Assembly (NCBI RefSeq): GCF_014191775.1
Contig: NZ_JACHXA010000006.1
Coordinates: forward strand, 124,001-188,000
Source: Limibacillus halophilus
GTDB lineage: Bacteria; Pseudomonadota; Alphaproteobacteria; Kiloniellales; CECT-8803
DNA: 64,000 nucleotides
Reading direction: 5' to 3'
Position 1 is the stretch's first letter, and each line of letters starts with the position of its first letter. Below, piece after piece: positions 1-64,000 of the stretch. The notes below the pieces were generated by a model. That model did not search any database. It worked only from the letters and a program-made list of their open reading frames with translations, and was not told the DNA's origin. The position numbers and the translations under genes are program-made.

Positions 1-527
1 AACATTAGCACCGCCGGCCAAACCCCGAGCCAATCCGGCAAAGCGCGCGGCGCCACGAAATCCGCGATACGGCTCCAGGAGAAAAGCGCTGACCAAGGGT
101 TAAGGGCATTCCAAATGTTGCCGACAAAGGCCGTGAACAGGGCAAAGCCAACCCACCAGATGACCCACACGATCAAGGTGGCAAAGTTTCGCGTTGGCGA
201 TGGGTCGCCGAAAAAAGCAACCGACAGCGCGAATAGAAAAATGCCGACCCCCAGGATACGGACCGGCAGAACCAACCCCGCCAGCATCTCGCCAAAACCC
301 CAATCCGACACCAGAGGATATTCCAAAGGTTCTGGCGAACTACGCGGCCGCCCGATGACAGTCAGTATCAGGAAGGTGATGGCAACCGCCGTGCCGGCGG
401 CAAAGAGGTAGAAACCAATAGGCAGGGGCAGGTCATAACGGCCCCCAAATGCATGGGCGATTGCGTCCGTCGGACGCAACGACAGGACAAGAGCGGCCGC
501 TATCCAAAGCCAAGTGCGGCGCATCAT
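1..527 (-). CDS. Integral membrane protein, unknown function (3'-truncated by window edge)
   Basis: The reading frame runs off the left edge, so only about 175 N-terminal residues are visible. It begins MMRRTW, has a hydrophobic signal or first membrane segment, then the motif AHAFGGRYDLPLP, followed by at least three further hydrophobic stretches and a Trp-rich segment (IVWVIWWVGF). It starts inside the stop codon of the cupredoxin-like gene (ATGA overlap at 524-527), so the two are translationally coupled. I recall AHAFG-RYDLPLP-type membrane proteins as an uncharacterised proteobacterial family, but I cannot assign a function. Coupling to a small exported cupredoxin-like protein hints at a metal or respiratory envelope role, which is inference only. 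The start could equally be the second Met at 524. Confidence 0.75.
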   Translation of the reverse strand, partial: MMRRTWLWIAAALVLSLRPTDAIAHAFGGRYDLPLPIGFYLFAAGTAVAITFLILTVIGRPRSSPEPLEYPLVSDWGFGEMLAGLVLPVRILGVGIFLFALSVAFFGDPSPTRNFATLIVWVIWWVGFALFTAFVGNIWNALNPWSALFSWSRIADFVAPRALPDWLGVWPAVLM

Positions 528-880
528 TTTGGATAGACTTCGTAATAAAAGAGGACGCCCTTGCCATGACCGCCGTCATAGTGATGGATCTCGGCCGGGA
601 AACGTCCGGTGAGATGGCTCGGCAGGTCAATCTGCAGTGGCGTTCCGGCCTGCAGCGCATATTCCAGGTCGTAACCGTGCAGATGAACGATCAACGCTTT
701 ATCGCTCACAAGCGATAGTGAGACGGAATCATCCTGATTGACGGTGATGGTATCGCCTCCTTCGCTCAAAGCGCCGCCGACAGCCTGCAGCGCAAAGCTG
801 CGCGTGTCAGCCAGCGCCGTCGCCGCCACAACCAGCAGGGTGGAACTCAACAGAAAGCCTGAAATCAACTTTCGGTTCAA
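524..880 (-). CDS. Small exported cupredoxin-like protein
   Basis: This 118-residue protein has a clear Sec signal peptide (residues 1-25, MNRK followed by a hydrophobic core and cleavage near ALA-DT). The mature part is a beta-rich domain of about 90 residues with VHLHGYDLEY, EIHHYDGGHGK and a C-terminal FYYEV strand. The length, the late strand pattern and clustered His residues resemble small cupredoxin-like periplasmic domains. No Cys ligand is present, so a classical type 1 copper site is unlikely, although the His residues could bind metal. It is the first gene of a coupled pair with the membrane protein that follows it. The function is not established. Confidence 0.7.
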   Translation of the reverse strand: MNRKLISGFLLSSTLLVVAATALADTRSFALQAVGGALSEGGDTITVNQDDSVSLSLVSDKALIVHLHGYDLEYALQAGTPLQIDLPSHLTGRFPAEIHHYDGGHGKGVLFYYEVYPK

Positions 881-1086
881 ACCTTAACGTCCTTTCGATC
901 GTAAATAGAGTCTGCTGTAACGGGCATTCTAATTGACGAAACCGGGTTGGTGGCAGAAGATTTGTCGAGCTGAGTAATTCAAAAAACTGCATGAGAGGCT
1001 CTCAGCCGAGCAGCCCCCGAAGGCTAAGCGGCGATCACATCAAGAACAACACTCGGGGCGTTTCACCTACTAGGGAGAGAGTTCCT

Positions 1087-2265
1087 ATGAAAGTTCTTAC
1101 GATGACAACAGCGCTTGGCATTGCAGCAATGCTTCTGAGCGGAACATCCACGCAAGCTGAAATTCTCGCCATGATGAACTACGAGAGCAAGACAGCGGAC
1201 TCGCTGAAAGCGCTAAAGCTATCCGGACCGGGCGAGCGGCGAGAGGGAATAGCGATTATCGATGTCGATCCGGGGTCCGGTTCCTTCGGCAAGATCATCA
1301 TGGACATTCCCATGCCCGCCGATCAGGTGGTCCATCATATCTTCTACGACAGGACCATGACCAAAGCCTACGTAACCTCACTTGCACAGCCCTCGCTGAT
1401 GGTGATGGACATGCAGCGCTATCCTTATCGCTTGAAGCCCATCGCGCTGGAGGGTTGTCAGATGGCGGAGGATGTCATTTTTGACGAAACCAACGAGCGG
1501 TGGTTCACGACCTGCATGAACTCTGCCAACGTCTTCGTAGGTCGCGTCTCCAACGATGAAGTTTTGGCGGAGATCAAGCTGCCGGGCACCTATCCGCATG
1601 GTCTGGCAGTTAACAGCAAATCCAATCGGGTTCTGGTCACCAGCACGATCAGCGGCGACCTGAAGAGCCCTGATGAAGTTGTTTCTGTCGTCGATGCAAC
1701 GACCTATCAACCGCTGGGATCACACCGGCTTTCGATGAAGCCCGAGGGGTCCGGAGAAGCCCCTGTGGAGATTCTTTTTGTCCCAGGAGCAGAACCTCCA
1801 ATAGCCTACGTCACCAATATGTTCGGCGGAACGCTCTGGACCATGACCTGGGACGAGGGCTCACAGGACTTCAAGTCGGAGCAGGTCTTCGATTTCGCTT
1901 CGCTGGAGGCAGGCGTGCCCCTTGAGATGTACTTCAACGATGCAGGCGACCGGCTCTACGTAACGACTGCCAAGCCAGGGCATCTCCATGTCTTCGATGT
2001 CGGAATGGACCCCGGCAAGCCGAGCTTGATCGAAAGCCTTCCCGCCGGAGAGGGTGCTCATCACGTTGCCATCACCAAGGACGAGAAGTACGGCTTTGTG
2101 CAGAATGCCCTACTGAACCTCCCGGGCATGAGCGATGGCGCCGTCACGGTCATAGACCTTCAGCAGCATAAGGTCCTGGGGTCGATGGATACCCTGAAGA
2201 ATGCGGGCTTCAATCCCAACTCGATCGTACTGTTGCCTGAATGGAATCACTTAGCCGGACACTGA
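1087..2265 (+). CDS. Exported YncE/YVTN-type beta-propeller protein
   Basis: This is a 392-residue protein read from the ATG at 1087, chosen because a purine-rich GGGAGAG precedes it and a signal peptide begins there (MKVLTMTT, cleavage near TQA-EI). The frame is open further upstream to 991, but that extension is not signal-like. Repeated blade-like segments of the YVTN type can be read: KAYVTSLAQPSLMVMDM, PIAYVTNMFGGTLWTM, RLYVTTAKPGHLHVFDV and GAVTVIDL. Such seven-bladed propellers act in the periplasm as scaffolds or binding proteins, often next to quinoprotein or metal genes. It is transcribed away from the cupredoxin-like pair across a gap of about 200 bases. The specific role is unknown. 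Confidence 0.75.
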   Translation: MKVLTMTTALGIAAMLLSGTSTQAEILAMMNYESKTADSLKALKLSGPGERREGIAIIDVDPGSGSFGKIIMDIPMPADQVVHHIFYDRTMTKAYVTSLAQPSLMVMDMQRYPYRLKPIALEGCQMAEDVIFDETNERWFTTCMNSANVFVGRVSNDEVLAEIKLPGTYPHGLAVNSKSNRVLVTSTISGDLKSPDEVVSVVDATTYQPLGSHRLSMKPEGSGEAPVEILFVPGAEPPIAYVTNMFGGTLWTMTWDEGSQDFKSEQVFDFASLEAGVPLEMYFNDAGDRLYVTTAKPGHLHVFDVGMDPGKPSLIESLPAGEGAHHVAITKDEKYGFVQNALLNLPGMSDGAVTVIDLQQHKVLGSMDTLKNAGFNPNSIVLLPEWNHLAGH

Positions 2266-2281
2266 CCGGGCTCACGCTGGC

Positions 2282-2322
2282 ACCCTGGAGGTTCACGTAA
2301 TCTCGCGATAAACCTCCAGGGT
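2282..2322. repeat. Inverted repeat spanning a stop codon
   Basis: Two perfect 12-base arms, ACCCTGGAGGTT at 2282-2293 and AACCTCCAGGGT at 2311-2322, are separated by 17 bases. The structure covers the stop codon of the minus-strand glycosyltransferase and lies 17 bases past the plus-strand beta-propeller stop. A stem here could limit read-through between the two convergent genes, but no T-run follows on either strand, so it is not a textbook intrinsic terminator. Confidence 0.6.
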
Positions 2323-3411
2323 CGCAGCGGTAATTTGGGCGTCGCTGAAACGCTCCAAAACCAAATCCCGGCTGGCCTTGCCAAATTGCGCAAGGAGATC
2401 TTTGTCGCCCGCGAGCTTTCCCATCGCAGCCGCCAGGGCCGGGATATTGCCCGAGGGCACGATGAAACCGTTTCTTTTATCCTGGGCGATGGCCCGGCAA
2501 CCGGGCAGTTCGCTGGCGATCAAAGCTCGGCCAACTGAAGCGCCTTCGAGCAGACAGCGCGGGATGCCTTCGCCGTAGGCGCTCGGCAGGACCACCGCAT
2601 GAACCGAAGCCAAAAGGCTCGGCATGTCGGCGCAGTAACCGACCCATTCAATCGTGCCCATGCTTTCCCACCGCTCCAGCAGGGCGCGCTCCAGTCCGTC
2701 CGGATGTCCTGAATCCAGATCGCCGGCCAACAAAAACTCAGCCCTGACACCGGCTGCCCGAAGCTCGGCCGCGGCAGCGGCATAGCTTTCTATGCCCTTC
2801 GACTTAAGAAGCCTGGAAGCAAGAAGAAACCGAGTGGGGCCTTTGGGCAGCGGCGCCGGAGCGAAGCTTTCGGTATCCACGCCCGATCCGTCGATAACAC
2901 GGGCGCGGGCGCGCAGACCCGGCGTCCAGGCAAGAAGAGCCCGGTCGCCTGAATGTTCGGTCAACAGCCTGGCCTGTGCAGGCGTCGCCAGACAAACCGC
3001 AAGTTTCACCGGCCAGCGCAGCAACCGCCAATCCCAGGACTCGGCGGTAAAAAGGTAGCCCAGGCCCGTCACGGCATGAACCATCGCCGGAACCCGGGCC
3101 AAGCGGCCCGCAAGGCCGCCCAAGACGACAGCCTTCAACGTCACGTGGTGCACCAGATCCGGACGCCGGGTGCGGTAAAGACGCCAGATTGCCGCCAGCG
3201 ACAAAAAGGCGCCAAGGAGGTTGCGGCCATGACGGCGGAAAGGCAGTGAGTGGACGACAAACCCCAATGCGGCGATCTCCGCTTGCCGGGCGTTGGGGGC
3301 CGTGGCCACCTCAACCTCCCACCCGGCCGCGCGCGCCGCTTTCGCCAATGCCAGGCGATGGCCCAAAAAGTATCCTGCATCTGGAACCAGAAAGATTAGC
3401 CTTCGCACCAT
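2293..3411 (-). CDS. Glycosyltransferase family 4 (GT-B fold)
   Basis: This 372-residue cytosolic or membrane-associated retaining glycosyltransferase has an N-terminal Rossmann domain (residues 1-180, starting with FLVPDAGYFLGHR) and a C-terminal nucleotide-sugar domain. It carries the EX7E motif (E281 to E289, in YGEGIPRCLLEGAS) and the family SGVDTESF turn near residue 176. GT4 enzymes add sugars to LPS O-antigen, capsule or glycolipids. The acceptor and sugar cannot be read from the sequence. It is isolated: the only same-strand neighbour is the antiporter gene about 90 bases upstream, and no polysaccharide cluster is in view. Confidence 0.85.
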   Translation of the reverse strand: MVRRLIFLVPDAGYFLGHRLALAKAARAAGWEVEVATAPNARQAEIAALGFVVHSLPFRRHGRNLLGAFLSLAAIWRLYRTRRPDLVHHVTLKAVVLGGLAGRLARVPAMVHAVTGLGYLFTAESWDWRLLRWPVKLAVCLATPAQARLLTEHSGDRALLAWTPGLRARARVIDGSGVDTESFAPAPLPKGPTRFLLASRLLKSKGIESYAAAAAELRAAGVRAEFLLAGDLDSGHPDGLERALLERWESMGTIEWVGYCADMPSLLASVHAVVLPSAYGEGIPRCLLEGASVGRALIASELPGCRAIAQDKRNGFIVPSGNIPALAAAMGKLAGDKDLLAQFGKASRDLVLERFSDAQITAATLEVYREIT

Positions 3412-3500
3412 TCATACCTCGACTTCGCCAGGCGCGCCGCCAAGCTCAGGCAGAGATAACGGCTCTGTCGCCAAGGGGAAACAGGAAACCGCTCTCGCGC

Positions 3501-4448
3501 TTAGCTGTAGAGATAAATGATGTAGCCCGCATAGGCGGCGAGAAGGAGACTTCCCTCGCTCCGTGACAAGCGCTTCTCGCTCAGAATCAAGACTCCCACC
3601 AGAAGCGTCGAGGCAATGCAGATCCAGACATCGACCTGCGCTATTTCCGGAGAAAAGGGGATGGGCGTAATCAGGGACGCCGCGCCCAGTATGGCAAAAA
3701 CATTGAAGATGTTGCTGCCCAGGACATTTCCAAGCGCCACATCGGAATGCCGGCGGATGGCGGCGACAATCGAGGTTGCCAACTCCGGCAGGGACGTCCC
3801 CACCGCAACCAGGCTAAGACCAACGACGGCCTCGGAGATACCAAACTGCATCGCGATGTCTATGGCACCTTCGATCAGCAAATTCGATCCCAGCACCAAC
3901 GTCGCAATTCCGGCTGCGGAGACAACGGTACCCACACCCAGATTCGCCGCCGTCGACTTGCTTGGCAAGCGCATCTCATCGAGCAGTTCTTCCTCGGCCA
4001 TCGGTTGACGGCTCTGCCTGCAATAGGTGTAGACCAGGAACGCAGTAAGCAACGCCAACATGACAATGCCCTGCCAGAACACGATGATTCCCATATAGCC
4101 GAGCGGTATCAGCAGCAGCGCACCGAACAATACGGCCAGCGCCTCTCGCCAGATCTGATTGAAGCGTGCGGGCATCGGATAAATAACGGCGGCAACGCCA
4201 AGAATAAGCAGGAGATTGGCGATGTTACTGCCGACGATATTGCCTACGGCAATGTCCGGCTTGTTCACCAAGGCCGCCTCGACCGAAACCACGAACTCCG
4301 GCGCCGACGTTCCAAATCCTACGATAACCACACCGACGAAAAGCGGTGAAACGCCCAGCGCTCGGGCCAGCACAACCGCACCACGAACGAGTGCTTCGCC
4401 TCCGACAAAGAGGAGAACCAAACCTGCTCCGACCAGAAAATAACTCAT
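3501..4448 (-). CDS. yrbG: Calcium/sodium antiporter, CaxA/YrbG family
   Basis: A 315-residue inner-membrane K+-independent Na+/Ca2+ exchanger type protein with about ten transmembrane segments in two homologous halves. Each half carries the alpha-repeat signature: GFGTSAPE at 44-51 with GNIVGSNIAN at 69-78, and AVGTSLPE at 215-222 with GNVLGSNIFN at 240-249. The acidic residue of each repeat (E51, E222), which coordinates cation in the family, is present. A charged loop (residues 145-170) separates the halves. It is monocistronic or followed by the glycosyltransferase; its own promoter probably lies in the 4449-4600 gap. Confidence 0.92.
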   Translation of the reverse strand: MSYFLVGAGLVLLFVGGEALVRGAVVLARALGVSPLFVGVVIVGFGTSAPEFVVSVEAALVNKPDIAVGNIVGSNIANLLLILGVAAVIYPMPARFNQIWREALAVLFGALLLIPLGYMGIIVFWQGIVMLALLTAFLVYTYCRQSRQPMAEEELLDEMRLPSKSTAANLGVGTVVSAAGIATLVLGSNLLIEGAIDIAMQFGISEAVVGLSLVAVGTSLPELATSIVAAIRRHSDVALGNVLGSNIFNVFAILGAASLITPIPFSPEIAQVDVWICIASTLLVGVLILSEKRLSRSEGSLLLAAYAGYIIYLYS

Positions 4449-4541
4449 GGAATGATAGGCTCGTGCTGCAGCAATTCTATCCCCGATGGGCTATCCGGGT
4501 ACCGGAGCCAAACGTATACAGATAAACGCAACAATTGGCGC

Positions 4542-4594
4542 ATTATACGAGGACTTTTCACCCGAGCTATCACCGGAAGGCAATGACGCGTCAT
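4542..4594 (-). promoter_or_regulatory. Candidate promoter and operator upstream of the antiporter gene
   Basis: Read on the minus strand, a perfect TATAAT lies at 4547-4542, about 94 bases before the antiporter start. I see no good -35 at the usual distance. Upstream, a perfect 12-base palindrome ATGACGCGTCAT occupies 4583-4594, roughly 50 bases before the predicted transcription start, which is a typical activator position. The rest of the 4449-4716 gap shows nothing else I can interpret. Confidence 0.35.
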
Positions 4595-4716
4595 ATTGGA
4601 CCGCGCTGCGTGATTGCAAGGGCTTAGTTAAATTTGCCGGCCGGGGAGAAACGGCGGCGCATCGGCCTTATCACGCGAAATTCCAGCGCGAAGGAAGTCA
4701 AACCTCCTTTCCGCGC

Positions 4717-5811
4717 CTAGTCGGTCAGGCGAAACCGAACGGGTATTTCAAGCGTCGCTGCTATGCTTTGGCCAGCCCGCACCGCGGGTTGGAACCGCCA
4801 ATCTTCCACCGCATCGACAGCCGCCCGGTCCAGGATCGAATGCCCGCTGCTGGTTGCGATCTGCACCGCGGCCACCTGACCGGCGGGCGTGACTTCCACA
4901 CGTAACAGCACAAGCCCTTCCTGGCCGCGACGGCGGGCGATGTTCGGATAAGCGGGGGGTCGATTGCCTGGCGCCGCGACCGCCAAGCTGCCGCCAGCAC
5001 CGCCGACAGCCTTGCCGTCCGAGGAAGCCAGGCTACCAATCGGGTCGACATTGTCTCCCGGTCCCACATTTTGCTTTGCGTCCAACGTGGCTGAGTGATC
5101 GGGCAAAGCTGCCGTTTGTCTGTCGCCGGGTTGCTCCCGAGGTTCTTCTATCGGGGCCCTCGGCGTGAGCGCCTGTTGATAAGCGACACCGGCATCTAGA
5201 GGCGGAGCCGGTTTGATCGGCGGCGGGTTGGGCAAGGCCTTTGCGAGGGAAGCTTCCTGAGGTTTTTCTGCCGAGCTTGGCGATGGCCGAGGCAACGGCG
5301 CTTCAGGATGAACCGTCACAGGCGGCTCCGAGGATAGGATATCGCTAGAAAGGGGCGACGCCTGTTCAGGCATGGATCCCGGTGGTGTGACCGGGTCCAC
5401 GACCTTGGCAACGCTCGACTGCGTCGCCGCCACATCGTCCGGTTTTGTCGCCAAGGTTGGGCGGCTGAACCGCGATTGGGGCGGCACGGCGTAGGGAGCA
5501 CTGGGTGTTTTTTCCGCATTTCGTTCATTCTGTGCCTCGCGCTGCGAGGGCATCTCCCGCCCTTCAGACGTCGGCGAAGCACTCTCAACCAACAACACCT
5601 CGATGGTCTGAATGTCCCCCATCTCAACCTGAGCGCTGCCACTCCATCCGATGAGCGCGGCCAAGGCGACGCCGTGCAGCAGCAATGACAGAAATGCCGT
5701 GATCAAGGTTGGTACGCCCGCAAGACGGCCTGACGAAACGATCGCCGTCGGCAACAAAGGCCGCTCCACCGCAGCTTCCAGACTTACACCATGCCGCACC
5801 ACTTGGGTCAT
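4717..5811 (-). CDS. tonB: TonB-family energy transducer
   Basis: This 364-residue TonB protein would couple the ExbBD proton channel to an outer-membrane receptor. The start at 5811 is chosen because its ATG overlaps the stop of the ATPase gene (ATGA). It has an N-terminal anchor (about residues 35-55, TFL/LLLHGVALAALIGW), a long Pro/Glu/Ser-rich periplasmic region, and a C-terminal TonB domain of about 80 residues (PPAYPNIARRRGQEG, LLRVEV, SSGHSILDRAAVDAV, WRFQPA). It is the third gene of the riboswitch-led uptake operon, so it probably energises corrinoid uptake specifically. No exbB or exbD is adjacent. Confidence 0.88.
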   Translation of the reverse strand: MTQVVRHGVSLEAAVERPLLPTAIVSSGRLAGVPTLITAFLSLLLHGVALAALIGWSGSAQVEMGDIQTIEVLLVESASPTSEGREMPSQREAQNERNAEKTPSAPYAVPPQSRFSRPTLATKPDDVAATQSSVAKVVDPVTPPGSMPEQASPLSSDILSSEPPVTVHPEAPLPRPSPSSAEKPQEASLAKALPNPPPIKPAPPLDAGVAYQQALTPRAPIEEPREQPGDRQTAALPDHSATLDAKQNVGPGDNVDPIGSLASSDGKAVGGAGGSLAVAAPGNRPPAYPNIARRRGQEGLVLLRVEVTPAGQVAAVQIATSSGHSILDRAAVDAVEDWRFQPAVRAGQSIAATLEIPVRFRLTD

Positions 5812-6620
5812 CGTGCTTTCCCACCCTCGGCGCTTTCCGAGCGCCCGCCGTCCAACCTGCGCCAAGGAACAACAAAGAAGCGGTCTCCCTGCTCGCCTGT
5901 CAGCGCCTCGACCCGGTAAATCTCCGCCAAGCGGGCAGCGGTCATTTCCGTCCTGGGATCACCTTCCGCGACAAGGCGGCCCTGATTGAACAGTGCAACG
6001 CGGTCGCAAAAGCGCCCGGCCAGGGTTAAATCGTGCAGGACCACGGCCACACCCATCCCTCGACCAGCCAAAACGGTCAGGCACTCCATCATCTCCAGAC
6101 GGTGATAAGGGTCGAGTCCGGCGACCGGCTCGTCCGCAAGCAGCATCTTGGGTCGCCCGGCTAGCGCTCTGGCCAGCATCACACGGGCACGCTCGCCACC
6201 CGACAACTCCGTTGCGATTCTCCCGGCAAGGTTCTCTACATCGCCGAGCTGCATAGCCTCGGCCACCGCGGCCTCACCCTCGGGATCACGACCCCAACCC
6301 GTCTGGTGCGGCAAGCGCCCCAAAGCAACCACGTCGCGAACCGGAAGCGGCCAGTGGACCTCGGCAGCCTGCGGCAGGTAGGCAAGATCACGCGCCAGAA
6401 AAGTACGATCCCAGGTTTCAACCGGGCGCTCGGCAAACCGCACCGTACCCGCGCTCAGCGGCAGCAAGCCGACGCAAGCGCGCAGGAAGGTCGTCTTTCC
6501 CGCGCCGTTTGGGCCGATCAATCCCAGAACCTCGCCGGGGTGCAGCGCCAGTGAGACCTGCGAAAGCACACTCCGCCCGGCAAGTTCAACAGAGATTTGA
6601 TCGGATTCCAGAAGGGTCAT
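5808..6620 (-). CDS. btuD: Corrinoid/iron-type ABC transporter ATP-binding protein
   Basis: This 270-residue FecE/BtuD-type ATPase energises the partner permease. Walker A GPNGAGKT is at 36-43, the ABC signature LSGGE at 139-143, Walker B MLLADEP at 159-165 and an H-loop VVLHD further on. The ATG at 6620 overlaps the permease stop (ATGA) and is preferred over an upstream in-frame start within the permease. It is the middle gene of permease-ATPase-tonB under a cobalamin riboswitch. The substrate assignment to B12 or a precursor rests on the riboswitch; by sequence alone ferric siderophore or haem would also fit. Confidence 0.88.
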   Translation of the reverse strand: MTLLESDQISVELAGRSVLSQVSLALHPGEVLGLIGPNGAGKTTFLRACVGLLPLSAGTVRFAERPVETWDRTFLARDLAYLPQAAEVHWPLPVRDVVALGRLPHQTGWGRDPEGEAAVAEAMQLGDVENLAGRIATELSGGERARVMLARALAGRPKMLLADEPVAGLDPYHRLEMMECLTVLAGRGMGVAVVLHDLTLAGRFCDRVALFNQGRLVAEGDPRTEMTAARLAEIYRVEALTGEQGDRFFVVPWRRLDGGRSESAEGGKAR

Positions 6621-7618
6621 AGTGCCCTCCTCTGTCGCAGCACAAGCCAAAGGAAGAACGGCGCTCCGATCAGGGCCGTCACCACGCCCAGCTTCAACTC
6701 CTGCCCGTTCGAGAAGAGCCGTACCACCAGATCGGCGGCGAGAAGCAGCAGACCTCCACCAAGCAGGCTAGCGGGAAGAAGACGGCTGGGCCGCTGGCCA
6801 ACGAAGGGCCGCAGCAGATGCGGCACCACAAGGCCGACGAAGCCGATAGCCCCGGCGACCGCCGTAGCCGCGCCAACAGCCAATGCGGTACCGCCCACCA
6901 AACGCCAGCGCAAGCGCGCGACGTCGACCCCCAAAGAAGCCGCTGCGTCCTCGCCAAGCGTCAGGGCATCGAGCGAACGGCCCGTGGACAGCAGCAGAAG
7001 CCAACCCACGAGAATAAAGGGCAACACCAACCACAACTGCGGGAAACTTCGATCGGCGAGTGAGCCGAGCAGCCAGAATACGATCTCCAATGCGGCAAAG
7101 GGACTTGGAGCCAGGTTCAAAGCGAGCGACGTCAGGGCCGAGGCAAAAGCGCTCACGGCAACGCCTGCCAGGATCAGGGTCACGCTACCGGCCTGCCGCC
7201 CCGCCAAAAGCTGGACCAGCAGCACAGCCGCCCCGGCCCCCAAAATTCCCGCCACCGGCAACAAAGCCGCAAGTTGCCCCGCAAGCCCGAAATAGAAGGC
7301 TAGAACGGCGCCCAGGGATGCCGCGGCTGAAACGCCGATGATCCCCGGTTCCGCCAGGGGGTTGCGGAGATAACCTTGAAGCGCGGCGCCAGCCAGCCCG
7401 AGGCTGCCGCCAACCAGCAAGGCAAGAAGCGTGCGGGGCAGACGTAACTCGCCAAGGATTATGACGACCCGTTCGTCACCGCCAAGCAGGCCCCGCCAAA
7501 GATCCAGGGGACCTATATCGGCCGGGCCTATAGCAAGCGAAGCCACCGCCGCCAGGAACACAAGCAGCAGCAACACCAGATACAATATACCTGAGGAGGA
7601 GGTCGACCCCTCTGCCAT
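6617..7618 (-). CDS. btuC: FecCD/BtuC-family ABC transporter permease
   Basis: This 333-residue inner-membrane permease has about ten hydrophobic helices and the FecCD-family landmarks LRLPRTLLALLVGGSLGLAGAALQGYLRNPLAEPGIIGVS (motif region near 58-97), GxLGAGAAVLLVQ and the late GFVGLVVPHLLR loop that contacts the ATPase. The ATG at 7618 is preferred over the TTG one codon earlier. It is the first gene after the cobalamin riboswitch, which supports vitamin B12 import. No periplasmic binding protein (BtuF) or outer-membrane receptor (BtuB) gene is nearby, so these must be encoded elsewhere. Confidence 0.88.
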   Translation of the reverse strand: MAEGSTSSSGILYLVLLLLVFLAAVASLAIGPADIGPLDLWRGLLGGDERVVIILGELRLPRTLLALLVGGSLGLAGAALQGYLRNPLAEPGIIGVSAAASLGAVLAFYFGLAGQLAALLPVAGILGAGAAVLLVQLLAGRQAGSVTLILAGVAVSAFASALTSLALNLAPSPFAALEIVFWLLGSLADRSFPQLWLVLPFILVGWLLLLSTGRSLDALTLGEDAAASLGVDVARLRWRLVGGTALAVGAATAVAGAIGFVGLVVPHLLRPFVGQRPSRLLPASLLGGGLLLLAADLVVRLFSNGQELKLGVVTALIGAPFFLWLVLRQRRAL

Positions 7619-7721
7619 CAAAGCACCCGTCGCTATCAGCCCTACACCTTTCGGTGCGCCACCGCTACGGCTGACCGCCCTGTCGAAACACCCCGTTCGT
7701 CAGGTGGGTGACGCTTCATTT

Positions 7722-7890
7722 GGGCCGGTCTCCTGACTTTGCGGGTCACAGCCAGCACTGCCGCCTTCCCAGTCGCTTCGCCGTCTCATGAAGCTATACC
7801 AGTGGCCGATTGGCAGTGCTGCTCGCCGCTTACAGTTGCGGGGGCAGCCGCGGAATGGCACCGCGTTCCCGTAAGCCCCTTTCTCATCAC
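7722..7890 (-). promoter_or_regulatory. Cobalamin (adenosylcobalamin) riboswitch
   Basis: Read on the minus strand this contains the conserved core in order: a 5' GGGAACGCGGTGCCATTCCG element, CGGCTGCCCCCGCAACTGTA, a peripheral GCCACTGG segment, GGGAAGGCGGCAGTG (B12 box) and the 3' TGACCCGC / AGTCAGGAGACCGGCC. These are the hallmarks of the Cobalamin riboswitch family. It sits about 100 bases before the permease start, so binding of cobalamin should shut down expression of the permease-ATPase-tonB operon. The exact ends are approximate. The expression platform (about 7620-7720) is GC-rich and has no obvious poly-U terminator, which suggests control of translation. Confidence 0.95.
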
Positions 7891-7923
7891 ATCGAAAAAG
7901 AGGCAAAACCCAAACTTCCGCGC

Positions 7924-7952
7924 AGTATCGTGACTTGCCCTGAAGCTGTCAA
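7924..7952 (-). promoter_or_regulatory. Sigma-70 type promoter of the B12 uptake operon
   Basis: On the minus strand a perfect -35 TTGACA (7952-7947) is followed after exactly 17 bases by GATACT (7929-7924, four of six consensus bases). The predicted start of transcription near 7917 lies about 30 bases before the riboswitch core, as expected for a riboswitch leader. Confidence 0.6.
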
Positions 7953-8001
7953 CGAAGCGAGAACGACCGGAAATTCGCCGACATTTTTGCCTTTGCCTCA
8001 T

Positions 8002-8054
8002 ATGCCTCTAAATTAACGGTTCCCACGGAATCCCTTTCCGTGGGAAAGAGGCAT
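8002..8054 (+). repeat. Bulged inverted repeat in the tamA leader
   Basis: Inner arms TTCCCACGGAA (8020-8030) and TTCCGTGGGAA (8036-8046) form a perfect 11-bp stem with a 5-base loop. Outer arms ATGCCTCT (8002-8009) and AGAGGCAT (8047-8054) add 8 bp, leaving a 10-base bulge (8010-8019) on the left side only. It lies between the B12 operon promoter and tamA. It could be an operator, or an RNA structure in the tamA leader. A weak TTGCCT-16-TAAATT promoter (7987-8014) would start transcription right at the inner stem. Confidence 0.6.
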
Positions 8055-8152
8055 TTCTGCCGCAATTGTTTGTTATTGCCTTGAAGGGCGCAGAACCAGG
8101 GGAGAGATAGACTATCGACGCTTACCGGTTCACATACCTTGCTAGTCTGGCC

Positions 8153-10015
8153 GTGCTGGTTCTTCTCGGAGCCGCGCAAACCCTGTCGGCTGAGGAACGC
8201 GATCTCTCTTTGGTCGGCGCCCCGAACATCGCCGATGATCTGGCCAAGCCGGCGAGCGACCCTGCGAACGTCAACACCAACACGGATACCGAGGAAAGTA
8301 CGGGCGGCGAATCCTACAGTGTGACGATCACAGGCCTGGAGGAGTCGAAAAAACTCGAAGAGCTTATCCAGCAAACCTCACAACTGCTATCGCTTCAGGA
8401 TCAACGGCCGCAAACCCGCGGTGGTTTGCGACGGCGTATCGACAACGACATCGAGCGCTTTTCGAAGACGCTCCGTTCGGAAGGCTACTACGACAGCAAA
8501 CTGTCCTATGAGATTTCGGAGGGCGACCCGGCTGCCGTGATCATCTCCATCGAGCGTGGCCCAACCTACCGACTGGCGGAATACAAGATCATTGATGAAG
8601 CCGAGAATCAGCCCGGCGCAGCTTACGAGCAACGTCTGGAGGACTTGGGACTGGGCCTGGGACGACGTGCCCACGCGCCGACTATTGCCTCAGCCCAAAC
8701 CAAGCTTTTACAGATGCTGCGTCGCGAGGGCTTCCCCTTCGCCAAAGTCACCGACCGCAAGGTCTATGTCGAACACGACAAGCAGATTCTGTCTGTGGAA
8801 TTGTACCTGGATAGTGGTCAGCCGCACAAATTTGGCGAGGTCCGCTTCAATGGGGTCGAGAGCATTGATGAAAGCTATTTGCGGCACCTGATCGTCTGGC
8901 AGGACGGCGCGCTCTACGACGAGCAGTTATTGGACGAAAGTGAACGCAATCTCATGTCCAGCGAGCTGTTCGACAGCGTGACCATGGAGCCGTTAGCCGC
9001 CGAGGTCACGGATCACAAACTGCCCGTCGAGGTGGTGGTCCAAGAACGGCCTCAACGGACTATCGGATTCTCGCTCAATTTCGATTCCATCGATGGACCG
9101 GGTGGCTCGGCGCGCTGGCAGCACCGCAACCTTTTCGGCGCCGGCGAGCGTTTGACCCTTGAGGCAAAAGGCTCGCTTCTGGAGCAAAGTCTGACGGGCC
9201 GTCTGCGCAAGCCCTGGTTCCTGGGCGAGGATCAAACCCTGCTCGCAGAGGGGGGCTTTATCCGCGAGGACACCGACGCTTTCGAATCGAAGGCGATAAC
9301 ATCCTACCTTGGCCTGGAACGCACCTGGGGCGAGGATTGGACCTACAGCCTTGGCGGCAGTCTTGAGTTTGAGCAAAGCACCGACGCCCGCAATACGGAA
9401 GCCCGTACACTGGGGCTTGTCGGCGTGCCGATGGCCGCACAATACGACGGCACTGACAATTTGCTCGATCCGACGCATGGCCAGCGGTTGGGTGTCGTGC
9501 TGACGCCCTACTTCGCGACCATTGAAGAGAGCTTTTCCTTCACCTCGACGGAAATCAACGCTTCAACCTATCACGCCCTGGACGAAGACAGCCGTTACGT
9601 CTTTGCCTTGCGCGGCCGGCTAGGCAGCGCTTTCGGCGCAACCGCCGGGGAACTGCCTGCTTCCAAGCGTTTCTACGCTGGCGGCGGCGGTTCAGTGCGC
9701 GGCTACGCCTTCCAATCCGTCGGCCCGCTCGATGCGAGCAATGATCCGCTCGGCGGAAAATCGGTGGCCGAGATAAATGCGGAATTTCGCCTGCGCGTCA
9801 CCAAGGACATAGGTGTGGTACCCTTCTTGGATGGCGGTATGGTCTCCAGCAACACAATGCCGAGCGGTAGTGAGCCGTTTCGCTGGGGCGCCGGGCTTGG
9901 ATTGCGCTACCACACAGCCGTCGGCCCGATCCGCTTTGATTTCGCCGTACCGTTGAACAAGCGGGACAGCGATGACAATTACGCATTCTACATCAGCCTC
10001 GGTCAGGCGTTCTGA
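8153..10015 (+). CDS. tamA: TamA, Omp85-family outer-membrane assembly protein
   Basis: This is the outer-membrane half of the translocation and assembly module: N-terminal POTRA domains (about residues 45-275 of the 620 listed) followed by a 16-strand beta-barrel of the BamA/surface-antigen D15 type. Visible landmarks are ERGPTYRLAEYKI in POTRA, GGGGSVRGYAFQS (the conserved VRGY loop) and FRWGAGLGLRYHTAVGPIRFD near the C-terminal strands, ending in a terminal Phe. The coordinates give the first standard initiator (GTG), but this would leave only 13 residues of signal. Translation more likely begins at an ATC at 8114, seven bases after AGGGGAGAG, which restores a full signal peptide. tamB follows after 29 bases. 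Confidence 0.93.
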   Translation: MLVLLGAAQTLSAEERDLSLVGAPNIADDLAKPASDPANVNTNTDTEESTGGESYSVTITGLEESKKLEELIQQTSQLLSLQDQRPQTRGGLRRRIDNDIERFSKTLRSEGYYDSKLSYEISEGDPAAVIISIERGPTYRLAEYKIIDEAENQPGAAYEQRLEDLGLGLGRRAHAPTIASAQTKLLQMLRREGFPFAKVTDRKVYVEHDKQILSVELYLDSGQPHKFGEVRFNGVESIDESYLRHLIVWQDGALYDEQLLDESERNLMSSELFDSVTMEPLAAEVTDHKLPVEVVVQERPQRTIGFSLNFDSIDGPGGSARWQHRNLFGAGERLTLEAKGSLLEQSLTGRLRKPWFLGEDQTLLAEGGFIREDTDAFESKAITSYLGLERTWGEDWTYSLGGSLEFEQSTDARNTEARTLGLVGVPMAAQYDGTDNLLDPTHGQRLGVVLTPYFATIEESFSFTSTEINASTYHALDEDSRYVFALRGRLGSAFGATAGELPASKRFYAGGGGSVRGYAFQSVGPLDASNDPLGGKSVAEINAEFRLRVTKDIGVVPFLDGGMVSSNTMPSGSEPFRWGAGLGLRYHTAVGPIRFDFAVPLNKRDSDDNYAFYISLGQAF

Positions 10016-10044
10016 CATCGGGGCCGCTGACGGAAGGGAAATCC

Positions 10045-13000
10045 TTGCGCCGAATTCGCCTGTTTATCCTGCTGCTGTTGTTGCCGCTGCTCGTGGTAAC
10101 CGCCGCGATTGCCGCTGCGACCTATTGGCTTCGCAGCGCGGAGGGGCTTGCGTGGCTGAAGACGACCATTGAAGAAGCCGCCTCGACCCCCGGCGAAATG
10201 GAACTCCGCATCGCAGCCTTGAACGGCGACCCCTTCTCCAGCCTGGAGGTTACCGGTCTTTCGCTAGCCGATCCCGATGGCACTTGGTTGGGTCTCGATC
10301 GGCTGCGCCTGGAATGGCAAGTCGATGCCCTCTTCTCTCGTCGCCTGGAAATCTCCTCTCTTGAGGCAGGGACGCTTTCGCTTGCGAGATTACCTGCTGC
10401 AACCGCCGACGAGCAGGAAACCAGGAACGAGCTATCCATTCCTGACCTCCCTTTCGGTTTTCAGATCGACAGGTTGGTAATCGCGCAGATCGATCTCGGC
10501 CAGGATGTTATCGGTGAAGCGGCATCGCTCTCACTTTCCGGTCGATTGAAGGGCCGCGAACCGGGCGAATTGACCTCTTTCCTCGACCTGCAGCGTCTGG
10601 ACGGCGATCTACGCGTCAAGGCCGATGCCGCCTATTCGATCGGCAGCGGCAGGTTGCGCCTCTCTCTTGACGCCTCTGAAGGCAGCGGCGGGTTGATCGC
10701 CAAGCTTGCGGGGGATCCCGCCTTACCGGCTGTCGCGCTGCATCTGACCGGCGACGCCCCCCTCACGGAATGGAAAGGAGAAATCGCGGCTTCGCTGGAG
10801 GGGCAGGCTACGCTGGACGGAACCCTTCTGATCAGTTCGCACGACGTACTTGAGGTTGCCTTCGACGGGCTCTTGGACCTGCCGCTCACCGCCGGCAGCG
10901 CAGCGGCAGAATTGTTGCCCGGCCATCAGGAATTCACCTTGCAACTACAACTCCCGGAAAGCGACCGACTTGAGATCAAGCGCTTCGTCCTTGCCGGGCC
11001 CGTGGCCGCCGCGCGCGTAACCGGGAGCGTCGATTTGACGAGTCTGGAAGCTGCGCTGGAAGGTAGCGTTAATCTGGTCGACGCAAGTGCGTTGACCAAA
11101 CTGGCCCCCGATGTCCAGTTGGACAGCCTCGCATTCGTCTTTTCGCAGACCGGGCTACTGACGGCACCGGCCCTGCATCTGGAAGCGAGTATCTCGGGAC
11201 TCCGCCTGCTGCAGCATCCTGGGACCGGGCCGAGCGCGACCTCGGCGAACCTTGTTCTCGACAGTCAACTTCTGGACCCGGAAAGCAAGCACTTGGCGTT
11301 ATCAGGAGTCGTCAAACTGGAGGGTCTCGCGCTGCCCGACATGCCCCAGCCAGGTGTGCTTCTCGGCGGCAGCCCAAGCCTTGAGGTCGCAGGTGAACTC
11401 AATGGCGATGCACTGGTGCTGACCCTTTCGCGCCTGCACCTTCAAGGCGCTCTCCTCGATGCGCGTGCGAGCGGCGTTCTGCCCTTGAATGGGGGTGACG
11501 CCGACCTTTCGCTCGAAGCCGAGATACCGGATATCGCACCGCTGGGTGCAATGGCCGGACAAGCGCTGACCGGATCGGCCCTGCTGACCGCGAAGGTCAC
11601 CGGCCCGCTCGATGGAAGCGGCGCCAAAGGGCAGGCAAAGCTGGATATCTCGGATTTCTCTGCAATAGACCAACCGCAGTTGGGCGCGCTCATTGAAGAC
11701 AGTCTCGTCCTTGCCACCGACTTTTCCTTTGGTGCGGACAGCGGCGTGGCGCTTTCCAATCTTGCTTTAAGTGCAGCAAATCTTTCGGTCGGCGGAAGTT
11801 TGTTGCTTGGCGCGGATTTCGATGAATTGGGCGGAAACTACAAAGTTTCCATCGCCGATATTTCCAGGCTGGCCGTCGACCTCGGCCTACCAATCGAAGG
11901 TGGTTTCACGATTGACGGACAGCTTCTGGGGAGTATCGCACAACCCGGCAGCCGCTTTACCGCCTCCCTCCCCGGGTTGGAGGCTGCCGGCTCTCTTATC
12001 TTGCCGGCGAACGCGACCTTGCCCCAGGGGAATGTCACGCTCAGCGTTGCCGACGCCAAACACTGGCGCGCCCTCGCCGGATTGCCGCAGCTTCAAGGTA
12101 GCGGTCAGATGAAAATCACCCTCGCCGGCTCTACCGCTGCGCCCGAACTGCAAGCCGCCGGTAGACTGGATCAACTGGTGCTGGCCCCGTCACAAACGAT
12201 CGAATCGGCGATATTCGAGGCCCGCTTGACAGATTTGCTCGGCAACCCCGGCGGGTCGTTCACACTCGATTTATCGGGCATTGCAGCGTCCGACACCACG
12301 CTGGAAACGGCACGCCTAACGGCCAAAGGAACAGCGGAAAAACTTGATCTGCGCCTGGACGCCAAGGGGACCCAACCACTGGCCAGCAAACAGCAGCCCC
12401 TTGCCCTGACACTCGAAGCCCGGGCCAGTGAGCTCGCTGGCGGCCAACCGCGAGTCGTCGCTCAAACGGGCCGCCTGGAATTGGCCGGTCAGGTTCTTTC
12501 AATCATGCAGCCCGTGGACCTGCGGATCACGGAAAATGGAATTCGGCTCGCCGCACCGGAACTGGCGCTGGACGACGCCAGGTTCGCCGTCACCTTCACC
12601 AAGAGCGCACGCGGTGGCGATCTCGACGCGCAGATCGCAAATCTGCCGTTGGAACTGATGGAGTTGGTTTCTCCCGACGCAGGCGTTGCCGGTCGCCTCG
12701 ACGCCAAGGTCAAGGTAAGCGGCAATCCGATGGCAACAGGCACCATCGATGTTTCAGCCAGCGATCTGAAGTTTTCGGCGGAAAAACGCCTGAACCCCCT
12801 ACGGGCTACGCTTGCGGGGCGGCTCGACGGGAAAACCCTCGACATGAATGTCGAAGCAACCGGCTTCGCCGAAGATCCCTTGACGGCAAGGGTCAGTTTG
12901 CCTTTCCGGGTGAACATGGCGAGTTTGTCCGCCGACCTGCCTCAGACCGGGCAGCTCACCGGCGAAATGACCTGGGCAGGCGATCTTGCCCCCTTCGTCG

Positions 13001-14238
13001 ATATCTTCGGACCTGCCAACCAACGCATGGGCGGCCGGGCCAGACTCGATGCACGGCTTTCCGGCACGCTTGCCTCACCGCGCGTGGATGGCAGCTTGAA
13101 CCTAGACGGAGGCTTTTACGAGAATCTGGAGCAAGGCACCCTGCTCCAGGACCTGACAGCAGCGCTCAGGTTCAATGGTGATCGAATCATTTTGGAGACC
13201 CTGACAGCGAGCGATGGCAGTTCGGGGACGCTGTCGGCAACGGGTAACGTCGAACTCCAGCCGGAACGTGGCTACCCGGTATCCCTCGCCGCCGAGCTGA
13301 GTCGCATGGATCTGGTAAAGCAGGATCATTTGAAGGCCACGATCTCCGGCGACCTCACCTTGCGGGGCAGTCTGGTCGACCCGATTCTGGAAGGTGATCT
13401 GGCCAGCGATTTGGTGGATGTTTCCATCGCCAACGATTTGCCCGCCGAAGTGGTGGACCTGGAAGTCATAGACCGCAATGCGCCGCCACCGGTTGAAGCA
13501 GCCAACCAAGGTCCCCGCCTGTTTGCCGACATGCAGCTTGCGCTGAATGTCGAGCTGCCTCGTCAAGTTTTTGTCCGTGGTAGAGGGCTTGATTCAGAAT
13601 GGTCCGGCGGCTTCGACGTCTCTGGCAAGCTTAGCGAGCCTTCCGTCATCGGCAGTCTGGAAGTGGTGCGCGGCCAGATGACCATCGCCGGCAAGATTTT
13701 CAAGATAACCAAAGGCACCATCCGGCTGCCCAACCGTCCCGGCGCGCCGCCGGTGATTGACCTGACGGCGGAATACAAGACTGATGGCCTGCAAGTCATC
13801 GCCAAGATTTTTGGCCCCAGCGACGCCATCGAAGTGGAATTGAGCTCTGTGCCTACGCTGCCGCAGGATGAAATACTCGCGCGGGTTCTGTTCAACAAAC
13901 GCGGCAGCGAGCTGAGCGCGGTGGAAGCTCTGCAACTGGCCTCTGCTGTCGGGCAGCTATCCGGGAAAACCGGCGGTGTCGATCTCATGGATTCCATCCG
14001 CCAGGGATTGGGTGTCGATGTCTTGCGGGTTGACGGTGGAAGCGAAAACGCAGGGCCCAGCGTCGAGGCCGGCACCTATCTATCCGAAGATCTTTTCCTG
14101 GGTGTGGAGCAAGGGGCCGACCCGCGCAGCAGCGGGGTCAGTGTTGAGCTGGAAGTAACGCCCAACATCTCGGTGGAGAGCAAGCTCAAGCAAAGCGGCA
14201 GCAGCAACCTCGGCGTCCTTTTCGAGTGGGACTATTGA
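10045..14238 (+). CDS. tamB: TamB, translocation/assembly module AsmA-like protein
   Basis: This 1397-residue inner-membrane-anchored, periplasm-spanning protein partners TamA in outer-membrane protein assembly and anterograde phospholipid transport. It has one N-terminal transmembrane segment (residues 8-30, leucine-rich), a very long beta-helical region of repeating amphipathic strands, and the conserved C-terminal DUF490/TamB domain (final 350 residues, with GSLEVVRGQMTIAGK, DLTAEYKTDGLQV, LPQDEILARVLFNK, LGVLFEWDY). The start codon is TTG, chosen because GGAAGGGA lies just upstream and the protein begins with a charged-then-hydrophobic anchor (MRRIRLFI). The size is typical for the family. 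It forms an operon with tamA. Confidence 0.94.
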   Translation: MRRIRLFILLLLLPLLVVTAAIAAATYWLRSAEGLAWLKTTIEEAASTPGEMELRIAALNGDPFSSLEVTGLSLADPDGTWLGLDRLRLEWQVDALFSRRLEISSLEAGTLSLARLPAATADEQETRNELSIPDLPFGFQIDRLVIAQIDLGQDVIGEAASLSLSGRLKGREPGELTSFLDLQRLDGDLRVKADAAYSIGSGRLRLSLDASEGSGGLIAKLAGDPALPAVALHLTGDAPLTEWKGEIAASLEGQATLDGTLLISSHDVLEVAFDGLLDLPLTAGSAAAELLPGHQEFTLQLQLPESDRLEIKRFVLAGPVAAARVTGSVDLTSLEAALEGSVNLVDASALTKLAPDVQLDSLAFVFSQTGLLTAPALHLEASISGLRLLQHPGTGPSATSANLVLDSQLLDPESKHLALSGVVKLEGLALPDMPQPGVLLGGSPSLEVAGELNGDALVLTLSRLHLQGALLDARASGVLPLNGGDADLSLEAEIPDIAPLGAMAGQALTGSALLTAKVTGPLDGSGAKGQAKLDISDFSAIDQPQLGALIEDSLVLATDFSFGADSGVALSNLALSAANLSVGGSLLLGADFDELGGNYKVSIADISRLAVDLGLPIEGGFTIDGQLLGSIAQPGSRFTASLPGLEAAGSLILPANATLPQGNVTLSVADAKHWRALAGLPQLQGSGQMKITLAGSTAAPELQAAGRLDQLVLAPSQTIESAIFEARLTDLLGNPGGSFTLDLSGIAASDTTLETARLTAKGTAEKLDLRLDAKGTQPLASKQQPLALTLEARASELAGGQPRVVAQTGRLELAGQVLSIMQPVDLRITENGIRLAAPELALDDARFAVTFTKSARGGDLDAQIANLPLELMELVSPDAGVAGRLDAKVKVSGNPMATGTIDVSASDLKFSAEKRLNPLRATLAGRLDGKTLDMNVEATGFAEDPLTARVSLPFRVNMASLSADLPQTGQLTGEMTWAGDLAPFVDIFGPANQRMGGRARLDARLSGTLASPRVDGSLNLDGGFYENLEQGTLLQDLTAALRFNGDRIILETLTASDGSSGTLSATGNVELQPERGYPVSLAAELSRMDLVKQDHLKATISGDLTLRGSLVDPILEGDLASDLVDVSIANDLPAEVVDLEVIDRNAPPPVEAANQGPRLFADMQLALNVELPRQVFVRGRGLDSEWSGGFDVSGKLSEPSVIGSLEVVRGQMTIAGKIFKITKGTIRLPNRPGAPPVIDLTAEYKTDGLQVIAKIFGPSDAIEVELSSVPTLPQDEILARVLFNKRGSELSAVEALQLASAVGQLSGKTGGVDLMDSIRQGLGVDVLRVDGGSENAGPSVEAGTYLSEDLFLGVEQGADPRSSGVSVELEVTPNISVESKLKQSGSSNLGVLFEWDY

Positions 14239-14260
14239 GGCGCTGCCGCCGGGTAAGCGA

Positions 14261-15154
14261 TCAATCCTCGGCAACTTTGCTGTTCGCCAGCTTTTCCAAG
14301 GCCTTCACCATTCCAGAATGATCCCACCCAGAGCCGCCCATGGCCGCACAGGCATTGAAGAGCTCCTGGGCTGTGGCGGTATTTGGCAGACTGACATTCA
14401 GCTCGCGTGCAGACTGCAGCGCCAAATTGAGATCCTTCTGATGCAGTTCGATCCGGAAGCCCGGATTGAAGGTCCGCTTGATCATCCTCTCGCCATGAAC
14501 TTCCAGAATTTTCGATGATGCGAAACCGCCCATCAACGCTTCGCGCACCTTGGCCGGATCGGCGCCCGCCTTGGCTGCGAACACCAACGCTTCCGAGACG
14601 GCTTCGATGTTCAGAGCAACGATGATCTGGTTGGCGACCTTACAAGTCTGACCATCGCCATTGTTCGTGCCGACCAACGTGATGTTCTTTCCCATCAACT
14701 CAAAAAGCGGCTTGATCTTGTCGAAGGTTTCCTGCGCGCCCCCCACCATGATCGTCAGCGCCGCGTTCTCTGCCCCAACCTGCCCCCCGGACACGGGCGC
14801 GTCCAGATAGCCGCAGCCGGTAGCCGTGATACGCCGGGCAAAATCCTTGGTCGCCGTCGGGGAGATCGAACTCATATCGACGACGGTCTTGCCCTTCGAC
14901 AGACCCGCCGCCACACCGGATTCACCAAACAGCACTTCCTCTACCTGCGGGGTATCCGGAACCATCAAAATGATAATCTCCGATTTCTCCGCGACTTCCT
15001 TGGCGCTGGCGCAACTGACCGCACCCTTGTCCGCATTGACTTTGGGAACCGGGCTTCGGTGAGTCACCGTAAAGAGTTCATGCCCTGCATCTTGCAAGTG
15101 GGCCGCCATGGGACTTCCCATGATCCCCAAGCCGATGAAACCGATTTTTGCCAT
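14261..15154 (-). CDS. garR: 2-hydroxy-3-oxopropionate (tartronate semialdehyde) reductase
   Basis: This 297-residue beta-hydroxyacid dehydrogenase reduces tartronate semialdehyde to D-glycerate with NAD(P)H. The N-terminal FIGLGIMGSPMA (6-17) is the dinucleotide motif, DAPVSGG (118-124) the substrate motif, and K172 in GQTCKVANQ the catalytic lysine. The C-terminal FNPGFRIELHQKDL segment closely resembles GarR/GlxR rather than the 3-hydroxyisobutyrate branch, though MmsB-type activity cannot be excluded. It lies 38 bases after the YCII-like gene on the same strand. No glyoxylate carboligase or hydroxypyruvate isomerase is nearby. Confidence 0.8.
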   Translation of the reverse strand: MAKIGFIGLGIMGSPMAAHLQDAGHELFTVTHRSPVPKVNADKGAVSCASAKEVAEKSEIIILMVPDTPQVEEVLFGESGVAAGLSKGKTVVDMSSISPTATKDFARRITATGCGYLDAPVSGGQVGAENAALTIMVGGAQETFDKIKPLFELMGKNITLVGTNNGDGQTCKVANQIIVALNIEAVSEALVFAAKAGADPAKVREALMGGFASSKILEVHGERMIKRTFNPGFRIELHQKDLNLALQSARELNVSLPNTATAQELFNACAAMGGSGWDHSGMVKALEKLANSKVAED

Positions 15155-15192
15155 GTCCTATCTCCCTCGAATCAAACCTGATCTATATCTCT

Positions 15193-15480
15193 TCACGCGT
15201 TTGCCGCGTTGACAATGCCGCGATACGGCGCAACCGGGTAGAACTCGAAGGTAAGCAAATTCTTTTGAGCTAGCGGCAACTCCGACAGGCGTTGACGCGC
15301 TTCGTCTTCGCTGGCTGCCTCGCAAACCATGACCGCGCCCTTGCCATCGCTACGGCTGTAAATCTCGCGCACGAAGTCTTCGGCCATCAAAGACAGTGCC
15401 TTTTTCGACTCTGGCCCAAGCAATGGCTGAAACTCCTCGGCGGGACGATCCGCACGCGTCGCGATCACAATGATTTTCAT
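15193..15480 (-). CDS. YCII-related domain protein
   Basis: This small protein of 95 residues starts at the ATG at 15480, supported by an AGGAG eight bases upstream; the open frame further upstream is ignored. It has the dimeric alpha/beta ferredoxin-like layout of YciI/YCII proteins: MKIIVIATRADRP, LGPESKKAL, a SDGKGAVMVCEAASEDEARQRL segment and a closing EFYPVAPY strand. YCII domains occur as small dehydrochlorinase-like or stress proteins of largely unknown function. It probably shares a transcript with the reductase that follows it and diverges from the cation transporter gene. Confidence 0.7.
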   Translation of the reverse strand: MKIIVIATRADRPAEEFQPLLGPESKKALSLMAEDFVREIYSRSDGKGAVMVCEAASEDEARQRLSELPLAQKNLLTFEFYPVAPYRGIVNAANA

Positions 15481-15710
15481 CTGATTTTCTCCTACTCTTG
15501 TTTGCCGTCGCCAGGCTAGGTCTCTTGGAAATGGATGTTGACCCCGAAAGGTGCGTGTTAGCGCGAGGGCTTCTTGAGCTGCCGGCCCTTCACCCGTTTG
15601 GCCGTGCTGAACTTGCCCCCGGCTGACATGTGGGTCAAAGTCTGGCGATATGAACCACAAGGGGCAAGCCTCTTGAAACGATTTGAGGAAACCCAGCCAA
15701 TGAAGGTTTC

Positions 15711-16655
15711 GTGAGGATGGCCGCTTCAGGTTCCAAAACAGTTATTTATGCCGCCTTGGTCGGCAATCTCCTGATCGCGGTGACGAAGTTCGGCGCTGCC
15801 CTTTATACAGGCAGTTCCGCCATGTTGAGCGAGGCCATTCACTCATTGGTGGATAGCGGCAATCAGGGCTTGTTGCTCTATGGTCTTCGTCGCGCCAAGC
15901 GGCCAGCCGACGACCGCCACCCCTTCGGTTACGGCATGGAACTCTACTTTTGGGCTTTCGTGGTGGCGATCCTGATATTTGCGGTCGGATCGGGCGTCTC
16001 GCTTTATGAAGGCATCTTGAAGATACTTGAGCCGCATCCCATTACAAATCCACTCATCAATTATGTAGTCCTGGGCGCCGCCATCATTTTCGAAGGCGTT
16101 GCCTGGACAATGGCCTTCAAGGAATTCCAACGCACCAAAGGCACCCGCGGTTGGATGGAGGCCGTGCGTCAAAGCAAGGATCCGGCACTCTTTACGGTCC
16201 TGTTCGAAGATAGCGCCGCCATGGCTGGGTTGATTGTCGCGCTGGTCGGCATCTACCTGTCGCAAGCCCTGAACATGCCTTGGCTGGACGGCGCCGCGTC
16301 GGTGGGAATTGGCATCATCTTGGCCGTGGTTGCGATGCTCCTGGCTTACGAGTGCAAAGGACTCCTGATCGGCGAATCTGCCGACAAAGCTTTGGTCGAT
16401 AGCGTATCCCGCATCATACGGAGCGAGCCGACCGTCAATCGCCTCAACGAGTTGCGTTCGATGCATCTGGGACCGCGAGATGTGCTGCTGGCCGTCAGCA
16501 TCGACTTCCGAGACGGGCAAACCGTCGGCGAGGTTGAAAGCACGGTTTTCCGCCTGGAGCGGCGGATCAAACAACAGTTTCCTGAGGTTCGCCGCATCTT
16601 TATAGAGGTACAATCGCACGGCGATCATAAACGCATGGTCGCCTCGGAACGCTAG
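15711..16655 (+). CDS. Cation diffusion facilitator (CDF) family transporter
   Basis: This 314-residue inner-membrane metal/H+ antiporter has about six transmembrane segments, with HSLVD (H44, D48) in the second helix region and a matching acidic pair EDSAAMAG in the fifth, where family members bind Zn, Fe, Mn or Co. The loop RAKRPADDRHPFGYGMELYFW is the signature of the CDF subgroup with long loop 2-3. A cytoplasmic C-terminal domain of about 90 residues contains the VESTVFRLERRIKQQFPEV region. GTG at 15711 or ATG at 15717 could be the start. The metal specificity cannot be read. It is monocistronic, divergent from the YCII-like gene. Confidence 0.88.
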   Translation: MRMAASGSKTVIYAALVGNLLIAVTKFGAALYTGSSAMLSEAIHSLVDSGNQGLLLYGLRRAKRPADDRHPFGYGMELYFWAFVVAILIFAVGSGVSLYEGILKILEPHPITNPLINYVVLGAAIIFEGVAWTMAFKEFQRTKGTRGWMEAVRQSKDPALFTVLFEDSAAMAGLIVALVGIYLSQALNMPWLDGAASVGIGIILAVVAMLLAYECKGLLIGESADKALVDSVSRIIRSEPTVNRLNELRSMHLGPRDVLLAVSIDFRDGQTVGEVESTVFRLERRIKQQFPEVRRIFIEVQSHGDHKRMVASER

Positions 16656-16715
16656 CGCTCACAGGCCCCTCGTGTTAGTGAAAGCATCGAGGAGTCAACA
16701 AGAAAGGGTAGGGGA

Positions 16716-17501
16716 ATGAGCGACATAGCCGGATCTAATGGCGCAAGCACGAGCGGGAATGGCGAAACGACCCAGCCGCAACTGCCCCTGTTCTACAAGA
16801 CCTTGGTACCATTGGATTCCACCAAGCACGCCAAGCTGCGCCGCAAAGCCGGTGCGAACTATGCCTTCGCACGCGGTAGCAACCTGGCTCCGTTGCTTGC
16901 GGTTGAGTTTTCCGTTGCACAGAAACACTACCCCATCGTCTTTGCCCGCAGCGCGCCCTATTTGCCAATGGCATTGCTGGGTTACGAGCAAGGCAAGAAT
17001 GTCTTCGTGGACGCCGAAGGGAACTGGCAGCAAGGAAAGTATGTGCCCGCATATATGCGCCGCTACCCCTTCTCATTGGTGCCAACGACCCAGGATACCA
17101 ACCAGTTGGCGCTGTGTGTCGATGAGACCAACACCGTGCTTGAGGAGGGACCCGATAGCGTGCTCTTCGAGGGTCGCGATCTCAGCGGCGCAGGCAAGAA
17201 GATAATGAGCTTTTGCCAAGAGTTTCATCGCCATCTCATGGCTACTCAGGAACTGGGCAAACTTCTCAATGAACTGGGCCTGCTGCAGGAGAGCTCGCTT
17301 CGCATTCAATCCAGCGGGCGTACTTCTGAACTCAAGGGTTTCATGATCGTCAGTGAACAAAAGCTGGGCCAACTATCCGACGACGACATGTTGAAGCTAA
17401 GGCCAAGGGGCCAGATCGGCGTCCTTTATGCGCACTTAATGTCGTTGGGCAGCGGGCAATCGGTCGCACTGCAAAACCGCGGCTTGCCGGAGATCGCTTG
17501 A
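16716..17501 (+). CDS. SapC family protein
   Basis: This 261-residue protein belongs by sequence pattern to the SapC family (named from S-layer export loci in Campylobacter/Caulobacter but widespread in alphaproteobacteria): PLFYKTLVPLDSTKHAKLR near the N-terminus, ARSAPYLPMALLG, the PAYMRRYPFSLVP motif near residue 110, and a FCQEFHRHL helix. There is no signal peptide or membrane segment, so it is probably cytosolic. A strong purine-rich GGGTAGGGGA precedes the ATG. No S-layer genes are nearby and its role here is unknown. The Lrp-type regulator follows after 23 bases on the same strand. Confidence 0.8.
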   Translation: MSDIAGSNGASTSGNGETTQPQLPLFYKTLVPLDSTKHAKLRRKAGANYAFARGSNLAPLLAVEFSVAQKHYPIVFARSAPYLPMALLGYEQGKNVFVDAEGNWQQGKYVPAYMRRYPFSLVPTTQDTNQLALCVDETNTVLEEGPDSVLFEGRDLSGAGKKIMSFCQEFHRHLMATQELGKLLNELGLLQESSLRIQSSGRTSELKGFMIVSEQKLGQLSDDDMLKLRPRGQIGVLYAHLMSLGSGQSVALQNRGLPEIA

Positions 17502-17524
17502 ACCCACGGATGGGGTCTTAACTC

Positions 17525-18034
17525 TTGGCCAGAAAACCGAACAACCTTGGCCTTGACGCCATCGACATTCGAATTCTCTCTGCCTTGCAGCGCGAAGGCC
17601 GCATCACCAAACTCAAGCTGGCTGAACGGGTGGGATTGTCCCCTACGCCTTGCTGGGAGCGTTTGCGACGCCTGGAAGCTGCCGGAATCATCGAGGGGTA
17701 TCACGCTCAACTGGCGCTGAAAAAACTGACCGCGTTCACCGCCGTCCTGGCGGAAATCACACTCGAGCAGCACACCCAAGCCGCCTTCGAGCGTTTCGAG
17801 CGGGCGGTGATGGGCGTCCCGGAAATCGTTGCCTGTTGGTCCACGGGCGGCGGTGTCGACTACATCGTCAAGTTCGTGACTCGCGACGTGGACGCCTATC
17901 AGACTTTGATCGACCGGCTGTTGACGGCTGAAATCGGCATTGATCGCTATGTGACCTACATCGTCACCAAACCGGTCAAGGAAAGTCACGAATTGCCGCT
18001 GGCTCACCTGCTGAAAAACGACGATCGCAGCTAG
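17525..18034 (+). CDS. Lrp/AsnC family transcriptional regulator (asnC/doeX-like position)
   Basis: This 169-residue regulator starts at TTG. It has an N-terminal winged helix-turn-helix (LDAIDIRILSALQREGRITKLKLAERVGLSPTPCWERLRRLE, residues 10-52) and a C-terminal RAM/ligand domain (about 70-155) with CWSTGGGVDYIVKFVTRDVDAYQ. Members sense amino acids as octamers. It is followed in the same direction by a semialdehyde dehydrogenase and a class III aminotransferase, the order asnC-ssd-atf known from alphaproteobacterial ectoine catabolic clusters, where the AsnC-type protein (DoeX in Halomonas) is an accessory regulator. That link is inference from gene order. Confidence 0.85.
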   Translation: MARKPNNLGLDAIDIRILSALQREGRITKLKLAERVGLSPTPCWERLRRLEAAGIIEGYHAQLALKKLTAFTAVLAEITLEQHTQAAFERFERAVMGVPEIVACWSTGGGVDYIVKFVTRDVDAYQTLIDRLLTAEIGIDRYVTYIVTKPVKESHELPLAHLLKNDDRS

Positions 18035-18197
18035 GCTTCCGTCGGCGGCAGAAACCGCGGCAGAGAATAAATCTGGTTTCCCACCCGGAAAGCGTCAGAA
18101 TTTCTTCGCGATGATCGACCTTTGGTCACACTCTCTAGGTTCTCTTGCATACCCTGGCCGTCTGGAATTCCGCTTCGGTATCGCAAAGGGCCCAGCG

Positions 18198-19694
18198 ATG
18201 AAACAATCTGCAATGCACGTATCCTATTCCCGCGGTCTGGACAGTCTCCGTGACACCCGCTTGTGGCGCTCGCACGCCTATATCGATGGGCGGTGGGAAG
18301 CCGCGGACAGCGGCAGTGACCTCATGGTTTACAACCCAGCCAATGGTGCATTGCTGGGGCAGGTGCCAGCCATGGGCGTACGCGAAACCGAACGAGCCAT
18401 AGCCGCGGCCCGTACCGCCTTTAGTTCCTGGCGGCGCAGCTTGCCACATCAGCGCGCCGCCCTGTTGCAAGCCTGGCACCGTGAGATCATCGCCGCCAAG
18501 CAGGACCTTGCGCTGATCATGGTTCTGGAACAGGGCAAGCCCTTTGCCGAGGCCTTGGGCGAAATAGACTACGCCGCCGACTTCGTCGCTTGGTATGCCG
18601 AAGAAGCAAAGCGATCCAACATGGAAGGAATCACCAGCCATCTGCCAGACGCCGAAATGAAGGTGGTCCGGCAACCGCTTGGTGTTGTGGCGCTGATCAC
18701 GCCTTGGAACTTTCCCTGCGCCATGATCACGCGCAAGGCGGCCGCCGCCGTCGCAGCAGGCTGTACCACGGTCATCTATCCTTCGCCGGAGACGCCGTTT
18801 TCAGCGCTGGCCCTGGCGGTGTTGGCAGAACGGGCCGGTTTGCCTGCCGGCTTGATCAACGTGGTTACCGGGCACCCGACCGAGATCGGCTCGACACTGG
18901 CAACACACGCCGACGTTCGCGGCGTCAGCTTCACCGGCTCAACCGAGGTCGGCCGTCTCATCGCCAAACAAGGCTCAGCCACCGTGAAGCGTCTGGTACT
19001 GGAACTGGGCGGGCACGCACCGTTTATCGTTTTTTCCGACGCGGATCTGGAGAAGGCGGTGGACTCTGCCATCTCCGCGAAGTTCGCAACCTCGGGACAG
19101 GACTGCCTGGCAGCCAACAGAATCTATGTCCAACGCCCGGTCTACAATGACTTCCTGAAGGCCTATGCGGATCGGATAAGAGCGCTCAAACTTGGTGAAG
19201 GACTGGAGCCCGGCGTCGATATTGGACCCCTGATTCACGAGCGCGCGGTCACGAAGGTCGAAAGGCAAGTCGACGACGCGATGGCCAAAGGAGCAAAGCT
19301 TCTGGTCGGCGGAAAGCGGACATCGGCAGGCAGCTTATTCTATCAACCGACCCTGCTGGCAGACTTGCCGGACGACGCCTTGATGGCCCGCGAGGAGACT
19401 TTTGGTCCCGTGGCGGCCGTAAGCCCCTTTGACGAGGAAGCCGAAGTTCTGAGCCGCGCGAACGCGACCGAGTTCGGTCTGGTCGCCTATCTTCATAGCC
19501 GGGACCCTGATCGCATTCATCGCATGACTCGCGACCTGGAGTTCGGCATGGTGGCGGTTAATCGAACAAAAATCACCGGCGCGCCGATCCCATTCGGCGG
19601 GATGAAGCAATCCGGCCTCGGGCGCGAAGGGTCGCGCCTCGGCATGGAAGCTTTCACCGAGGTCAAGTACATCTGCCTGGACAGGCCCAATTGA
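18198..19694 (+). CDS. NAD(P)+-dependent semialdehyde dehydrogenase (GabD/DoeC type)
   Basis: This 498-residue aldehyde dehydrogenase uses the ATG at 18198; an upstream in-frame ATG adds 29 unconserved residues. ITPWNFPCAMITRK (167-180) is the NAD-site motif, E269 in LELGGHAP the general base and C303 in SGQDCLAAN the nucleophile. The EQGKPFAEALGEIDYAADFVAWYAEEAKR segment is typical of succinate-semialdehyde dehydrogenases. In ectoine catabolism the equivalent enzyme (Ssd/DoeC) oxidises aspartate semialdehyde to aspartate. The preceding Lrp gene and the following aminotransferase fit that role, but general GABA-type catabolism is an alternative. Confidence 0.85.
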   Translation: MKQSAMHVSYSRGLDSLRDTRLWRSHAYIDGRWEAADSGSDLMVYNPANGALLGQVPAMGVRETERAIAAARTAFSSWRRSLPHQRAALLQAWHREIIAAKQDLALIMVLEQGKPFAEALGEIDYAADFVAWYAEEAKRSNMEGITSHLPDAEMKVVRQPLGVVALITPWNFPCAMITRKAAAAVAAGCTTVIYPSPETPFSALALAVLAERAGLPAGLINVVTGHPTEIGSTLATHADVRGVSFTGSTEVGRLIAKQGSATVKRLVLELGGHAPFIVFSDADLEKAVDSAISAKFATSGQDCLAANRIYVQRPVYNDFLKAYADRIRALKLGEGLEPGVDIGPLIHERAVTKVERQVDDAMAKGAKLLVGGKRTSAGSLFYQPTLLADLPDDALMAREETFGPVAAVSPFDEEAEVLSRANATEFGLVAYLHSRDPDRIHRMTRDLEFGMVAVNRTKITGAPIPFGGMKQSGLGREGSRLGMEAFTEVKYICLDRPN

Positions 19695-19740
19695 ACACAA
19701 ACGACGCGATAGAAGATCGCTGGAACCAAGGAGACGGATC

Positions 19741-21150
19741 ATGGATGACAACAGCACCCGCGTGAACCGCGACGAGCTAACCGCCTGGGACAGGGATCAC
19801 TTCTTCCACCCTTCGACCCATATGGCCGGACATGCGCGTGGCGATACTGCAAACCGTGTGGTAACCGGCGGCAGCGGCGTGCGGATCGAGGACCGGGACG
19901 GCAAGGTCAGCCTGGACGCCTTCGCTGGGCTTTACTGCGTCAACGTTGGTTATGGCCAAACAAAAATCGCCGATGCAATCGCCGAACAGGCGCATAAGCT
20001 GGCCTACTACCACGCCTATGTCGGCCACGGCAGCGAACCCGCCATCAAGCTGTCGCGCATGATCGCCGAGCGGGCACCGGCAGGGCTTAATCATGTTTAC
20101 TATGGGCTTTCCGGTTCCGACGCGAACGAAACCAACATCAAGCTGGTTTGGTATGCCAACAATATTCTTGGCCGTCCGGAGAAGAAGAAGATCATCTCGC
20201 GCTGGCGGGGTTACCACGGCTCGGGCATCATGACAGGCAGCCTGACCGGGCTGGAGCTGTTCCACAACGCCTTCGATTTGCCGCGCGCACCCATCCTGCA
20301 TACGGACGCCCCCTACTATTTCCGCCGCACCGACCGCTCCTTGACCGAGGAAGCCTTCTCCCAGCTTTGCGCGGATAATCTGGAAGCCCTGATCCTCAAG
20401 GAAGGGCCGGATACGGTTGCTGCGTTCATCGGCGAACCCGTGCTAGGCACCGGCGGTATCGTACCCCCGCCGCAGGGTTACTGGCAGAAGATTCAACGCG
20501 TTCTGAAGAAGTACGACATCCTGTTGATCGCCGACGAGGTCGTCACCGGCTTCGGACGTCTTGGCAGCATGTTCGGTTCGGCGCACTATGGTATGGAGCC
20601 GGACCTCATCACCATCGCCAAGGGCCTTACCAGCGCTTACACGCCGCTGTCCGGCGTGATCGTCGCGGACGGTCTTTGGAAGGTACTGGAGCAAGGGTCG
20701 GACAAGTTGGGCCCAATTGGGCATGGCTGGACGTACTCCGCCCACCCGCTCTGCGCCGCAGCGGGTGTCGCCAACCTCGAACTAATCGACGAATTGGGGT
20801 TGGTCGACAATGCCCGTGACGTCGGAGCCTACTTCAGGCAGTCCCTCGCAGAAGCCCTGGGCGACCATGCAATGGTCGGCGAGGTTCGCGGCGAAGGCCT
20901 GCTCGCCGCCGTCGAGTTCGTCAAGGACAAGGACGGCTCCAAGGGCGGGCCGGTGTTCTTCGACGCCGCCTTGAAGGTCGGGCCACAGGTGGCCGCTTCG
21001 CTGCTCGAACGCGGAGTTATTGCTCGGGCCATGCCCCAGGGCGATATCTTGGGCTTCGCGCCGCCGCTCTGTCTGACAAAGGCCGAATCCGACGAGATCG
21101 TCGCGGCCACCAAGGGCGCTGTTGAGGCAATCGCAGCCAAAGTCCTGTAA
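19741..21150 (+). CDS. Class III aminotransferase (Atf/DoeD-like)
   Basis: This 469-residue PLP enzyme of the omega-aminotransferase class has GLSGSDANETNIKL (122-135), RWRGYHGSG (154-162), D265 in LLIADEVVTGFGR contacting the PLP ring and K294 in TIAKGLTSAY as the Schiff-base lysine. Length and motifs match the putative diaminobutyrate transaminases (Atf/DoeD) of ectoine breakdown, which pair with the dehydrogenase just upstream (46-base gap). Substrate cannot be proven from sequence; beta-alanine, taurine or putrescine transaminases look similar. A strong terminator follows its stop codon. Confidence 0.85.
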   Translation: MDDNSTRVNRDELTAWDRDHFFHPSTHMAGHARGDTANRVVTGGSGVRIEDRDGKVSLDAFAGLYCVNVGYGQTKIADAIAEQAHKLAYYHAYVGHGSEPAIKLSRMIAERAPAGLNHVYYGLSGSDANETNIKLVWYANNILGRPEKKKIISRWRGYHGSGIMTGSLTGLELFHNAFDLPRAPILHTDAPYYFRRTDRSLTEEAFSQLCADNLEALILKEGPDTVAAFIGEPVLGTGGIVPPPQGYWQKIQRVLKKYDILLIADEVVTGFGRLGSMFGSAHYGMEPDLITIAKGLTSAYTPLSGVIVADGLWKVLEQGSDKLGPIGHGWTYSAHPLCAAAGVANLELIDELGLVDNARDVGAYFRQSLAEALGDHAMVGEVRGEGLLAAVEFVKDKDGSKGGPVFFDAALKVGPQVAASLLERGVIARAMPQGDILGFAPPLCLTKAESDEIVAATKGAVEAIAAKVL

Positions 21151-21179
21151 GCTCAAAGCCTGCCTACAGAAACCATTAG

Positions 21180-21211
21180 AGCCCCTTCCGGTATCCGGGA
21201 GGGGCTTTTTC
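21180..21211. terminator. Intrinsic terminator between convergent genes
   Basis: A 12-bp stem (21180-21191 with 21195-21206, one G-T pair) with a three-base loop is followed by a T-run on the plus strand. It ends the aminotransferase transcript and abuts the stop of the minus-strand HxlR gene; preceding A residues are sparse, so its efficiency in the other direction is less clear. Confidence 0.85.
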
Positions 21212-21552
21212 TATCGCTGCTTTATTTTGTGACCGACGGCAACGATGGCCTCGATAGCCGGCACCAGTTCTTCACCCAGCGCCGTCAGGGAATACTCGAC
21301 CGAAGGCGGCGAAGTTGGTCTGACTTTGCGGTTTACGACACCCTTTTCCTCCAACCCGCGCAGCCGCATCGTCAACACCTTCGGCGATACTGGAGGAATA
21401 TCCAGCCGCAACTCGCTAAAGCGTCTGGGGCCAGCCCGTAGACTCCAAATGACGTTCGGCGTCCAGGCTCCGCCGATAACGGACATGCACTCAGTAAGTG
21501 GGCAACCCGGAGGCGGCTCCGGGCTCCGGTTCTTTCGTATTTTCAATGCCAT
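21211..21552 (-). CDS. HxlR family transcriptional regulator
   Basis: This 113-residue winged-helix regulator starts at the ATG at 21552, preceded by GGAAGAGAA; a longer frame to 21612 is ignored. It shows the HxlR pattern: CPLTECMSVIGGAWTPNVIWSLRAGPRRFSELRLDIPPVSPKVLTMRLRGLEEKGVV, followed by the wing (VEYSLTALGEEL). The Cys near residue 17 (GCPLTEC) is the position used for redox or quinone sensing in some family members. It is divergent from a GST / NTF2-like / tautomerase unit, which it probably controls. Confidence 0.88.
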   Translation of the reverse strand: MALKIRKNRSPEPPPGCPLTECMSVIGGAWTPNVIWSLRAGPRRFSELRLDIPPVSPKVLTMRLRGLEEKGVVNRKVRPTSPPSVEYSLTALGEELVPAIEAIVAVGHKIKQR

Positions 21553-21582
21553 AGACGTTCTCTTCCATGGTATTCCGGTTAC

Positions 21583-21594
21583 CGTTTGGAAACG
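21583..21594. promoter_or_regulatory. Candidate HxlR operator
   Basis: The dyad CGTTTGGAAACG (5-base arms, 2-base centre) lies 31 bases upstream of the hxlR start, inside the 150-base divergent region shared with the GST gene. Position and symmetry fit a small winged-helix dimer site. It is short, so chance occurrence is possible. Confidence 0.3.
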
Positions 21595-21702
21595 CGATTC
21601 TACAAGTATCAAAAGGATATCACGTTTACAAAAGAAATCTCTACTCCTAGCTTCTGCGCCAGACGCTGCGGCGGTTCCGCAGACTCACTATGGAGATGGA
21701 AT

Positions 21703-22317
21703 ATGAAGCTGTTTTACAAACCAGGAGCCTGTTCCCTGGCGCCGCACATTGCGTTGCGGGCTGCTGGCGCGACCTTCGAGTTGGAGCAGGTCGACACCAC
21801 GAAAAAGACCACTGCAAGCGGCAGTGATTATCAGCAGATAAACCCGAAGGGATACGTTCCCGCGCTGCTTATAAACAGCGGCGAGGTTTTGACCGAAGCG
21901 CCCGCCATTCTTCAGTATATCGCCGATCTCTATCCCGCAGCGGCCTTGGCGCCGTCGCCTCACGGCCTGGCGCGCGCGCGGCTCCAGGAGCATCTTAATT
22001 TCATATCCTCCGAACTGCACAAGGCGTTTTCACCCTTTTTCGGTGCGGCGCCGCTGGCAGACACCGAGCGCCCCGCGGTGGTAGAGAACATCTCGCGTCG
22101 CTTCGCTATTTTCGAGGCTCAACTATCCAAGGGTGGGCCTTACCTGATGGGCGACACCTTCACGGTGGCTGATGCCTATTTCTTCGTCGTGGCCAATTGG
22201 GCCAACTTTGTCGATATCAGTTTGAGCCAATGGCCACGTATCGCACACTACATGGACCGCGCCTCGGACCTGCCCGCCATCAAGCAGGCGATGGCGGCCG
22301 AAGGACTGATCAACTGA
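21703..22317 (+). CDS. gst: Glutathione S-transferase
   Basis: This 204-residue protein starts at the ATG at 21703 after GGAGATGGAA. The N-terminal thioredoxin-like domain begins MKLFYKPGACSLAPHIALRAAG, the beta-class pattern with the catalytic Cys10 region, followed by the cis-proline motif (YVPALLI) and GEVLTEAPAILQYI, where EA/S contacts the glutathione glutamyl group. The C-terminal helical domain contains TVADAYFFVVANW (N-capping box). It would conjugate or reduce electrophiles in the cytosol. It leads a three-gene unit opposite the HxlR regulator, suggesting induction by an electrophile. Confidence 0.9.
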   Translation: MKLFYKPGACSLAPHIALRAAGATFELEQVDTTKKTTASGSDYQQINPKGYVPALLINSGEVLTEAPAILQYIADLYPAAALAPSPHGLARARLQEHLNFISSELHKAFSPFFGAAPLADTERPAVVENISRRFAIFEAQLSKGGPYLMGDTFTVADAYFFVVANWANFVDISLSQWPRIAHYMDRASDLPAIKQAMAAEGLIN

Positions 22318-22357
22318 CCATCATGAACGACATCAAACCAGCTGGAGTACTCTGAAA

Positions 22358-22732
22358 ATGGATCCTCGCTACGCAGATGTGGTCGCATTGCTATCGCGCT
22401 ATTTCGACGGGCTTTACACCAGCGACAATTTGGCATTGGCCGAAGTCTTCCACCCGAAGGCAATCTATGTCTGTGCCAGCGAGGAACCGCTGGTCCAACT
22501 TACGATGTCGGAGTACCTGCCCATCGTTGAGAAACGTCCCTCGCCCGCCAGCCGCAACGAGCCGCGCAAGGATCGCATTCTCTCGATCGCTTTTGCCGGC
22601 CCGGTGACCGCGTTTGCGCAAGTCAATTGCGCTATTGGAGATAGGTACTTCACAGACTTCTTGAGCTTAATTCAAACCGAGGGTCGCTGGCAGATCATCT
22701 CCAAGGTCTTCCATTACGATCGAAACCAATAA
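22358..22732 (+). CDS. NTF2-like / putative lumazine-binding protein
   Basis: This 124-residue protein has the alpha+beta cone layout of the NTF2/SnoaL superfamily: an N-terminal helix (YADVVALLSRYFDGLYTSD), ALAEVFHPKAIYV, a central helix (TMSEYLPIVEKRP) and closing strands (AFAQVNCAI, YFTDFLSLIQTEGRWQIISKVFHYD). This resembles the putative lumazine-binding subgroup. Such proteins may be small enzymes or ligand carriers. It follows the GST gene by 40 bases and precedes the tautomerase by 33, so all three are likely co-transcribed. No specific function can be assigned. Confidence 0.75.
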   Translation: MDPRYADVVALLSRYFDGLYTSDNLALAEVFHPKAIYVCASEEPLVQLTMSEYLPIVEKRPSPASRNEPRKDRILSIAFAGPVTAFAQVNCAIGDRYFTDFLSLIQTEGRWQIISKVFHYDRNQ

Positions 22733-22765
22733 CCCCCTCAAGTATCTACATTGCACGGAGCCAAC

Positions 22766-22978
22766 ATGCCTTACGTGAACATCAAGATCACCCGCGAGGG
22801 TGCAACATCCGAACAGAAAGCGACCCTGATCAAGGGCGTGACCGATCTACTGGAGACGGTGTTGAATAAAAACCCGGCAACGACCTTCGTCGTAATCGAC
22901 GAGGTGGAAATGGAGCATTGGGGAATTGGCGGCCTGCCGGTGGAAGAGTATCGCCGGAAAATCGGCACAAAGCCTTAG
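22766..22978 (+). CDS. 4-oxalocrotonate tautomerase family protein
   Basis: This 70-residue protein begins MPYVNIKITREGAT, so removal of the initiator Met exposes the catalytic Pro1 of the 4-OT family. The start at 22766 is fixed by this Pro and by GGAG just upstream. A longer reading from a TTG at 22751 would bury Pro1. The Arg residue expected near position 10 is present (R11 of the precursor), and the C-terminal YRRKIG completes the usual length. It may act with the GST and NTF2-like protein on a keto-enol or unsaturated carbonyl compound. Confidence 0.88.
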   Translation: MPYVNIKITREGATSEQKATLIKGVTDLLETVLNKNPATTFVVIDEVEMEHWGIGGLPVEEYRRKIGTKP

Positions 22979-22987
22979 ACCAATTTC

Positions 22988-23803
22988 TCAGCCGCCGAGT
23001 TGCTGTGTCAGTAAGACCGCACCGACTGCGGGAGCCAGCAAACCGATGAGGAACACCAGCACGCGCAGGCTCCCAGCAACACTCTTGCCCAGGCCATCGT
23101 TGCCGCTGACCGAACGGGCGGCGAAAAGATCGGCGAAAAAGATCGGCAACAGGAAGATAACGGGCCAGGGACTGACACTGGTATAGAGCAGGAGGATCGT
23201 TGCCAGCCCCACCAGCGACCCGCCGCCTACGAGCAAGAGAGAGCCGCCCAGGACAAGGCCGCCGCCCCGTGCAAGAAGCAGACCAAAGGCGGCGCCAACC
23301 GTCCCTGCCCCAAGGGCCGCTATTAGCTTAGCCATGCCGTGTGCGTTGCTGTAGTGAGCGATGGCGGATAGTGCAAAAGCCGCAACCAGCAGCATCATGA
23401 AAGAAGCCCCACCGCCGCTTTCCCGCAGTCTTCCAACTGCAAGACTTCCGGCAAGCGCAATCGCGATCGCCGCTGCGATGGCAATCCAATCAGGCGCAGA
23501 AACCACCGGCCAGGCAAGCCAGCCAACCACCAGCCAAACCCAGCCCATGGCCACGACCTGCATACCGCGGCCGGCTGATACCGCCTCTATCAACAGCCCC
23601 AAGGCCAGGGCGACACCGGCAAGGTAGGACAGCTTTTCAAGGGCCCCGTCCGGCGGAAAATGCAAGGGGCCATGCAGAACCCAAGTCACGGCAACCAAAG
23701 CTGCCGCAAGACCCAGCGCGGGCCAGAAGTCAGGAACGCGGCCCCGTCCGATTACGACCGCACCCAGCCAAGTGATCAGGCAGGCGGCAAACAACGGCAG
23801 CAC
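22988..23803 (-). CDS. Polytopic membrane protein of unknown function
   Basis: This protein of 271 residues from the GTG at 23803 has about nine hydrophobic helices with many Gly/Ala-rich segments (for example LGGSLLLVGGGSLVGLATILLLY), few charges and no recognisable catalytic motif. The first standard start is GTG, but a better fit is an ATT at 23845, eight bases after AGGAG, giving an extra 14 residues (MNTDLLQNPNLQAL) before the first helix. It lies downstream of panB on the same strand and may be the last gene of the meaA-panB transcript. I do not recognise the family. Confidence 0.65.
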   Translation of the reverse strand: MLPLFAACLITWLGAVVIGRGRVPDFWPALGLAAALVAVTWVLHGPLHFPPDGALEKLSYLAGVALALGLLIEAVSAGRGMQVVAMGWVWLVVGWLAWPVVSAPDWIAIAAAIAIALAGSLAVGRLRESGGGASFMMLLVAAFALSAIAHYSNAHGMAKLIAALGAGTVGAAFGLLLARGGGLVLGGSLLLVGGGSLVGLATILLLYTSVSPWPVIFLLPIFFADLFAARSVSGNDGLGKSVAGSLRVLVFLIGLLAPAVGAVLLTQQLGG

Positions 23804-23880
23804 TAACGCCTGAAGGTTGGGGTTCTGTAGTAGATCCGTATTAATTACGCCTGCTCCTCACCATAATGATCCATGCCGGA

Positions 23881-24651
23881 TCAAGCCTTTGGCTTGGTCA
23901 GACTCTCCGCAAACTCGCTGAGAGCTTTGCGCATGGCATCTTTGATACCGGACTCGGCCTCGACGAACCCCGGCGGATTCGGCGTTACGCCGAGCAAGTC
24001 CTCGGTAACACGAATCTCGCCGTCGCTCGCGTCGCCGGCTGCAATACCGATGGTCGGGACTTCAACGCCAGCCGTTACAGCGCGGGCGACCTCCTCCTTC
24101 ACACCTTCAACCACCAGGGCAAAGGCGCCCGCCTGCGCAATGGCACGGGCATCGGCTACAACCTTATCAACATCCGACTCACGGCGAAAACCGCCTCTTG
24201 CGTGGACATGTTGAGGCATCAGGCCGACATGACCCAGCACCGCAATACCACGCCGGGTCAGGAAGGAAACGGTTTCCGCCATCTCCTCGCCCCCCTCAAG
24301 CTTAATCGCGTGGCAACCTGTTTCAACCAGAACCCGGGCCGCATTTTGAAAGGCTTGCACCGGTGATTCCTGATAACTGCCAAAAGGCATATCCACCACG
24401 ACACACGCTCGCTTGCTGCCACGCATCACCGAACCGCCGTGCGCGATCATCATCTCCAGTGTCACGGGCAAGGTCGACTCAAAGCCATAAAGGACGTTGC
24501 CCAGGCTGTCGCCGACCAGAATCAGATCGGCGACTTCATCGACAAGAAGCGCCATGGGGTGGGTATAGGCGGTCAGACAGACCAGCGGGCCACCCTTCTT
24601 GGACCGTATGTCGCGGACGGTCAGCCGTTTCTTTGCCTTTAAGTAGGTCAT
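23881..24651 (-). CDS. panB: 3-methyl-2-oxobutanoate hydroxymethyltransferase
   Basis: This 256-residue enzyme transfers a hydroxymethyl group from 5,10-methylenetetrahydrofolate to 2-oxoisovalerate, giving ketopantoate in the pantothenate/CoA pathway. Family landmarks are visible in order: LTAYTHPMALLVD near 25-40, LVGDSLGNVLYG (Mg2+-binding Asp), DMPFGSY, KLEGG, GHVGLMPQ, and the catalytic Glu region ALVVEGV. It starts nine bases after the stop of the ethylmalonyl-CoA mutase gene, so it is very probably co-transcribed with it. panC and panD are not in this window. Confidence 0.93.
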   Translation of the reverse strand: MTYLKAKKRLTVRDIRSKKGGPLVCLTAYTHPMALLVDEVADLILVGDSLGNVLYGFESTLPVTLEMMIAHGGSVMRGSKRACVVVDMPFGSYQESPVQAFQNAARVLVETGCHAIKLEGGEEMAETVSFLTRRGIAVLGHVGLMPQHVHARGGFRRESDVDKVVADARAIAQAGAFALVVEGVKEEVARAVTAGVEVPTIGIAAGDASDGEIRVTEDLLGVTPNPPGFVEAESGIKDAMRKALSEFAESLTKPKA

Positions 24652-24660
24652 AGCGCGGTA

Positions 24661-26706
24661 CTATGCCGCCTCCAAACTGTGCGCGTCCACGATCTCGACG
24701 ACTTTTCCCATGATTTCCGTCAAATTAAAATTCTTCGGCGTGAAAACAGCGGCTACGCCGGCGTTGGTCAGCGCGACCGCATCTTCCGGCGGAATGATTC
24801 CCCCGACAACGACCGGCACGTCGCCCAAGCCGCGTTCCCTCAGTAATTCGAGAACCGCCGTAACGAGCGGAAGATGACTGCCGGACAAGATCGAGAGTCC
24901 CACCACATGTACGCCCTCTTCGAGCGCCGCCGTGGCAATCTGGATCGGTGTCAGGCGGATACCCTCGTAGACAACCTCAAATCCACAATCGCGTGCCCTG
25001 ACGGCGATCTGCTCGGCGCCGTTCGAATGACCGTCCAGCCCGGGCTTGCCGACCAGCATCTTCAGTCGACGGCCGAGCCTATTCGAAAGCTGTTCAACAT
25101 TGCCCCGCACGTCCTCGATCGCCGTACGTCCGCCGCGTCCAAGCCGTCCGCTGGCTCGCCCGACACCGGTTGGCGCGCGATACTCACCGAATACACGGCG
25201 CAGACAGTCCCCCCACTCACCCGTGGTAACGCCGGCGTGGGCGCAGGCGATCGACGGCTCCATCACGTTCTCGCCGTCACGCAGCGCGATCTCCAAGGCC
25301 TTGAGGCTTTCGGTCGCGGCCTTCGTGTCACGCTCGCGCCGCCAAGCATTCAAGCGTTCGATCTGACCGCCCTCCTCCGCGGGATCCACGGTCAAGATTG
25401 CAGCCTCGCCGCTGGACAGGGGAGACGCTTCGGTTTCCTGATAGGCATTGACCCCGACCACAACCTGCTCACCGGATTCAATTGCCGCCAAGCGCTTTGC
25501 GTTCGATTCCACCAGGCGTTCCTTCATGTAGGCGTTCTCGACCGCGGCGATCGCACCGCCCATTTCCTCTATCCGACCCATTTCTTCGCGAGCCTCGGCG
25601 ATCAACTCGGCGACTTTCGCCTCCACGACCGGTGAGCCGTCAAAAAGATCGCCATACTCCAGCAAGTCCGTCTCGTAGGCCAGGACTTGCTGCATGCGCA
25701 AAGACCACTGCTGGTCCCATGGTCTCGGCAGGCCCAGGGCCTCGTTCCAGGCGGGAAGCTGCACCGCGCGGGCTCGCGCGTTCTTGGAGAGCGTCACAGC
25801 CAGCATCTCCAGCAGGATGCGATAGACGTTGTTCTCCGGCTGTTGCTCGGTGAGTCCCAGGGAGTTTACCTGGACGCCGTAGCGAAAGCGCCGGTACTTC
25901 TCCTCTTCGACGCCATAACGCTCGCGGCAGATGCCATCCCAGAGCTCCGAGAACGCGCGCATCTTGCAAAGCTCCGTCACAAAGCGCAGCCCGGCATTCA
26001 CGAAGAAGGAAATTCGCCCGACAACCTTTGGAAAATCCTCGGGCGGCACCTGCCCGGAGTCCCGCAGGGAATCCAACACCGCGATCGCCGTCGACAAAGC
26101 AAAGGCCAATTCCTGCGCCGGTGTCGCCCCGGCTTCCTGCAGGTGATAGGAACAGACGTTGGTTGGGTTCCAGCGTGGCACCTGCCCATAGGTAAAAGCC
26201 ACGACGTCGGTGGTCAGCCGCATCGAGGCCTGAGGCGGAAAGATATAGGTACCGCGGCTTAGGTACTCCTTGATGATGTCGTTTTGTGTCGTGCCCGAGA
26301 GCGCAGTGCGCGCGATTCCCTGGCGCTCGGCGGCGGCGACGTAGAGCGCCAGCAGCCAGGGCGCCGTTGCGTTTATCGTCATCGAGGTGTTCATGCGATC
26401 CAGCGGTATGCCGTCAAGCAGCGTCACCATGTCGCCTAGATGAGAGACAGGGACGCCGACCTTTCCGACCTCGCCGCGCGCCAGCACGTGATCGGAATCA
26501 TAACCGGTCTGCGTCGGCAAATCGAAGGCAATGGAAAGGCCCGTCTGTCCTTTTGCGAGATTACTGCGATAGAGCGCATTCGAAGCAGCCGCCGTCGAAT
26601 GCCCTGCATAAGTGCGAAAAAGCCACGGTCGGGAGGGCTCCATCGTCGCCTTGGCGTCCTCGATTTGCGTTGCAGCATTTTGTGGGTCTTTGCCCAATCT
26701 TGCCAT
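24661..26706 (-). CDS. meaA: Ethylmalonyl-CoA mutase (MeaA/Ecm), adenosylcobalamin-dependent
   Basis: This 681-residue enzyme converts (2R)-ethylmalonyl-CoA to (2S)-methylsuccinyl-CoA in the ethylmalonyl-CoA pathway. The ATG at 26706 is chosen because GGAGG lies five bases upstream. The N-terminal TIM-barrel mutase domain carries RPWLFRTYAGHSTAAASN and AFDLPTQTGYDSDH. The C-terminal cobalamin domain has the base-off DxHxxG motif (D558, H560, G563 in GLDGHSNG) plus GLSILSGSH and VVVGGIIP. Fusion of both domains in one chain, and the divergent ccr-mcd genes, separate it from methylmalonyl-CoA mutase. Confidence 0.93.
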   Translation of the reverse strand: MARLGKDPQNAATQIEDAKATMEPSRPWLFRTYAGHSTAAASNALYRSNLAKGQTGLSIAFDLPTQTGYDSDHVLARGEVGKVGVPVSHLGDMVTLLDGIPLDRMNTSMTINATAPWLLALYVAAAERQGIARTALSGTTQNDIIKEYLSRGTYIFPPQASMRLTTDVVAFTYGQVPRWNPTNVCSYHLQEAGATPAQELAFALSTAIAVLDSLRDSGQVPPEDFPKVVGRISFFVNAGLRFVTELCKMRAFSELWDGICRERYGVEEEKYRRFRYGVQVNSLGLTEQQPENNVYRILLEMLAVTLSKNARARAVQLPAWNEALGLPRPWDQQWSLRMQQVLAYETDLLEYGDLFDGSPVVEAKVAELIAEAREEMGRIEEMGGAIAAVENAYMKERLVESNAKRLAAIESGEQVVVGVNAYQETEASPLSSGEAAILTVDPAEEGGQIERLNAWRRERDTKAATESLKALEIALRDGENVMEPSIACAHAGVTTGEWGDCLRRVFGEYRAPTGVGRASGRLGRGGRTAIEDVRGNVEQLSNRLGRRLKMLVGKPGLDGHSNGAEQIAVRARDCGFEVVYEGIRLTPIQIATAALEEGVHVVGLSILSGSHLPLVTAVLELLRERGLGDVPVVVGGIIPPEDAVALTNAGVAAVFTPKNFNLTEIMGKVVEIVDAHSLEAA

Positions 26707-26987
26707 ATGTTCCTCCAAAAACCGCCTTTTTATTGCTGATATTATGATTGAAGCGATCTAAAATTTCTCCATTGATATTCTAATAGAAAGAAAACCACAT
26801 TTGTGCATTGCAAACAATCCCAGGAGCCGGTAAGAGTCAAGAAAATCATAGAAAATGACTGGATTTTCAAAACGACGATCAAAAAAATTCTGCTGCAGCG
26901 CACGCAAAATGGGTGAAGCCGCCCGCAACCAGCAGGATCAACCGGGTTCAATGAACGGACGAACAGGAACGGGAAAGGGAAAGAGGC
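26707..26987. promoter_or_regulatory. AT-rich divergent control region between meaA and ccr
   Basis: This 281-base gap is visibly richer in A/T than its surroundings. It holds TTTGTGCATTGCAAA at 26800-26814, resembling the TTTGCAAA-type half sites of RamB/ScfR-family acetate regulators; a 7-bp inverted repeat GAAAATC (26841-26847) / GATTTTC (26862-26868); and CTGCTGCAG at 26890-26898, related to CTGC-GCAG sites of PhaR-type regulators. Any of these could set acetate-responsive expression of both transcripts. I could not place -35/-10 boxes with confidence. Confidence 0.4.
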
Positions 26988-28298
26988 ATGAGCCAAGGTA
27001 CAAATCAGGCCACGAAGAGTCAGGAAGCTGACGTGATAACGCTCGATACGCCTCAGCGGCCGCAAAAGGCGCTTTATGAAATCGGCGAAATTCCTCCGCT
27101 CGGCCACGTTCCTAAACAAATGTACTCCTGGGCGATTCGCCCGGAGCGGCACGGGCCGCCCGAACAAGCCATGCAGCTTGAGGTCGTCGACACGCCGAGC
27201 ATCGATCCCCAGGAGGTTCTGGTGATGGTGATGGCGGCGGGAGTGAACTACAACGGCGTGTGGGCCGGGCTCGGGACTCCAATCTCAGTTTTTGACGTGC
27301 ATAAGGCCGATTACCATATTGCCGGGTCCGATGCCGCGGGGATCGTCTGGGCAGTCGGCGACAAGGTAAAGCGCTGGAAGGTCGGCGACGAGGTTGTCAT
27401 CCACTGTAACCAGGACGACGGCGACGACGAGGAGTGCAACGGCGGCGACCCCATGTTCAGCCCCAGCCAGCGTATTTGGGGATACGAAACCCCGGATGGC
27501 TCCTTCGCCCAGTTCACGCGCGTTCAGGCGCAGCAGCTCATGCCGCGGCCAAAGCATCTGACCTGGGAAGAAAGCGCCTGCTATACGCTGACCTTGGCGA
27601 CGGCCTACCGCATGCTCTTCGGGCATCGGCCTCATATCCTGCGACCCGGTCATAATGTGTTGGTCTGGGGTGCTTCGGGTGGCCTTGGCTCCATGGCCAT
27701 TCAGCTCATCGCGACTGCCGGCGCGAACGCCATTGGCGTCATATCAGACGATAGTAAGCGCGATTTCGTCATGCAGATGGGCGCCAAGGGCGTCATAAAC
27801 CGCAAGGATTTCAACTGCTGGGGCCAACTGCCGCCGGTCAATTCTCCAGAATACAAGGAGTGGTTCAGCGAAACGCGCCGCTTCGGCAAAGCCATTTGGG
27901 ATATCACCGGCAAGGGCAATAACGTCGACTTCGTCTTCGAGCACCCGGGCGAGGCGACTTTCCCGGTCTCCTGCTTCGTGGTCAAACGCGGTGGCATGAT
28001 CGTGTTCTGCGCGGGCACCACCGGCTATAACATCACCTTCGACGCCCGCTATGTCTGGATGCATCAGAAGCGCATCCAGGGTAGCCACTTCGCCAACCTG
28101 AAGCAGGCCAGCCAGGCCAACAACCTGGTCGTCGAGCGCCGCCTTGATCCCTGCATGAGCGAGGTCTTCTCGTGGGACGATATTCCCCGCGCCCACACCA
28201 AGATGTGGAAGAACGAGCACAAGCCGGGCAACATGGCGGTTCTCGTCCAGGCGAAACGGCCAGGTCTTCGCACACTGGAAGATGTGGTCGAAGGCTGA
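26988..28298 (+). CDS. ccr: Crotonyl-CoA carboxylase/reductase
   Basis: This 436-residue NADPH-dependent enzyme reductively carboxylates crotonyl-CoA to (2S)-ethylmalonyl-CoA, the defining step of the ethylmalonyl-CoA pathway. It is a zinc-free MDR-family protein with the Ccr-specific long N-terminus (EIGEIPPLGHVPKQMYSWAIR), AAGVNYNGVWAGLG (active-site Asn region), the insert HCNQDDGDDEECNGGDPMFSPSQRIWGYETPDGSFAQF containing the CO2-channel Glu/Phe-type residues, the NADP loop GASGGLGSMA and MHQKRIQGSHFANL with the CO2-binding His. It starts after a strong GGGAAAGAGG and leads the ccr-mcd operon. Confidence 0.96.
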   Translation: MSQGTNQATKSQEADVITLDTPQRPQKALYEIGEIPPLGHVPKQMYSWAIRPERHGPPEQAMQLEVVDTPSIDPQEVLVMVMAAGVNYNGVWAGLGTPISVFDVHKADYHIAGSDAAGIVWAVGDKVKRWKVGDEVVIHCNQDDGDDEECNGGDPMFSPSQRIWGYETPDGSFAQFTRVQAQQLMPRPKHLTWEESACYTLTLATAYRMLFGHRPHILRPGHNVLVWGASGGLGSMAIQLIATAGANAIGVISDDSKRDFVMQMGAKGVINRKDFNCWGQLPPVNSPEYKEWFSETRRFGKAIWDITGKGNNVDFVFEHPGEATFPVSCFVVKRGGMIVFCAGTTGYNITFDARYVWMHQKRIQGSHFANLKQASQANNLVVERRLDPCMSEVFSWDDIPRAHTKMWKNEHKPGNMAVLVQAKRPGLRTLEDVVEG

Positions 28299-28325
28299 CA
28301 TCGACAGAGGGCTTGGGAGCGGATC

Positions 28326-30029
28326 ATGAACCACGCAAAAGCCGTCCCGGCACCGGAGGGCTCTCCAGGAGTGCGCCTTCCCGCGCTCTTGGAGACCTGC
28401 TCGAAAGCTCTCGCGGCGGCAGAAATCTATGGCGCTGCCGCCCGCCAGGGTCTGATCGCCCTAGTCGCGCCGAACGGCAGGGTCGACGGAGACCTTTTGG
28501 AGCGTGAGCAGTTCGCCGCCCACGGCTATGCCTGGCTGGCGACTTACCTCGCGGCGCTGCGTGAGATGCTGGCTTGGGCGACCCACCTGGAAACCGCCGG
28601 GAAACTGGGCGAGCTCGAAACCCTCATGTTGCAGGCCGCATACGGCGAGTATCTGAATCAGATTTTGGGCGGTTTACCACTCAGTCAGGTCGAAGTCGTG
28701 CGGCCTGACGACCTCAAGGCCGACGCAGCCGCCCGATTGCTGGCTCAGAACGAAGCGGTCGCCACTCTTTGCCGCTCGGGAAACACCGCTGCCCTGCGGA
28801 GTCGGCTCGCCACGCTTCTCGCCGAGGCCCTGGAAGGCGGTTCATTCGGCGACGCGGACCTGGGCGACGAAACCCTGGTGATGATCCGCGATCAATTTCG
28901 CAGGCTCGCGGATGAACACCGCGAAGCCGCCCACGGCTGGCACCGCGACGACAGCTTGATCCCGATGGAGGTCGTCCAGCAACTTGCCGATCTTGGTGTC
29001 TTTGGCCTGACGATCCCCGAAGAATGGGGCGGTTTGGGCCTTGGCAAGACTGCCATGTGTGTTGTGACCGAGGAGCTGTCGCGCGGCTACATCGGCCTTG
29101 GGTCACTCGGAACCCGTTCGGAGATTGCCGCCGAGCTCATACGCCTTGGCGGTACCGAGTCGCAAAAAGCTCACTGGTTGCCCCGCATCGCCAGCGGCGA
29201 AATTCTACCAACCGCCGTCTTCACCGAACCGGGCACCGGCTCCGATCTCGGTGCTCTAAAGACGCGCGCGATCAAGGACGGCCAAACCTATCGCATTACC
29301 GGCAACAAGACCTGGATCACCCACGCGGGACGCAGCGACATTATGACGCTCCTGGCGCGGACCGACCCGACCGAGACGGGCTATAAGGGCCTTTCCATGT
29401 TCATCGCCGAGAAGCCACGTGGCAGCGATGCCGACCCCTTTCCGGCTCAGGGTATGACAGGCGGCGAGATCAAGGTGCTCGGCTATCGCGGTATGAAAGA
29501 GTACGAACTGGGATTCGACGGCTTCGCGGTGGCCGCGGAAAACTTGCTCGGCGGCGTGGAAGGCGAAGGCTTCAAGCAACTGATGGCGACCTTTGAGTCG
29601 GCCCGCGTCCAAACGGCCGCACGGGCGGTCGGCGTTGCCCAATGCGGGCTGGAACTGGGTCTTGCCTACGCCCGTGAGCGCCTGCAGTTCGGCAAACCTA
29701 TCTATAGCTTCCCGCGCGTGTCGGGGAAGCTCGCCTGGATGGCCGTCGAGACCATGATCGCCCGGCAACTGACCTACCACGCAGCGCGCGAGAAGGACAG
29801 CGGCCGACGCTGTGATATCGAGGCGGGGATGGCGAAGCTGTTGGCCGCGCGCGTCGCTTGGGCCAATGCCGATAACGCCTTGCAGATACACGGCGGCAAC
29901 GGCTATGCGGAGGAGTATCCGATCTCGCGGGTGCTGTGCGATGCGCGCATCCTCAACATCTTCGAAGGTGCCGCGGAGATCCAGGCGCATGTCATCGCCC
30001 GCGGGCTGCTGGCACCAGGACGAAATTAG
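28326..30029 (+). CDS. mcd: (2S)-methylsuccinyl-CoA dehydrogenase
   Basis: This 567-residue flavoprotein oxidises methylsuccinyl-CoA to mesaconyl-CoA. The first 170 residues are an N-terminal extension, characteristic of Mcd and absent from short-chain acyl-CoA dehydrogenases. The rest is a full ACAD fold: FGLTIPEEWGGLGLGKTAMCVVTEELSRG, TEPGTGSDLG, NKTWITHAGRSDIM, the ARERLQFGKPIYSFPRV helix and IHGGNGYAEEYPISRVLCDARILNIFEG at the C-terminus. It lies 27 bases after ccr, and electrons would go to EtfAB encoded 1.6 kb downstream. Its last four bases overlap the end of a convergent gene. Confidence 0.94.
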   Translation: MNHAKAVPAPEGSPGVRLPALLETCSKALAAAEIYGAAARQGLIALVAPNGRVDGDLLEREQFAAHGYAWLATYLAALREMLAWATHLETAGKLGELETLMLQAAYGEYLNQILGGLPLSQVEVVRPDDLKADAAARLLAQNEAVATLCRSGNTAALRSRLATLLAEALEGGSFGDADLGDETLVMIRDQFRRLADEHREAAHGWHRDDSLIPMEVVQQLADLGVFGLTIPEEWGGLGLGKTAMCVVTEELSRGYIGLGSLGTRSEIAAELIRLGGTESQKAHWLPRIASGEILPTAVFTEPGTGSDLGALKTRAIKDGQTYRITGNKTWITHAGRSDIMTLLARTDPTETGYKGLSMFIAEKPRGSDADPFPAQGMTGGEIKVLGYRGMKEYELGFDGFAVAAENLLGGVEGEGFKQLMATFESARVQTAARAVGVAQCGLELGLAYARERLQFGKPIYSFPRVSGKLAWMAVETMIARQLTYHAAREKDSGRRCDIEAGMAKLLAARVAWANADNALQIHGGNGYAEEYPISRVLCDARILNIFEGAAEIQAHVIARGLLAPGRN

Positions 30030-30460
30030 AGGCCGAAACGTAGCAGAAAGAGTCGGCCTGCCGGCCTCCACAAAGACCAAGCGTAGAAAAACCCGGCAAA
30101 GATGGCAGGTAAAATCCCGCTTACAAGGAACAATCCCTGCCACTTCGGTCCGCCAAAAAGGGCTAACTTGGCGTCCAGCGTCGCGCACAACAACGTGCAA
30201 ATGACGCCAACAAGGCTGAAGATCGCCACACTCCAGATGAAAGCGCGCCCGCCTTCAAGCCTGCCGGAAACCATGACGAGCGTTAACCCACCAATCGTCA
30301 TGCCCATCCCAAGACCGCAAATGGCCGCCCAAGCGAATTTGGCCGCAATGCTCCCCTCGGGGAAAAGTAGCAACCCCCAAACCACCAGGTAAACCGCCTC
30401 CGCACCAAGGGTCATCGCCGTCGCAAGAAGCAACGGCCTAATCGTATCCTGTCTCGTCAT
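30026..30460 (-). CDS. Small four-helix membrane protein, unknown function
   Basis: This 144-residue protein has four hydrophobic segments of about 20 residues (near 10-32, 40-63, 72-93 and 108-128) joined by short loops and no recognisable motif. Its 3' end overlaps the mcd stop by four bases in convergent orientation. The upstream gap (30461-30623) separates it from the HIG1-type gene, which is divergent. I do not recognise the family. Codon use looks like its neighbours, so it is likely a real gene. Confidence 0.6.
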   Translation of the reverse strand: MTRQDTIRPLLLATAMTLGAEAVYLVVWGLLLFPEGSIAAKFAWAAICGLGMGMTIGGLTLVMVSGRLEGGRAFIWSVAIFSLVGVICTLLCATLDAKLALFGGPKWQGLFLVSGILPAIFAGFFYAWSLWRPAGRLFLLRFGL

Positions 30461-30623
30461 CGCCGCACCTCCCTATCTCTTTCCAGGCGCTAAATGAATA
30501 ATTAATGCAATTTCTAGGAGTGCTGCGCAATCGCTTCAAATTTTCCGATGTGTATCGGCTTGCGCCGTTGAAGCTCGACATTCTCTCTCGACCGCCGATT
30601 ACAAAGGGCCTATATCGACGGAT

Positions 30624-30818
30624 ATGAGCAACTTGATTTTCATACTGATCGGCATCGCAATGGCTATCACCCTGGGCGTGCTGTTCGCTGGCATCGTCGT
30701 TATGGCCAAGGGTGGCCAAGTCAATGCCAAGTACGGGAACAAACTGATGCGTGCGCGCATCATCGCACAGGGTTGCGCTTTAGCGCTCCTGGTGCTGGCA
30801 TTCCTTATCGGCAAGTGA
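30624..30818 (+). CDS. Twin-transmembrane HIG1-domain protein
   Basis: This 64-residue protein has two transmembrane helices (residues 4-26 and 45-62) connected by a basic loop NAKYGNKLMRARIIAQGCAL, which matches the hypoxia-induced (HIG1) domain: the loop N-x-x-M-R-x-R-x-x-x-Q-x-x pattern is visible. Mitochondrial and bacterial relatives associate with cytochrome oxidase complexes. In alphaproteobacteria this small gene commonly sits directly before the cobalamin adenosyltransferase gene, as here (16-base gap). Its role here is unknown beyond that association. Confidence 0.85.
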   Translation: MSNLIFILIGIAMAITLGVLFAGIVVMAKGGQVNAKYGNKLMRARIIAQGCALALLVLAFLIGK

Positions 30819-30834
30819 ACGGGGGAACCGTGCG

Positions 30835-31398
30835 ATGGTGCAACTGACGCGCATCTACACACGTGGCGGCGATAAGGGAAAGACCTCGCTGGGCAATGGC
30901 CAGCGACGCCCCAAGTATGATCGGCGGATCAGCGCCTACGGCACAGTTGACGAAGCAAACGCGGTTCTGGGGATCGCCCGCCTGCACTGCGATGGGCGGT
31001 TGGACGAAATGCTCGGCCGTTTGCAGAATGACCTTTTCGACCTGGGTGGCGATCTTTGCACACCCGAGGAAGACAATCCGAAGTATCCTCCCTTGCGCAT
31101 TGCCCCTGAACAGGTGTTGCGGCTAGAGCGGGAGATCGACGAACTCAACGCCGATCTGCAGCCTTTGAAGTCCTTCGTCCTTCCCGGTGGTAGTGCAGCC
31201 GCTGCATACCTGCATCTCGCCCGGACCGTGGCCCGCCGCGCGGAGCGGGAAATGGTCGAATTGGCGGAAATCGAAACGGTCAACGCAGAGGCGATTCGCT
31301 ATATCAATCGCCTCTCCGATTTGCTGTTCGTCATGGCCCGGTGGGCCAATGACCAAGGCCACGCGGAAGTGCTTTGGGTGCCGGGACAGAACCGCTGA
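30835..31398 (+). CDS. Cob(I)yrinic acid a,c-diamide adenosyltransferase, PduO type
   Basis: This 187-residue trimeric ATP:cob(I)alamin adenosyltransferase makes adenosylcobalamin, the coenzyme of MeaA and NrdJ in this window. It carries the N-terminal ATP loop TRGGDKGKTSL (residues 7-18), RRISAYGTVDEANAVLG, the middle NDLFDLGGDL helix, and near the C-terminus TVARRAEREMVEL and YINRLSDLLFVMARWAN, all PduO/MMAB signatures. Length is standard. It starts after GGGGGAACC and lies between the HIG1 gene and etfBA, close to the ethylmalonyl-CoA genes that need its product. Confidence 0.94.
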   Translation: MVQLTRIYTRGGDKGKTSLGNGQRRPKYDRRISAYGTVDEANAVLGIARLHCDGRLDEMLGRLQNDLFDLGGDLCTPEEDNPKYPPLRIAPEQVLRLEREIDELNADLQPLKSFVLPGGSAAAAYLHLARTVARRAEREMVELAEIETVNAEAIRYINRLSDLLFVMARWANDQGHAEVLWVPGQNR

Positions 31399-31574
31399 CT
31401 TTGCTCTGCAGGGCAGTGAGTTCAAGAAAGGCGGAAAACGTACAGTAATGGACGCTCCGGGTCGATTGACTCGCTTCGGGCATGAAATTATTGTGCAGGC
31501 GCGAAAAACGCCGGGAGCGAGCCTGGGCAAATGGCAGAAATAAACTGCCCGCCGATGGTGCCGGGGCTCAAAAC

Positions 31575-31580
31575 TATAAT
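31575..31580 (+). promoter_or_regulatory. Candidate -10 box for etfBA
   Basis: A perfect TATAAT lies 57 bases before the etfB start in a 238-base gap after the adenosyltransferase gene. The -35 position (31552-31557, CCGATG) is poor. Otherwise the gap holds only a small hairpin (GGCAG/CTGCC around 31534-31550) and no supported gene. Confidence 0.3.
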
Positions 31581-31636
31581 ATCCGCGTCGGTGGCCCCGC
31601 CAGGAGGCCGCTCGCGCGACGGACCGAGAGGGACCC

Positions 31637-32386
31637 ATGAAAGTTCTCGTCCCCGTTAAACGGGTGATTGACTACAACGTGAAGGTGCGTGTGAAGGCGG
31701 ACCAGAGCGGCGTCGAGTTGGCCAATGTCAAGATGGCCATGAACCCCTTCGATGAGATCGCCATAGAAGAGGCGATCCGGATGAAGGAATCAGGCAAAGC
31801 AACCGAAGTCGTGGCAGTCTCAATCGGCCCGGCGCAAGCGCAGGAAACCATCCGCACGGCCTTGGCCATGGGTGCTGATCGCGGCATTCTGGTGCAGACC
31901 GATGAACTGGTTGAACCCCTGGCCGTTGCCAAGATGCTCAAAGCACTGGTCGAGAAGGAAGAGCCTGGAATCGTACTTCTCGGCAAGCAGGCCATCGATG
32001 ACGACGCCAATCAGACCGGCCAAATGCTTGCCGGCCTGTTGGGCTGGCCTCAGGGCACCTTTGCCTCGAAGCTGTCTTTCGAAGGCGATGGACTCAAGGT
32101 TACGCGCGAAGTGGACGGCGGCTTGGAAGCCATTCAAGTCAAGCTACCGGCGATCGTGACGGTCGACCTGCGCCTTAACGAACCGCGCTATGCCTCGCTG
32201 CCGAACATCATGAAAGCCAAGAAGAAGCCTATCGATACCATGGCGCCCGCCGATCTGGGCGTCGAGGTAGCGGCACGGCTGAAGGTCTTGAAAGTCACCG
32301 AACCGCCGAAGCGCGCGGGCGGTGTCAAGGTCGCGAACGTCGCCGAACTGGTCGATAAGCTCAAGAACGAAGCGAAGGTGATCTGA
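31637..32386 (+). CDS. etfB: Electron transfer flavoprotein subunit beta
   Basis: This 249-residue AMP-binding subunit of the soluble ETF heterodimer carries electrons from acyl-CoA dehydrogenases, including Mcd here, to ETF:ubiquinone oxidoreductase. It begins [20 protein letters not shown], has [14 protein letters not shown] and the family signature [40 protein letters not shown] around residues 100-140, plus the C-terminal recognition loop [12 protein letters not shown] that docks to dehydrogenases. etfA follows after three bases, as in most bacteria. Confidence 0.97.
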
Positions 32387-32389
32387 ACC

Positions 32390-33322
32390 ATGGCCATTCT
32401 CGTAATCGCAGAACATGATGCACAGAACCTGGCGCCGGCGACCCTGAATACTCTGGGCGCTGCAAAGGCCATCGGCGGCGACATCCATGTGCTTGTTGCC
32501 GGTCAGAACATCGGCGGCATCGCCGAGCAGGCCGCCAAGGTCGAAGGCGTCGCCAAGGTGTTGAAGGCGGATGCCGAAGCTTATGCGCATTCCGTCGCCG
32601 AGGCTTTGACGCCCCTGATCGTGGCGCAAGCGGCCAACTACAGCCATGTCCTGGCGCCCGCCACGACTTTTGGCAAGAATGTGTTGCCACGTGCGGCAGC
32701 GCTCTTGGACACGCAACAGATTTCCGACATCTCCGGCGTCGAAAGTGCCGATACCTTCGTGCGCCCAATCTATGCGGGCAATGCGTTGGCGACGGTTCAG
32801 TCCAGCGACGCCATCAAGCTGATCACTGTCCGTTCGACGGCTTTCGAGCCGGTTGCTGCCGAAGGCGGCTCCGCCGCCATTGAAGATGTCCCTGCGACGG
32901 AGAGCCAGAACCTCGTCAGCTTCCTGGGTCAGGAACTGACGAAGTCCGAGCGTCCGGAATTGACTACGGCAAAGATCGTTATCTCCGGTGGCCGCGGCAT
33001 GCAGTCTGGCGAGAACTTCGTCATGCTTGAACGTATCGCCGACAAGCTGGGTGCCGCCGTTGGCGCCAGCCGTGCCGCAGTGGACGCGGGCTTTGTGCCG
33101 AACGACTATCAGGTCGGCCAGACCGGCAAGGTCGTGGCGCCTGACCTCTACGTCGCCGTCGGTATCTCCGGCGCCATCCAGCATCTGGCGGGCATGAAGG
33201 ACTCCAAGGTGATCGTCGCTATCAACAAGGACGAGGAAGCGCCGATTTTCCAAGTGGCCGACTATGGGCTTGTGGCAGACCTCTTTGAGGCTGTCCCGGA
33301 ACTGGAGAAAGAGCTGGGCTAG
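32390..33322 (+). CDS. etfA: Electron transfer flavoprotein subunit alpha
   Basis: This 310-residue FAD-binding subunit pairs with EtfB. The C-terminal FAD domain shows [90 protein letters not shown] in standard order (about residues 200-290), including the Arg of SGGRG and the QVGQTGK loop that hold the flavin. The N-terminal domain begins [18 protein letters not shown]. It completes the etfBA operon; hbd follows after a spacer with a strong hairpin. Confidence 0.97.
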
Positions 33323-33357
33323 AAACGACCTGAGCCGGCGATAAGCCGGAATTGAAG

Positions 33358-33388
33358 CACCGATGCGGCGAAAGTCGCCGCTTCGGTG
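33358..33388 (+). repeat. Hairpin in the etfA-hbd spacer
   Basis: CACCGA (33358-33363) pairs with TCGGTG (33383-33388) and GCGGCGA (33365-33371) with TCGCCGC (33375-33381), with one T-T mismatch and a three-base loop. A smaller CCGGC/GCCGG hairpin precedes it at 33335-33349. No T-run follows, so it may attenuate transcription or stabilise the upstream etfBA mRNA rather than terminate. Confidence 0.55.
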
Positions 33389-33447
33389 TCTTGCCCTTCC
33401 ATCCGGAAAGGCGCAAAACGAAAAAGACAAAAGAGATAGGCAACTCA

Positions 33448-34341
33448 ATGAGTGAATCGACCCTGCCCGAAATCAAGACAGTCGGCGTCATCGGCGCCGG
33501 TCAAATGGGGAGCGGCATTGCCCACGTCTGTGCGCTGGCCGGATTGAAAGTCCTCGTGTCTGATATCAGCGAAGCGCAACTCGAAAAGGGTGTTGCTTCG
33601 ATCGGCCACAATCTTGATCGGCAGATCAAGAAGGGGTTGATCTCGGAAGCTGACAAGAGCGCCGTTCTGGATCGCATTTCGACCGGCACCAGCCATGACA
33701 TTTTTGGCGATTGCGATATCGTCATCGAAGCCGCGACCGAGAACGAAGAAATCAAGCGCAGTATCTTCAAGGAGCTCTGCCAGCATTTGCGGGACGACGC
33801 GATCATCGCGAGCAACACCTCCTCGATCTCGATCACCCGTCTGGCATCCAACACTGACCGCCCGGGCCGATTCATCGGCATGCATTTCATGAACCCGGTG
33901 CCGTTAATGCAGTTGGTCGAGTTAATCCGAGGTATTGCCACCGACGAGGACACCTTCGCCAGCGTCAAGCAATTTACCGACAAGCTGGGTAAGAACGCCG
34001 TTGCGGCGGAAGATTTCCCCGCCTTCATCGTCAATCGCATCCTGTTGCCGATGATCAACGAAGCCGTCTACACGCTCTACGAGGGCGTTGGTTCGGTGGA
34101 AGCCATCGATACCGCGATGCGATTGGGTGCCAACCACCCAATGGGACCGTTGGAGCTGGCGGATTTCATTGGCCTGGATACCTGCCTGGCCGTGATGTAT
34201 GTGCTTTACGAGGGCCTTGCCGATTCCAAATATCGCCCCTGCCCGCTGCTCGTGAAGTATGTCGAGGCTGGTTGGGTCGGTCGCAAATCGGGGCGCGGGT
34301 TTTACGATTATTCGGGCGACAAGCCGGTTCCGACCCGCTGA
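33448..34341 (+). CDS. hbd: 3-hydroxybutyryl-CoA dehydrogenase
   Basis: This 297-residue NAD(P)-dependent enzyme interconverts 3-hydroxybutyryl-CoA and acetoacetyl-CoA. The ATG at 33448 is used; a longer in-frame reading crosses the spacer hairpin. GAGQMG (16-21) is the dinucleotide loop, SNTSS (122-126) and H146 in GMHFMNP with E158 in VELIRG form the active site, and NRILLPMINEAVYTLYEG and NHPMGPLELADFIGLDT mark the C-terminal helical domain. With Ccr, MeaA, Mcd and EtfAB it gives a coherent acetyl-CoA assimilation block, although it may also serve fatty-acid or butyrate metabolism. Confidence 0.94.
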   Translation: MSESTLPEIKTVGVIGAGQMGSGIAHVCALAGLKVLVSDISEAQLEKGVASIGHNLDRQIKKGLISEADKSAVLDRISTGTSHDIFGDCDIVIEAATENEEIKRSIFKELCQHLRDDAIIASNTSSISITRLASNTDRPGRFIGMHFMNPVPLMQLVELIRGIATDEDTFASVKQFTDKLGKNAVAAEDFPAFIVNRILLPMINEAVYTLYEGVGSVEAIDTAMRLGANHPMGPLELADFIGLDTCLAVMYVLYEGLADSKYRPCPLLVKYVEAGWVGRKSGRGFYDYSGDKPVPTR

Positions 34342-34361
34342 TTACCGCCGCCGAAGAAAGC

Positions 34362-34395
34362 AAAAAGCCCCGGCTACACACCGGGGCTTTTTTTT
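34362..34395. terminator. Bidirectional intrinsic terminator
   Basis: AAAAAGCCCCGG (34362-34373) pairs perfectly with CCGGGGCTTTTT (34381-34392) around a 7-base loop, with eight T on the plus side and five A on the other. It separates hbd from the convergent DUF6134 gene. Confidence 0.93.
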
Positions 34396-34426
34396 CGCGC
34401 TGGTAGATTGTGGCCACTGGTCTCCG

Positions 34427-35098
34427 TCAGCGGCGCCGATATTCGATCTGTGAATCCCGACTGACGAAAGTCATCAGCAACAACCGACCCTGGTCGTCAT
34501 ACCAGAGATCTCGGGCGAAGGCGCCGCCGGTGCGCAGATGTTCGGCTTCAAAAGTACCCGCGGGCACCGTAATGCTTTCCGTGCCCAGGGTCTCCAGCGT
34601 TACCGGATCATAGATTTCGTCGCTTTGCGCCGAAAGACCCTTGGGTTTGCCAGTTGCCAGGGCGCGATTCCAGTCGGGAACCGGCGCAAAATCCGCACCG
34701 AAGCTCTCCGTATTACCGTTGACCGTTCGCTTGTATCCTTCACCATTCTTGACAAGTTGGAGGGAATAGGGCGTTCCATCATCGTCGGTTTCGGCTTCGA
34801 GATGCACGAGATTGCCGCCATCCCATGTCTCGACACGGCGGTGGGTCCGGCGATAGACCGTCACGAAGAGCGCCTTGACGGATACTTCCATGGTGACCGT
34901 CACTTGATCGCCCGCAATCTCGACGACCTGGGCGCCGACATCACTGCCGTCGCGCAGTATCTCGTATCTCAAGGTTTCTGCCGTTGCGGTCTGCCAGGCC
35001 GACAACCCCAGAAAAACGACGATCGCCCAAAAGCAACGCAGCCAAGTCCTGTACCGCAAAACCAGCCTCCAAAATTTGCTCGCTATCCACTTGCGCAT
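34427..35098 (-). CDS. Exported DUF6134-family protein
   Basis: This 223-residue protein has an N-terminal signal or anchor segment (hydrophobic core about residues 22-40, cleavage near ATA-ET) after a basic leader, then a single beta-rich domain with ETLRYEILRDGSDVGAQVVEI, RVETWDGGNLVHLEAETDDDG, YDPVTLETLGTESITVPAG and a C-terminal DLWYDDQGRLLLM segment. That DxxG/WYD-QGRLL pattern is typical of the DUF6134 group, which has no known function. It is a single gene convergent with hbd and divergent from the methyltransferase gene, with a gap of only 76 bases. Confidence 0.7.
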   Translation of the reverse strand: MRKWIASKFWRLVLRYRTWLRCFWAIVVFLGLSAWQTATAETLRYEILRDGSDVGAQVVEIAGDQVTVTMEVSVKALFVTVYRRTHRRVETWDGGNLVHLEAETDDDGTPYSLQLVKNGEGYKRTVNGNTESFGADFAPVPDWNRALATGKPKGLSAQSDEIYDPVTLETLGTESITVPAGTFEAEHLRTGGAFARDLWYDDQGRLLLMTFVSRDSQIEYRRR

Positions 35099-35174
35099 TA
35101 TATCGCTCTCCGACCTACAAGAGCGCAGTTTTTTGTCGTATGCTCGTTTCGGGAGAATACAAGCGAGGCTACAC

Positions 35175-35822
35175 GTGAGTTATGAATTCGACCCGAGCCT
35201 GAAAAAATATCAGCAAAATCCAGCCACCTGGGGTGCCAAGGACCCACGATACCGGCAAGCGAACACGCACGATCTGTTTCGCGAAAAACTGAAGGCCATG
35301 CACCAACCGCGCGTTCTGGAGATCGGCGTCAAGCGCAGTATTCCGGATCGCCCCACCATTCATCGCGGTTGGGCCCCTCACGCTTCATCTTACATCGGCG
35401 TTGATCTCGAAGACGGTCTCGATGTCGATGTGGTTGCCGACATACACGAACTGAGCCACCACATTTCGCCCAACAGCATCGATGCTTTGTTGTGCATCTC
35501 GGTACTGGAGCACGTTGAACGCCCCTGGGTCGCCGCTTGTGAGATCGCGAAGGTCCTAAAGCCGGGCGGATGGGTCTTCTGCGCAACGCATCAGACGTTC
35601 CCGATTCACGGGTTCCCAAAGGACTATTGGCGTTTCACCCGAGAGGCGCTGGAATCATTGTTCAGCCCGGAGGTTGGCTTCGCCGACGTTACGTCGTTCT
35701 ATGCCTTTCCCTGCGATATACGAGCGGAGGAAGCAAGCGACACCTGGCAGCACTTTTCCTTCCTTCATGCCTCGATCGTGGCGCGGAAGGAACGTGACCC
35801 CAAGGAATGGGTTTTGCGATAG
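35175..35822 (+). CDS. Class I SAM-dependent methyltransferase
   Basis: This 215-residue protein starts at the GTG at 35175, preceded by GCGAGG; the longer open frame upstream overlaps the divergent gene's start region. It has a Rossmann-like core: VLEIGV (motif I, lacking the usual GxGxG glycines), YIGVDLEDGLDVDVVADIHEL (motif II and acidic loop), IDALLCISVLEHVERPWVAACEIAKVLKPGGWVFCATHQ (motifs IV to VI, Methyltransf_11 type). The tail contains FTREALESLF. The substrate is unknown and the neighbouring genes give no hint. Confidence 0.78.
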   Translation: MSYEFDPSLKKYQQNPATWGAKDPRYRQANTHDLFREKLKAMHQPRVLEIGVKRSIPDRPTIHRGWAPHASSYIGVDLEDGLDVDVVADIHELSHHISPNSIDALLCISVLEHVERPWVAACEIAKVLKPGGWVFCATHQTFPIHGFPKDYWRFTREALESLFSPEVGFADVTSFYAFPCDIRAEEASDTWQHFSFLHASIVARKERDPKEWVLR

Positions 35823-35851
35823 CCCGGCCGCAAGCAGCGGCGTAAGTGGGA

Positions 35852-36430
35852 TCAACTGTCCTTGGGCTTGTCTGCCAGGTAATAGCGAATCAGGTCCAGG
35901 ACTTCCGGCGCGTCCCATTCAAGCGGACCCTCACTTCCGCCCACGAGGCGCCCCTGGCGATCTACCAGATAGGTCGAGGGCAGACCGCGCAACCCATACT
36001 CCTGTGCGTACTCACCTCTAGGGTCCAGGAAAATCGCAAGATTCTCCAGCCCCAGGCGCTGGTAGAAGGGCAGCACAGCATCGATCCCGCCGCGATCGAT
36101 CGATACGGCCATTACCTTGAAACCCTCGTCGGAAAGCGCGGCCTGCAGCCGGTCGAGCGAAGGCATCTCCCGCACGCAAGGTGCGCACCAAGTGGCCCAG
36201 AAGTTCACCAGAACCACCTGCCCGCTATAGTCCGCAATCGAAACCGCTTCACCAAATTCCCCGGACATGGTCTTGTTCGGCGCTGGAACCGGCTCGTCGA
36301 GCAGGGTAAAGTTGCCCTCCAACTGGCCCTTGAGGGGCGGTTGATCGACAGCGGCAAGCGAAGGCGCAAACGGCACGGCCAACGCCAGCAAGAAGACGAA
36401 CACCAAGCCGCATCCGATGACACGAAGCAT
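35852..36430 (-). CDS. TlpA/ResA-like thiol:disulfide oxidoreductase
   Basis: This 192-residue exported thioredoxin-fold protein starts at the ATG at 36430, which gives a clean signal peptide (residues 1-27). The active site WCAPC (C82, C85) lies in VVLVNFWATWCAPCVREMPSLDRLQ, followed by VMAVSIDRGG and the cis-Pro loop LRGLPSTYLVDRQGRLV. Such proteins reduce apocytochrome c or other periplasmic dithiols. It is divergent from argH, with only 40 bases between start codons; this tlpA-argH-lysA arrangement is common in alphaproteobacteria. Confidence 0.9.
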   Translation of the reverse strand: MLRVIGCGLVFVFLLALAVPFAPSLAAVDQPPLKGQLEGNFTLLDEPVPAPNKTMSGEFGEAVSIADYSGQVVLVNFWATWCAPCVREMPSLDRLQAALSDEGFKVMAVSIDRGGIDAVLPFYQRLGLENLAIFLDPRGEYAQEYGLRGLPSTYLVDRQGRLVGGSEGPLEWDAPEVLDLIRYYLADKPKDS

Positions 36431-36469
36431 TATTTTCCGATTTAGGGGCAGCAAGACGCAATCTCCATC

Positions 36470-37897
36470 ATGACAGCATCCAAGAAAAAGAACGGCAACG
36501 AAAGCACCCAGGATTCCAGCGCCAACAGCATGTGGGGCGGTCGTTTCAGCGAAGGTCCCGCCGAGGTTATGGAGCGTATCAACGCCTCGATAGGCTTTGA
36601 CAAGAAGCTCTATGCCCAGGATATCGCCGGTTCCAAGGCGCATTGCCGCATGCTGATGAAACAAAAAATCATCTCCAAACAAGATGGCGAGCAGATCCTC
36701 AAAGGTCTAGACACGATCCTGCGAGAAATTGAAGCGGGCGATTTTGTTTTCGACGCCAAGCTGGAAGATATCCACATGAACGTGGAAGCCCGCTTGTCGA
36801 CCCTCATCGGCGCAGCGGCAGGCAGGCTGCACACGGCACGGTCGCGCAACGATCAGGTGGCGACGGATTTCCGCCTCTGGGTGCGCGGTGCCCTGGATGA
36901 TCTGGATCTGGCTGTGCAGGGCTTGCAAGCCGCACTGATCGATCAGGCCGCAGCCAATGCCGAGACAATCATGCCCGGCTACACGCATCTGCAAGTCGCG
37001 CAGCCGGTTACACTTGGCCACCATTTTTTGGCTTATGTAGAGATGCTGGGCCGCGACCGCGGCCGCCTGAGCGATGCACGGGCGCGGCTTAATGAAAGCC
37101 CGCTGGGTGCGGCGGCCCTTGCCGGGACGGCGTTCCCCATCGACCGCGAAATGACCGCCCGCGAATTGGGTTTCGATCGAGCGATGGCAAACTCCCTGGA
37201 TGCGGTATCGGACCGCGACTTCGCGTTGGAGTTCCTGGCGGCCGGGTCGATCATCGCCATCCACCTCTCGCGGCTGGCTGAAGAATTGGTGCTTTGGACC
37301 AACCAGGGCTTTGCCTTCGTGGAGCTGTCGGACTCCTTCACTACCGGGTCTTCGATCATGCCGCAGAAGAAAAACCCCGATGCCGCCGAGTTGATCCGCG
37401 GCAAGTCAGGCCGCGTCATCGGTGCCCTCAACAGCCTCCTGGTTACCATGAAAGGGCTACCGCTGGCCTATGGCAAGGACATGCAGGAAGACAAAGAGCC
37501 CGTGTTCGACGCCGCCGATACATTGTTGGTTTCGGTCACGGCCATGCAGGGCATGATTGCCGACTTGAAGGCGCGGCCAGACAAACTGCTGGCCGCAACC
37601 ACGGCCGGGTTCATCACTGCAACCGATTTGGCGGACTGGCTGGTGCGCGAACTCGGGCTGCCGTTCCGGCAGGCGCATCATGTCACCGGCAGCCTGGTTG
37701 CCGAAGCCGAGCGTGCCGGATGCGACTTGGCGGAGTTGCCGCTGAGCAAGATGCAGGCCGTCGAGCCCGCTATTCACGGTGGCGTTTTTTCCGTTCTCTC
37801 GGTAGAAAAGGCGGTCGCGTCACGCCGCAGCTATGGCGGTACGGCGCCGGACCAGGTGCGGGCTCAGGTTGCGCGCGCTCGTGAACGATTTTTGTGA
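36470..37897 (+). CDS. argH: Argininosuccinate lyase
   Basis: This 475-residue tetrameric enzyme splits argininosuccinate to arginine and fumarate. MWGGRFSEG (21-29) marks the conserved N-terminus, [10 protein letters not shown] (121-130) the substrate loop, and [12 protein letters not shown] (293-304) the fumarase-superfamily signature with the catalytic Ser. The first 20 residues are a polar Lys/Ser/Asn-rich extension, so a start at Met21 (36530) is possible. The Shine-Dalgarno at 36470 is weak. It heads argH-lptM-lysA, ten bases before the lipoprotein gene. Confidence 0.96.
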
Positions 37898-37906
37898 GGA
37901 AGCCTC

Positions 37907-38104
37907 ATGACCCGACGCTTGTTGCTGATGACACTGCTGATGGCCGCCACGGCGGGCCTGTCGGCCTGCGGCAAGCGGGGCGATCCGCATCTGCCGGAAG
38001 GCACGGTCGGCACCTATCCGCGCGCCTACCCGGACCCCGCCACGGTACGCCCGAATACAAGTGCGGGTAACAGCGGTCAGGAATCCGAAGAGCAGACAAA
38101 CTGA
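37907..38104 (+). CDS. lptM: Small LptM/YifL-type lipoprotein
   Basis: This 65-residue protein has a lipoprotein signal with lipobox LSAC (Cys24) followed by GKRGDPHLPEG, the C-G-x-K/R-G-x-x-x-x-P start shared by LptM/YifL-type outer-membrane lipoproteins, which help the LptD-LptE LPS translocon mature. The rest is a short, Pro-rich, disordered tail. In many proteobacteria this gene sits directly before lysA, as here, where its stop overlaps the lysA start (TGATG). The LptM role is inferred from position and the N-terminal motif. Confidence 0.82.
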   Translation: MTRRLLLMTLLMAATAGLSACGKRGDPHLPEGTVGTYPRAYPDPATVRPNTSAGNSGQESEEQTN

Positions 38105-39402
38105 TGAACAGCACGACCCTCTTGCCGCAGGAAGGTTTTTCCTTCCGCGAAGGTCTTCTTCATGCCGAAGGCGTTCCCATCGACCGGATCGCCGAACAGG
38201 TCGGCACGCCTTTTTACCTCTATTCTTCGAGTGCGATGGAAGCGGCCTATCAGCGCTTCACCGCCGCGCTTACCGGGCTCAATGCCAAGGTTTTCTACGC
38301 GATGAAAGCCAACAGCAATCAGGCCGTCGTGCGCAGTTTCGCCGAATGGGGTGCCGGGTCGGATGTCGTCTCCGAAGGCGAGTTGCGGCGCGCTTTGGCA
38401 GCCGGCGTTCCTGGCAACAGAATCGTCTTTGCCGGCGTCGGCAAGACGCAGCGGGAGATGGCCTTTGCTTTGGAGGCCGGCATTCTACAATTCAATGTGG
38501 AGTCCCTGCCGGAGTTGGAGCAGCTCAATCAGGTTGCTCTGAGCATGGGCCGAAAGGCGCCGGTCGCCTTGCGCGTAAACCCGAACGTCGATGCCCAAAC
38601 CCACACCAAGATTGCCACCGGTCGAAAGGCCGACAAGTTCGGTATCGATCTTGACCACGCACGCACCCTCTACCGCGATGCACAGGTCATGAAGGGGATT
38701 GCCGTCGAAGGGTTGGCGGTTCACATCGGATCGCAATTGACGCGCATGGAGCCTTTCCGCGACGCTTTTCAGAGGACGGCGGATTTTTACCGCGAGATGC
38801 AAGCCGCCGGAGTTCCGTTGCTGCGCCTTGATCTGGGCGGCGGTTTAGGTGTGCCTTATCATCACGATCAAGCACCCGATCTGCAGCGTTATGCCGAAAT
38901 TGTGAAGGAAACGACCGCGGGCTTGGGTGCCGAGCTCGCCTTCGAGCCGGGCCGCTACCTCGTTGCTTCGGCAGGCCTTCTGGTAACCAGGGTCGTCTTC
39001 GTTAAGGAAGAACGTGGGCGCCGTTTCATCATCGTCGACGGTGCGATGAACGACCTGATCCGGCCAACGCTTTATGAAGCCTGGCACAACATCATTCCCT
39101 TGCGTCAGGCCGATTCCGGGGCCGAACTGACGCCCTGCGACGTGGTCGGGCCGGTATGCGAATCTGGTGATTTCTTTGCCAAGGAACGCGATCTCCCGCC
39201 GCTAAAGAGCGGCGATCTTCTGGCGCTTTGCGACGCTGGCGCATACGGCTCCGCCATGGCGTCGAATTATAATTCACGGCCATTGGTACCCGAAGTCATG
39301 GTGCGCGGTGATGAGATGGCGGTCGTGCGTCCGCGTCAGGATTATGCCACAATGATTGCCCAAGATCGTTTGCCCGGTTGGCTTCCCGCCCTACATAATT
39401 AG
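38104..39402 (+). CDS. lysA: Diaminopimelate decarboxylase
   Basis: This 432-residue fold-III PLP enzyme converts meso-diaminopimelate to L-lysine. K68 in VFYAMKAN forms the Schiff base, followed by GAGSDVVSEGELRRAL, HIGSQ, the phosphate-binding LDLGGGLGVPY, EPGRYLVASAG and the dimer-interface CESGDFFAKERDLP (the CxSxD motif, with Cys contributed to the partner site). YGSAMASNYNSRPLVPEV closes the domain. It is translationally coupled to the upstream lipoprotein gene and followed by the TIGR02302 gene after 20 bases. Confidence 0.97.
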   Translation: MNSTTLLPQEGFSFREGLLHAEGVPIDRIAEQVGTPFYLYSSSAMEAAYQRFTAALTGLNAKVFYAMKANSNQAVVRSFAEWGAGSDVVSEGELRRALAAGVPGNRIVFAGVGKTQREMAFALEAGILQFNVESLPELEQLNQVALSMGRKAPVALRVNPNVDAQTHTKIATGRKADKFGIDLDHARTLYRDAQVMKGIAVEGLAVHIGSQLTRMEPFRDAFQRTADFYREMQAAGVPLLRLDLGGGLGVPYHHDQAPDLQRYAEIVKETTAGLGAELAFEPGRYLVASAGLLVTRVVFVKEERGRRFIIVDGAMNDLIRPTLYEAWHNIIPLRQADSGAELTPCDVVGPVCESGDFFAKERDLPPLKSGDLLALCDAGAYGSAMASNYNSRPLVPEVMVRGDEMAVVRPRQDYATMIAQDRLPGWLPALHN

Positions 39403-39422
39403 TCAGGCGGACCGGCCGGACG

Positions 39423-42002
39423 GTGATTGAAACCACCGTTTTGCAAGAGCAGTCTGGTGGCAAGGGAGTTCTGGCGCTGGTGACGGAACGCAAGCGTGCC
39501 GAGGAAACAGTGAAGGACCTGGAAGGTGTGATGCCTCTGGTCTTGGTGGCGCGTTCGTTCCTGTTTTGGGAGAAACTTTGGCCCGCTCTCTGGCCGTCCC
39601 TGGCAGTGCTTCTGGTCTTTGTCAGCCTCGCCCTGAGCGACGCGCTCACGCTTTTGCCCGGCATCTTGCACTTATTTATCCTGCTCGCCTTCGCAATGGC
39701 TTTGGCCGCCAGTCTGTGGGTTGGATTGCGACGGGTCCGGTTACCCAACACGACGGCAGGACTGCGCCGCTTGGAGAACGATAGCAATCTGCGCCACAGG
39801 CCCCTCACCGCTTTGGCCGAAATCCAGGAAAGCGGCACCGCCGACCCGCAGAGCCGCCAGCTATGGGAAGCGCACCGACATAGCGTACAGCAACAGTTCA
39901 AGAATCTTCGGCTGAAGGTGCCGAGCCCCGGTTTGCCGGTGCGCGATCCGATAGCCGTGCGCGTGCTGCTGAGTTTGGTGCTTCTGGTTACGCTGGTGCG
40001 CGCTGGCGACGACTGGCAGGAGAATCTGATCCGGTCGGTCCAACCGCACCTATCCGGCGCAGTTGCCGCTAATAACATTCAGCTTGATCTCTGGGTCTCG
40101 CCCCCCGCCTACACCGGTCAAGCACCCCTGGTGCTGGCAACAGCGAATTCCGACAATACGGCGGATGACGAGCCCGATAGCGCAATCGATCAGCCCGTAC
40201 AGCACTACGAGGTGCCGCAAAGCAGCAGTTTGCTCGTGCAAATTCAAGGTGGCGAGGGTCCGGCATCGGCGACGATCAACGGACTTTCGACCGCAACCTT
40301 CAAGACATTGTCGGGCAACAGCTTGCGGGCGGAAGGCACGATTAGCGGGTCCGGCACCCTTCAGGTCACCCGTGGTGGTGAGACGCTTGGCAGTTGGAAT
40401 ATCACCGTCATCGCTGATGAAGTACCAACAATCGAGTATCTGAGCCCGCCCCAACGCAGCGAACGCGCATCGTTGCAGGTCAAGTACAATGCTGCCGACG
40501 ATTATGGAGTCGCCTCCGTATCTTTACGGGTCACGCTTTATGATCGGCCCGACCTTGCGCCCGAGTTGGTGGAACTGCTGCGCCCACGACCCGGCATCAC
40601 CGATATCGACCAAAGCAGTTTTCAGGATTTCACGCCACACCCCTGGGCCGGCCTGCCGGTCGAATTGACCCTGTTGGTCGAAGACGCACTGGGTCAGAAA
40701 GGCGAGAGCGATCGGATACTCACGGTGTTGCCGGAGCGTATCTTTCAGCATCCGGTCGCCCGCGCGCTGGTGGAGCAGCGCAAGGCCTTGACGCAAGACC
40801 CCGAGAAACGTTTTCCCGTCGCCCGCGTACTGGCGCAGCTTTACCAACGGCCGGAGCACTTTTTCGACGACATCGTGGTCGCCCTGGCCATACACAGCGC
40901 GCAGCGGCGCCTGCTTTTCGACAAGAGCGACGAGGCCATCCCCGCCGTGCAGGATTTGCTATGGAAAACAGCGCTTCGTATCGAGGAAGGCGAGCTGTCG
41001 CTTGCCGAACGGGATTTGCGGGAGATCATGGAGGCGTTGCAGCGCGCGCTTGCTGAGGGCGCTCCCGATGAAGTCATAAAACGCTTGATGGATCAGTTGC
41101 AGGCTGCCCTGGATCGCTACATGGATGAACTGGCACGCCAAGCCATCAAGGACCTGAACGAAGGCAATTTTCCGCAAGCCAATATCGATGACAACAGCCA
41201 GACAATGGGCCGCGAGGATTTGCAACAGTTGCTCGACGCAGCCCGTCAGATGACCGAAGCCGGCGCCAACGAGAGCGCCCGCGAACTTCTCGCCCAGTTG
41301 CAGCAGATGCTCGAAAACATGCGCGCCGCCACGAGCGGCTCGCAGGAAGCCCGTGAGCGCCGGGAAGCTATGGAAACCATGGAGCGCATGAACGGCATGT
41401 TGGGCCGTCAGCGCGAACTGTTGGACCGAAGCTTCGAGCGCTCGCAACGGGGCGAAAGCAATCAGGGGCAGCCACAGGGAGAAGGCGAGGACGGACGCGA
41501 CCAAAATCGTGGCGAAAACCAGCGCGATGCGTTTAGCCAACAACGCTTGCGCGACGAACTCGGCCAGATGATGGAGCAACTTCGGGGCATGTTCGGCGGC
41601 GATGTTCCGCAATCCCTGGGTGAAGCACAAAATGAAATGCGGAGCGCCGAAGAGGCACTGCGCGGTGATCAACCCGGTCATGCCGTCGAACCACAGCGGC
41701 GCGCCTTACAGGGGCTTCAGCAGGGCGCGCAAAGCCTTGTTGATCGCTTCATGCAGCAACTTGGCCAAGGCCAGGGGGGCAGCGCCGGAACCTTCGGCGA
41801 AGGCCCTGGCACTAGACGCGACCCGTTGGGCCGCAACCCGGAGGGGCAAGGCATGGGGCGTGTGGAGGGTGTCGAGGTTCCCGGTGTCTCCGAGCGGGAG
41901 CGCGCGCTAGGCATCAAACGGGAGTTGCAACGCCGCGCCGGTGAACGTGATCGACCACGGTTTGAACTGGACTATCTGGAAAGACTGCTCCGCCCCTTCT
42001 GA
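39423..42002 (+). CDS. TIGR02302/DUF4175-family membrane protein
   Basis: This 859-residue protein starts at GTG. It has two or three N-terminal membrane segments (about 52-72, 78-98 and near 180), a periplasmic beta-rich region with Ig-like stretches (VSPPAYTGQAPLVL, EYLSPPQRSERASLQVKYNAADDYGV), then a long helical, Gln/Glu/Arg-rich region (residues 480-740) and a Gly/Gln-rich tail ending in RFELDYLERLLRPF. This layout is the TIGR02302 family, found almost only in alphaproteobacteria and usually after lysA; its function is unknown. Homologues of DUF4175 are seen near envelope genes. Confidence 0.85.
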   Translation: MIETTVLQEQSGGKGVLALVTERKRAEETVKDLEGVMPLVLVARSFLFWEKLWPALWPSLAVLLVFVSLALSDALTLLPGILHLFILLAFAMALAASLWVGLRRVRLPNTTAGLRRLENDSNLRHRPLTALAEIQESGTADPQSRQLWEAHRHSVQQQFKNLRLKVPSPGLPVRDPIAVRVLLSLVLLVTLVRAGDDWQENLIRSVQPHLSGAVAANNIQLDLWVSPPAYTGQAPLVLATANSDNTADDEPDSAIDQPVQHYEVPQSSSLLVQIQGGEGPASATINGLSTATFKTLSGNSLRAEGTISGSGTLQVTRGGETLGSWNITVIADEVPTIEYLSPPQRSERASLQVKYNAADDYGVASVSLRVTLYDRPDLAPELVELLRPRPGITDIDQSSFQDFTPHPWAGLPVELTLLVEDALGQKGESDRILTVLPERIFQHPVARALVEQRKALTQDPEKRFPVARVLAQLYQRPEHFFDDIVVALAIHSAQRRLLFDKSDEAIPAVQDLLWKTALRIEEGELSLAERDLREIMEALQRALAEGAPDEVIKRLMDQLQAALDRYMDELARQAIKDLNEGNFPQANIDDNSQTMGREDLQQLLDAARQMTEAGANESARELLAQLQQMLENMRAATSGSQEARERREAMETMERMNGMLGRQRELLDRSFERSQRGESNQGQPQGEGEDGRDQNRGENQRDAFSQQRLRDELGQMMEQLRGMFGGDVPQSLGEAQNEMRSAEEALRGDQPGHAVEPQRRALQGLQQGAQSLVDRFMQQLGQGQGGSAGTFGEGPGTRRDPLGRNPEGQGMGRVEGVEVPGVSERERALGIKRELQRRAGERDRPRFELDYLERLLRPF

Positions 42003-42028
42003 GAATGGGGATGACAAGGCCGAAGGCG

Positions 42029-42676
42029 CTACTCTGGTTCGATGAAACGGATCGCAGCCTCGGTCTGAACCGAAGGCGCATCGCGAAGCGTACTGGAGAA
42101 AAACACCTTTTCACCCGCTAGCAGACTGGGGCGCGGAAGCGGCGTCACCCAACGCTCCAGCTCCTCACCGGCCTGGTCGATCAGACGAATTTGCAAAGCG
42201 GGCAGCATTTTCTCGGAATTCGTCGGATTCTCAACAGTCCCCTCGACGATCAGTGTTCGCGTACCCTCGTCGAGACGGGACACCGAACGGACCCCTGTCA
42301 GCAGCAATCCCTCGCCGGGTACACTGTCAACAAAGCTCAGGGAATCATAAAAGGTCGCCATCCCTGGAAACTGCCGCACCAACGAATCACGGCCCAACCA
42401 TAGGATCATCGCAATGCTGACGACCACCAACAACGCAGCCAACAGGATGGTGGATACCCTGCCGTTCGTCCCTGGCGAATCGGCATCGCCCGAGGTCTCC
42501 TTTAGCTTGCTGCGAAGGCTTTCGACCGGATCGGCTACGGGTTCTTCTTCCAGGTCCGCCTGCTGGGCATGCCACTGGTGGCTACAAAGATGGCAGCGGA
42601 CTTTCGCACCCGAATCGCTCAATTGCCCACCATCGATCTGGTATCGGGTGGCACAGGAGGGACAGGTGAGAATCAT
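42029..42676 (-). CDS. MJ0042-type zinc-ribbon protein with DUF3426-like domain
   Basis: This 215-residue protein begins with a zinc ribbon, CPSCATRYQIDGGQLSDSGAKVRCHLCSHQW, in which two CxxC pairs (near residues 5-8 and 28-31) bind Zn. After an acidic linker comes one transmembrane segment (about 80-100, TILLAALLVVVSIAMILWLG), then a periplasmic beta-rich domain (DUF3426-like, with GVRSVSRLDEGTRTLIVEGTVENPTNSEKMLPALQIRLID). These proteins are widely found upstream of ftsEX in alphaproteobacteria, as here in divergent orientation. The role is unknown; a membrane regulatory function is a guess. Confidence 0.82.
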   Translation of the reverse strand: MILTCPSCATRYQIDGGQLSDSGAKVRCHLCSHQWHAQQADLEEEPVADPVESLRSKLKETSGDADSPGTNGRVSTILLAALLVVVSIAMILWLGRDSLVRQFPGMATFYDSLSFVDSVPGEGLLLTGVRSVSRLDEGTRTLIVEGTVENPTNSEKMLPALQIRLIDQAGEELERWVTPLPRPSLLAGEKVFFSSTLRDAPSVQTEAAIRFIEPE

Positions 42677-42895
42677 GAATTACCCATTTCTTTTCGGCGC
42701 GGCTCGAATTATGGGCCACTTTAGGTAGGCTCCCCAAGACGTGCAAGCCGTCGCAGACCCCTTTGCGAAGAGAGAGAGCCAAGGCTATTGTCCCAGAAGG
42801 CGTTTGTCCCGGCGGCGCTTGTCACAACGAACCCGGGGCGAGTGATCTTGAATCGAAAGACCGGAAGCGGTCCAACGGGCGGCAGGAGAAGAAGC

Positions 42896-43576
42896 TTGAT
42901 CCAATTCGAGGATGTGGCGGTGCGCTATGGCAGGATGGCAGATGTCCTGTCGGACGTCACCTTTCGCCTTGAGCCGGGATCGTTCCACTACGTCAGCGGA
43001 CCCAGTGGCGCCGGAAAATCTTCGCTATTGAAACTGATGTATCTGGCCATGCCTCCGACGCGCGGACGCATCAGCCTGTTCGGCCGCGATGTGGAGAGTC
43101 TGGACCGAAACGAGCGCGCCCTGCTCAGACGCATGGTCGGCGTGGTTTTCCAGGAATTCCGGCTGCTCAATCACCTGACGGTTTTCGAGAATGTCGCCCT
43201 GCCGATGAAAATTTCCGGCGAACGCCCGTCGCGGCGCCAGGCCCATGTCAAGGAACTGTTGGAATGGGTTGGCCTTGGCAGTCATCTTCATGCCGCCCCC
43301 TTGACGCTTTCAGGCGGTCAGCAACAACGTGTCGCCATCGCCCGGGCGGTCATCACGCGGCCAAAACTTCTGATCGCCGATGAACCGACAGGCAACATGG
43401 ATGATCGAATGGCTGTCAGACTCATGTACCTATTCGAGGAGTTGAACCGGATCGGCACTACGGTGGTGATCGCCACTCACAACGATCGTTTGATCGAGCG
43501 CTTTGCGCACCCGGTCATACATTTGAATGAAGGCCGACTGTCGATCCTGGAGCCAGGTGAGCAGGTGCTCGCATGA
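42896..43576 (+). CDS. ftsE: Cell division ATP-binding protein FtsE
   Basis: This 226-residue ATPase works with FtsX to control septal peptidoglycan hydrolases. The TTG at 42896 is chosen because AGGAG lies eight bases upstream and the protein then begins MIQFEDVAVRYG, the normal FtsE N-terminus; a reading from 42788 adds 36 unrelated residues. Walker A GPSGAGKS (35-42), signature LSGGQQQRVAIARA, Walker B LLIADEPTGNMD and an H-loop IATHND are all present. Its stop overlaps the ftsX start (ATGA). Confidence 0.94.
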   Translation: MIQFEDVAVRYGRMADVLSDVTFRLEPGSFHYVSGPSGAGKSSLLKLMYLAMPPTRGRISLFGRDVESLDRNERALLRRMVGVVFQEFRLLNHLTVFENVALPMKISGERPSRRQAHVKELLEWVGLGSHLHAAPLTLSGGQQQRVAIARAVITRPKLLIADEPTGNMDDRMAVRLMYLFEELNRIGTTVVIATHNDRLIERFAHPVIHLNEGRLSILEPGEQVLA

Positions 43577-44454
43577 TCTGGCGCAGCGACGTACCGCTAC
43601 AAAGAGACCCTTCGGCGAGATTTCTTCCGCTGCTCGTTGGCTTCATGGTGTTCCTTGCTGCCCTGGCGCTGGGCGCCTCGCTGGCGATGAACCGTGTCGT
43701 GGGCGAGTGGGAAACCGCCTTCACAGGGAAACTAACTGTGCAGTTGCCGCCCCCGGAGGAAAGTGGCGGAGACCAGAAGCAACGGCTCGACAAGGTCGTG
43801 GCGCTGTTGGAGGCGGTACCAGAAGTCACCGACCTTCGCGTTCTGCCGGAGGCGGAAACCCGCGCGCTCGTCGAGCCCTGGCTTGGCGCTGGCGCAAACG
43901 TCGAGGAATTGCCAATTCCAGATCTCATCGCGGTCTCATTTGACAGCGGGAGTAGTCCCGATGTCACTGGCCTTGCTATTCGCATTGAAGAAGCGGTGCC
44001 GGGGGCAACTCTGGACAATCATCAGCAGTGGTTGTCTGACGTACTGGAGAGTATGCGCTTGTTGGAGATTGTAGCCCTATTGGTGGTTATCGTGGTCGGC
44101 ATCGCGGCAGTGCTGGCGGTAATCTTCGTGACCCGAACCGGCCTCGCAATCCACCGTGATGTGATCCAATTACTACACTTGATTGGCGCCAAGGACAGTT
44201 ATGTGGCGCAGCAATTTCAGCGACACGCGCTCGTATTGGGATTGAAGGGCGGTATCATCGGACTGCTTCTGGCGCTGCCTGCTATTTTCCTGATCGGAAA
44301 GTTCCTCGGCAGCAGTCAAACCGCGATCCTACCGACTGTCGATTTCGGTTGGTTCGAGTGGACCGCCCTTGTCAGTCTGCCGTTCCTCGCTGCCTTAATA
44401 GCCAATCTGACGGCTCGCCGCACCGTCATGCGAACTTTATCCCGACTATCTTGA
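43573..44454 (+). CDS. ftsX: Cell division permease FtsX
   Basis: This 293-residue inner-membrane partner of FtsE has four transmembrane segments (about 17-40, 165-190, 215-240 and 260-283) and a periplasmic loop between the first two that binds hydrolase activators. The cytosolic-periplasmic order and motifs such as VLPEAETRALVEPWLG and IQLLHLIGAKDSYVAQQFQRHALVLGLKGGIIG match the FtsX/MacB-like permease domain. It lacks an unusual extension. It is followed by ydcF and plsC, the usual alphaproteobacterial order. Confidence 0.93.
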   Translation: MIWRSDVPLQRDPSARFLPLLVGFMVFLAALALGASLAMNRVVGEWETAFTGKLTVQLPPPEESGGDQKQRLDKVVALLEAVPEVTDLRVLPEAETRALVEPWLGAGANVEELPIPDLIAVSFDSGSSPDVTGLAIRIEEAVPGATLDNHQQWLSDVLESMRLLEIVALLVVIVVGIAAVLAVIFVTRTGLAIHRDVIQLLHLIGAKDSYVAQQFQRHALVLGLKGGIIGLLLALPAIFLIGKFLGSSQTAILPTVDFGWFEWTALVSLPFLAALIANLTARRTVMRTLSRLS

Positions 44455-44466
44455 CCGGGCGTTGCT

Positions 44467-45078
44467 ATGCGAATGCACTTCAGACCCACCCGCCATCGAT
44501 TGGCAAAACGCCTGGGCTTGCTGCTTTTTCCCTTATTAGCCGCCTGGATAGCCGGACTTATATGGTTTGCCGCGCAAATTCCCGACAATGAGGAAACTTC
44601 GACGACTGCGAATGATGCCATCGTCGTTCTGACAGGCGGGAGCGAGCGACTGGGCGAAGGCGTTCGGCTGTTGGCCGAAGGGCAGGGCAAGAAGCTCTTC
44701 GTTTCCGGGGTTTATCGAGGAGTCGACGTGCGTGCCTTGCTACGGTTGTCACAAGATGCCCCGGAAGAGCTGGCGTGCTGTATCACCCTCGGTTACGAAG
44801 CGGATGATACGCGCGGAAATGCCCGGGAGACGGCTGCCTGGATCGCAGAAGAAGGGTATAGCTCCCTCCGCCTCGTCACGGCTGCCTACCACATGCCGCG
44901 AAGCCTATTATTGTTCCGCCGTGCCATGCCCGATGTTGCCATCCTGCCGCACCCTGTTTTTCCTGAAGGTTTTCGCAGGGAGGACTGGTGGTTACGTCCG
45001 CGCAGCGCCTGGCTGCTGATCAATGAATACAGCAAGTTTCTCGTCGCCTTGGCAGTTAATCACATTCGGGATATTTAA
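44467..45078 (+). CDS. YdcF/SanA-family (DUF218) membrane-anchored protein
   Basis: This 203-residue protein has one N-terminal transmembrane segment (about 15-36) and a DUF218 domain: DAIVVLTGGSERLGEGVRLLAEGQGKKLFVSGV, EADDTRGNARETAAWIAEEGYSSLRLVTAAYHMPRSLLLFRRAMPDVAILPHPVF. This is the E-x-x-x-S/T-x-x-N pattern of YdcF/ElyC proteins involved in envelope integrity and lipid carrier recycling. It lies 12 bases after ftsX and three before plsC, so all four genes are probably one transcript. Confidence 0.85.
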   Translation: MRMHFRPTRHRLAKRLGLLLFPLLAAWIAGLIWFAAQIPDNEETSTTANDAIVVLTGGSERLGEGVRLLAEGQGKKLFVSGVYRGVDVRALLRLSQDAPEELACCITLGYEADDTRGNARETAAWIAEEGYSSLRLVTAAYHMPRSLLLFRRAMPDVAILPHPVFPEGFRREDWWLRPRSAWLLINEYSKFLVALAVNHIRDI

Positions 45079-45081
45079 GGG

Positions 45082-45798
45082 ATGCGTTACCTAGGCTCCA
45101 TAGCGTTCAATATCCTCTTTATCGTCTGGACCTTGCTGATTTTCATTATCGGGCTGCCGGTGCTCTTGCTCCCTACCCGCTATGTTTTTGCGTGGGGGTG
45201 CCTCTGGGCCTGGGTGACGTTGCAGTTGCTGCGCTTCATAGGCGGAGTCGACAGCCGTTTCATCGGTATGGAGAAACTGCCGGAGGGACCCTTCATCCTG
45301 GCCAGCAAGCACCAATCGACCTGGGATTCTTTGGTGCTGCCGCGCCTTGCGCCAAACTCCGCTTACGTGCTCAAGCGCGAGCTGACAGAGATTCCATTAT
45401 TCGGTGCCTACGTGAAACGGGCAGGCATGATCCCGGTGGACCGGGAAGCCGGCGCACCGGCTATTCGCTCCATGCTGCAGCAGGCCAAGGCCGCCGTTGC
45501 CCAAGGCAAGATTATAGGCATCTATCCTCAGGGAACGCGCACGGCGCCGGGAACGAAGCTACCCTATCATCCGGGCGTCGCCGCGCTTTACACACACTTG
45601 AAACTACCGGTGGTCCCTGTCGCCCTGAACTCGGGCCTTTTCTGGGCGCGCCGCGCCTGGTTCCTGCGGCCCGGCACGATCACGCTGGAGGTTCTCGACG
45701 TCATTGAGCCTGGCCTCGATCGCAAGACCTTTCTGTTGGAGCTGGAACGCCGCATTGAAGAAGCCAGCGATCGCCTCGCCCGCGAGAGCGAACAATAA
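45082..45798 (+). CDS. plsC: 1-acyl-sn-glycerol-3-phosphate acyltransferase
   Basis: This 238-residue membrane enzyme makes phosphatidic acid from lysophosphatidic acid. Two N-terminal hydrophobic helices are followed by the HX4D motif (H77 to D82 in KHQSTWDS), a YVLKRELTEIPLFGAYVKRAGMIPVDRE block with the second motif, and the YPQGTRTAPG motif (a PQGTR version of EGTR). The C-terminal VPVALNSGLFW strand matches family block IV. It closes the ftsE-ftsX-ydcF-plsC operon. Confidence 0.92.
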   Translation: MRYLGSIAFNILFIVWTLLIFIIGLPVLLLPTRYVFAWGCLWAWVTLQLLRFIGGVDSRFIGMEKLPEGPFILASKHQSTWDSLVLPRLAPNSAYVLKRELTEIPLFGAYVKRAGMIPVDREAGAPAIRSMLQQAKAAVAQGKIIGIYPQGTRTAPGTKLPYHPGVAALYTHLKLPVVPVALNSGLFWARRAWFLRPGTITLEVLDVIEPGLDRKTFLLELERRIEEASDRLARESEQ

Positions 45799-45845
45799 GG
45801 GAACATTTCTTGACCGACGACCCTTCGCCGCCTACTCTTTAGGCT

Positions 45846-45876
45846 AGGAGAGGCAGCCCAAAGCTGCCTGCTGACC
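45846..45876 (+). promoter_or_regulatory. Hairpin-bridged ribosome binding site of nrdJ
   Basis: AGGAG (45846-45850) is followed directly by a perfect 7-bp hairpin, AGGCAGC (45851-45857) with GCTGCCT (45863-45869) and a CCAAA loop, then seven bases to the ATG at 45877. In linear form the Shine-Dalgarno lies 26 bases from the start, too far; with the hairpin folded the effective spacing is seven. No other in-frame standard start codon is available in this stretch. Confidence 0.6.
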
Positions 45877-48228
45877 ATGACCAAACAGGTAAAGACGGAC
45901 ACGCGCGATCTGCCCCCCATCTCTCAGGACATCTGGGAGATGAAGTATCGATTGCGAGCCCTTTCCGGCGACGCGCTGGACGAGACACTTGACGATTCCT
46001 TCCGCCGCGTCGCCAAAGCCTTGGCGGCTGCCGAGGAAAAGCCGGACGACTGGGAGTCTCCCTTCTTCGAGGCCATGCGCGACCTGCGGTTCCTTCCTGC
46101 CGGACGCATTCTTGCAGGGGCTGGAAGCGACCGTGACGTCACGTTGTTCAACTGCTTCGTCATGGGGCAGATTCCCGACAGCATGGATGGCATTTTCAGC
46201 CAACTCCGGGAAGCGGCCCTAACGCTGCAAATGGGTGGTGGGATCGGCTACGATTTCTCGACCCTGCGCCCACGTGGCGCGGCTGTCATGGGCGTTGGCG
46301 CCGATGCGTCCGGCCCGCTCAGCTTCATGGATGTTTGGGATTCCATGTGCCGCACGATCATGAGCGCGGGTTATCGCCGGGGCGCGATGATGGGGACGCT
46401 GCGCTGCGATCACCCGGACATCGAAGATTTCATTGCCGCCAAACAGGATCCCGGCAGGTTGCGTATGTTCAACCTATCCGTCCTGGTGACGGATGCCTTC
46501 ATGCAGGCCCTTCGCGAAGACAAAGATTGGGATCTGACCTTCAACGGCAAGGTGACACGCAGCCTGCGCGCGCGCGACCTCTGGGATAGGATGATGCGCG
46601 CGACCTATGACTATGCGGAACCCGGCGTGATATTCATCGACCGGATCAATCAGCAAAACAATCTCGCCTATGCCGAAGAGATTTTCGCGACGAATCCCTG
46701 TGGCGAGCAGCCTTTACCGCCCTACGGGGCCTGCCTGCTTGGGTCGGTGAATTTGGCGCGGATGATTGACAACCCCTTCAAGAAGACCGCGACGCTGAAC
46801 ATCGAGGCCTTGAAGAATACCATTGGAACCGCCGTGCGGATGCTTGACAACGCAATCGATGCGTCCCGCTTTCCGCTTCCGGCACAGCGCGACGAGGCCA
46901 TGGCCAAACGGCGCATCGGCCTTGGCATAACCGGCCTGGCGGATGCCCTGATTTTCTGTGGCCAGCGCTATGGGAGTCGAGAGGCGGTTGCCACCGTCGA
47001 GCAATGGATGCGGGCATTCCGCGACGCCGCTTACGAGACCTCCATAGAACTCGCCAGGGAAAAGGGCGCGTTCCCGCTCTTCGAGAAGGAACCCTACCTG
47101 AACAGCCCGCAGGTCAAGGACTTACCCGAGACGCTCCGCCAAGCGATTGGCGAGCATGGTATCCGTAATGGTCTTGTTACCTCGGTCGCGCCGACAGGTA
47201 CCATTTCCCTTCTTGCCGGCAATGTATCCTCAGGCCTGGAACCGGTGTACGCCTTCAGTTACCGCCGTAACATTCTGCTGCCGGACGGTAGCAGCCGCCA
47301 AGAAATCGTCGAAGATCATGCCATGCGCCGGTTCCGCAAGATGTTCGGTGACACGGCAGAAGTTCCCGAAAGCTTTGTCGACGCCCAACATCTGGAGCCC
47401 GGGGCTCATTTGGTCATGCAGGCAACGGTGCAGCGTTTCATTGATTCTTCGGTTTCCAAGACCATCAATCTGCCCGAGCAAATTTCATTCGATGGCTTCA
47501 AGGATGTGTACCTGCGCGCCTATGAAATGGGTTGCAAGGGATGCACGACCTACCGCCCCAACCCGACGACCGGCGCGGTACTGGAGCCCATGGCGGCGGT
47601 TGAGCAAGGTGACCCTGCGCCTGCCGCCGGGTCAATCGAGGCCGATGGCCAGGTCGTCTACATGTCCCAACCCCTGGACCGGCCGCAGGCCCTGCCGGGG
47701 CGCACCTACAAACTGCAGTGGCCCGAAAGCGATCACGCCATATACATAACACTCAACGATATCGTGCAGGATCAGCGTCGTCGGCCTTTCGAAATCTTCA
47801 TCAATTCCAAGAACATGGAGCATTACGCCTGGACCGTTGCTTTGACCCGCATGATCAGCGCCGTTTTCCGGCGTGGCGGCGACGTGTCCTTCGTCGTGGA
47901 AGAGTTGAAGGCCGTGTTCGATCCGCGCGGCGGCGCCTGGGTGAAGGGCCGCTACCTACCGTCGCTATTGGCGGCCATTGGCGAGGTAATCGAGCGGCAT
48001 ATGCTGGATATCGGTTTTCTTGCTCGGCCCGAGACCTTGGTTGAGCCGCAGCAGGAAACAGCGCGCGAAGGCGCTAAGAGCGACCCTCCCTACTCCATTT
48101 CTTCGCACAGCAACCACCAACCCGGCCAACGTGGTCCGGCACAGTGTCCCCGCTGTGGCGCAGCGGCTGTTATCAAACAGGAAGGTTGCGATCTCTGTAC
48201 GGCTTGCGGTCATTCGCGCTGCTTCTAA
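45877..48228 (+). CDS. nrdJ: Adenosylcobalamin-dependent (class II) ribonucleotide reductase
   Basis: This 783-residue enzyme makes deoxyribonucleotides with cob(II)alamin-generated thiyl radical. The ten-stranded barrel carries LFNCFVMGQI (first active-site Cys), QMGGGIGYDFSTLRPRGA, ATNPCGEQPLPPYGACLLGSVNL with the NPCGE radical-site motif, SVAPTGTISLLAGNVSSGLEP and GCKGCTTYRP. The C-terminal tail CPRCG...CDLCTACGHSRC (last 30 residues) is a Cys-rich ribbon that delivers reducing equivalents. No nrdAB genes are here. It depends on the corrinoid uptake and adenosylation genes in this window. Confidence 0.95.
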   Translation: MTKQVKTDTRDLPPISQDIWEMKYRLRALSGDALDETLDDSFRRVAKALAAAEEKPDDWESPFFEAMRDLRFLPAGRILAGAGSDRDVTLFNCFVMGQIPDSMDGIFSQLREAALTLQMGGGIGYDFSTLRPRGAAVMGVGADASGPLSFMDVWDSMCRTIMSAGYRRGAMMGTLRCDHPDIEDFIAAKQDPGRLRMFNLSVLVTDAFMQALREDKDWDLTFNGKVTRSLRARDLWDRMMRATYDYAEPGVIFIDRINQQNNLAYAEEIFATNPCGEQPLPPYGACLLGSVNLARMIDNPFKKTATLNIEALKNTIGTAVRMLDNAIDASRFPLPAQRDEAMAKRRIGLGITGLADALIFCGQRYGSREAVATVEQWMRAFRDAAYETSIELAREKGAFPLFEKEPYLNSPQVKDLPETLRQAIGEHGIRNGLVTSVAPTGTISLLAGNVSSGLEPVYAFSYRRNILLPDGSSRQEIVEDHAMRRFRKMFGDTAEVPESFVDAQHLEPGAHLVMQATVQRFIDSSVSKTINLPEQISFDGFKDVYLRAYEMGCKGCTTYRPNPTTGAVLEPMAAVEQGDPAPAAGSIEADGQVVYMSQPLDRPQALPGRTYKLQWPESDHAIYITLNDIVQDQRRRPFEIFINSKNMEHYAWTVALTRMISAVFRRGGDVSFVVEELKAVFDPRGGAWVKGRYLPSLLAAIGEVIERHMLDIGFLARPETLVEPQQETAREGAKSDPPYSISSHSNHQPGQRGPAQCPRCGAAAVIKQEGCDLCTACGHSRCF

Positions 48229-48234
48229 GCCGTG

Positions 48235-48873
48235 TCAGCGAAACTTGGTCGTTTCAACCAACTGCAAGAGCCTGTGCAGGCTTCGGTCATGCATGCCCAA
48301 AGCTTCCAGATGGCGGACGGTGTTGCGCAGATACTCCTGACATGCGCCTCGTTTGCCGGCACCTTGGCAAATCAAGGCGGCCGTTTCGCTGTCCGAAAGA
48401 GCGCCGGCATACTGCTTGTGATGTCGATCGACCACAAAACCAAGCGCCGTCACCGAACGGCCCCTGTCATCCTTCAGACCAAGCCAACGCGGGATATAGA
48501 CCCCTGTCATCATCTCGCGCTCATAGAGATAAGCCATCACTTCGGCGCCTTCGGCGCGGGGGACACGGTAGGCCAGTCCCCAGCAGGACCCACCGCGATC
48601 AAGGCCTAGCACAAGTCCAGGCCGCTCCGGAGTACCGCGATAATTATAGGAATAAACGCAAAAACATCGGCGAAAGCCATGCAATCGGGTCGCACGCACT
48701 TCAAGATGCGGGAAGCCCGGGTCCCACATCAAGGAGCCATACCCGAAAACCCAATAGTCATCCCGAGGAATATCCATGGCCGGGCGTTTTAGGCCCTCTT
48801 GGGCCAAACGCCGTTCTAAAGTGGCAATTCGTTGGGATGCGGTTTCGGTCATGATTTTCGACATGATACTCAA
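48235..48873 (-). CDS. chaC: Gamma-glutamylcyclotransferase, ChaC family (glutathione-specific)
   Basis: This 212-residue cytosolic enzyme would cleave glutathione to 5-oxoproline and Cys-Gly. FGYGSLMW (43-50) is the substrate loop, and YLYEREM (117-121) carries the catalytic Glu of the ChaC family. FVVDRHHKQYAG is also typical. The start could be Met1, Met4 or Met8; the 5' end overlaps the leader of the divergent DUF2125 gene. It is convergent with nrdJ, with only six bases between stop codons. Confidence 0.88.
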   Translation of the reverse strand: MSIMSKIMTETASQRIATLERRLAQEGLKRPAMDIPRDDYWVFGYGSLMWDPGFPHLEVRATRLHGFRRCFCVYSYNYRGTPERPGLVLGLDRGGSCWGLAYRVPRAEGAEVMAYLYEREMMTGVYIPRWLGLKDDRGRSVTALGFVVDRHHKQYAGALSDSETAALICQGAGKRGACQEYLRNTVRHLEALGMHDRSLHRLLQLVETTKFR

Positions 48874-48963
48874 AGAGATTGGGACGACAAGCGCCAGCCC
48901 AATGTTTACTATGGACTGATGGATTTTTCCCGACCAAAGAGAGTCCCCAAAAAGAGAGGATCC

Positions 48964-50001
48964 ATGTCGCGTCGCCTGCTTGTTTCGCTCGTTCTTTTGG
49001 TTGTCGCGTCAAGCTCGTTATCCGGCCTTTGGTATTGGGGCACAGGGATCATGCTCTCCCGGATGAACGAATGGGCCGAAGCCCGAAGAGCGGAGGGAAT
49101 TGCCGTTTCCTGGCAGAAGGCCGAGCGCGACGGCTTTCCTCTATCCATTGCGGGTCGAATAACCGCACCGGCGGTAGACCATCCCTTAGGGTGGCGTTGG
49201 TCCGGCGCGGCCTTGCGCCTGGAGACGACCTTGGCGCGGCTTGACCGCTATGCCCTGCAAGCGCTGGGCGAACAAACGCTATCCTGGCCGGGCCTAACCG
49301 AAAATCAGACGCCAGCCAGCCTAGTCGCCGCCGAAGCGCGCGGTGAAGCAAGTTTCGATTTCGACGGCCAAGCGGAATGGCTGGAAGTCACCTTGAAGGA
49401 TTGGAGGGCGCGAGGGCCCTTCAAAGGCGAGGAAATCTCGGGCGACGGCGGCGATATCCGGCTGGAGCGGGCAAAGAGCGACCTGGGATATCCGGAGGGC
49501 GCTCTGGGCCGGACCGAGGTTCGGGTTCGCCGCCTCGTCCTGCCGCCCGAGTTCGAAGCCCCTTTGGGAAACGAGGTGGCTTTGCTCGACTTACAGGCGG
49601 TGTTGACAGGTAGCGCAGGCGACCTCAATGCGACCCCAAGGGAAATTCTCGCTGAATGGCGCGATACCGGCGGGACATTGGATGTCATGCATTTGGCGCT
49701 CGATTGGGGGCCCCTCAGCGTCAAGGGCGACGGCAGAGTGACGCTGGATGATGCGTTTCGTCCGCTTGGCGCTTTCTCGCTGAAAGTAAAGGGGCTCGGC
49801 AAGACGCTCGACCTCCTGGCGCGCAAGGGCCTCATAGAAGGAAGCGCTGCTTTTGCGTTGCAGGCCGGGAGCTTAGCGCTTGGAAAGGTAGATCCCGAAG
49901 ACGGGCGGGCGGAAATTCAGCTCCCCTTGACGCTCCAAGACGGCTGGCTGTCTCTCGGCCCTCTGCCTATTCTGAAGCTCAAGCCGCTGCCGTTGCCATA
50001 G
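48964..50001 (+). CDS. DUF2125-family exported protein
   Basis: This 345-residue protein uses the ATG at 48964, preceded by AGAGAGGATCC and beginning an N-terminal membrane anchor (residues 4-24). The remainder is a periplasmic beta-rich domain with EGIAVSWQKAERDGFPLSIAGRITAP near the start, the hallmark of DUF2125, and repeated LRLET/LDL strands similar to AsmA/TamB-type lipid-bridge folds. An alternative start at 48919 would add 15 basic residues. The function is unknown. It is convergent with tyrC. Confidence 0.82.
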   Translation: MSRRLLVSLVLLVVASSSLSGLWYWGTGIMLSRMNEWAEARRAEGIAVSWQKAERDGFPLSIAGRITAPAVDHPLGWRWSGAALRLETTLARLDRYALQALGEQTLSWPGLTENQTPASLVAAEARGEASFDFDGQAEWLEVTLKDWRARGPFKGEEISGDGGDIRLERAKSDLGYPEGALGRTEVRVRRLVLPPEFEAPLGNEVALLDLQAVLTGSAGDLNATPREILAEWRDTGGTLDVMHLALDWGPLSVKGDGRVTLDDAFRPLGAFSLKVKGLGKTLDLLARKGLIEGSAAFALQAGSLALGKVDPEDGRAEIQLPLTLQDGWLSLGPLPILKLKPLPLP

Positions 50002-50020
50002 TAAACCCGACCGACTGATC

Positions 50021-50959
50021 TCAGTCCTCGGACTCCTCTGGCGTCTTACGCTCGCGCGTGTCGAAAGTGCCGGCCTGTCCCAACTCAACGACGCCGCGTC
50101 GAATTTCGCGCGTCCGGGTAAAAAGAGTTTCCAATACATCACCTTCACCCCAGCGGATCGCCCGTTGCAACGCTGTCAGGTCCTCGGTAAAGCGCTGAAG
50201 AATTTCAAGCACCGCTTCACGATTATTGAGGAAAATATCGCGCCACATTATCGGATCCGAGGCGGCAATACGGGTAAAATCGCGAAAACCACTGGCCGAG
50301 TAGCGAATGACTTCCTGGCGGGTTGCTTCCTCAAGGTCCTGGGCCGTTGCGACAATCGTGTAAGCGATCAAGTGAGGCAGATGCGAGGTGATGCCCAGCA
50401 CCTTGTCGTGGTGCGCGGCATCCATGATCTGTACGGTGGAGCCGCAAGCCTCCCACAAGGCCTGAACCTTCTTTACCGCCGCGTCATCGGTGCCCGGCGG
50501 TGGCGTCAGAATGCAGTAGCGATCCTCGAAAAGCTCGCCAAAGGCCGCGGCGGGCCCGGAATGCTCCGTGCCGGCGATTGGGTGGCCGGGCACAAAATGC
50601 ACGCCTTCGGGAACGAAGGGGCCGAGATCACGGATCACCGCATTCTTGACCGATCCCACATCCGTGACGATCGCACCTTTCTTGAAGGCGCCCGAAATCG
50701 CCTCTCCCAAGGCGGCATAACTACCGACTGGCGTAGAAAAGATGATCAGATCGCTGCCTCGCACCGCTTCGGCTGCATCGCCCGTGACGGTATCTGCAAG
50801 ACCCAGCTTCTTGATTTGCTCGCGTGTTTCCTGACGGCGCGCAACACCGACGATCTCCCGCGCCAGGGACTTTTCGCGCAGGTTGATCGCCAGCGAGCCG
50901 CCGATCAATCCGACGCCCAGCAAGCAGACCCGCCCAAATAAAGGCGTCGCAGAGGTCAT
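50021..50959 (-). CDS. tyrC: Prephenate/arogenate dehydrogenase (TyrC/TyrA type)
   Basis: This 312-residue monofunctional dehydrogenase makes 4-hydroxyphenylpyruvate or tyrosine. LLGVGLIGGSLAINLR (13-28) is the NAD(P) loop, STPVGSY and TDVGSVK follow, and FVPGHPIAGTEHSGP is the TyrA catalytic His segment. ITSHLPHLIAYTIVATA marks the C-terminal helical domain. There is no ACT or chorismate mutase domain fused. Its ATG overlaps the stop of hisC by four bases; with chorismate mutase they form a tight aromatic/histidine operon. Confidence 0.93.
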   Translation of the reverse strand: MTSATPLFGRVCLLGVGLIGGSLAINLREKSLAREIVGVARRQETREQIKKLGLADTVTGDAAEAVRGSDLIIFSTPVGSYAALGEAISGAFKKGAIVTDVGSVKNAVIRDLGPFVPEGVHFVPGHPIAGTEHSGPAAAFGELFEDRYCILTPPPGTDDAAVKKVQALWEACGSTVQIMDAAHHDKVLGITSHLPHLIAYTIVATAQDLEEATRQEVIRYSASGFRDFTRIAASDPIMWRDIFLNNREAVLEILQRFTEDLTALQRAIRWGEGDVLETLFTRTREIRRGVVELGQAGTFDTRERKTPEESED

Positions 50960-52041
50960 GTCAAAAACTCCGCGATTGCATCACGGGTAATTTCCATTTC
51001 TTCCCGCGAACCAACCGTGACACGCACGCACGCTGGCAAACCATAAGACGCCATGCCGCGCAGGAGCACACCACGATTCTTGAGCGCTTCAATCGCCTCG
51101 CCGGCTGTCTTGCCAGACGTTTCCGGAAACTCGACCAGAAGAAAGTTCCCCTGGCTGGGGTAAACGGTCAAACCCAAGGTCGAGAAGGCATCGGTCGCCC
51201 ATGCGCGCACCTCGTTGTTGCTGCGTCGCGACTCCTCGACGAACGCCTGGTCTTCAAGCGCCGCGATCCCAGCCGCCTGCGCAGCCTGCGACACATTGAA
51301 GGGACCCCGCAAACGGTGCAATACATCAGCAACGGCAGGCGGGCAGTAGGCCCAGCCGAGCCGCAAAGCCGCCAAACCATAGATCTTCGAGAAGGTCCGG
51401 GTCATCACAACGTTCTCGTGCCGCTCGACCAAGCGCGCGCCGCTCTCGTAAGCCTCGGCATCAACGTACTCTGCATAGGCGGCATCGATAACCAACAGGC
51501 ATTCCGACGGCAAGCCTGCATGCAAACGCTCAATCTCGGCGGATTCCAAATAGCTGCCGGTCGGATTGTTCGGATTGGCCAGGAAGAGGATACGGGTTCG
51601 CGGCGTCACTGCCTCCAATAGGGCGTCGACATCCGCGCGTAAGTTCTTTTCCGGCGCCTGCACCGGACGGGCGCCCGCGGTCCGTGCCGCAATATCGTAC
51701 ATCAAGAACCCATGACGGCTGTAAAGCACTTCGTCGCCCTCGCCCGCGTAAGCGCGCACCAGCAGCGCGATCAACTCATCGGAGCCCGCGCCACAAACGA
51801 TTTGCGATTCATTGAGACCATGCACCTTTGCCAGGGTTCGGCGCAAAGCGACCGCGCCACCGTCCGGATAGCGATGCAATTCGTCGGCCAATCCAAGATA
51901 GGCCTCACGCGCCTTGGGGCTGCATCCCAAGGGATTTTCGTTCGATGCCAAGCGGACAATGCGATTCACGCCCGCCGCATTGGACTCTCCTCCAACATAG
52001 GCCTGTACTTCCAAAATTCCCGAACGTGGTGACGGCGCCAT
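50956..52041 (-). CDS. hisC: Histidinol-phosphate/aromatic aminotransferase
   Basis: This 361-residue fold-I PLP enzyme has RLASNENPLGCSPKA near the N-terminus, NPNNPTG (around 155) contacting PLP, and RTFSKIYGLAALRLGW with the Schiff-base Lys. It can act in histidine synthesis and, given its place between chorismate mutase and tyrC, probably also transaminates prephenate or aromatic keto acids. The start ATG shares one base with the chorismate mutase stop (TAATG). Its 3' end overlaps tyrC. The hisN gene lies 10 kb away. Confidence 0.92.
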   Translation of the reverse strand: MAPSPRSGILEVQAYVGGESNAAGVNRIVRLASNENPLGCSPKAREAYLGLADELHRYPDGGAVALRRTLAKVHGLNESQIVCGAGSDELIALLVRAYAGEGDEVLYSRHGFLMYDIAARTAGARPVQAPEKNLRADVDALLEAVTPRTRILFLANPNNPTGSYLESAEIERLHAGLPSECLLVIDAAYAEYVDAEAYESGARLVERHENVVMTRTFSKIYGLAALRLGWAYCPPAVADVLHRLRGPFNVSQAAQAAGIAALEDQAFVEESRRSNNEVRAWATDAFSTLGLTVYPSQGNFLLVEFPETSGKTAGEAIEALKNRGVLLRGMASYGLPACVRVTVGSREEMEITRDAIAEFLT

Positions 52042-52925
52042 TACTTTTGCTTTCCTTTACCGGCAGGTTTCTTCTCAATTGCATTAGCCGTCAGCGGTAC
52101 CGCCGCAGCCCCCAGGAACCAACACTGACCGATCCGGGAGTCCTCAAGTGCATTCAGGGCGTCAAATGCCTTATCCGCCTCAGTAACAAAACCCTCGACC
52201 TCTAGCAGGGACAGGGTGCTACCACCGCTTTCAAGATAGGAACGCAACGAAAGCACCTCGAGACCGGCCTTTTGCAACAAATCGCGAAGCCCGCTGCGCG
52301 ATATCTGCTCATGGGTTTCAACAACCAGGAAGCTCGTATCCTCGCCACTGGCCTCTGGCTTAACACGTGAAATAGCAAGGGCTTCGACCTTGTCTTCGCC
52401 GCTGGCCATGCTGCCAAACGGCAGACGGGCGATGATCTTGGGCACGTCGCTTCCGCTGCGTGCCAAGGCTTGCCACCAGGAATCCTGCTCTTCGAGTTGA
52501 GGAAAGGGGAGAACGCCAATCACATGCGGACTTTCGGAAACGTGCTGAAGCACCTGCGCCGCCGAGCCACAGGGGATAAGCCCCGCCAGAGTTCCGTAAT
52601 GGTCGCGGGTGATAGAGCGCAAAATGGGCCCGACATCACCACAAAAATAGGCCACGTCGAAGTGGCCCTGAATCAAGCTGCTCGAAGAAATGATCTCTCG
52701 CCAGATTCGAAGCATGCCGCGCAACGGGAAAGAGCCGCTGTGACGTTCGACGATACGGCGGAGCACCTGTGCCTCACGGCCAGGCCGCGTTACCGGCCCC
52801 TTACCCTTGTGCCCAGCAATCCGTTCCACGATTGAAGCACGCTCCATCAGCAGTTTCTGCAGACGTGCATCCACATCGTCGACCTGCTGCCGAAGGTCAT
52901 CCAAGTTATCTTTTTCGTCCGCCAT
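52041..52925 (-). CDS. Chorismate mutase (AroQ) fused to a degenerate prephenate dehydratase/ACT-like region
   Basis: This 294-residue protein starts at the ATG at 52925. Residues 1-90 are a helical AroQ chorismate mutase (LDDLRQQVDDVDARLQKLLMERASIVERI, then a Lys-containing HKGKG and a later REIISSS), as at the N-terminus of P-proteins. The following 100 residues keep the outline of a dehydratase lobe (FDVAYFCGDVGPILRSITRDHYG, GVLPFPQ) but the catalytic TRF triplet is not visible. The last 80 residues (SFLVVETHEQISRSGLRDLLQKAGLEV) are ACT-like. A separate intact pheA lies at 58603, so only mutase activity and perhaps effector binding are expected here. Confidence 0.75.
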   Translation of the reverse strand: MADEKDNLDDLRQQVDDVDARLQKLLMERASIVERIAGHKGKGPVTRPGREAQVLRRIVERHSGSFPLRGMLRIWREIISSSSLIQGHFDVAYFCGDVGPILRSITRDHYGTLAGLIPCGSAAQVLQHVSESPHVIGVLPFPQLEEQDSWWQALARSGSDVPKIIARLPFGSMASGEDKVEALAISRVKPEASGEDTSFLVVETHEQISRSGLRDLLQKAGLEVLSLRSYLESGGSTLSLLEVEGFVTEADKAFDALNALEDSRIGQCWFLGAAAVPLTANAIEKKPAGKGKQK

Positions 52926-53049
52926 TCCTAGACTGCCTCTTGATCGCCAAGCCGCGAGGCGAATTGATAGTCTCTGATACAAGCAAAATCAAAGGGGCAA
53001 TATGCGAAAAACCGCCGCTCCGCCCCCAGACTCGACTTTTCGACTAAGA

Positions 53050-54471
53050 TCAGTAACTGACGAGCACCCGGTACACCAGAACAGATTCACCCTTTGGCGG
53101 GACCTGCAGGTTCCAAAGCAGGCGCGTCGCGGAAACGGCTTCATGAGCCTGGGTCTCTTTCAAAACGCGCGTGTTCGGCGGGTAATCGCCAACCAACTCG
53201 ACCTGAACCGCTTCGTTCTTGGCATTCTTCACCGTGACGGTTTGTTCGGTTTCGAAGGAGCGGTTCGACACCTGCTTGTAGTCGTTCGTTACAGCTTCGG
53301 CCGTGATATCGAAGGCTGCCCCCAGCGTCAGGGTAGCCTCGCCGTTCTCGGCCAGATGATCCTGGCGGGATTCCCCCAACAGCAAGGCGCCGCCTTCAGG
53401 CGATTCTCCGTAGACACGCCAGACACCCGCAGGAAGTGGGCGACCAAGCCCCTCCGATCTTTCGTTTTTCAACAGCATATCAACTGAAGCGTTGACCGGC
53501 CCCAACTTATCTCCCTGCGTTGTTTGCGCGCGCAGCAAGTTCTCAATGCGATAACGCTTGGTGACGGCAACCGAGTTCGCCTCTAGGAAGACGACTTGCT
53601 TTACCGTTCCGGCCGGAAGGCTGACGCGCGATGGCAGCACGTAACGGTGATATTCGCCCGCAGTTTCCTGCTGCGGCATGGCGGCGCGCATGCCAGCACT
53701 CGCATCGCCTGACATCATCTCGAACTGTGCTTTGACAGGCATTGCCGGCTGCGGCCGCACACGGGAAATATCACCCGCCACCAGGCTCACATGGGCATGC
53801 TCATAGCTTTCATCGGTATCATTCCGGAGCGTTGCCTTGGCGACAATGGCAAGGTGTTCCTCGTTGTTGTCCAATTTGGCGACATAGTCGGCAGTCCATG
53901 AGAAACCCTGCGCAAGGTAACCAATCACCGCATCCCCTGCCCCGGCATTCTGTGTATCGAGCCGCACCTCCAAAAGGTCGTTGGCATCCAGGGCGTCCGG
54001 GACACCCGGCAAAAGCACCCTATCGGCCGCTACGATGCGGACTTCCTCACCTATGCGCACCAGCGCGCCACCATCAACCGACAGCAACTCTCCCTCGACA
54101 ATTCGAATGTCGCTATCGTCCCCTTCGGCTGCGATCTCGACCCGTACGTTCTTGCCCACCGAAGCGCGCAGCAGGGCTGCGGGCGTCAAATTGGCCGGGC
54201 GGAAGCTTTGCTCCTGCACGTGAAAGCCCTTTCCTTCGACGAAAAGGCTTTCCGGGATCAGATTTTTACTGATTCCCTCGATCTCAAGGATTGTCTCGCC
54301 TTGTTGCAGCGTTACCGCACGCGCATCGGCGAAGAACGCTAGATTGCTGGTGTAGATCGTCACCGATAGATCTCTTTGGGACGATGGCAGCCGCAACGGC
54401 TCGGCCTGGCCTGATCCGACGCTAGCCAACAAAATTAGGGCGGCTGCAACGCAAGCTCGCGAATTGACCAT
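53050..54471 (-). CDS. Exported DUF4139-family protein
   Basis: This 473-residue protein uses the ATG at 54471, preceded by AAGGGG; a GTG three codons earlier is less likely. It has a signal peptide (cleavage near GQA-EP), a DLSVTIYTSNLAFFADARAV beta-region, a middle domain with VIGYLAQGFSWTADYVAKLDNNEEHLAIVAKATLRNDTDESYEHAHVSLVAGDISR and C-terminal Ig-like strands (FETEQTVTVKNAKNEAVQVELVGDYPPNTRVL). The FSWTADY...N-T-x-x-x-Y-x-x-A-x-V-x-L-VAGD pattern is DUF4139. It is extracytoplasmic, with unknown role, and a single gene. Confidence 0.85.
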   Translation of the reverse strand: MVNSRACVAAALILLASVGSGQAEPLRLPSSQRDLSVTIYTSNLAFFADARAVTLQQGETILEIEGISKNLIPESLFVEGKGFHVQEQSFRPANLTPAALLRASVGKNVRVEIAAEGDDSDIRIVEGELLSVDGGALVRIGEEVRIVAADRVLLPGVPDALDANDLLEVRLDTQNAGAGDAVIGYLAQGFSWTADYVAKLDNNEEHLAIVAKATLRNDTDESYEHAHVSLVAGDISRVRPQPAMPVKAQFEMMSGDASAGMRAAMPQQETAGEYHRYVLPSRVSLPAGTVKQVVFLEANSVAVTKRYRIENLLRAQTTQGDKLGPVNASVDMLLKNERSEGLGRPLPAGVWRVYGESPEGGALLLGESRQDHLAENGEATLTLGAAFDITAEAVTNDYKQVSNRSFETEQTVTVKNAKNEAVQVELVGDYPPNTRVLKETQAHEAVSATRLLWNLQVPPKGESVLVYRVLVSY

Positions 54472-54562
54472 GATCTGCACCCCTTACTTCATAGAAAGAA
54501 AATCCACTATGCGCAGACTCGATTGTAACCGAACCTAGGCTAAGAACATGGCAGGATAAAGA

Positions 54563-55165
54563 TCAAGAAGAGGCGGCTGGACTGCGCGCGCGCATAGCCG
54601 CGGTAAGCGTACCGTCATCCAGATAGTCGAGCTGTCCGCCGACCGGAACGCCATGTGCAAGCCGCGACAGCCTGACATCGCAACCAGCCAGCCTTTCGGC
54701 CAGATAATGGGCCGTGGTTTGGCCATCGACCGTAGCGCCCAGGGCAAAGATCACCTCGACCACCTTTGTGTCGGAGGCACGCTCGACAAGGCTTGCAACA
54801 CGGAGTTCCTCGGGTCCGCGGCCATCAAGCGCCGACAGGGTCCCGCCCAAGACATGGTAGCGCCCCTTGAAAGCGCCGCTACGTTCAAGCGCCCAGAGAT
54901 CCGCTACTTCTTCCACGACACAGATGAGGCTGTCGTCTCGAACAGGATCGACACAAAGGCTGCAGGGGTCTTGGGAATCGAGGTTGCCGCAACGACCGCA
55001 GGACACAACCCGCTCCGCGGTCTGCTGCAACGCCGCGGCCAGTGGCACCAACAGCTGCTCGCGCCGCTCCAACAGCGCCAGCGCCGCCCGGCGCGCGGAT
55101 CGAGGGCCTAGTCCCGGCAAGCGGGCCAAAAGCTGTATCAGCCTCTCGATTTCACCAGCGCTCAC
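54563..55165 (-). CDS. recR: Recombination mediator RecR
   Basis: This 200-residue RecFOR-pathway protein starts at GTG. It has an N-terminal helix-hairpin-helix ([19 protein letters not shown], 14-32), a C4 zinc finger ([16 protein letters not shown], around 57-72) and a Toprim domain with [41 protein letters not shown]. It forms rings that load RecA onto gapped DNA. It follows ybaB by 28 bases in the usual dnaX-ybaB-recR order. Confidence 0.96.
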
Positions 55166-55193
55166 AGCGGTACGAAGCTCCTTCGCCTGAAGC

Positions 55194-55517
55194 TCAAAAC
55201 GGTAATTTAAGGCCGGGAGGAAGCTGCATACCGCCGGTAATTTCCTGCATCTGTTCTTGCACGTAGGCTTCGACTTTCGCCTTCGCGTCGTTTGCTGCGG
55301 CGACGATCAGGTCCTCCAGAACTTCCACGTCATTCGGATCAACCAATGATGGCTCAATGGAGAGATTCCGTAACTCGCCCTTCCCATTCATCGTCACCTG
55401 CACCAACCCACCCCCAGCAACGCCCGTGACTTCCGCGGCCGCCAATTGCTCCTGCATCTCCGCCATCTTGGCCTGCATCTGCTGGGCCTGTTTCATCATC
55501 TGCCCAAGATTCTTCAT
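55194..55517 (-). CDS. ybaB: YbaB/EbfC family nucleoid-associated protein
   Basis: This 107-residue DNA-binding protein begins [26 protein letters not shown], a Met/Gln-rich helix, then [54 protein letters not shown], the family core of the tweezer-like dimer. The C-terminal tail [11 protein letters not shown] is also conserved. Its ATG overlaps the dnaX stop by four bases, so it is translationally coupled. Confidence 0.96.
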
Positions 55518-57376
55518 TCCAGATCCTCCCCATCGCCCAGGAAAGCTTCCAGAGCTTCCGGGTCCACTTCCAAATCGTCATCCAACCCTAAATTCGACAG
55601 GGCCTCCTCGACAGCCTCCGTTTCGAGAGAGGCGCCCGTGATCGCGATCAACTTCGCGCCGGGGAACAATTCCTGGACGCTGCGCACCAGGGGCTCCGCC
55701 AGAACCTGACGACGTTCGGCCGCCTCCGCATCGGCGCGTTGCTCAGACAGAGTTGCCTCTCCGGCGGCGCCGGAGACCGTAACCACCCAGCGCATTTGCG
55801 TCCACTCGGTCAAAAAGCGGGATAGGCGTCCGGCCAAATCACGCGGCGCACGCTCACTTGGGCGAATTTCTATACGACCGGGCTCGAAGGCGACAAGATT
55901 TACCTCATTGACCAATAGAGCCGCTAATCGTGGCTCCTTCATCCGGCTACAAAGAGCTGCAACCGCCTCGAAATCCTTGGGAATTTCCGCCTGAGGCGCT
56001 GGCGCTGTAACAGGTTCGAGGGCATCTTCGCCTTGCGGCTCGCTTTCTGAACTGGTCTGCGGCGCCTCCTGCGGTTGCGGCAAGCTGGCGCCACCGCCAC
56101 CGCTACTGACCAACCGGGCGCGGGGGGCATCGCTGCCACCCTCGGGCCCGCCTTTCGTGTTGCCTGGAGCACGGCCTGAAGTGTCGTTCTGGCCCACCAA
56201 GCGCTTTACCAGATCGCCCGGTGGCGGCAGGTCGCTGATATGGGCCAAGCGAATCAATACCATCTCGGCGGCGCTAAGCGGCGCCGGAGCGAACTGGGTT
56301 TCCTGCAATCCCTTCAGCAGTATCTGCCAAGCGCGCGACAGAACCGGCATCGAAAGCGCTTCAGCCATGGCCCGGCCCCGAACGCGCTCTGCCTCCGGCA
56401 ATCCGGCTTCCGCCGCATTCTGCGGAATAAGCTTTGCCCGGGTCAGCCAGTGAGTCAGCTCAAGAAGGTCTTGCAAAACCACAGCAGGATCAGCGCCCTT
56501 GGCATGTAGGTCGCCCATCACCGCCAAAGCTTCTTGAATGCGGCCGCCCATGAGGTGATCCAGCAAATCGAATATCTGGGAGCGATCGGCTAACCCCAGC
56601 ATCTCCCGCACCAGTTCGCTCTCCACCTTTCCGCCGCCCAGCGCGATGGCTTGATCGAGCAGCGATAGCCCATCTCGGACCGAGCCGTCAGCGGCGCGAG
56701 CGATCATGGCAATCGCCAAGTCATCGGCTGACACCTTCTCGCGCGCCAACAGGCCTTGGAAATGCGTGACCAGCTCCACTTGATCGACGCGGCGTAGATC
56801 AAAGCGTTGGCATCGCGAGAGAACGGTGACGGGAACCTTGCGAATTTCCGTCGTAGCAAAGACGAAAACCACGTGCTCAGGCGGCTCTTCAAGGGTCTTC
56901 AACAGCGCGTTGAACGCGCTGGTTGAGAGCATGTGCACCTCGTCGATGATATAGACCTTGTAACGCGCGGAAACCGGACGGTACCGCACACCGTCGAGCA
57001 GTTCGCGCATATCGTCGACGCCGGTGCGGCTGGCCGCATCCATCTCTATCACATCAACATCGCGGTCCTCGGCTATGGCCTTACAATGATCGCAAACGCC
57101 GCAGGGCGCCGCCGTGGCCTGCCCGCTACCGTCCTGACCGATGCAATTGAGGGCTTTGGCCAGAATCCGCGCGGTGGTGGTCTTGCCGACACCACGCACA
57201 CCGGTCAATACGAAAGCATGCGCCAAACGCCCGCCGTTGATGGCGTTGGTCAAGGTGCGCACCAACGCCTCCTGGCCGATCAGCTCGGAGAAATTACTGG
57301 GCCGATACTTGCGTGCCAGGACTCGATAAGGCGCCTGGGGCGCGGTGTCGGTCCTGTCGGCGGTTTGATCGGTCAT
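55514..57376 (-). CDS. dnaX: DNA polymerase III subunit gamma/tau
   Basis: This 620-residue clamp-loader subunit carries Walker [14 protein letters not shown] (near residue 60), a zinc module (CIGQ...CGVCDHC), Walker [11 protein letters not shown], the SRC sensor ([10 protein letters not shown]) and a Pro/Gly/Glu-rich linker (about 390-450) leading to the tau C-terminal domain that contacts polymerase and helicase. Length is usual for alphaproteobacteria. No slippery AAAAAAG site was noticed, so a shorter gamma form may not be made by frameshifting. The SRP RNA gene lies just upstream. Confidence 0.95.
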
Positions 57377-57435
57377 AGATGCTTGGGGCTGTTGCGGGAA
57401 TTACGACCTCGCCGTCACGGTCTCATGACCGCAAT

Positions 57436-57537
57436 GGGGTGGGAGGCTGGACAGACGACCCGAGCCGAACTCGTTACGGCTGCTTCCTTCCGGACCTGAC
57501 CGGGTTGGCGAGGGACTCGTCCGCCGCCAGCCACCCA
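57436..57537 (-). ncRNA. ffs: Signal recognition particle 4.5S RNA
   Basis: On the minus strand the diagnostic apical loop GGTCAGGTCCGGAAGGAAGC is followed by AGCCGTAACGAG, the invariant SRP domain IV sequence that binds Ffh. The ends GGGTGGCTGG (near 57537) and CCAGCCTCCCACC (near 57440) pair to close an RNA of about 100 bases. The position directly before dnaX is typical of alphaproteobacteria. Exact ends are estimated from the pairing. Confidence 0.95.
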
Positions 57538-57542
57538 AGCCC

Positions 57543-57573
57543 ACTATAGCCACAGAAAGGGCGCTTGGGGCAA
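57543..57573 (-). promoter_or_regulatory. Promoter of the SRP RNA gene
   Basis: On the minus strand TATAGT (57548-57543) lies six bases before the predicted RNA 5' end, a near-consensus -10. TTGCCC (57573-57568) is a possible -35 at a long 19-base spacing. Confidence 0.5.
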
Positions 57574-57647
57574 GGGTAAAGCGGCGCAAAAATCCTATGT
57601 CATCAGTTCCCGTTGCCAGACTCTGAGGAAAGGGGCAGTTTAGCGTC

Positions 57648-58574
57648 ATGGCACGGAGCAATTTCTATAGCGGCGGCGGGTTGGACCGCGCAGAACTTCT
57701 GCGCCGCGATCCGGCATGGATAACCCTGGCGATTCGGACCGGCCGGCTGCGGCTGGTACCGGTGTGGCGCAACCACAACCTTGTTTCAAATCCGGAAGCC
57801 CCTCGGCCTCTGTTTCTGGATAGTCTGGATCAGATGGAACGCTTGCTGGCGAGCGGTCATGAGCCTTTCCTCCTGGGACATCGCGAAGAAGTAACCTTCG
57901 CCGCGCTCGATCTCAGTCAGTACGACGATCCGAGCGATGTCACCGTCATTGAAGCCCTGGGTGAAGCCAACTTCGAGGATCTGCGGCGGGTCGGACCGCT
58001 GCTCGATCGTTGGGAGGGGTCGCTGCTGGCCTATGCGCGCGGCCTGTGCTGGTGGCACCAGCGGCATGGGTACTGCGGGGTTTGTGGCTCGCCCACACGA
58101 TCAGAGAATGCCGGACACCAGCGGCGCTGCACCAATGAGGGGTGCAGCGCGCTGCATTTCCCGCGCACCGATCCCGCCGTCATCATGTTGGTGCACGACG
58201 GCGAGCGCTGCGTCCTGGGCCGCCAACAAGCTTGGCCGAGCGGCATGCACTCGACATTGGCTGGGTTCGTCGAGCCCGGCGAAAGCCTGGAGGAGGCCGT
58301 CGCCCGCGAGGTGTTCGAGGAAGTCGGCTTGGCGGTAAGCGATGTGGTCTACCACTCGTCCCAGCCCTGGCCTTTTCCCTCCTCCATCATGTTGGGATTT
58401 TTTGCCCGTACGAACGAACACACCCTGAAAATCGATCCCAACGAGTTGGAGAGCGCCGCTTGGTTTACACGGGATGAACTCTTGAACGCCCCGGAAGACG
58501 ACACACTGCGTCTGCCAAGGCGGGATTCCATAGCCCGGCACCTAGTGACAAGCTGGCTGAACGACGACTTTTGA
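57648..58574 (+). CDS. nudC: NAD(H) pyrophosphatase / NAD-cap decapping hydrolase NudC
   Basis: This 308-residue Nudix enzyme cleaves NADH and removes NAD caps from RNA. It has an N-terminal domain (1-130), a C4 zinc ribbon (C143, C146, C161, C166), the Nudix box (206-228, with the REVFEEVG core) and the NudC-specific SQPWPFPSS motif (238-246). All expected metal-binding Glu residues are present. It is divergent from the SRP RNA and convergent with pheA. Confidence 0.95.
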   Translation: MARSNFYSGGGLDRAELLRRDPAWITLAIRTGRLRLVPVWRNHNLVSNPEAPRPLFLDSLDQMERLLASGHEPFLLGHREEVTFAALDLSQYDDPSDVTVIEALGEANFEDLRRVGPLLDRWEGSLLAYARGLCWWHQRHGYCGVCGSPTRSENAGHQRRCTNEGCSALHFPRTDPAVIMLVHDGERCVLGRQQAWPSGMHSTLAGFVEPGESLEEAVAREVFEEVGLAVSDVVYHSSQPWPFPSSIMLGFFARTNEHTLKIDPNELESAAWFTRDELLNAPEDDTLRLPRRDSIARHLVTSWLNDDF

Positions 58575-58602
58575 ACCCACCAAGCGCCGTCGCCTACGCT
58601 GT

Positions 58603-59463
58603 TCAGAATCCCCCGATGCCGTTTTCCTGCCTGCGAAATGGGCTGGCCGGATAAACACCGAGAATCTTCACTTCTCGGGAGAAGAAGCTGAGTTCTTCCA
58701 GGGCCAGCCTCACCGAGCGATTATCAGGGTGACCTTCGATATCGGCATAAAACTGCGCGACATTGAAGGACCCATCCAGGATGTAGCTCTCCAACTTGGT
58801 CAGGTTGACGCCGTTGGTCGCAAAGCCGCCCAACGCCTTGTAAAGCGCCGCCGGAACCGAACGCACGCGGAAGACGAAACTCGTTACGACCGGACCCGTC
58901 TCGGGCTCGGGATGGATTGGATCGCGGGCCATGATTATGAAGCGCGTTGTATTGTGCGCCTCGTCCTCGATGTTGCTGGCCAGCGATTTCAGGCCGTAAA
59001 TCTCGCCCGCCAGCTTGGATGCGATGGCGGCCTCGTTGGGAGACTTCTTCTCCGCGAGTTCGGCAGCGGAACCGGCGGTGTCGGCATGAACGATCGCCTT
59101 CCAGCCTCGCTCCTTGATCATACGCCGGCACTGCGACAGGGCATGAACATGGCTACGTACGATTTTCACATCCTCCAGCGTCACACCCTCCGGCGCCAGG
59201 AGTTGATGTTCGACCTTATGGAAATGTTCGCCGATGATATGCAGGCCTGAGCTTGGCAACAGATGATGGATGTCGGCCACACGCCCGGCACTGGAGTTGT
59301 CGATTGGGATCATAGCGAATTGGGCGTTGTCCGAGACCACCGCGCCAAAGGTATCCTCGAAAGACGAGCAAGGCAGTGTTTCGTAGGCCGGGAAAACCGT
59401 CCGGCAGGCCATGTCGGAGTAAGCACCCGGGACGCCTTGAAAGGCTATTTTTTTCTGCGCCAT
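58603..59463 (-). CDS. pheA: Prephenate dehydratase
   Basis: This 286-residue enzyme makes phenylpyruvate for phenylalanine. FQGVPGAYSDMA (8-19) opens the PDT domain, IPIDNSSAGRV (52-62) and the catalytic TRF triplet (173-175 in NTTRFIIM) are intact, and the C-terminal ACT domain shows SVPAALYKALGGFATNGVNLTKLESY (the GALV/ESRP-type effector site). It has no chorismate mutase domain. The start at 59463 fits the family N-terminus; five more residues are possible. kdsB lies 66 bases upstream on the same strand. Confidence 0.95.
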   Translation of the reverse strand: MAQKKIAFQGVPGAYSDMACRTVFPAYETLPCSSFEDTFGAVVSDNAQFAMIPIDNSSAGRVADIHHLLPSSGLHIIGEHFHKVEHQLLAPEGVTLEDVKIVRSHVHALSQCRRMIKERGWKAIVHADTAGSAAELAEKKSPNEAAIASKLAGEIYGLKSLASNIEDEAHNTTRFIIMARDPIHPEPETGPVVTSFVFRVRSVPAALYKALGGFATNGVNLTKLESYILDGSFNVAQFYADIEGHPDNRSVRLALEELSFFSREVKILGVYPASPFRRQENGIGGF

Positions 59464-59529
59464 CTGCTGGTCTCGCAATTTGCTGATGATAAAGGTCTGG
59501 TCACGCCTAAAAGCCCTGATTCCCGCGCT

Positions 59530-60291
59530 TCAAGTGCGGGCCGAAAGCATCTGCCGGGCGCGCTCCAGGTCGGCCGGAGTATCGACACCCAGTGGTATGG
59601 TGTCAACGCAGGCGACGCCAAGCCGCATGCCAGCTTCCAGGGCCCGTAATTGCTCCAGCTTCTCGCGCTTTTCAAGTGGTGATGGCGGCAAAGACACAAA
59701 ACGATCCAAGGCCTGGCGCCGGTAAGCGTAGATACCGATGTGGTGATAGAGCGGAAGAGCGGTATTGCCTTGGTCCCAAGGTATCGGCGCTCGACTGAAA
59801 TAGAGCGCCTTCGCCTGACGCCCTGGACCTTCGAAAAGACAGGCGATCTTGACCACGTTCGGGTTGGTGCGCTCGGCTTCTTCTTTGATTTCCGCGCAAA
59901 GGGTCGCGATATCCACGCTGGTATCGCTCAGCGGGACCAGGACAGTGCGTAATGCCGCCGAATCCAAAGTCGGAAGGTCGCCTTGGAGATTGACCACGAC
60001 ATTGTGCCTGCGCTCGGGGTCGCAACGTTCCAGGGCCTGATGGATTCGGTCGGACCCGCTGGGCAAATCCGGATCCGTCATAATTGCACGGCCGCCCGCC
60101 GCTTCCACCGCCTCCAGGATTTCCCGATCGCCTGCCGCCACGACAACCGGTCCGACATCCGCCTCTTGAGCGCGCCGCAAAACCTGCACGATCATTGGCA
60201 CCCCTGCAATCTGGGCAAGCGGCTTGCCGGGCAGGCGGCTTGCCGCCATGCGGGCTGGAATTACAACGATCGGGTTTTGGGCCTCGGCCAT
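59530..60291 (-). CDS. kdsB: 3-deoxy-manno-octulosonate cytidylyltransferase
   Basis: This 253-residue enzyme activates KDO to CMP-KDO for LPS inner core synthesis. The ATG at 60291 is preceded by GAGGA; the reading frame is open far upstream but not KdsB-like. [17 protein letters not shown] (10-26) binds CTP, then [45 protein letters not shown] and [11 protein letters not shown], all in family order. It shows that the organism makes LPS. pheA follows on the same transcript. Confidence 0.95.
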
Positions 60292-60427
60292 GAAATCCTC
60301 GTCTTTCGGGTTGAAGCGCCACCTTCTATGCTGGCGCTGCGACTCTCTGCCGCGTAAAAAGCCTTCGAACCGAACGCAAACTGTATCTGGCTTTACCGCG
60401 TGCGAAAGGTTAATGAGGGAGGCGGAA

Positions 60428-60447
60428 AGCGAAAAGTGCTTTTCGCT
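60428..60447. repeat. 20-base dyad between kdsB and the cytochrome gene
   Basis: AGCGAAAAG (60428-60436) and CTTTTCGCT (60439-60447) are perfect 9-base arms around a 2-base centre. It lies in the 233-base divergent gap, 78 bases before the cytochrome start. The short centre fits a protein-binding operator better than an RNA hairpin. Confidence 0.45.
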
Positions 60448-60524
60448 GTCCATGCTGTTGATTGCCGGGCGCGCGCGCACTAAAGTCCCGCGCCAACCAT
60501 ACTTGTACATCCAGGGGAAGCGTG

Positions 60525-61574
60525 ATGTCCCTCGAACTGAATAAAATTGCTGCAGCCGTTTTAACGGGAGGCGTAATCGCCATGGCGTCGGGCTTCGCCG
60601 CCCATCTCCTCGTGCCTGAGCACGAACTGGAGGAAAGCGTCTACCACGTTGCCGGTTTGGAATCAGCAACCGATGCAACGGTGGATGAGGGTCCGACCGT
60701 CGATCCGGTCCTGGCTCTGCTCGCCGACGCCAATGTCGAAGACGGCCAGGGTGTCGCCAAGAAATGCACCGCATGTCATACCTTTGAGGAAGGGGGCGCA
60801 AACAAGGTCGGCCCCAATCTCTATGGCATCGTGGGAGCCAAGGTCGGACACAGGGACGACTTTTCTTATTCCGATGGACTGCTCGGCTCCGCGAGCGAAA
60901 CCTGGACTTATGAGGCCCTTAGCGCTTTCCTGGCCAATCCGAAGGATTACGCCCCCGGCACCAAAATGAGCTTTGCCGGAATCAGCAAGCCGGCCGACCG
61001 AGCAGCTCTCATCGCCTATCTGCGCAGCTTGAGCGCGTCGCCCCTGCCGTTGCCGAGCCCGGAGGAAAGCAATGCCTCCGCCGCGCCGGCCGAGGGTGCC
61101 GCCAGCACTGTAGCCGAGGCCGCGAGTGATGCCGCCAGTGCCGTCGCAGAGGCTGCGGGTAGCGCGGTAGGCGCTGTCACGGATGCCGCCGAGGCCGTGG
61201 CGGGTGCGGCGGCCGTGACTGCCCTGATGATCACCGGTGATGCCGAGAACGGGCAGAAGGTCGCGCGCAAGTGCGCCGCTTGTCATTCATTTGACGAGGG
61301 CGGACCCAACAAGGTCGGGCCGAATCTTTACGGCGTGGTCGGCGCGGACATCGCGAACCACGAGGGCTATCGCTACTCTGACGCGCTGGCCGCCAAGGAA
61401 GGTGCTTGGGATTTCGGCAGTCTCGATAGCTACCTCAAGAGCCCCAAGGAATTTGCACCCGGCACAAAGATGACATTCGCCGGGATCAGCAATGACCAGG
61501 ACCGCGCCGATTTGATCCTTTATCTGCGGTCTCTGTCGGCCTCTCCGGCCCCCTTGCCGGAGAAGGATTCCTAA
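60525..61574 (+). CDS. Membrane-anchored tandem dihaem cytochrome c (c552/CycM-like duplicated)
   Basis: This 349-residue protein has an uncleaved N-terminal anchor (about 8-28) and two class I cytochrome c domains. Domain 1 has C81-x2-C84-H85 with M148 as the likely axial ligand; domain 2 has C250-x2-C253-H254 with M316. The domains are plainly duplicates (GPNLYG, APGTKMxFAGIS and YLRSLSASP occur in both). They are joined by an Ala/Glu/Ser-rich linker (178-236). Single-domain relatives next to kdsB-pheA act as c552/c1-to-oxidase shuttles in alphaproteobacteria; the fused form could span two partners. GTG at 60522 is an alternative start. Confidence 0.88.
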
Positions 61575-61645
61575 TAGAGGACACCCGCCTCGGACCTGTC
61601 TCAAGGACTATGGCTCGAGGAGTCACGTGCCGTTGAAGAATGAGG

Positions 61646-61681
61646 AAATTGGGGCCGAATCGAATCGGCCCCAATTTTTTT
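61646..61681 (+). terminator. Strong intrinsic terminator after the cytochrome gene
   Basis: A perfect 13-bp stem (61646-61658 with 65-77 of the same hundred, i.e. 61665-61677) with a six-base loop ends in a T-run to 61681. It lies 72 bases after the cytochrome stop and about 100 bases before the hisN start. Confidence 0.93.
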
Positions 61682-61777
61682 GCCGCCCCCCGCAAGCCTT
61701 GCTTGCACTTGGTTCGCCCGAGGCCTTGTGGGAATATGCCGTTCCGCTACCGTCCCCTATCATCCAGGAGTTTGCGC

Positions 61778-62590
61778 GTGCCCCAGGTCTTTCAGGATAC
61801 AGACTTCTTGAACCGCTGTTTGAGTATCGCCGCCGAAGCCGCCGACGCGGCAGCAGCGGTGACGCGTGGGTACTTCCGGCGGGAAATCGATGTGATCAGC
61901 AAGAACGACGAGTCGCCGGTCACCCGCGCGGACCGGGAAGCTGAGTTGGCGGCGCGTGCGGTCTTCGAAAAACACTTCCCAAAGCACGGAATCATCGGCG
62001 AGGAGCAAGGCGTCAGCCGCGGCGATGCGGAGTTTATTTGGGTGATCGACCCGATTGACGGCACCAAGCAGTTTGTCACCGGCAATATTGGTTACGGGTC
62101 GCTGTTTGCGCTCACCTGGAATGGCGAGCCTTTGCTGGGATTGATCGACATGCCCATGAAGCATGAGCGATGGGCAGCGGCGCGCGGGCTGGGAACACTT
62201 TTTACCGATTACAGAGGCACGCACAAAAGTCATGTTCGTGCCTGCCCTACCCTCTCCGACGCCATGCTGACGGCAACTGCGCCGGAGATGTTCAAGGGAC
62301 CGAAAATTCCGGCCTTCCAACGTCTCAGCGAGGCGGTTCGCTTCACCACCTGGGGCAACGATTGTTACGGTTTCGGATTGCTTGCCAGCGGTTTCGTGGA
62401 CCTTGTGGTGGAATCGAGCCTGGGCGTGTACGACTACATGGCCTTGGTTCCGGTGATCGAGGAGGCCGGTGGTATCATGACCGACTGGCAAGGCGCGCCT
62501 TTGACCCTGCAATCGGACGGCAGCGTGATTGCAGCGGGAGACCGCAGGTGCCTGGAGGCAACTCTTTCCCTCCTTGCCGAGTCGCTTTAG
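61778..62590 (+). CDS. hisN: Histidinol-phosphatase, inositol monophosphatase family
   Basis: This 270-residue Mg2+-dependent phosphatase starts at the GTG at 61778, supported by AGGAG seven bases upstream; longer readings pass through the terminator. GEEQG (74-78) and DPIDGT (91-96) bind metal, TGNIGYGSLFAL follows, and WGNDCYGFGLLASGFVDLVVESSLGVYDYMALVPVIEEAGG is the IMPase C-terminal motif. The KQFVTG segment and the sequence context fit HisN rather than SuhB, which is the usual annotation for this subgroup. Confidence 0.88.
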   Translation: MPQVFQDTDFLNRCLSIAAEAADAAAAVTRGYFRREIDVISKNDESPVTRADREAELAARAVFEKHFPKHGIIGEEQGVSRGDAEFIWVIDPIDGTKQFVTGNIGYGSLFALTWNGEPLLGLIDMPMKHERWAAARGLGTLFTDYRGTHKSHVRACPTLSDAMLTATAPEMFKGPKIPAFQRLSEAVRFTTWGNDCYGFGLLASGFVDLVVESSLGVYDYMALVPVIEEAGGIMTDWQGAPLTLQSDGSVIAAGDRRCLEATLSLLAESL

Positions 62591-62719
62591 GCTGCATTTG
62601 GTTCAGGCAGGGCCTTGACCTGTCGCAAAAAGGCCATCACATCGTTGGCTGGCCGGTGTCCGACCAGAACCTCATCGAGGTTCAACGAGAAACCCTAACG
62701 GGAGGCAAAGTCGCTGGAG

Positions 62720-64000
62720 ATGTCGCCAACGCGCAGGTTCCTGTTTCCAGTCCTGGCAATCGCAGCAGCCCTGTTGTGGCCCTCGAGCGATGTCACCGCG
62801 CAGCAATCCGAATCAGGTCCGGCCGTTCACAAATCGAATGCCATCGCGATGCATGGCGAACCCAAGTACGGGCCCGACTTCAAGCACTTCGATTACGTGA
62901 ATCCGGAAGCACCCAAAGGCGGCAGCTTGCGGCTCGCGGATGTTGGCGCTTTCGACTCCTTCAACAACTTCATTATCAAGGGCGAGGCGGCGGCCGGCAT
63001 CGGGGGAATCTATGATTCTCTGATGGAATCCAGCGCCGACGAGGCCTTTACGGAGTACTGCCTGCTTTGTGAGAGCGTCGAGTGGCCGGATGATCGCTCG
63101 TGGGTGGCCTTCACGCTGCGTGACGATGCCTACTGGCATGACGGCAAGCCGATCACCGTCGAGGACGTTATCTTCTCTCTCGATCTCTTGCGGACCCAGG
63201 GCCATCCCTTCTACCGCTTCTACTATGGGAGCGTGGCCTCGACGGAAATTACCGGGCCGCGAACGGTTCGCTTCACCTTCAGCGAGACCGGAAACCGGGA
63301 GTTGCCGCTCATCATCGGGCAACTATCCATCTTGCCGAAGCATTACTGGGAGGCCCGGGATTTTTCGACGACGACCCTGGAACCTCCCCTGGGCAGCGGT
63401 CCTTACAAAGTCGAAAGTTTCGAGCCTGGGCGATTCGTCACCTACAAACGGGTCGAGAACTATTGGGCGCGCGATCTGCCGGTACAAAAGGGCCGTAACA
63501 ACTGGGACGAAATTCGCTACGACTATTACCGCGACGACACCATCGTGCGCGAAGCGCTCAAGGGCGGCGACATCGATCTGCGCGTCGAGAATCAAGCCAA
63601 GGCGTGGGCCGTCGATTACGATGTTCAAGCGGTGCGAGACGGCAAGGTGATTCTAGCGGAAATTCCAAACGAACGGCCGACCGGCATGCAGTCGTTTGCC
63701 ATGAACACCCGCCGCGCGCCTTTCGACAATCGTCTCGTTCGACGGGCTTTGGCCTTTGCGTTCGACTTCGAATGGACGAACCGTAACCTGTTTTTCAGCC
63801 AGTACACCCGCACAGAAAGCTATTTTTCCAATTCGGAACTGGCATCGCGCGGATTGCCGACAGGCGCGGAACTGGAAATCCTGGAATCCTATCGCGACAG
63901 CTTGCCGCCGGAAGTCTTCACCGAGACCTATAGCGTTCCTTCGACCGACGGCAGTGGATGGCCGCGCGACAACCTCCGGCAAGCCTTCGCTTTACTCGAG
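62720..64000 (+). CDS. yejA: Periplasmic oligopeptide-binding protein, YejA-like family 5 (3'-truncated)
   Basis: The frame is open to the right edge; about 427 residues are visible. The ATG at 62720 begins a signal peptide (MSPTRRFLFPVLAIAAALLW, cleavage near TAQ-QS). The mature start AMHGEPKYGPDFKHFDYVNPEAPKGG, then EYCLLCESVEWPDDRSWVAFTLRDDAYWHDGKPITVEDVIFS and PLGSGPYKVESFEPG, are typical of solute-binding family 5 and of YejA in particular, which feeds the YejBEF microcin C/peptide importer. The permease genes would lie beyond the window. GGGAGG at 62700-62705 is rather far from the ATG; CTG at 62714 is a remote alternative. Confidence 0.88.
   Translation, partial: MSPTRRFLFPVLAIAAALLWPSSDVTAQQSESGPAVHKSNAIAMHGEPKYGPDFKHFDYVNPEAPKGGSLRLADVGAFDSFNNFIIKGEAAAGIGGIYDSLMESSADEAFTEYCLLCESVEWPDDRSWVAFTLRDDAYWHDGKPITVEDVIFSLDLLRTQGHPFYRFYYGSVASTEITGPRTVRFTFSETGNRELPLIIGQLSILPKHYWEARDFSTTTLEPPLGSGPYKVESFEPGRFVTYKRVENYWARDLPVQKGRNNWDEIRYDYYRDDTIVREALKGGDIDLRVENQAKAWAVDYDVQAVRDGKVILAEIPNERPTGMQSFAMNTRRAPFDNRLVRRALAFAFDFEWTNRNLFFSQYTRTESYFSNSELASRGLPTGAELEILESYRDSLPPEVFTETYSVPSTDGSGWPRDNLRQAFALLE

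Follow-up and report, generated by a model that had tools for sequence, protein, structure and literature searches.

Hairpins lying between a Shine-Dalgarno (SD) sequence and its start codon have been described in phage T4, where folding of the intervening RNA shortens the SD-AUG distance from 22 to 5 nt in gene 38 and from 27 to 11 nt in gene 25 (PMC3014915). Destabilizing mutations lower initiation at these sites, and the gene 25 site is further backed by probing with DMS and by its conservation among closely related T-even phages (PMC3014915).

The published operator of LexA in Caulobacter is GTTCN7GTTC (PMC12700426, PMC4211646, and PMC9578287). In the literature searched, no LexA control of an alphaproteobacterial nrdJ was found, nor was an alphaproteobacterial class II nrdJ found listed as a member of the LexA regulon; no claim of novelty is made on this account. 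Dedicated transcriptional control of a class II reductase is described for Pseudomonas aeruginosa, whose nrdJ promoter has NrdR (PMC4409342) and AlgR (PMC5738425), and not LexA, as its regulators in the available portions of these papers.

This article concerns the nrdJ gene of Limibacillus halophilus, which lies in the stretch of 64,000 nucleotides analyzed here (the window). It shares with P. aeruginosa nrdJ a class II reductase under what appears to be dedicated transcriptional control, here putatively through LexA. As in the Caulobacter LexA regulon (PMC9578287, PMC12700426), an exact N7 box stands by a TTGAC-type promoter and the same box precedes the genome's own lexA. Like the sites of T4 genes 38 and 25, nrdJ has an SD-like sequence too distant from the start codon and an intervening hairpin that would bring it to a usable spacing; unlike those mutationally supported phage sites, the nrdJ arrangement is known from sequence, and from one of 116 leaders. 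The locus is probably best explained as a LexA-controlled promoter followed by a short 5′ UTR, with a lineage-specific hairpin that is most likely incidental.

The nrdJ Gene and Its Leader

The features of the locus are collected in Table 1. The gene product matches the NrdJ_Z model TIGR02504 (score 579 bits, cut-off 400) and carries the barrel, all-alpha, and TSCPD domains of Pfam. The ATG at 45877-45879 is the sole credible start codon: the stretch from the preceding stop to 45877 contains no in-frame ATG, GTG, or TTG, the N-terminus aligns with those of relatives, and a later start at the next methionine (45940) was rejected, as it falls inside the conserved WEMKYR.

Table 1. Features of the nrdJ locus, in positions of the window (G001, the nearest relative compared).
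Feature	Position	Strand	Basis and remarks
plsC-type acyltransferase gene	45082..45798	+	ORF; Pfam PF01553, E 1.1e-21; TAA overlaps the putative LexA box
Putative LexA/SOS box, GAAC-AATAAGG-GAAC	45790..45804	+	Exact match to the alphaproteobacterial box, which reads GTTCN7GTTC on the opposite strand; G001 has GAAC-GTTCATA-GAAC at the aligned position
Putative -35 element, TTGACC	45810..45815	+	Aligned with TTGATT of G001; identical 17-base spacer
Putative -10 element, TACTCT	45833..45838	+	Alignment; TATTCT in G001
Predicted transcription start	45844..45846	+	6-8 nt past the -10 element
SD-like AGGAG	45846..45850	+	Predicted at or near mRNA position 1
Hairpin 5′ arm, AGGCAGC	45851..45857	+	Direct reading, stem scan, folding
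Hairpin loop, CCAAA	45858..45862	+	Direct reading
Hairpin 3′ arm, GCTGCCT	45863..45869	+	Direct reading, stem scan, folding
Seven-base spacer, GCTGACC	45870..45876	+	Partial pairing with AGGAG predicted
nrdJ, encoding a short (783 aa) class II ribonucleotide reductase that depends on adenosylcobalamin	45877..48228	+	TIGR02504, PF02867, PF00317, PF12637

The first-pass annotation had described an AGGAG followed by a perfect 7-bp hairpin with a five-base loop, then seven bases and the ATG, and direct reading bears out every letter of this, together with the spacing given for AGGAG to ATG (26 nt linear, 7 nt folded). The hairpin has an energy of -11.2 kcal/mol. AGGAG counts as a far core at its 26 nt, and the leader is without an SD core at 4-14 nt from the ATG; the 16S rRNA of the same genome ends in ...GGATCACCTCCTTTCT, a canonical anti-SD in which CCTCC is present. 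Two marks of a split ribosome site, a distant SD with none nearer and a hairpin that gives a folded spacing of 5-11 nt, are thus both found at nrdJ.

Several other identities for the hairpin were considered and rejected. Its arms do not behave as a DNA operator, since GGCAGC-N3-9-GCTGCC is found at 11 genomic sites, compared with 10 for the reversed control, and yields no repeated motif. With regard to riboswitches and other known RNAs, a match to sX12 (27.1 bits, below the gathering threshold of 106) is located inside plsC, and Rfam returned no match on the nrdJ leader itself up to an E value of 1. No intrinsic terminator was found across 45600-46100. A ten-codon frame with a TTG start (45810-45842) is preceded by AAGGGAA and ends with a TAG just before AGGAG; it overlaps the -35 element and would need a read-through mRNA.

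Leaders Compared

The best 80 of 596 confirmed nrdJ homologue loci were taken, together with an order-level search that matched 45 of 61 genomes, the window's own included, all 45 of which were examined (30 loci and 15 sequence stretches). The order set takes in Pelagibius and Kiloniellaceae, as judged by leaders identical to those of named contigs (L115 = L015, L098 = L010). From these sources, 127 alphaproteobacterial nrdJ leaders were extracted and reduced to 116 distinct ones, 35 of which come from the order search and among which is that of the window; counts over the 116 are not fully independent, because near-identical sets (Nitrospirillum, Pelagibius) remain. The start was placed at the final ATG lying 15 nt or more ahead of [IV]W..KYR (slightly wider for some) or, failing that, at the nearest GTG or TTG, and a few starts, such as those of L018 and L069, may sit one methionine too late. 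The nearest relative compared, G001, is the one other genome of the same family in the set and belongs to a different genus; over residues 3-300, the two NrdJ proteins share 78% identity.

A Putative LexA Box and Promoter

The box ends 5 nt upstream of the -35 element and does not lie over the -10. From the first base of the box through 45845, the sequence aligns with that of G001 without gaps, with 35 of 56 positions identical and a score above all of 2000 shuffles. A strict sigma-70 scan calls no promoter at nrdJ because the -10 element is weak. With the promoter so placed and transcription predicted to begin at 45844-45846, AGGAG would form the extreme 5′ end of the mRNA.

Of the 116 nrdJ genes, 27, those of G001 and the window included, carry GAACN7GAAC or GTTCN7GTTC within 200 nt upstream, against 0.8 in shuffled sequence, and the enrichment is specific to N7, with spacings of 3-6 and 8-12 found 0-3 times each. 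The 27 boxed leaders provide 28 places, and the 18-nt stretch around the box end contains TTG at 26 and TTGA at 23 of these; the background for TTG is 0.26 of such stretches. Promoter-like sequences of the form TTGAC-N17/18-[CT]TA[CT] occur in 24/116 upstream regions (0.2 shuffled), and the looser TTGA[CT]-N16-19-TA[CT] in 31/116 (1.6 shuffled). The SOS box and promoter shared by about a quarter of the relatives suggest that nrdJ is switched on by DNA damage. The remaining 89 leaders have no exact box, and LexA control would therefore not be universal.

An N7 direct repeat near the promoter, the presence of the box in orthologues, and a genomic LexA with a box at lexA are the attributes by which membership of a LexA regulon was judged, and each is found here. 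The genome encodes LexA (PF01726, 55.7 bits against a cut-off of 23.7), and an exact box precedes lexA in this genome, in G001, and in a further genome, G011. The recA genes of the same three genomes have no exact box nearby and have boxes matching 7/8 positions at two offsets that are nearly the same in all three; such matches are frequent (three in 600 nt, one of them inside recA), so that only the shared offsets carry weight. The contig that carries nrdJ has three exact boxes in all. In addition to the one before nrdJ, a second GAACN7GAAC lies within the nrdJ coding sequence (47089-47103); the window has no exact box beyond these two, and the one in the coding sequence is probably a chance occurrence. 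The third, the AT-rich GAACAAAACAAGAAC, is outside the window near 106418 of the contig on the minus strand, and directly precedes an ATG frame, possibly an SOS gene.

Two further reductases are encoded in the genome: at locus L003 on contig C2 a class I NrdA (1022 bits to NF006577), and at locus L004 a long class II NrdJ (1890 bits to NF005736), whose frame is truncated where the locus ends. An exact GTTC-N7-GTTC (L003:989-1003) begins 128 nt before the likely ATG of nrdA (L003:1117), a start selected for its resemblance to that of G001. The longest nrdA frame begins at a GTG at 1054. In G001, an exact GTTC-N7-GTTC (L007:467-481) begins 129 nt before the likely nrdA ATG, in an upstream region that is otherwise well conserved. 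The 306 nt that precede the likely ATG of the long nrdJ contain no box with one mismatch or fewer. The palindrome-like TCGCAATATATTGTGC (L003:1058-1073), also before nrdA, resembles an NrdR box.

Conservation and Chance

The first-pass annotation had proposed that leaders of related species be aligned and inspected for compensatory changes in the stem. The complete arrangement is present in the window's leader and in none of the other 115; as no relative has a homologous stem, there are no compensatory changes to count. The AGGAG-to-ATG stretch aligns with that of G001 no better than shuffles do (P 0.30), and the G001 leader has no such stem, no AGGAG, and no SD core of the kinds searched for in its last 20 nt. 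Perfect stems within the last 40 nt of the leaders are as common as in shuffled sequence, those of at least 6 bp occurring in 5/116 (4.7 shuffled) and those of at least 7 bp in 2/116 (1.3 shuffled), and a far SD core alone is found in five leaders, the window's included.

Relatives that lack the stem and keep a nearer SD had been named beforehand as evidence against bridging, and the comparison goes that way with two reservations. SD cores of 4 nt or more are present at 4-12 nt in 71 of the 116 leaders, against 12, 9, 10, and 6 at four control distances. The reservations are that G001 has neither stem nor near core and that the set includes no congener. A background drawn from "unambiguous" starts gave a near SD in 9/20 genes, far controls in 3/20 and 5/20, and stems of at least 7 bp in 0/20, with 20 genes being too few to rely on. 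Taken together, the comparison of sequences gives no support to a ribosome site bridged by a conserved hairpin.

Chance was gauged by scanning the contig that carries nrdJ (223,715 bases) for an SD core, a perfect stem of at least 7 bp, 4-10 nt, and an ATG. The nrdJ site is the single instance among 6068 ATGs on both strands; when the stem is relaxed to 6 bp or more the count is 4 ATGs, and with 5 bp or more it is 14. Twenty single-strand dinucleotide shuffles of the contig gave 9 matches in total, or 0.45 per strand. By arithmetic from the shuffles, the hairpin is rare at any given gene (about 1.5e-4 per ATG), and about 0.5 genes per genome would be expected to have one by chance if some 3300 genes are assumed. 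For a window of about 60 genes, the chance is about 1%, before allowing for other oddities that a reader might have chosen. The nrdJ arrangement is thus weakly beyond chance.

Predicted Folding of the Leader

The 7-bp stem is predicted to form. In ViennaRNA folds that begin at 45844, 45845, or 45846 and end at 45900, its pairs have probabilities of 0.95-1.0, and in folds from 45838, 45799, or 45700 of 0.80-1.0; when the predicted mRNA is extended to 45936, the coding sequence competes and the values are just 0.44-0.62. The GGAG of the SD is itself partly paired in all of these folds, being unpaired with probabilities of 0.50-0.66 in the predicted-start folds to 45900 and of 0.08-0.36 in those to 45936; its release would cost 0.4 and 0.9 kcal/mol, respectively. 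In a longer read-through mRNA, GGAG is predicted to pair with an upstream CUUC at 45823-45826. The last 40 nt of the leader rank 15th by folding energy among the 116.

Possible Roles for the Hairpin

The proposal that the ribosome binding site is bridged by structure fares well in its geometry, which fits the T4 precedent, and poorly in its distribution. As a specific account, a true split site that arose in this lineage alone, with 30S binding AGGAG and the AUG and the hairpin looped out, is rather unlikely, though it is the foremost alternative to an incidental hairpin. The folded spacing of exactly 7, the high pairing probabilities of the stem in folds to 45900, the canonical anti-SD, and the lack here of the near SD core that most leaders have are all consistent with it. 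T4 gene 25 illustrates that lineage-limited cases occur (PMC3014915), and this precedent, with the lack of a near core at nrdJ, is why a split site is still entertained. It is countered by the absence of the arrangement from all other leaders, by a chance expectation of about one per two genomes, by the partial pairing of AGGAG, by the weakened stem in folds to 45936, and by the lack in G001 of any SD core of the types looked for in its last 20 nt. With no stem or near core in G001 and no congener among the genomes compared, a split site at the level of the species may be envisaged.

A fuller version, in which nrdJ would be an SOS-induced, B12-dependent reductase with a chromosomal split site, such that transcription starting at AGGAG and folding of the stem-loop jointly license translation, must be regarded as less likely still.

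In Escherichia coli ompA, a 5′ stem-loop protects the mRNA from 5′-end-dependent decay. The predicted start would set the nrdJ stem 5-7 nt from the 5′ end, and a hairpin of this stability would suit such a stabilizing role, which we nonetheless consider improbable since the stem is unconserved and the position of the 5′ end is a prediction. Least probable of all is an element that sequesters the SD, responds to temperature, or is bound by a protein, with AGGAG and GCTGACC pairing in an extended stem. Although GGAG-spacer pairing appears in the minimum-energy folds of 45846-45900 and of the leader, the SD would be released for 0.4-2.1 kcal/mol in folds starting at or after 45799 (3.2-3.5 from 45700), the folding energy is ordinary and not clearly beyond shuffles (z +0.43 for 45799-45936 and -1.45 for 45838-45900), and Rfam, as noted, has no match on the leader.

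A LexA-controlled promoter with an incidental hairpin remains the preferred explanation. In this scheme, LexA would occupy GAAC-N7-GAAC just upstream of the -35 element and repress nrdJ; upon DNA damage, LexA would be cleaved and RNA polymerase would start at about 45844-45846. The first 31-33 nt of the mRNA would then consist of at most two bases, AGGAG, the 7-bp stem-loop, and GCUGACC, followed by the AUG. Initiation would take place at the AUG at 45877, with AGGAG contributing weakly or not at all, and the 5′ stem-loop would form without a selected role. Against this scheme stand the position of the box away from the -10 element, the negative sigma-70 scan, the many leaders that have no exact box, and the lack of a near SD core, the last of which leaves room for a role of AGGAG.

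Biological Implications

Were bridging real, a phage curiosity would extend to a core bacterial gene. On the preferred reading, the significance lies in the promoter. SOS boxes stand before the short class II reductase of some Alphaproteobacteria, and both genomes of this family have one before the class I reductase too, while none was found before the long class II gene of the L. halophilus genome. DNA damage would thereby raise the supply of dNTPs through additional enzymes.
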